19,490 nt of DNA from Butyrivibrio sp. UBA3740 (GTDB lineage Bacteria > Bacillota > Clostridia > Lachnospirales > Lachnospiraceae). A model generated the notes under the pieces. That model was not told where the DNA came from. It did no database searches and worked only from the letters and a program-made list of their open reading frames with translations. The stretch is taken from the NCBI GenBank assembly GCA_002372465.1, contig DFGW01000133.1:1-19490 (forward strand), written 5' to 3'. The position numbers were made by a program, and so were the translations under genes. The stretch's first letter is position 1; the number at the start of each line of letters is the position of its first letter. Shown here piece after piece: positions 1 to 19,490 of the stretch.

Positions 1-80
1 ACGCCGGTATTATCCGGGTCAGGTAATAAGGGTTAGACGTGCAAGGCACGTACACTCTCAGCATAGCTCCCCTAGCGGTT
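1..80 (-). promoter_or_regulatory. TPP riboswitch (thi box), 3' end cut by window edge
   Basis: Read on the minus strand, this stretch contains the conserved blocks of the TPP aptamer in order: GGGGAGC followed by GCTGAGAG (within about 44-75), a variable hairpin with GACGTGC/GCACGTA-like arms (about 36-52), an ACCC block near 30, then ACCTGA, GGATAAT and CCGGCGT (1-24). The closing P1 strand and the expression platform lie left of base 1. TPP aptamers bind thiamine pyrophosphate and switch off thiamine synthesis or transport genes, so the gene to the left, transcribed leftwards, should be one of these. The aptamer identity is seen in the sequence; the regulated gene is inferred. Confidence 0.9.
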
Positions 81-83
81 ATT

Positions 84-112
84 TTGTTCAATGACAATTA
101 AACACTTATAAC
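84..112 (+). promoter_or_regulatory. Possible promoter of the HAD-CPBP operon
   Basis: TTGTTC (84-89), a 17-base spacer and TATAAC (107-112) would start transcription near 119, leaving a short leader that includes the ribosome-binding site at 135-139. The -10 matches consensus at five of six bases but the -35 at only three. It overlaps the opposing promoter at 97-125. Confidence 0.4.
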
Positions 113-125
113 CCGGGGTTGTCAA
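97..125 (-). promoter_or_regulatory. Sigma-A type promoter of the TPP riboswitch transcript
   Basis: On the minus strand a perfect TTGACA (120-125), a 17-base spacer and TTTAAT (97-102, five of six) form a near-consensus promoter. The predicted start, near 90, is about ten bases before the TPP aptamer, exactly where a riboswitch promoter should be. Confidence 0.75.
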
Positions 126-144
126 TAGAGTTTTGGAGGTTTTT

Positions 145-867
145 ATGGATAAATTCAAGTTTCTTTTGTTTGATCTTGACGGAACGGTGACCGATTCCGG
201 ACCCGGCATTATGAAAGCCGCTCAGATAGCGCTTTCCAGATATAATATCGAAGAAGCAGACGCAGAGCGCCTTAGGCTCTTTGTAGGGCCTCCTCTTGAT
301 AAGAGTTTTATAGAAAGATACGGTTTTTCCAAGGAGCAGGCCTGGGAAGCCATCGGTCATTTCAGGGAGTACTACAACAAGACCGGCGTTTTTGAAAACA
401 GTGTCTATCCCGGAATGGAGACTCTGTTAAAAGAGCTAAAGGACGAGGGTTACGTTATCGCCATTGCCTCCAGTAAGCCCATTGTCTTAATCCACAAGGT
501 CCTTGACCACTTTGATATAGATAAATACTTTGATGTGGTGGTTGGCTGTGAGCTGGACGGAACCAGGTCGAAGAAATCCGAGGTAATTGAGGAAGTCCTT
601 CGGCAGCTTGGAGCTATGGCTCTGGAGCATGGTCTTGCTAATGCCGGCCATGGCAGTCCTGATGAAGGCCAGCTAATCCGCCTTGTAAAGGAAAAGTCCG
701 TCATGATAGGTGACAGATGCTACGACGTAGAAGGCGCCCACAGCTTTGGAATGCCCTGTATCGGAGTTCTATACGGTTATGGAAGCAGAAAAGAGATGGA
801 TGAAGCCGGCGCCGACTACATAGCCGCCACTGTTGAAGATCTTAGGGATTTCTTCCTTGGAGACTAA
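145..867 (+). CDS. HAD-superfamily phosphatase, phosphoglycolate phosphatase-like
   Basis: A cytoplasmic, Mg-dependent haloacid dehalogenase-type phosphatase of 240 residues. Motif I is DLDGT with nucleophile Asp10 and acid/base Asp12, motif II is Ser109/Ser110, motif III is a Lys near 144, and motif IV is GDRCYD with Asp190 and Asp194. Residues about 15-90 form a helical C1 cap, as in the Gph/PGP group. About 20 residues between motifs III and IV (roughly 157-178, Gly/Ala/His-rich) look like a lineage-specific insertion. The ATG at 145 is chosen because GGAGG (135-139) sits five bases upstream; an in-frame TTG at 133 lies on top of that site. The gene is followed 49 bases later by a membrane protease gene, so the two are probably co-transcribed. 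The substrate cannot be read from sequence. Its neighbour across the divergent promoter is a TPP-regulated gene, but a thiamine-phosphate role is speculative. Confidence 0.9.
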   Translation: MDKFKFLLFDLDGTVTDSGPGIMKAAQIALSRYNIEEADAERLRLFVGPPLDKSFIERYGFSKEQAWEAIGHFREYYNKTGVFENSVYPGMETLLKELKDEGYVIAIASSKPIVLIHKVLDHFDIDKYFDVVVGCELDGTRSKKSEVIEEVLRQLGAMALEHGLANAGHGSPDEGQLIRLVKEKSVMIGDRCYDVEGAHSFGMPCIGVLYGYGSRKEMDEAGADYIAATVEDLRDFFLGD

Positions 868-916
868 ACCGGGGCGGGCTTTAATCTCTCTTATTTTGAC
901 TCCGGAGGCAGTCAGT

Positions 917-1372
917 ATGAAGCTTAATTCTGTTAAACCAAAATGGTATGAATATATTATGTGGGCCGGGATTGGGGCTTTTGCCGCATTTATCCTGACC
1001 CTTATATTCAATTTCACAGGCCTTACCGGGCTCTCCTCCTTTGAAGATGCCAGTCAGGGCCTTTTGGGGGTATCAGAGTCACTCTTTGTGCTGATAGCTC
1101 TTTACTGCCTTGTGACTCCCTGCCTTGAAGAGATCATCTTCAGGTATTTCATCTTTAATCTGCTAAATAAGCGCATCAAAAAAGCTGCAGTCTCCATACT
1201 GATAACTGCAGCTCTCTTTGGTATTTATCATCTTAATCCTGTTCAGATGCTTTACGGCTTTCTCATGGGGCTTCTTATCACCTACAGCTATTATAAACGG
1301 CCCATCCTGACTATTCCCATCCTTGTGCACGCTGCAGCCAACGCCGTTGCGCTGGCCTACACGTTCCTGTAA
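917..1372 (+). CDS. CPBP (CAAX/Abi) family intramembrane metalloprotease
   Basis: A small integral membrane protein of 151 residues with hydrophobic segments near 13-33, 52-70, 90-107, 111-126 and 130-149. It carries the full set of CPBP (Abi, PF02517) signature residues: Glu71-Glu72 and Arg76 in EEIIFR, His105 in FGIYH, and His138 with Asn142 in HAAAN. These are the predicted metal-binding and catalytic residues of intramembrane proteases related to the Rce1 CAAX protease. It is shorter than most family members, which often exceed 200 residues, and so seems to be a minimal core. The ATG at 917 is preferred because GGAGG lies at 903-907, nine bases upstream; an upstream in-frame TTG at 833 would overlap the phosphatase gene and has no such site. 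The substrate is unknown. Family members serve in bacteriocin self-immunity or protein processing, but no such partner is visible here. Confidence 0.85.
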   Translation: MKLNSVKPKWYEYIMWAGIGAFAAFILTLIFNFTGLTGLSSFEDASQGLLGVSESLFVLIALYCLVTPCLEEIIFRYFIFNLLNKRIKKAAVSILITAALFGIYHLNPVQMLYGFLMGLLITYSYYKRPILTIPILVHAAANAVALAYTFL

Positions 1373-1382
1373 AGGGATTTAC
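1369..1382. terminator. Weak hairpin between convergent genes
   Basis: GTAAA and TTTAC flank a four-base loop between the converging protease and addA genes, followed on the plus strand by CTGTTTTA. The stem is short and AT-rich, so it is at best a weak bidirectional terminator. The 15 bases between the two stop codons hold nothing stronger. Confidence 0.25.
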
Positions 1383-1387
1383 CTGTT

Positions 1388-4300
1388 TTATAATTCAATC
1401 GCTTTGGACAGGGCGAAGGAATAGATGTAGACTTCCTTTACCTTTCGACAGGTAGCAGCTTCAAGAGCCCTCTTGTAGAGGTCGAGCTGAACCCTGTATC
1501 TGTCCACAAGGGTCTTTTCTTCTTCAACACGGTCTGTCTTGTAATCCAAAAGGACAAGATCATCCCCTTCAATGAACCAGGCATCAATAATACCCTGAAC
1601 CAGTACCATTTCCTCCTTGGGGAATTTGGGGTCAAGCTCGTCAGCAGGAACCCCCATCATGAAGGGTTTCTCCCGCATAAGCTCCCCCCGGCGGAAAGCC
1701 TCCCCCATTCTCCTTCCAAGGTCAGTAGCAAGAAAGGCAGTAATATCCGGTGTCCAGACAGCTCGCTGCTCCTCAGGGCTAAGCCACCCTTCAGAGGCTT
1801 TTTTCATGCCCCAGGCATAGAGTTTTTTAGAAACAGGATCAAAGGCTCCCTCCCTGGCTTTCTCCATCAGCGATTCGTCGCCATATATTTCCCCATCCAA
1901 AAGTTCCATGATCCTATGGTAGGCAGTTCCACGCTCTGCCCCGGTAAGGCCGTGGGAGGTTTTATTGCCTGCAGGCTGACCGTCTGTAGAAACTGCATCG
2001 CCGACAAATGCGCCGTCAGGCTGCAGGTCGCCTTTTTCAGGCTCAGCGAATATTTGCTGTGCGTCCATACTCTGGGCGAAGGGCGCCTCATGAGCACTTA
2101 TCTCTGTCTCTTCCACGTAGCTCTTTTTCTTGAGCTCTGAAACTGAAGTCTTGGTGAAAAGACCTTTGAGATCGTTGTGGGCATACTCCGCGTAAAACTT
2201 GGCTCGGAGTCTCTCACAAAGCTGCAGATCCCAGTATTCATCGGCATTCGCGATATGACCTGCCGATTCGCTTATTTCCTGGCTTTCAGCCGTATCATTG
2301 TCAGAAACGCTGTGTTTATCAGCATTTGCGATATTACCCTTAAATCCCGCATCAACAGTGGCTTTGAGGACTGATCTAAGTTCCTCACGGCGGAGCACGC
2401 CTCCAAGAGCCTCCCTGACACCGTTCTCCTTCAGGTCCTTTTCTCCAAGAGCCGTGAAATGGAAAGCCGGAACACCGGCAGTATCCTTCTTATCCTGATA
2501 TACATCCTTATTAAGCTGGTACTTTTCAAGGACGCCCTCAAGAGCCGGATGCCTTATCAGCGCCGGAAGGACAAGGTCGAAGTAGCTCTTTGCACCGCCC
2601 CTTAATGAATAGGGCAAAAGCCTGTCACCACCTGAAATAGCCGGTATCTGCCCAATCGCGGCATTAAGGCTCTTTGCAAGGTCCTTTTCAAAGGCAGTCA
2701 GGATCAGCTTCTCCTTGGCTCTTGTAAGTGCAACATAGAGCACCCTTATCTCCTCGCCAAGGCTCTCCATGTTCATCCTGGAAGCAATCACCTGGCGCTT
2801 TAAGGTGTCATACTTAACCCTAAGTTCAGTATTTATGCACTTTACGCCTATTCCCAGATCCATATCCGTGATAAGGTCTCCCTGGGAATCCCTGAAATTC
2901 ATCTCCTTGGACAGACCGGATACGAAAACCACAGGGAACTCAAGTCCCTTGCTCTTATGTATGCTCATAATGCGGACCACATCGGCATTCTCATCGATTA
3001 TTCCCGCCTCACCATAGTCCACCTGTACAGTTTTCAGGTGCTCAATATATCTTACAAAGTGGAAAAGCCCCTTAAAGCTGGTCTTTTCGAAATTGGCCGC
3101 ATTGGTGAGAAGGAGCTCAATATTGGCCCTCCTTTGATTGCCCGCGGGCTGAGCAGTCACTATAGCCTCGTAATCAGTTCTGTCTATAATGATCTGGAGC
3201 AGCTCATGTACAGGGGTATAGGTGGCCATGGTCCTTAGTTCGTCGATCATGGTCAGGAACTCTTTTATCCCGGCCAAAAGAGCTTCATCCAGGCCACAAA
3301 AAGCATCCTGATCCCTGAAATCCTCCATTTCCGAAAGGATCTTCAATCCCTCGTAGAAAGTTCCGGACAGGCTCTTTTCAGAGCACTTGTCCATCGCAAC
3401 ACGGATCCTGGCAAGCTCCTCATCAGAAAATCCCCCGATCAGTGAGTGCATCACGGCAACAAGAGGTATGTCCTGCCTCGGGTTATCTATGACCGACAGA
3501 AGATCCAGAAGCACAGAAACCTCTGTAGCCTCAAAATATCCGCTTTTTGACTCGATATAAGTCGGAATCCCCTGGCTTTCCAAAACGTCCTTAAAGACGT
3601 CATCCCATCCGGACAGGGACCTTAACAAAATGACAATGTCCTTGTACTGAAGATCAGGCTTTTCCCAGCGGAGGGCATGGATCCTCTGGGCAACAGCCAG
3701 AGCTTCCTTCTCCCTTCCTGTCATCTCACTTATGACTTCATCAGCCTCATCAGCATCCAGGACGTCCTTTCCGTCAAGCATTATAAGCTCCGGGGTTACA
3801 TCATATACCGGATCATCGAAGGGATTTCCAAGCCTTAAAAGGGCATCCTCATCATAATCAACGCCTCCAAGGTCATCTCCCATTATCTTTCTGAAGATAT
3901 AGTTGGTACCGTCAAGGACCTCTATCCTGCTTCTGAAATTATTATGAAGGTCGATCCTTTTGTCAGTTGCATCCGCTTCCTTGCTGTAGCGCCCAAGCTT
4001 ATCCATGAATATCTCGGGCCTTGCCAGCCTGAACTTGTAGATACTCTGCTTGACGTCGCCCACCATGAATCTCTCGGATATATCAGCCTTTTCTCCTGAA
4101 ATAGCCTTAAGGATCATCTCCTGAACATTGTTGCTGTCCTGATACTCATCAATAAGGACCTCCTTAAAGAACTCCCTGTACTCAAGGGCAACCACAGAAG
4201 GCCTGCAGATATCAAGTATCTCCTGAGCTGACAGACCACGGCACTCATCCTCAGATGGATGCTCCACCAGAATATCCAGGGCAAAGTGCTCCATATCCGC

Positions 4301-5386
4301 AAAATCTATGAGCTGTTTTTCCCTTTTCTTATTATCAAATCTGGATTTAAATTCCAGAGTAAGTCTGCACAGTTCTTTGACTGCCCGGTCACAAAGCTCC
4401 ATCTGGGAAATGATAGTCCCGGAAGTGAGAGCAAAATATTTCTCCATCAGCCCGTTTATGCTCTTTTTAACTCCGTCCCTGATGTCTTTGACCTGTTCAC
4501 GCTTATCGGCATTGACGGAAGGGTCCTTTTTTCCTGACAATCTGGCAAAGGAAATTCCGCGAATGCCGTCAAACAGGGCATCGTAGGTATCATATTTCAA
4601 AGCCGCTTCAATACTTGCTTTGTCGTCATTTAATATAGGTTCATTCATGTATGGGCCATCAGGCTCAAGGCAAAGTCTTATGGCGCTGTCTATCCTTGCT
4701 TCAGCTTCTTTAAGAACCCTTTTTGCATAGGTCACACATTCCTTTACCCAGGGAAGTTCATCAAAGTCTCCTTCCGGTGCCTCATAGTCACGTCCCCTGT
4801 CTTTGATCCAATCATCAGGAAATGGCATACTCATGGAAAACTTAAATAACTGATTAATATATTCCTCAACCTTTTTATCAGAACTCCCTGTAGCGAAATA
4901 ATCCATGCAAAAGAGAAAATCGCTGTCCAAAGCGTCACCTGCAGCCTCATACTCATCTTCCATGAGCTCTGCCATTACTTCCTCCTGCAGAAGCTTAAGC
5001 TCTCCTTCATCCCCGACTCTGAAGGATGGATCAAGACCGATAGCATTGAAATTATTCCTGATAATATATTGACAGAATGAGTCAATAGTTGTGATCTGGG
5101 CGTTGTGGATCAGAGTTTCCTGCTTCTGGAGATGGCCATTTTCCGGGTCTTTAGACAGCTCCTCCTGGATAGCTTTTGTTATTTTTTCTTTCATCTGGGA
5201 AGCAGCAGCCTTGGTAAAGGTAACCACCAGAAGATGATCCACGTCCAGGTCCTTTTCGATCATCCTGATGATGCGCTCTACAAGTACAGCCGTCTTACCT
5301 GATCCGGCTGCAGCAGATACCAGTATGTTACAGTCCCTTGCATCGATGACTGCCTGTTGTTCCTTCGTAAACTTAACCTCTGCCAT
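1388..5386 (-). CDS. addA: ATP-dependent helicase/nuclease subunit A (AddA)
   Basis: The motor and nuclease subunit of the AddAB double-strand-break resection complex (functional RecBCD equivalent), 1332 residues. UvrD/SF1 helicase motifs are present in order: Q-motif FTKEQQAVID (6-15), Walker A SAAAGSGKT (24-32), motif Ia VTFTKAAA (55-62), TTIDSFC (99-105), Walker B IDEYQDS (412-418), GDVKQSIYKFR (443-453), then MSIHKSKGLEFP near 800 and YVALTRAKEKL near 880. The C-terminal RecB-type nuclease has Asp1268 in GIID and Asp1281 and Lys1283 in DYK. The protein is about 100 residues longer than typical AddA. The excess lies in a polar linker (about 1010-1150) before the nuclease, including a small internal duplication. 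The start ATG shares one base with the addB stop (TAATG), which implies translational coupling. Little of a ribosome-binding site is visible, consistent with coupling. Confidence 0.97.
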   Translation of the reverse strand: MAEVKFTKEQQAVIDARDCNILVSAAAGSGKTAVLVERIIRMIEKDLDVDHLLVVTFTKAAASQMKEKITKAIQEELSKDPENGHLQKQETLIHNAQITTIDSFCQYIIRNNFNAIGLDPSFRVGDEGELKLLQEEVMAELMEDEYEAAGDALDSDFLFCMDYFATGSSDKKVEEYINQLFKFSMSMPFPDDWIKDRGRDYEAPEGDFDELPWVKECVTYAKRVLKEAEARIDSAIRLCLEPDGPYMNEPILNDDKASIEAALKYDTYDALFDGIRGISFARLSGKKDPSVNADKREQVKDIRDGVKKSINGLMEKYFALTSGTIISQMELCDRAVKELCRLTLEFKSRFDNKKREKQLIDFADMEHFALDILVEHPSEDECRGLSAQEILDICRPSVVALEYREFFKEVLIDEYQDSNNVQEMILKAISGEKADISERFMVGDVKQSIYKFRLARPEIFMDKLGRYSKEADATDKRIDLHNNFRSRIEVLDGTNYIFRKIMGDDLGGVDYDEDALLRLGNPFDDPVYDVTPELIMLDGKDVLDADEADEVISEMTGREKEALAVAQRIHALRWEKPDLQYKDIVILLRSLSGWDDVFKDVLESQGIPTYIESKSGYFEATEVSVLLDLLSVIDNPRQDIPLVAVMHSLIGGFSDEELARIRVAMDKCSEKSLSGTFYEGLKILSEMEDFRDQDAFCGLDEALLAGIKEFLTMIDELRTMATYTPVHELLQIIIDRTDYEAIVTAQPAGNQRRANIELLLTNAANFEKTSFKGLFHFVRYIEHLKTVQVDYGEAGIIDENADVVRIMSIHKSKGLEFPVVFVSGLSKEMNFRDSQGDLITDMDLGIGVKCINTELRVKYDTLKRQVIASRMNMESLGEEIRVLYVALTRAKEKLILTAFEKDLAKSLNAAIGQIPAISGGDRLLPYSLRGGAKSYFDLVLPALIRHPALEGVLEKYQLNKDVYQDKKDTAGVPAFHFTALGEKDLKENGVREALGGVLRREELRSVLKATVDAGFKGNIANADKHSVSDNDTAESQEISESAGHIANADEYWDLQLCERLRAKFYAEYAHNDLKGLFTKTSVSELKKKSYVEETEISAHEAPFAQSMDAQQIFAEPEKGDLQPDGAFVGDAVSTDGQPAGNKTSHGLTGAERGTAYHRIMELLDGEIYGDESLMEKAREGAFDPVSKKLYAWGMKKASEGWLSPEEQRAVWTPDITAFLATDLGRRMGEAFRRGELMREKPFMMGVPADELDPKFPKEEMVLVQGIIDAWFIEGDDLVLLDYKTDRVEEEKTLVDRYRVQLDLYKRALEAATCRKVKEVYIYSFALSKAIEL
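2241..2338 (-). repeat. Imperfect duplication inside the addA linker
   Basis: Two 20-base segments, 2241-2260 and 2319-2338, match at 17 positions and are 78 bases (26 codons) apart in the same frame. Both encode a version of IANADE/IANADK within AddA residues about 1017-1050. This is a low-complexity, Ser/Asp/Glu-rich linker between the helicase and nuclease domains, where expansion would be tolerated. Confidence 0.55.
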
Positions 5387-8300
5387 TATTCTGTCTCGCT
5401 GTCTTCTCTCATTATCTGTTCCAGAGCTTCATTTGGAGAAATGCCAAGCTTTCTCTTCTTAAAGCCGTTTATCTTCTCATCGTATCCGCATATTGATCTG
5501 AAGGAGCAATAGGTACATGAACTCCTCTTATCGTCCTCATAGGGGTCAATCTGAATATCACCATTAAGGATCCTTTTCCCAAACTCTCTTATCTTCCTGT
5601 TTACAAATCCTGAAATAGCAGAGTATTGCTCCCCGGTAGCCACCTGAGAGTATGCAGAAAAGCTTCCGTCCTTGTTTATACCCACAGGAATTATGTCAGA
5701 CTTAGAGTTTAAGCCATTGTCCAGCATCTGAATAATAGTCTGATCTCCGTTTACCAATCCGGTCATTTTCAGCTCGTTTTTTATCTTGTTATTGATATCA
5801 TCTGCTATCATTTCTTCTTTTGCGTCAACCATGGGGTCTTCCACATGATAGTAAAGAATCGCTGCGGGAATCACCTCTTTTTCCGGGGATAACTTCTTCT
5901 GGGTAGCCATGGCAACATTCATATACATCACCAATTGCAGCTGCAGACCGTAATAGAGGTATGCCAGATTAAACTTATGGGCTCCGGATTTAAAATCCAT
6001 CACCTTGATATAAACATGGTCTTCGTCTTTGCATAAATCTATTCGGTCAATCTTTCCAACAAGCTTCATGCGCGTTGTTATGGCGTTTTTCTCATCCTCG
6101 GACAGATTTACATTGATCTCATCAATATTGCCTGCCTCGCTGAAACTCATCTCCACAAAGGCAGGTTCAAAGGTCCCCTTGGAGATCTGATACTGAAGGG
6201 TGTCAACAGTCCTTTCAAGAATCCTTCTGATGCGCCGGATCATATACTGATTGCGGGAATTACTAAGAAGTACGGTATCCTTGTAGCCCTCAACACATTT
6301 TGTTAAAGCCACATTTAACATCTCATCAGATTTCTCTTTTGACAGGGTACTCCAATCAATACCTTCAGTTATTATTTGACCTGTATATTCCTCCAAAACC
6401 TTATGGAAAACGTTACCCAGGTCTGAAGCTTCAAATTCATATTCCCTTCTCTCATCAAGACGAAGTCCGTACTTTATGAAGTGGGCATAGGCACATCCGG
6501 CAAACTGCTCAAGCCTGCTGACACTGTTCTCCAGAGTGGCTCCGTAGAGTGCCACAGCCAGAGTCTTTGCCATGGGAACTGATTCGTAGTGCTTAAATGC
6601 CGCCTCCAGCAAAGCGTTCATATATCTTCCGCTGCCCTCTCCGGAGAGAACCCTGCAAAGGCTGAAAAGTTCTTTTCTCTCAGTCTCTGAAAGCCTTCCC
6701 GAGGCATATTCCCTCATCATGGAGGATAAGGTGTCAAAGCTGTCCTTTATCGCCACATTCTGGCTCTCAAAGCCGCCCTCTTCCGGTCTTTCCACTATCA
6801 GGTTCTCAAACATCTCCCGTAGTTTAAAGATAAGATAAGCAGGACTTAAGCTCTTCCCGTCCCCTCCTATCACCGAATAGGACAGATACAGCTTATCTGT
6901 GGGCTTTGTCAGGTTCATGTACAGATACAGCCTTTGTATGTACATCTGCTGCCTTGGAGTTGGCGCAAATTCCACCTCAGTCCCAAGATCCATAAGAAAC
7001 TGCCTGTCTATATCGGAAAGAATACCTCCGCTTCCGGCGCTCTTGGGGATATTTCCGTCATTTACGCCCACGAAAAACAGAACCCTGACCTCTTTGAGCC
7101 TGGTCCTTTCTATGTCTCCAACTATTATCCTGTCTACATCCTGTGGGATGGTTCCAACGGATATTTCTCCAAATCCCGTACTTAGAAGCTCCTTAAACTC
7201 CTTAAGCTCCAGCTTCTCATCCCCGATAAGGCTGTCCATCTGGTTCAAAAGAGCTATCACCTTACCATAGATCTGGTCGTACTCCCTGGCTTTCTTTAAA
7301 TCTCCTTCCTTCTCGAAGTTTTCCTTATAAGCAAGGAGTTTCTCCTGGGAATTATTGCCTTCAATCACAGCCAAAAGTGCTGCTGTCAACTCTTTTACCG
7401 TGCCGTTCTTATTGTCAAATAAAGGTTTAAGATCTGAGGTTACCTGAGCTCTCATGCCCTCTAAGGTCTCAAGTATCTTAACCTGCCTCTCATCTGCACT
7501 CTCTCCGGTCTTGCGGGATGTAAACCTGGCGGGCATCCTTCTAAGGAACTTGTCCTCCCATGCCTTTGTGCCCCTGATTCCAAGTGCCCTTACATAGTTC
7601 TCCAGAAGATCGATATCCCCCCTGTCAAAGCCTGTCATTCCGCTTCTCATGTAGTGGAACACGTCCTCATATCTATAGCCCGAAATGACTATATTCAAAG
7701 CGCTGGTGACATATTCGATAAAAGGATTCAAAAGGATGCTGGTGTTCTGGTCAATATAGACCGGAATGTCAAACTTATCCGCATATCTTGCGATAATATT
7801 CCCGTAGTTCTCCAAAGATCCGCAAACCAGCGCAATATCCCTGTAGGCGTAGCCCTCATTCCTCACAAGGTCGGAAATCCTGATGAGAGTCTGTCTCACC
7901 TCCTCAGACAGGCTTGAAGCCTCATACAGGAAGATTGAATTGTTCTCTTTGGTGAATTTCTCTGTCTTATAGCGGAAAAGAGATCTCTCAAGGAAGGCCA
8001 GTGGCTCATTTCCCTTAAGTCTTGCAACCGGTTGTTCTTTATAAAACCGGTCCGGATTTTCGCTGTGGCGGAGCTGTCTGAAGGTCTCAAAGTCAGAAAC
8101 TGTGGAGCCTTTCGCCCTCTGGACCTCAAATTCCAGTTTCTCCAGATCCCGGACAGTCTTTTTGCTGAGCATAAAAAGCTCCTGCTCCTGGAACTGACCA
8201 TCGTAAGGGTCTTCCTCAGGGCTTATGGTTACAGATACCACGACCTGCTTTGCCAGGGTCAAAAGCTCTTTTATCACCCTGTACTGAATGGGGGTAAAGC

Positions 8301-8913
8301 CCGTAAAGCCATCAAAAATGATCACGCTGTCCCTTATAAGGTCTGAGGAAGGCAGCGCCTTACAAAGTATATCCAGCGTCTCCTCAGTGGTGATAAACTG
8401 CCCCTCAATATATTTAAGGAACTCCCGATATAAAAGTCTTAGGTCTTTTATCTTGGCGTTAAGTGCGCCTTTTTTACAGCTCTTTTCCTCAAGGAGGGCA
8501 AGCTCACTGTCTCCGATGCCATATTGCATGAACTCGGAGATTGTGGACTTCACCTCGTCGATGTAGCCGGGCTTATGCATATTCCTTCCTATAACAGGAA
8601 GATTGTCCCCAAGCATGTCGGAAACGCGCCTAAGCACCAGGCTCTTTCCTATATCATCAAGCACAGAAAAAGAGCCATGGCCTGTCTCCTCAAATACTCT
8701 GTGAGAAAGTCTGCCAAAGCTCAATATGTCGATGTTCATGATGGCCTTCTGGGGATGCATGTTTACTACATCCCACTGGGTCTGCATCGTGAACTGGTCC
8801 GGCACAATTATCAAAAAATCGGTGCCGGGCTCCTCTATGCTCCTTCTGATAACCTCTCTATAAAGTCCGGTGCTCTTCCCCGCTCCGGACGCCCCAAAAC
8901 AAAACTCAAGCAT
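5386..8913 (-). CDS. addB: ATP-dependent nuclease subunit B (AddB)
   Basis: The second subunit of AddAB, 1175 residues, close to the usual family length. The N-terminus has a Walker A GASGAGKS (7-14), as in Bacillus-type AddB, on a degenerate helicase fold used for Chi recognition. The C-terminal RecB-type nuclease shows GKID (Asp956) and DFKSG (Asp973, Lys975). The four cysteines that hold the family's 4Fe-4S cluster are present: Cys807, Cys1133, Cys1136 and Cys1142 (the CxxCxxxxxC tail). The iron-sulfur and nuclease sites therefore look intact. The gene sits between the EAL-domain gene, which stops 14 bases upstream, and addA, which overlaps it by one base. The ATG at 8913 starts directly before the Walker A segment, and only a weak GATGAG-like binding site precedes it. 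Confidence 0.96.
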   Translation of the reverse strand: MLEFCFGASGAGKSTGLYREVIRRSIEEPGTDFLIIVPDQFTMQTQWDVVNMHPQKAIMNIDILSFGRLSHRVFEETGHGSFSVLDDIGKSLVLRRVSDMLGDNLPVIGRNMHKPGYIDEVKSTISEFMQYGIGDSELALLEEKSCKKGALNAKIKDLRLLYREFLKYIEGQFITTEETLDILCKALPSSDLIRDSVIIFDGFTGFTPIQYRVIKELLTLAKQVVVSVTISPEEDPYDGQFQEQELFMLSKKTVRDLEKLEFEVQRAKGSTVSDFETFRQLRHSENPDRFYKEQPVARLKGNEPLAFLERSLFRYKTEKFTKENNSIFLYEASSLSEEVRQTLIRISDLVRNEGYAYRDIALVCGSLENYGNIIARYADKFDIPVYIDQNTSILLNPFIEYVTSALNIVISGYRYEDVFHYMRSGMTGFDRGDIDLLENYVRALGIRGTKAWEDKFLRRMPARFTSRKTGESADERQVKILETLEGMRAQVTSDLKPLFDNKNGTVKELTAALLAVIEGNNSQEKLLAYKENFEKEGDLKKAREYDQIYGKVIALLNQMDSLIGDEKLELKEFKELLSTGFGEISVGTIPQDVDRIIVGDIERTRLKEVRVLFFVGVNDGNIPKSAGSGGILSDIDRQFLMDLGTEVEFAPTPRQQMYIQRLYLYMNLTKPTDKLYLSYSVIGGDGKSLSPAYLIFKLREMFENLIVERPEEGGFESQNVAIKDSFDTLSSMMREYASGRLSETERKELFSLCRVLSGEGSGRYMNALLEAAFKHYESVPMAKTLAVALYGATLENSVSRLEQFAGCAYAHFIKYGLRLDERREYEFEASDLGNVFHKVLEEYTGQIITEGIDWSTLSKEKSDEMLNVALTKCVEGYKDTVLLSNSRNQYMIRRIRRILERTVDTLQYQISKGTFEPAFVEMSFSEAGNIDEINVNLSEDEKNAITTRMKLVGKIDRIDLCKDEDHVYIKVMDFKSGAHKFNLAYLYYGLQLQLVMYMNVAMATQKKLSPEKEVIPAAILYYHVEDPMVDAKEEMIADDINNKIKNELKMTGLVNGDQTIIQMLDNGLNSKSDIIPVGINKDGSFSAYSQVATGEQYSAISGFVNRKIREFGKRILNGDIQIDPYEDDKRSSCTYCSFRSICGYDEKINGFKKRKLGISPNEALEQIMREDSETE

Positions 8914-8927
8914 CTATGCTCATCCCA

Positions 8928-11066
8928 TCATTTCCAAACGTTGTCTCTTATCTCGTCTGCATATCTGCAGCAGGAGATGTATTTCCAACTGTTATTATAA
9001 TAGAACGGCAGTAACATGTACATCTGCATTCTTCCCTTATCACCGGGAATTCCGGAATGATAATAGTCAACTACATAGCTTCTTCCCTGTTCCTCGCACC
9101 TGTCTCTGATAGTGGTGATGTCATAAAATTTCCTGAACCTCTCCCTGTCTTCAGGATAGAGATACATTTCCGAATAAATCTTCACTGCCTCCACAGCATC
9201 CATTTCCTTGTCAGCTACAGCCAGCTGGTCGGTGTTAAGATAGATATTCTCCACTGTCCCCTTTTCATGATACAGATCCACCCTGAAGTACTGATTGAAA
9301 ACATGAGCCATTGCAACATGCAGTGAATCTGCAGTATCCGACTCTTCATGAACGGATACATTCCTGGACACAATAGCAAAAGCCATCTTATTATCATGTC
9401 TTGAAAGGAATCTCACCTTATGCCTTACTATATTCCCATTGGTGATAATATTGGCCTCTGATCTGTGATTGTCAGCCTTTTCCGCCCTCTCCAAGAGAGC
9501 AATATACTCCCTCATCTCAGGAAGGTCATCAAGTTTGGAATACTTTTTGTTGGCTTCATCCTTATCCGCGATACCCAACGTACTAAGGAAATTATGGAAA
9601 GCACTATTAACGTAGAGATAAACAGGAGGCTTTCCGTCTTCCTTTTCTGCAAGTGCAATGGGAAGGTTGCTCATTATCTCCATCGTCTTATCCCGCAGGG
9701 GAGTTGTTCCCAGAAAGTTAACCTGACCAATCGCATCATAGTATCTGTTAAATGCGTTGTCTTCGCAAGTTTCCAGACTGCAATCTACTTCCCTGACAAA
9801 ATCAGATACGGGTTTTGGCTTTCCAAAAAGATATCCCTGAAGTTTCTCACAACCTATTCTCTTTAGGAAATCATACTGTTCCTGGGTCTCAACTCCCTCT
9901 GCCAGGGTATGTATTCCCAGTTCTTTGGCCATATTTACTATGGCCGCAAGAATAACTTTTGTTTTTTTATTGGTCTCGAAGGTCCGCAGGAAATCCATGT
10001 CAATCTTAAGCATATCAAAGTCATAGTTCTTCAGGTTGTTAAAAGAACTATAGCCTGATCCAAAGTCATCCATCCAGACCTCATATCCTGCGTCCCTGAA
10101 CCTCTTTATCTGTTCACCGAGGAAACCGGAGCCGGTGGAAATAGCCGACTCTGTCACCTCAACATGAAGAAACTCTACAGGAATGTTATATTTGGCTCTG
10201 CACTTATCGATTTCCGCCAGAATATCGCACAGTTCAAAATCCAGCTGAGAAAGGTTTACAGAAATAGGTTCAACAACAAAACCGCTGTCAATGTCTTCCC
10301 TCAGATCGGCACATACCATGTCTATGATATAGGTATCCAGCTTATGTATCAGATGAACATCTTCAAGTACTTCAACGAAGATAGCAGGTGATATTATTCC
10401 CATTACAGGATCCTGCCACCTGGCAAGGGCCTCATAGCCACAGACTTTACCTGTAAGAGCCCTGACTTCCTTCTGATAATAAACCTTAAAGTACCTTTGC
10501 TTGAAGGCATTTTCAAAGTTGTCGATAACGTACTGACGCAGCTCATTTCTTTTGCTGAGCGCATCATCATAGAAATTGAAGTCCTTATCGTAGACCTTAA
10601 TGATATCGTCGCAGGCTATCTTAGCCCTGTCTATCATGACAACCGGGTCTTCCTCATCTCCCACAGCCTGATAGATGCCAGCCTTAATACGCATACGAAG
10701 TCCCTTTTCGTGTGCTATTACCGCTTCACTAAGACGTGAAAGCCTGTCCGTTATTTCTTTTTCCTCAAGGGAATCTGCCAGGATAATGAACTGATCGCCG
10801 CCGGTACGGGCTACAAGTTCATTAGGAAAGATATTTCGAATTTCTAAGGCCAGTCCTCTCAGGAACTCATTGCCTCCTAAAAAGCCGTATTTCTGATTGA
10901 ATGCCTTGAAGTTCATGACATTCAAATAGATGATAACCGAACTGCTCCCTGCAGAATAGTCATCATTACTTTGTAAATGGCTCAGGATTCCGTTAAGATT
11001 GTGAAATCCTGTCAGCTCATCGATATGATCGTACTCTTTTTTGGTCTGAGTATCGATACTATCCAT
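8928..11066 (-). CDS. c-di-GMP signalling protein: degenerate GGDEF, intact EAL, C-terminal PAS-like region
   Basis: A soluble protein of 712 residues without membrane segments. Residues about 12-170 form a GGDEF domain whose signature is GGDQF (89-93). The metal-binding aspartates of the usual D-x-D-x-FK segment are replaced (Asn49, Met51), so cyclase activity is unlikely. Residues about 178-430 are an EAL phosphodiesterase domain with the expected residues: Glu212 in EAL, Asn271 in VNLS, Glu303, Asp333-Asp334 in DDFGSGYS, Lys354 in LKID, Glu390 and Gln410. It should hydrolyse c-di-GMP to pGpG. Residues about 460-570, and perhaps 580-700, resemble PAS-type sensor folds. The ATG at 11066 is chosen because GAGGGG lies four bases upstream and an extended -10 lies at 11098-11106, which excludes the upstream in-frame ATG at 11126. 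It is the first gene of a likely operon with addB and addA. Confidence 0.9.
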   Translation of the reverse strand: MDSIDTQTKKEYDHIDELTGFHNLNGILSHLQSNDDYSAGSSSVIIYLNVMNFKAFNQKYGFLGGNEFLRGLALEIRNIFPNELVARTGGDQFIILADSLEEKEITDRLSRLSEAVIAHEKGLRMRIKAGIYQAVGDEEDPVVMIDRAKIACDDIIKVYDKDFNFYDDALSKRNELRQYVIDNFENAFKQRYFKVYYQKEVRALTGKVCGYEALARWQDPVMGIISPAIFVEVLEDVHLIHKLDTYIIDMVCADLREDIDSGFVVEPISVNLSQLDFELCDILAEIDKCRAKYNIPVEFLHVEVTESAISTGSGFLGEQIKRFRDAGYEVWMDDFGSGYSSFNNLKNYDFDMLKIDMDFLRTFETNKKTKVILAAIVNMAKELGIHTLAEGVETQEQYDFLKRIGCEKLQGYLFGKPKPVSDFVREVDCSLETCEDNAFNRYYDAIGQVNFLGTTPLRDKTMEIMSNLPIALAEKEDGKPPVYLYVNSAFHNFLSTLGIADKDEANKKYSKLDDLPEMREYIALLERAEKADNHRSEANIITNGNIVRHKVRFLSRHDNKMAFAIVSRNVSVHEESDTADSLHVAMAHVFNQYFRVDLYHEKGTVENIYLNTDQLAVADKEMDAVEAVKIYSEMYLYPEDRERFRKFYDITTIRDRCEEQGRSYVVDYYHSGIPGDKGRMQMYMLLPFYYNNSWKYISCCRYADEIRDNVWK

Positions 11067-11093
11067 AACACCCCTCGTGTAAAAACACCCTAT

Positions 11094-11122
11094 TTGTATT
11101 ATAACATGTAATCTGCGATAAA
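11094..11122 (+). promoter_or_regulatory. Weak candidate promoter for the ECF-S/ywlG pair
   Basis: TTGTAT (11094-11099), a 17-base spacer and GATAAA (11117-11122) are the best plus-strand promoter match I find in the 104-base divergent gap. Both boxes match consensus at only four positions. It overlaps the opposing extended -10 of the EAL gene. Confidence 0.25.
11098..11106 (-). promoter_or_regulatory. Extended -10 promoter of the EAL-addB-addA operon
   Basis: The minus strand reads TGTTATAAT, a perfect TATAAT with an extended TGn element. No convincing -35 lies 16-18 bases upstream, which extended -10 promoters tolerate. The start would be near 11091, giving a leader of about 25 bases that contains the GAGGGG site. 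Confidence 0.65.
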
Positions 11123-11170
11123 TCATAAATCTTTATTGCAGATAATCCCGAATGTGGCTATCATTGAACT

Positions 11171-11701
11171 ATGAAAACTCTTAGGCAGACTAACAGAATA
11201 AGATGGGTGACCATCACCGGCGTATTTATGGCCCTTAACATCATCATGTCCAGCTTTGGTATCCCGGTTCCGGGCGGTCATCTTTACCTGTGCGATATGA
11301 TAATCTGTACAGCAGCTCTTTTGCTGGACCCGGTTGCTGCTTTTATCGTAGGAGGCGTCGGGTCCTTTTTGGGCGATATGATATTCTATCCACTTCCGAT
11401 GTTTGTTTCACTGGTAACCCACGGGCTTCAGGCAGTCCTTATTTCTCTTATAGCTCACTCCGGGCTCGGCAAATCAAAACATGCACAATTTATCCGCTCG
11501 CTTCTTGCTACTTTAATTGGTGCTGTTATAATGGTAGTTGGGTATACTCTCGGCAAGACCTTTGTATACAGTACCTTTGAGTATGCCATGCTAAAGCTCC
11601 CATACGAGATTGCACAGGCATTTCTTGGAGTTGCCGGTTCCCTGCTTTTATGCTACAGGGCAGGACTTATCAGGATTTTCAAGGCAATGGAGCTTGAATA
11701 A
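11171..11701 (+). CDS. ECF transporter S component (vitamin-type substrate-binding membrane subunit)
   Basis: A 176-residue integral membrane protein with about six hydrophobic segments and the pattern of the ECF S-component family PF07155: a first helix around 13-30, then GGHLYLCD (35-42), ALLLDPVAAF (49-58) and GGVGSFLGD (61-69). S components capture a vitamin or precursor and dock onto a shared EcfA-EcfA'-EcfT energy module, which is not encoded nearby and would have to be supplied from elsewhere. The substrate cannot be told from the sequence, and no vitamin riboswitch precedes this gene. The ATG at 11171 gives the usual short cytoplasmic N-terminus; no clear Shine-Dalgarno sequence precedes it, which is unusual for this window. 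The YwlG-family gene follows after 22 bases in the same direction. Confidence 0.85.
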   Translation: MKTLRQTNRIRWVTITGVFMALNIIMSSFGIPVPGGHLYLCDMIICTAALLLDPVAAFIVGGVGSFLGDMIFYPLPMFVSLVTHGLQAVLISLIAHSGLGKSKHAQFIRSLLATLIGAVIMVVGYTLGKTFVYSTFEYAMLKLPYEIAQAFLGVAGSLLLCYRAGLIRIFKAMELE

Positions 11702-11723
11702 ATCTATACCAGGCGGTGATATA

Positions 11724-12287
11724 ATGGACTATTCTTCAATAAAAGACCAGGCAAAACAGGCTGTTACCGAAATTCTTGATGCAGCCGGCCTTAAGGAGGG
11801 CTCCATCTTTGTAATAGGCTGTTCCTCCAGTGAAATCCTTGGTGACCAGATCGGTACTGCCACCAACATGGATTCTGCCAATGCTGTATATGACGGCATA
11901 ATCCCCGTGCTTCGTGAAAGAGGCATACTTCCTGCCGCTCAGTGCTGCGAACACTTAAACAGAGCACTTGTAGTAGACAGATTTACCATGGAGAAATACG
12001 GATTTGAGCAGGTAAACGCCATCCCCCAGCCCAATCATGCAGGGGGAGCCTTCGGAACAGTGTGCTACGAGAGGTTTGAGGACCCTGTACTTGTAGAAAA
12101 TATCGGCGCAAAAGCTGACGCCGGAATCGACATAGGCGGAACAATGATAGGAATGCATATGCACAGCGTTGTGGTACCAATGCGTATATCACTTCGCAAG
12201 ATCGGTCAGGCACATATCATCTGTGCCCGTCACAGGCCCAAATATGTTGGCGGAAAGCGCGCAATCTACGATGAAAAACTCATGTAA
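11724..12287 (+). CDS. ywlG: UPF0340 / TIGR01440 (YwlG) family protein
   Basis: A 187-residue soluble protein that I recognise as the YwlG family (DUF436, TIGR01440), whose function is not established. Characteristic segments include GCSSSEILG (32-40), CCEHLNRALV (74-83), the PNHAGGA segment (103-109), DIGGTMIGMHMH (136-147) and RPKYVGGKRA (171-180). The several conserved Cys, His and Glu residues look like a buried active or ligand site. The ATG at 11724 follows AGGCGGTGA (11711-11719), a close variant of the consensus binding site. The next in-frame ATG upstream would overlap the ECF gene extensively. It is the second gene of the ECF-S unit and ends just before a strong terminator. The pairing hints at a shared metabolite, but that is inference only. 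Confidence 0.9.
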   Translation: MDYSSIKDQAKQAVTEILDAAGLKEGSIFVIGCSSSEILGDQIGTATNMDSANAVYDGIIPVLRERGILPAAQCCEHLNRALVVDRFTMEKYGFEQVNAIPQPNHAGGAFGTVCYERFEDPVLVENIGAKADAGIDIGGTMIGMHMHSVVVPMRISLRKIGQAHIICARHRPKYVGGKRAIYDEKLM

Positions 12288-12294
12288 AACACTT

Positions 12295-12330
12295 AAAGCC
12301 CTCAGAGCACAAGGCTCCGAGGGCTTTTTT
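12295..12330 (+). terminator. Intrinsic terminator of the ECF-S/ywlG unit
   Basis: AAAGCCCTC and GAGGGCTTT pair, with one internal mismatch and a further GAGC/GCTC stem around an ACAAG loop, and run into six T. The symmetry, with AAA and TTT on either side, lets it also serve the converging chemoreceptor gene that stops at 12341. Confidence 0.9.
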
Positions 12331-12340
12331 AGGTCTTTAT

Positions 12341-14095
12341 TTACAGTAAAGTAAATTTCTGAGTAGTATCTGAAAGCTGCTCTGTAACTTCATTGTTCCT
12401 GTCGATAGCCTCGGTGATCTTCTTGATACCACCGACAATCTCCTGTGAGCTTTCGGCGGACTGGGCTATAGCCTGCGAGCTCTCAAGGACTGAAGTGCTG
12501 ATAAGCTGAACAGATTCTACCATCTCAGTCATGATATCATTTAGATTCTCTGCCTTAGCATTGAAGCTGCCAAGCATCTCGGTCATGATATCCGCAGTGT
12601 GCTCGTATTTCTCGCCGGTAGCAACAAATTCATCATAGTCGCTGATAACCTGACCGTTTATATAGTCGAGCACAGCCTGGGCATTTTTGGCAAGGTTGTT
12701 AACAGCTGCAGTAACTTCATTACTGATATCCTGGATATTGGCAGCTGTCTGTCTGCTGTTGTCAGCAAGGGAACTGATCTCAGTAGCAACGACTGAGAAG
12801 CCCTTTCCTGCTTCTCCGGCCCTTGCAGCCTCAATCGAAGCATTTAGGGCAAGGAGGTTTGTCTGACCGGCAATGTCCAGAATAACCTTTGTAAGCTCGT
12901 TGATCTGGGCAACTTTCTCAGACTCATGCACAGATTCCATAAGTGTTCCTGAGAGCTTCTCCACTTGATCTCCCGCTTCTGCCTTTTTCTGTGTTACTCT
13001 GGCCTTAAGTTCATCTGCCTCTGCCTTGATTCCGCTGGCCGTCTTAGTTCCTTCCGTAGCCTGATCAGCAATTTCCTGAGCAGCAGCCTTAACATCCTCC
13101 ACAGACTCGTTGATATGGGAGACATTTCCGGAAACCGTCTCCATGCCGGCTGACAGCTCCTCTAAAGCTGCAGAGGTATTCGTTACATTGTCATCTGCTA
13201 CGCGGAGCTGAGAAGTTACCTCCTCCGAAGATTCAGTAAGTACTATGGAGCCATCCTTAACATCCTTCATTATTCCCTGAAGAGTCTCAATAAAATGATT
13301 GATACCACTAGTTATGAATAAAAGCTCTGATTTTGATTTTGTCATGATCCTGGCTGTAAGATCACCATTGCCCTGCTCAATGTTCGAAATGATAACATTT
13401 ACTTCATCCGCTATATTTCTTATCTTCTTAACTATGTTCTTATAGCTGATGAAGAAACTTACAGCTATGAGCGCTATAATGACAAAAATGCCTATCATAG
13501 CCGTTACATTTCCTGACTTAAGAAGGGCAGTCATATAATTCGTTGTATATGAAGCAGAATCATTGATAGCCTGATCCAGCACCTTTGTAGAATGGAATAT
13601 GGCCACCTTCTGGATCTCAGCCTTATCAAAGAGGATAGAATAAGCCGAGTCCTTGTCCCCCGCATCACACTTGGCGATGGAAGCGTCTATAAACTTCAGC
13701 ATTCTCTGATACTGTCCTCTTATCTCAGCCATCTGCGCAATAGCACTCTCATTTCCAATGCCTGCAAAATCACTTTCAAGCTCTGAAATATCAGACTCAA
13801 TAGTAGCCTTAACGGCTTCTATCTGAGGAAGAAGCGCCTGCTTGGTCTCATCAGCAGATGCAGCTACATACCCGGTAGTCTGATCGTACAGTGACATGAC
13901 ATCGCTCTTTAGACCTGCTTCATGCTGGGTCAGCTTCATCATGGTCTGGAACATATCTATACTGGAGGTTGTAGATGTCTTCATGGACATCATAACAAAG
14001 CTCATTACAATAACAAATGCTATCAGAATAGCAATGTTGGCTACTGCTATCTGGAACATAATAGAATTGATTTTTTTAACTTTTTCTTCTCTCAT
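12341..14095 (-). CDS. Methyl-accepting chemotaxis protein
   Basis: A transmembrane chemoreceptor of 584 residues. A first membrane helix (about 14-38) is followed by a roughly 160-residue extracellular region (39-197) that looks all-helical, as in four-helix-bundle sensors, then a second membrane helix (198-218), a HAMP linker (219-271) and the long cytoplasmic coiled coil. The conserved kinase-control hairpin tip is present around 408-443 ([20 protein letters not shown]). No C-terminal CheB/CheR-tethering pentapeptide is seen. The ATG at 14095 is chosen because AAGGAGG (14101-14107) lies five bases upstream; an in-frame upstream ATG would overlap the preceding gene. The binding-protein gene ends only ten bases before, and this binding site overlaps its stop codon, so the two are co-translated. 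The receptor may therefore sense the ligand-loaded binding protein, which is inference. Confidence 0.95.
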
Positions 14096-14105
14096 GTCCC
14101 CCTCC

Positions 14106-15398
14106 TTACAGTTTTGAATACCAGTCACTGGCTACTTTTTTGAATTCCCGAAGGAATCCTGCTGCATCAAGATCACCTTTGGCATATTTCTGATAAACGA
14201 AGGAGAATCCGTTCTGTCCAAGACCTTCAGCCATCTCCATCCAGTGCCAGCTGGAAGTCTTTCCTGATGAAATATAGCCTGCAATTACCGGAGCAAAAGG
14301 ATCAGAAGCCACATACTTGCAATCCACAAAAGGACTGGCAAATCCGGCCTGCTCAACCAGGATCTTCTGACCACTGTCTTCTGAACACCACTGAAGGAAT
14401 GCAAGGGCTGCATCAACATGTCCTTCCTTAGGCACTGCCCACCAGTTTGGCGCACTTGTCAGAATGGTATCCATCCCATCTTCAAAGGCGTAGGGTGCCA
14501 TTCCCACCTGGAAACTGCCTGCTTTTGCATAAGCATCAGAAGCAGATAAGGTTGCTCCTATCCATGACCCCTGGGTCACAAATGCATATTTACCGGAAGC
14601 AAACCCTGCCACCTGATCATCATAGGTTCCATTTACCAAAAGCGCAGGATCTGAATATTGATTGAAAAGACCTATCATCTCTGCAAAATGCGAGAATCTG
14701 GTATCATCTATCCCACCACCGTTTGACATGAGGTCTATATATGTAGTATCTGATCTGGAAAGACCTGAGTCGATATAGGCACCTGTTATATGGTTTCCGG
14801 CAGACCAGCCAAGGTTTTCAGGCTCTGCACTATATCCGATCACTGCAGTAAGCCCCAGCTTGTCTTTTTGAGCATCAATCGTCTCAAAGGCTTTTTTCAT
14901 GGAATCCGGACCTGTTATGGATGCAGGATCCACTCCTGCTTTGGAAAGGATATCTGCATTATATGCAAGCCCTATGGCCTCTGTTGTATAAGGAAAGCCA
15001 ATGGTCCCATAGGTTGAATCTATATATGCTGCGTCAGTTCTGGAAGCCCAGTCCTGATCACTCATATCAACCAGAAGTCCCTCCCAGTTTCCAAATCCCG
15101 ATGATTCGCATGCTATGATATCAGGCATCTGATCTGAAAGGTAATATCCCTTCAAAGTTGCCTGAGCATCAACACCGGACTGGACAGAGATCACCTTAAC
15201 TTTAATGCCTGTCTCCGCCTCATACTGTTTGGCGAGGGCTTCCATCTGGGAGGCAACCTCACTCTTGATATTTAATAAAGAGATAGAACTTACGCTTTCT
15301 GAAGCGTCAGATTCTACCTCTTTACTTTGTCCACAACCAGATGCGATGCACATAAAGGCCATCACCAGAGCCAGTGGTAAAATATGTATTTTTTTCAT
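14106..15398 (-). CDS. Extracellular solute-binding lipoprotein (ABC sugar-binding family 1)
   Basis: A 430-residue secreted lipoprotein. The N-terminus has two Lys, a hydrophobic stretch and the lipobox ASGC with Cys22 as the lipidated residue. The mature part has the SBP_bac_1 arrangement: a first lobe beginning with [31 protein letters not shown] (characteristic of sugar-binding members), [11 protein letters not shown], and [11 protein letters not shown] followed by ALAFLQW. It probably binds a mono- or oligosaccharide outside the membrane. Unusually, no permease or ATPase gene is adjacent; the following gene is a chemoreceptor. The ATG at 15398 follows AAAGGAAG at a seven-base distance. 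It may be a chemosensory binding protein, or may share a permease encoded elsewhere. Confidence 0.93.
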
Positions 15399-15447
15399 GG
15401 TGCAACTTCCTTTCTTTTATGTAATAAGAAGCCAATTTCGTAAAATA

Positions 15448-15453
15448 ATTATA
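15448..15453 (-). promoter_or_regulatory. Candidate -10 box for the binding protein/chemoreceptor operon
   Basis: A perfect TATAAT on the minus strand would start transcription about 43 bases before the lipoprotein ATG. It sits in an imperfect palindrome (15440-15454, CGTA...TACG). No good -35 is seen at 16-18 bases. The 119-base gap to purH is AT-rich and has no strong terminator, so some read-through from purH is possible. Confidence 0.4.
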
Positions 15454-15517
15454 CGTTATTGCGCACATGAATTGATTGATTTTTACGTTTTTATAATAAA
15501 AATTTAATACTTTTAAA

Positions 15518-16696
15518 TCAGTGATGGAAAAGTCGAAGGCCGGTAAATGCCATTACCATGTTGTGGTTGTTGGCTGCCTCGATAACATTGTCATCCCTTA
15601 CAGATCCACCGGGCTGAGCAACATACTTAACGCCGCTTCTGAAGGCTCTTTCGATGTTGTCTCCAAACGGGAAGAACGCATCTGAACCAAGAGCCACATC
15701 AGTGTTCTTATCAAGCCATGCTCTCTTTTCAGCCTGTGTGAAGACTTCAGGCTTCTCCTTGAAGATGTTCTGCCACTTTCCCTCTGCCAGTACATCCATG
15801 TAGTCCTCGCCGATATAGAGGTCAATAGCGTTATCCCTGTCAGGACGCTTGATGCTGTCAAGGAAGGGAAGGTTAAGAACCTGAGGAGCCTGGCGAAGGA
15901 ACCAGTTATCAGCCTTAGAACCTGCAAGTCTTGTGCAGTGGATTCTGGACTGCTGTCCTGCTCCGATACCGATGGCCTGTCCGCCCTTTACGTAGCATAC
16001 TGAGTTTGACTGAGTGTACTTAAGGGTAATAAGGGCAATCTTGAGGTCGATGAGAGCTGACTTAGGAAGGTCCTTATTGTCTGTAACAATGTTACTGAAC
16101 ATCTCATCATTTATCTCGATGAAGTTATGACCCTGCTCGAAGGTCACGCCAAATACCTGCTTCTTCTCAATCTGCTCAGGAACATAGTCGGGATCGATCT
16201 TGATAACTGCATAGTTTCCGCCCTTTTTAGCCTTAAGGATCTCAAGGGCTTCATCTGTATATCCGGGAGCAATTATGCCGTCGGAAACTTCTCTTTTAAC
16301 AAGTCTTGCTGTATCTGCGTCGCAGACATCCGAAAGAGAGATGAAATCTCCAAAGGATGACATTCTGTCAGCGCCACGGGCTCTTGCGTAAGCGTTTGCA
16401 AGGGGACTGAGTTCCCCAAGATCCTCTACCCAGTAGATCTTCTTCTCGATGTCTGTAAGAGGTGTTCCAACTGCAGCGCCGGCAGGTGAAACGTGCTTGA
16501 AGGAGGTTGCTGAAGGAAGTCCTGTAGCTTTTTTGAGCTCAGAAACAAGCTGCCATCCGTTAAGTGCATCTAAAAGGTTGATAAATCCGGGTCTTCCGTT
16601 AAGTACCTCAATTGGAAGATCTGAGCCATTCTCCATATAAACTCTTGAAGGCTTCTGATTTGGGTTACATCCATACTTTAACTGAATCTCATTCAT
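15518..16696 (-). CDS. purH: AICAR formyltransferase, stand-alone (PurH transformylase domain only)
   Basis: Transfers the formyl group of 10-formyltetrahydrofolate to AICAR, giving FAICAR, the penultimate step of IMP synthesis. The 392 residues correspond to the C-terminal transformylase part of bifunctional PurH: LKYGCNPNQ (6-14), the catalytic Lys67-His68 in SFKHVSPAG, SFGDFISL in the middle, and the QPGGSVRDD segment near the C-terminus. The N-terminal IMP cyclohydrolase domain is absent rather than degraded, since the protein begins directly at the transformylase fold. That activity is supplied by the PurO-type gene five bases upstream. AAGGAG within the end of purO serves as ribosome-binding site at a rather long distance (11 bases). 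The pair is downstream of a ZTP riboswitch that senses a derivative of this enzyme's substrate. Confidence 0.93.
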   Translation of the reverse strand: MNEIQLKYGCNPNQKPSRVYMENGSDLPIEVLNGRPGFINLLDALNGWQLVSELKKATGLPSATSFKHVSPAGAAVGTPLTDIEKKIYWVEDLGELSPLANAYARARGADRMSSFGDFISLSDVCDADTARLVKREVSDGIIAPGYTDEALEILKAKKGGNYAVIKIDPDYVPEQIEKKQVFGVTFEQGHNFIEINDEMFSNIVTDNKDLPKSALIDLKIALITLKYTQSNSVCYVKGGQAIGIGAGQQSRIHCTRLAGSKADNWFLRQAPQVLNLPFLDSIKRPDRDNAIDLYIGEDYMDVLAEGKWQNIFKEKPEVFTQAEKRAWLDKNTDVALGSDAFFPFGDNIERAFRSGVKYVAQPGGSVRDDNVIEAANNHNMVMAFTGLRLFHH

Positions 16697-16701
16697 CTTA
16701 A

Positions 16702-17421
16702 TTAGTTCTCCTTCCTGATATTCTTGTTGTAAATTCTGGTCTCTACTGCTCCTGTTGCGATCTCAATGTATCTTGTGAAAAGAGATACCTTGTTATCGGA
16801 GTTTAAAGCTGACCAGACATCATCTGTGAACTTATTGATATCCCCTGAAATATTTACTTTGGTAGGCTCGCCTGTAAAGCTTGGAAGCGGATTTCCATCC
16901 CCCATGTAGGTGTGGATAAAGAAGCCCTCGCCTGCCTTAGGATTCTCGTATGTGTAGGTAAATCTCTGGCATGAGGAAGGATCACCGTCGTTGCTCTTTA
17001 AGATAGAGAGTGCAAAGTCATACTTGCCGTTCTTAACGTTCATGATACCTGAAATTCTTGGTGTGTAGTTAGGCGCATCAGGCTCAAACTCTCTGGTTCT
17101 TAAAGACTCCTCAAAGCTCTGTCCTGCCTGCATAAGCTCATAGATTGTATCTGTCTGATCGCCGTTTGTTACGATGGTTGATGTTCCTCTAACCCTTACA
17201 GGTGCATAGATGATAAGGCTCGGGTCCTCCATCTTGGATGGATCAAAAGCCTCTGTGCGGATGCCATCTCCCTCTGTTACGAATACTCTGTTTCTTGAGT
17301 TCTCGCTTCTTCCCATGATGAAGTAAGCGCAAACTGCATACTTTCCATCCTCAGATGTGCCAAGGATGATTCCTCTCCCCGGATAGGTTGTGCTTCCAAT
17401 TTCCTGTTTAAGATCTACCAT
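16702..17421 (-). CDS. purO: IMP cyclohydrolase, PurO-type (archaeal-type family)
   Basis: Closes the FAICAR ring to make IMP, the last step of purine synthesis. The 239 residues match the PurO/IMP_cyclohyd family (PF07826), first known from archaea and unrelated in fold to the PurH cyclohydrolase domain. Visible landmarks are PGRGIILG (14-21), GRSENSRNR (37-45), YAPVRV (72-77) and NGDQTDT (86-92). The ATG at 17421 follows AAGGAGG (17427-17433) by five bases; longer readings would run into the palindromic element upstream. It is the first gene of a two-gene unit with the formyltransferase, and its leader contains a ZTP riboswitch and terminator. The family assignment rests on motif memory and on its neighbour lacking this activity, and I consider it strong. 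Confidence 0.9.
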   Translation of the reverse strand: MVDLKQEIGSTTYPGRGIILGTSEDGKYAVCAYFIMGRSENSRNRVFVTEGDGIRTEAFDPSKMEDPSLIIYAPVRVRGTSTIVTNGDQTDTIYELMQAGQSFEESLRTREFEPDAPNYTPRISGIMNVKNGKYDFALSILKSNDGDPSSCQRFTYTYENPKAGEGFFIHTYMGDGNPLPSFTGEPTKVNISGDINKFTDDVWSALNSDNKVSLFTRYIEIATGAVETRIYNKNIRKEN

Positions 17422-17441
17422 TGTGTCCTCCTTTTGATATG

Positions 17442-17569
17442 TTGCGCGTGAAGCAGAGCCATGCATCGAAATGCATACGGACTGCTTGCAGGACAGTAAG
17501 CATTTCGATATATGGCGAGCAACGCGAACGAGGAAATGCGAAGCATTTTCGAGTCTGCTTCACGCGCAA
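17442..17569. repeat. 128-base palindromic element with perfect 16-bp ends
   Basis: TTGCGCGTGAAGCAGA (17442-17457) returns as its exact reverse complement at 17554-17569. Inside are two further hairpins: CATGCATCGAAATGC (17460-17474) with GCATTTCGATATATG (17500-17514), with two imperfect positions, and AAATGC/GCATTT (17534-17548) around GAA. The RNA could fold into a three-way junction. It lies between the riboswitch terminator and the purO ribosome-binding site, beginning within the terminator T-run. It encodes nothing convincing. It may be a small non-autonomous or REP-like repeat, or a second leader structure. Confidence 0.75.
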
Positions 17570-17613
17570 AAATACCGCCTGAGCATTCCACTAAAAGCGG
17601 TTGCCCAGGCGGT
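17568..17613 (-). terminator. Riboswitch-controlled terminator of purO-purH
   Basis: On the minus strand ACCGCCTG (17606-17613) pairs with CAGGCGGT (17574-17581), extended inward by a GC pair after one mismatch, and ATTTTT follows. The upstream arm contains the conserved ZTP-aptamer segment CCGCCTGGGC, so forming the terminator destroys the aptamer. This is a classic transcription-attenuation platform. Confidence 0.85.
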
Positions 17614-17675
17614 CGACTAATCATTTTATAATCTGTACTCCCCTGTGGTTGCCCACTCATCCGCCAGTTGTACAG
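17602..17675 (-). promoter_or_regulatory. ZTP riboswitch (pfl motif) controlling purO-purH
   Basis: On the minus strand the aptamer starts with CTGTAC (17670-17675), which pairs with GTACAG (17633-17638) as the outer stem. It encloses CTGGCGGATGA, the hairpin GTGGGCAACCAC (17645-17656) and CAGGGGAGT, all typical of the pfl motif. After a linker comes the invariant 3' segment CCGCCTGGGCA (17602-17612). GGCGG at 17661-17665 can form the pseudoknot with CCGCC at 17608-17612. This family binds ZTP/ZMP, the alarmone made from AICAR when 10-formyl-folate runs short. Ligand binding should block the overlapping terminator and turn on the downstream genes. Confidence 0.93.
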
Positions 17676-17683
17676 ACACGTAT

Positions 17684-17712
17684 AACATACACTGTTTTGG
17701 CGAAAATTTCAA
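17684..17712 (-). promoter_or_regulatory. Promoter of the ZTP riboswitch and purO-purH
   Basis: TTGAAA (17707-17712, five of six), a 17-base spacer and TATGTT (17684-17689, four of six) give a start near 17677, directly before the aptamer. An alternative extended TGTTATAC lies a few bases downstream. The position relative to the aptamer supports the call more than the boxes do. Confidence 0.6.
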
Positions 17713-17747
17713 GATGGTTTTCAGTTTCCCATCCATAATAAACTTCT

Positions 17748-17822
17748 CTTCACAGTCTCCCTGTCTTGTCTTCACATGTATGAATCATGCGCCTCGGGGC
17801 CTTTCGTGGGGAGACTGTGAAG
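17748..17822. repeat. 14-bp perfect inverted repeat in the divergent region
   Basis: CTTCACAGTCTCCC (17748-17761) is repeated in reverse complement at 17809-17822, with 47 bases between. The interior contains a smaller TTCA...TGAA dyad (17771-17784) and a GC-rich patch around 17790-17800. It is upstream of both divergent promoters and is not part of either predicted leader. Its role is unknown. Confidence 0.6.
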
Positions 17823-17832
17823 GACAAGCATT

Positions 17833-17844
17833 GGAAACGTTTCC
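17833..17844. promoter_or_regulatory. LacI/CcpA-type operator (cre-like palindrome)
   Basis: GGAAACGTTTCC is a perfect 12-base palindrome with the central CG typical of LacI-family operators. With its preceding T it nearly fits the catabolite-responsive consensus. It is centred roughly 48 bases before the predicted start of the alpha-glucosidase-like gene, so sugar-dependent control of that gene is likely. Confidence 0.65.
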
Positions 17845-17851
17845 GAATTGT

Positions 17852-17879
17852 CTGGCAATTTCCGCCGGATTGTGATAAT
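17852..17879 (+). promoter_or_regulatory. Promoter of the GH13 gene
   Basis: CTGGCA (17852-17857), a 16-base spacer and GATAAT (17874-17879), the latter preceded by TGT as an extended element, place the start near 17886. This leaves a leader of about 40 bases with GGGAGGT at 17913-17919. Confidence 0.55.
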
Positions 17880-17925
17880 GTTCTAGTAGACGCTAAAAAT
17901 GTATTGGGAAAAGGGAGGTAATCTT

Positions 17926-19464
17926 ATGCCTGGATGGTTGAGAGATGCGATATTTTACGAGATATATCCCCAGTCCTTCAAGGATACCAACAGCGATGGT
18001 ATCGGAGACCTGGAGGGAATTATAGAAAAGCTTGACTATGTAAAGAGTCTTGGCTGCAATGCCCTGTGGATCAATCCCTGCTTTGATTCACCTTTTAAGG
18101 ATGCAGGTTACGATGTAAGGGATTATAAGAAGGTTGCTCCAAGGTACGGAACTAATGAGGACCTTGTAAGGCTCTTTGAGGAGGCTCACAATCGCCACAT
18201 CCATGTGCTTCTGGACCTGGTTCCCGGTCATACATCAGAGGAACATGAGTGGTTCCTTGAGAGTAAAAAGGCCGAAAGGAATGAATATTCAGACAGATAT
18301 GTCTGGACAAAGGCTGCATTCCAGGGAATAGGCGGACACCCCTATATAGGCGGAGAAGCCGACAGAGACGGCTGCTACATGCTTAACTTCTTCAAGTGCC
18401 AGCCAGCCCTTAACTACGGCTTTGGTAAAGTAACTGAAGACTGGCAGATGTCCCCGGATGATCCTGCCTGCATCGCCACAAGAGAAGCCATGAAGGATGT
18501 TATGCGTTTCTGGCTTGATAAGGGGTGCGATGGTTTCCGCGTAGACATGGCAGATTCCCTGGTAAAAGAGGATGATGAGAATAAGTCAGCTACCGGTGCC
18601 ATCTGGAAGAACATCAGAGAAATGCTGGATACAGAATATCCCGAGGCTGCCATCATCTCTGAGTGGAGCAATCCATATCAGTCCCTGAAAAACGGTTTTC
18701 ACGCTGACTTCTATCTGGATCACCACGGAAACGGCTACAACACTCTTTTACGTGATAATGAGACTCCCGGAGGCGACCACAGCTTCCTTAAGAAGGACGG
18801 AAACGGCGATATCATGAGGTTCCTTAATGACTATCTGCCCAAGTACGATGCCACCAAGGATTACGGCTATATCAGCTTTATCACCTGCAACCATGACACA
18901 CCAAGACCCAGAAGGACTCTTGGCTACGATGAACTTAAGCTGGCTTATGCCCTGTTCCTAACTCTTCCCGGTGTTCCCTTCATATACTACGGCGATGAGA
19001 TTGGCATGAGATATCTTGATATTCCTACCAAGGAGGGCGGCTACCACAGAACAGGTACAAGAACTCCGATGCAGTGGGATAACAGCAAGAACCACGGTTT
19101 CTCAAATGCCTCTGCTGATAAACTCTACCTTCCACTGGACCCATCAGAGGATGCTCCGACAGTTGAGGATCAGTTAAAAGACCCTTCATCGCTCCTTAAC
19201 ACAGTAAAAGAGCTGACAAAGCTCCGCCACGAACATGCTGCACTCCAGGCTGATGCAGAGTTTGAAGTCATCTATGCCGAGCAGGATGAATTCCCATTCG
19301 TCTTCCGCCGCGGAGACCTGATAATCGGAATCAATCCTTCAGAGAAAAAAGCCACAGCAAGCCTTCCTAAGAACGGCATGAAGACCATTTACAGTATAGG
19401 CGATGTGGAACTCAAGGACGCTTCCTTGCACATGCAACCCCAGAGCTTTGTAGTTCTTAAATAA
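17926..19464 (+). CDS. GH13 family alpha-glucosidase-like glycoside hydrolase, cytoplasmic
   Basis: A 512-residue alpha-amylase-superfamily enzyme with no signal peptide, so it acts on sugars taken into the cell. The GH13 catalytic triad is complete: nucleophile Asp207 in GFRVDMA, acid/base Glu246 in IISEW, and transition-state stabiliser Asp324 in NHDTPR. The N-terminal DTNSDGIGD (20-28) matches the calcium-binding loop of oligo-1,6-glucosidase-type enzymes, and QPALNYG (159-165) is the fifth conserved region. A small beta domain closes the C-terminus (about 440-512). It most resembles alpha-glucosidases and oligo-1,6-glucosidases, but a trehalose- or sucrose-acting enzyme cannot be excluded. 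The ATG at 17926 is chosen for GGGAGGT seven bases or less upstream. A cre-like operator precedes it, and a further gene seems to follow about 25 bases after its stop. Confidence 0.93.
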   Translation: MPGWLRDAIFYEIYPQSFKDTNSDGIGDLEGIIEKLDYVKSLGCNALWINPCFDSPFKDAGYDVRDYKKVAPRYGTNEDLVRLFEEAHNRHIHVLLDLVPGHTSEEHEWFLESKKAERNEYSDRYVWTKAAFQGIGGHPYIGGEADRDGCYMLNFFKCQPALNYGFGKVTEDWQMSPDDPACIATREAMKDVMRFWLDKGCDGFRVDMADSLVKEDDENKSATGAIWKNIREMLDTEYPEAAIISEWSNPYQSLKNGFHADFYLDHHGNGYNTLLRDNETPGGDHSFLKKDGNGDIMRFLNDYLPKYDATKDYGYISFITCNHDTPRPRRTLGYDELKLAYALFLTLPGVPFIYYGDEIGMRYLDIPTKEGGYHRTGTRTPMQWDNSKNHGFSNASADKLYLPLDPSEDAPTVEDQLKDPSSLLNTVKELTKLRHEHAALQADAEFEVIYAEQDEFPFVFRRGDLIIGINPSEKKATASLPKNGMKTIYSIGDVELKDASLHMQPQSFVVLK

Positions 19465-19476
19465 CGCCAATCGGGT

Positions 19477-19483
19477 AGGAGGT
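19477..19483 (+). promoter_or_regulatory. Ribosome-binding site of a gene starting at the right edge
   Basis: A perfect AGGAGGT lies 13 bases after the GH13 stop, and the window ends in AT five bases further on. If the next base is G, a co-transcribed gene starts at 19489. Confidence 0.6.
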
Positions 19484-19490
19484 AGATAAT

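What the first reader, a model, noticed from the sequence alone, without database searches (positions are those of the whole stretch)
17568..17675. ZTP riboswitch with explicit mutually exclusive pairing before purO-purH
The minus-strand leader has the pfl/ZTP consensus. One segment, CCGCC at 17608-17612, can pair with GGCGG at 17661-17665 (aptamer pseudoknot) or with GGCGG of the terminator at 17575-17579, which runs into a T-tract. Ligand should favour the first and switch on the genes. The unit encodes the enzyme that consumes AICAR, the precursor of the ligand, and the enzyme for the next step, so the sensor reports directly on the blocked step. ZTP riboswitches on folate and purine genes are known; control of a PurO-type cyclohydrolase is less familiar.
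Basis: partly seen in the sequence, partly recalled or inferred. Interest (0 to 1): 0.7.

Follow-up and report, generated by a model that had tools for sequence, protein, structure and literature searches.

The report
ZTP riboswitch controlling final purine enzymes
A gut bacterium (Butyrivibrio) carries a known kind of RNA sensor for a purine intermediate in front of the genes for the last two steps of purine synthesis; the switch looks ordinary and intact, and a dispersed palindromic repeat sits just behind it.

Summary
Observation confirmed, ordinary in kind. The minus-strand leader at 17681-17596 matches the ZMP/ZTP aptamer RF01750 (63.3 bits, cut-off 39); the three named segments are where stated. 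CCGCC (17608-17612) belongs both to the aptamer pseudoknot and to a strong terminator (-28.9 kcal/mol, z -6.6). In 54 aligned leaders aptamer cells are 99.3% and terminator cells 96.1% paired. This is the strand-displacement ON-switch shown experimentally for other ZTP riboswitches (PMC10085676, PMC7337938). Downstream lie a PurO-type IMP cyclohydrolase (PF07826) and a stand-alone AICAR formyltransferase. Among 99 genomes searched, mostly of the same genus, the riboswitch is directly before purO in 49 of 61 that have it, and before full-length purH in 10 of 24. A new member of a known kind, with a little-described target. More novel is its neighbour: a 128-bp palindrome (17442-17569) flush with the terminator. 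All 12 full-length copies examined, in about seven contexts, abut an intrinsic terminator (random positions 17 of 876); 11 of 12 lie in ZTP, SAM or T-box(-like) leaders.

The parts
17684..17712 (-). sigma-70-like promoter TTGAAA-17-TATGTT, ending a few bases before P1
   Evidence: consensus match; 6 found in the region against 4.8 expected, so weak alone; by eye 27 of the 38 relatives printed have TATGTT or TATCTT at this place, the rest other hexamers
17596..17681 (-). ZMP/ZTP riboswitch aptamer (RF01750): P1 17670-17676/17632-17638, P2 17653-17656/17645-17648, P3 17615-17617/17603-17605
17661..17665 (-). GGCGG in J1/2, 5' strand of the aptamer pseudoknot
   Evidence: pairs with 17608-17612 in 51 of 51 distinct leaders; one pair is A-U instead of G-C in 15
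17608..17612 (-). CCGCC switch segment: pseudoknot 3' strand or terminator 5' strand
17574..17613 (-). intrinsic terminator hairpin (12-bp outer stem, 5-bp inner stem)
   Evidence: (arms 17574-17585 and 17602-17613)
17568..17573 (-). terminator T-tract (ATTTTT)
17442..17569 (.). 128-bp dispersed palindromic element, 16-bp perfect terminal inverted repeats, between terminator and ribosome-binding site; distant match to RF01699 on the + strand (35.5 bits, below the cut-off of 48)
17427..17434 (-). ribosome-binding site AAAGGAGG
   Evidence: by eye
16702..17421 (-). PurO-type IMP cyclohydrolase gene (PF07826), start taken at 17421; the longer ORF start at 17466 lies inside the palindrome
15518..16696 (-). 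stand-alone AICAR formyltransferase gene (NF005492; PurH without the cyclohydrolase part), starting 5 nt after the purO stop

Best explanation
A ZMP/ZTP-sensing transcriptional ON riboswitch. When ZMP (AICAR) or ZTP accumulates, ligand binding locks P3 and the pseudoknot (17661-17665 with 17608-17612), so the invading strand (17574-17585) cannot displace them; the terminator does not form and RNA polymerase reads into purO and the AICAR formyltransferase gene, whose products remove AICAR and finish IMP synthesis. Without ligand, 17602-17613 pairs with 17574-17585 and transcription stops at the T-tract. Shown here: the aptamer match, both alternative structures, their conservation in relatives, and the gene order. 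Inferred from studies of other ZTP riboswitches: ligand identity, kinetics and direction of control. Inferred from families: the two enzyme activities.
For: RF01750 63.3 bits against 39. Aptamer helices and pseudoknot: 99.3% of 1071 cells paired, 11 pairs with double changes, 0 of 500 shuffles as high for paired cells, double changes or covariation score. One pseudoknot pair is A-U instead of G-C in 15 of 51 distinct sequences; the same aptamer base pairs in the terminator as U-A in 8 and U-G in 7 of those 15. Terminator stable, and 96.1% of 510 cells paired. Riboswitch directly before purO in 49 of 61 purO genomes, and purO followed by an AICAR formyltransferase in 61 of 61. Mechanism demonstrated in other members (passages of PMC10085676, and PMC7337938).
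Against: No experiment on this RNA. The T-tract is interrupted (ATTTTT). Number of further pair types in the aptamer is no higher than in shuffles (22 against 22.3). Terminator conservation is only slightly above shuffles (96.1 against 95.0% paired; covariation 0.213 against 0.187; pairs with double changes and pair types reached by 377 of 500 shuffles), as its 5' strand is nearly fixed by the aptamer. In five aligned leaders (L046, L047, L049, L063, L067) the invader lacks the last GG of GGCGG, so the terminator there does not reach the whole CCGCC. The aptamer alone does not fold natively without a pseudoknot model. 19 of 80 purO loci with 600 nt upstream show no riboswitch. A stable palindrome follows the switch and could add a ligand-independent effect.
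Confidence: 0.94

Rival explanations
1. The aptamer is intact but the output is blunted in this strain: the 128-bp palindrome after the terminator forms a very stable hairpin that impedes transcription, translation or mRNA stability regardless of ligand.
For: Element and RBS region fold at -61.4 kcal/mol, z -5.3; presence varies among relatives; inverted compared with the other 11 full-length copies examined.
Against: The hairpin ends before the RBS, which is predicted unpaired, and no T-tract follows its 3' arm. Relatives with the same or other palindromes at this place keep a full-length purO match behind them.
Confidence: 0.1
2. The RNA has drifted to another ligand and is a variant riboswitch.
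For: Only that ligand specificity was not tested here.
Against: Full-length match to the ZTP model at 63 bits with conserved core, in front of the AICAR-consuming genes.
Confidence: 0.02
3. Control is translational, by hiding the ribosome-binding site.
For: Some riboswitch classes work that way (recalled).
Against: The RBS (17427-17434) lies over 130 nt past the T-tract and is predicted unpaired; a terminator overlaps P3.
Confidence: 0.02

Closest known systems
ZMP/ZTP (pfl) riboswitch, RF01750; Clostridium beijerinckii pfl and Thermosinus carboxydivorans switches
   Same: Aptamer core, J1/2-P3 pseudoknot, and a terminator whose 5' arm is the P3/pseudoknot strand.
   Different: Controls a PurO-type cyclohydrolase plus a stand-alone AICAR formyltransferase rather than pfl or bifunctional purH; a palindromic repeat lies between switch and gene.
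ZTP riboswitch before bifunctional purH
   Same: Same sensor and same two enzymatic steps; found directly upstream in 10 of 24 relatives with a full-length purH (called bifunctional from frame length of 501-556 aa and full PF01808 match, the cyclohydrolase domain was not searched). purH is among the commonest pfl-RNA genes in PMC2864571 (passages).
   Different: Here the two steps are assigned to two separate proteins, the cyclohydrolase being of an unrelated fold.
Archaeal PurO, IMP cyclohydrolase (PDB 2NTK, 1KUU)
   Same: PF07826 family; R43, Y72 and E113 align with R30, Y59 and E104 of 1KUU, consistent with the Arg/Glu/Tyr mechanism stated in PMC6797443 (passages; which residue numbers these are is recalled).
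   Different: Below both PurO equivalog cut-offs (50.7 and 42.3 bits against 150 and 158.35); bacterial.
Clostridiales-1 RNA, RF01699 (listed as an sRNA)
   Same: The palindrome matches the model weakly (35.5 bits); a homologous copy in a relative's ZTP leader passes the cut-off (L126, 52.3 bits).
   Different: Window copy below the gathering score, and of 30 loci with related copies scanned only L126 has a cut-off match at the element itself; canonical copies sit at stop codons (within 8 nt in 21 of 26 examined), this group at terminators.

Membership tests
ZMP/ZTP riboswitch (RF01750) | Covariance-model score above the gathering cut-off over the full model | tested here: met
   63.3 bits against 39, positions 1-86 of 86
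ZMP/ZTP riboswitch (RF01750) | P1, P2, P3 and the J1/2-P3 pseudoknot, supported by covariation | tested here: met
   99.3% paired; double changes in P1 (6 pairs), P2 (3), P3 (1) and the pseudoknot (1)
ZMP/ZTP riboswitch (RF01750) | Transcriptional expression platform overlapping P3 | tested here: met
   (by structure; termination itself not assayed)
ZMP/ZTP riboswitch (RF01750) | Located before purine or one-carbon genes | tested here: met
ZMP/ZTP riboswitch (RF01750) | Binds ZMP/ZTP and changes termination | not testable with these tools
   needs in-line probing and in vitro transcription
PurO IMP cyclohydrolase | PF07826 domain | tested here: met
   233 bits against 28.1
PurO IMP cyclohydrolase | NCBI equivalog cut-offs for PurO (NF003167, TIGR01922) | tested here: not met
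   50.7 and 42.3 bits against 150 and 158.35; works like a PurO by context and aligned residues, not filed as that equivalog
PurO IMP cyclohydrolase | Catalytic Arg, Tyr, Glu | tested here: met
   aligned to R30, Y59, E104 of 1KUU; that these are the catalytic three is recalled
Clostridiales-1 RNA (RF01699), for the palindrome | Gathering score | tested here: not met
   35.5 against 48

The most novel reading that the evidence does not exclude
The palindrome between the switch and purO belongs to a group of small mobile or domesticated repeats that home on the T-tract of intrinsic terminators, chiefly those of attenuated leaders (T-box, SAM, ZTP), mostly in one orientation. It is related to RF01699, which would then be a dispersed repeat family rather than a set of sRNA genes, with sister groups specialised for terminators and for stop codons. 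If retained for function, it could act on the read-through mRNA of many different riboregulators.
Probability: 0.45. Interest if true: 0.5.

Novelty: new member of a known kind. Interest (0 to 1): 0.3.

Why it matters
It shows the ZTP sensor placed before two different gene sets for the same two steps (full-length purH, or a PurO-type enzyme plus stand-alone AICAR formyltransferase), which fits a sensor tied to the metabolic step rather than to a gene family. It also puts a riboswitch on a bacterial PurO-type enzyme, a family that the two archaeal studies whose passages I saw treat as an archaeal signature. The repeat flush with the terminator is the more open question: it offers a testable case of insertion, or selection, directed at transcription terminators.

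Tried and rejected
A pattern for the aptamer core found 2 of the 80 loci where Rfam later found 57. The terminator scan missed the hairpin. A first terminator test at element borders used only even hairpin lengths and found 10 of 12 (control 4 of 360); repeated with all lengths (12 of 12, control 17 of 876). Considered and rejected: that the element is simply RF01699 (below cut-off); that the longer purO ORF start at 17466 is used (it lies inside the palindrome); that the upstream inverted repeat (17748-17822) is a repeat family (one copy in this assembly).

Literature. 'ZTP riboswitch' with 'PurO': 0 papers. 'ZTP', 'riboswitch', 'IMP cyclohydrolase': 4 papers, passages seen in 2, neither on PurO under this riboswitch; the other 2 seen as listing. 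'pfl motif', 'purH', 'riboswitch': 1 paper (passages). 'ZTP riboswitch', 'purH', 'folate': 1 paper (passages). 'ZTP riboswitch', 'terminator', 'pseudoknot': 20 papers, 18 listed, passages seen in 2. 'PurO' with 'IMP cyclohydrolase', 'bacteria', 'purH': 5 papers, passages seen in 2. PMC11477304 passages hold nothing on ZTP. The 2015 paper that defined the class is not held, so whether it lists purO is unknown. 'Clostridiales-1 RNA': 2 papers on unrelated subjects, listing only. Searches on repeats were seen as listings only, so I make no claim that terminator-homing repeats are absent from print. A notebook count of 58 of 80 loci was wrong and was corrected in a later note (57 of 80).

Full report
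CHECK. The window is one contig of a Butyrivibrio-like genome (G000:C99; 3.19 Mb in 263 contigs, 76.65% complete; closest purO in named records is from an uncultured Butyrivibrio, 96% identical). Rfam finds one gathering-level RNA in it: RF01750 at 17681-17596 minus, 63.3 bits. The three segments named in the finding are exactly where it says.

ANATOMY. Read on the minus strand: a promoter-like TTGAAA-17-TATGTT (17712-17684), P1, the J1/2 GGCGG, P2, linker, P3 with CCGCC in its loop, then the invading strand GCTCAGGCGG and a T-tract. The terminator folds at -28.9 kcal/mol, and in the whole leader the predicted minimum has P1, P2 and the terminator but not P3. The same five bases (17608-17612) are needed by both the pseudoknot and the terminator.

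CONSERVATION. Relatives of the cyclohydrolase gave 80 loci (the best 80 of 220 confirmed). RF01750 reaches its cut-off in 57 of 80 (18, 20, 11 and 8 of 20). Of the 23 misses, four have only 9-116 nt upstream; the other 19 have 600 nt upstream and none shows the whole core by pattern, one (L095) showing its 3' word only; such patterns are insensitive. Alignment A1 holds 54 rows: the window and 53 of the 57; L038, L040, L055 and L061 were left out as near-duplicates or truncated. Aptamer: 99.3% of 1071 cells paired, against 91.9% in shuffles and 37.6-47.9% for slid partners; 11 pairs with double changes; further pair types no higher than in shuffles. One pseudoknot pair is A-U instead of G-C in 15 of 51 distinct rows. 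Terminator: 96.1% of 510 cells paired against 95.0% in shuffles and at most 48.4% slid; 2 pairs with double changes, reached by 377 of 500 shuffles. This is weak evidence by itself, as expected when one strand is fixed by the aptamer. In the 15 rows with the changed base the terminator pair is U-A in 8 and U-G in 7. In five rows the invader stops short of the final GG.

GENES. 16705-17421 is PF07826 IMP cyclohydrolase-like (233 bits), below the archaeal PurO equivalog cut-offs but aligned with archaeal PurO structures, with R43, Y72 and E113 opposite R30, Y59 and E104 of 1KUU (that these are the catalytic three is recalled, and passages of PMC6797443 name Arg, Glu and Tyr). 15521-16696 is a stand-alone AICAR formyltransferase (NF005492, 718.5 bits against 415). 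Of 99 genomes searched (own, 60 of the genus, 38 of the order), 61 have PF07826 and all 61 have a short AICAR formyltransferase next to it; 24 others have a full-length PF01808 protein, taken as bifunctional PurH from its length; none has both. The riboswitch lies within 325 nt before the purO domain in 49 of the 61 and within 567 nt before the full-length purH domain in 10 of the 24; six more riboswitch copies fall outside the limits used, 1.5 kb for purO and 2.5 kb for purH. One of the 12 purO genomes without it, G016, has its contig end 152 nt beyond the purO domain. In a draw of 60 genomes of the class (own and one of its genus included), 31 have PF07826 and 18 have RF01750. Reading the two tables together by hand, the riboswitch is directly upstream in 3 of the 31 (own, G030, G132), 2.3-4.4 kb upstream on the same strand in 10, and not within 5 kb in 18. 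Whether the 10 are single operons was not tested. Passages of PMC3261824 and PMC6797443 describe PurO as an archaeal or euryarchaeal signature.

MECHANISM AND PRECEDENT. In C. beijerinckii pfl the invader displaces P3 and migrates through the pseudoknot unless ligand is bound (passages of PMC10085676); in T. carboxydivorans the stabilised pseudoknot is the antiterminator (passages of PMC7337938). The present leader has the same parts in the same order. PMC2864571 already listed purH among the commonest targets and noted overlapping terminators (passages). The finding is therefore a new member with a less-described gene target.

THE REPEAT BEHIND THE SWITCH. Between the T-tract and the RBS lies a 128-bp palindrome (16-bp perfect arms); with the RBS region it folds at -61.4 kcal/mol. 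One other copy was found in this assembly (87% identical), and 46 of 99 genomes, own included, have a match at E 0.01 or better, many of them short. From only 31 loci were examined (L002, L003, L113-L141; many listed matches were not fetched): 12 hold a stretch of 101 bp or more and 19 a shorter one. All 12 abut an intrinsic terminator whose T-tract runs into the element; sham positions in the same loci give 17 of 876. That control is not restricted to intergenic DNA, so it overstates the contrast. Of the 19 partial copies 8 have a terminator-like hairpin in a wider search, four of them (L122, L123, L126, L127) at 67-71 nt, about where the unmatched arm would end; 11 have none; no control was run for the wider search. 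The 12 fall into about seven contexts, so they are not 12 independent events: ZTP-purO (window, L114, L115, L139), two T-box-like contexts seen twice each (L003 and L113; L116 and L117: by eye, no Rfam match at the cut-off), T-box (L118, L120), SAM (L125), and a tRNA gene (L132). Eleven of 12 have the same end towards the terminator; the window's copy is inverted, though mis-assembly of a palindrome in a draft assembly is possible. Among 58 purO leaders 34 have 60 nt or more after the T-run by an approximate cut; 5 hold this family and 7 and 4 hold two other repeat clusters, the rest small clusters or singles, some of them weakly structured. The element matches RF01699 below cut-off; of 30 related loci scanned, one (L126) has a cut-off match at the element. 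Canonical RF01699 copies are dispersed repeats (2 to 28 matches per genome by the table, ten genomes). Of 30 fetched, the four below the cut-off were dropped; in 22 of the other 26 a stop codon of an open frame of 80 codons or more lies near the 5' end on the same strand, within 8 nt in 21. No random control was run for that, and some of these loci look orthologous. Mobility, function and exact insertion points are not shown.

VERDICT. The observation and the interpretation stand; the kind is known. The surprise, if any, is the repeat.

Noticed in passing
window 17442-17569: 128-bp palindromic repeat flush with the riboswitch terminator; 12 of 12 full-length copies examined (of 31 loci, about seven contexts) abut intrinsic terminators, 11 of 12 in one orientation, the window's copy being the exception.
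   Followed up: partly
L142-L171 (RF01699 copies in ten genomes): Clostridiales-1 RNA (RF01699, listed as an sRNA) is a multicopy dispersed palindrome there; in 21 of 26 copies examined its 5' end is within 8 nt of the stop codon of an open frame on the same strand; no random control was run.
   Followed up: partly
purO leaders of L037, L055, L058, L060, L065, L066, L069 and others: The same post-terminator spot holds other repeat families in other Butyrivibrio strains, some in tandem.
   Followed up: partly
window 17833-17844: Perfect palindrome GGAAACGTTTCC, resembling a LacI/CcpA-type operator (recalled), in the divergent region before the alpha-amylase-family gene at 17929; also upstream of the riboswitch in L039.
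   Followed up: no
window 17748-17822: 14-bp perfect inverted repeat around a 47-nt loop between the divergent genes; single copy in this assembly.
   Followed up: partly
G076:C7, G140:C36, G150:C21 and others: In several genomes of the class a ZTP riboswitch lies 2.3-4.4 kb upstream of a PF07826 gene on the same strand, perhaps longer ZTP-led purine operons.
   Followed up: no
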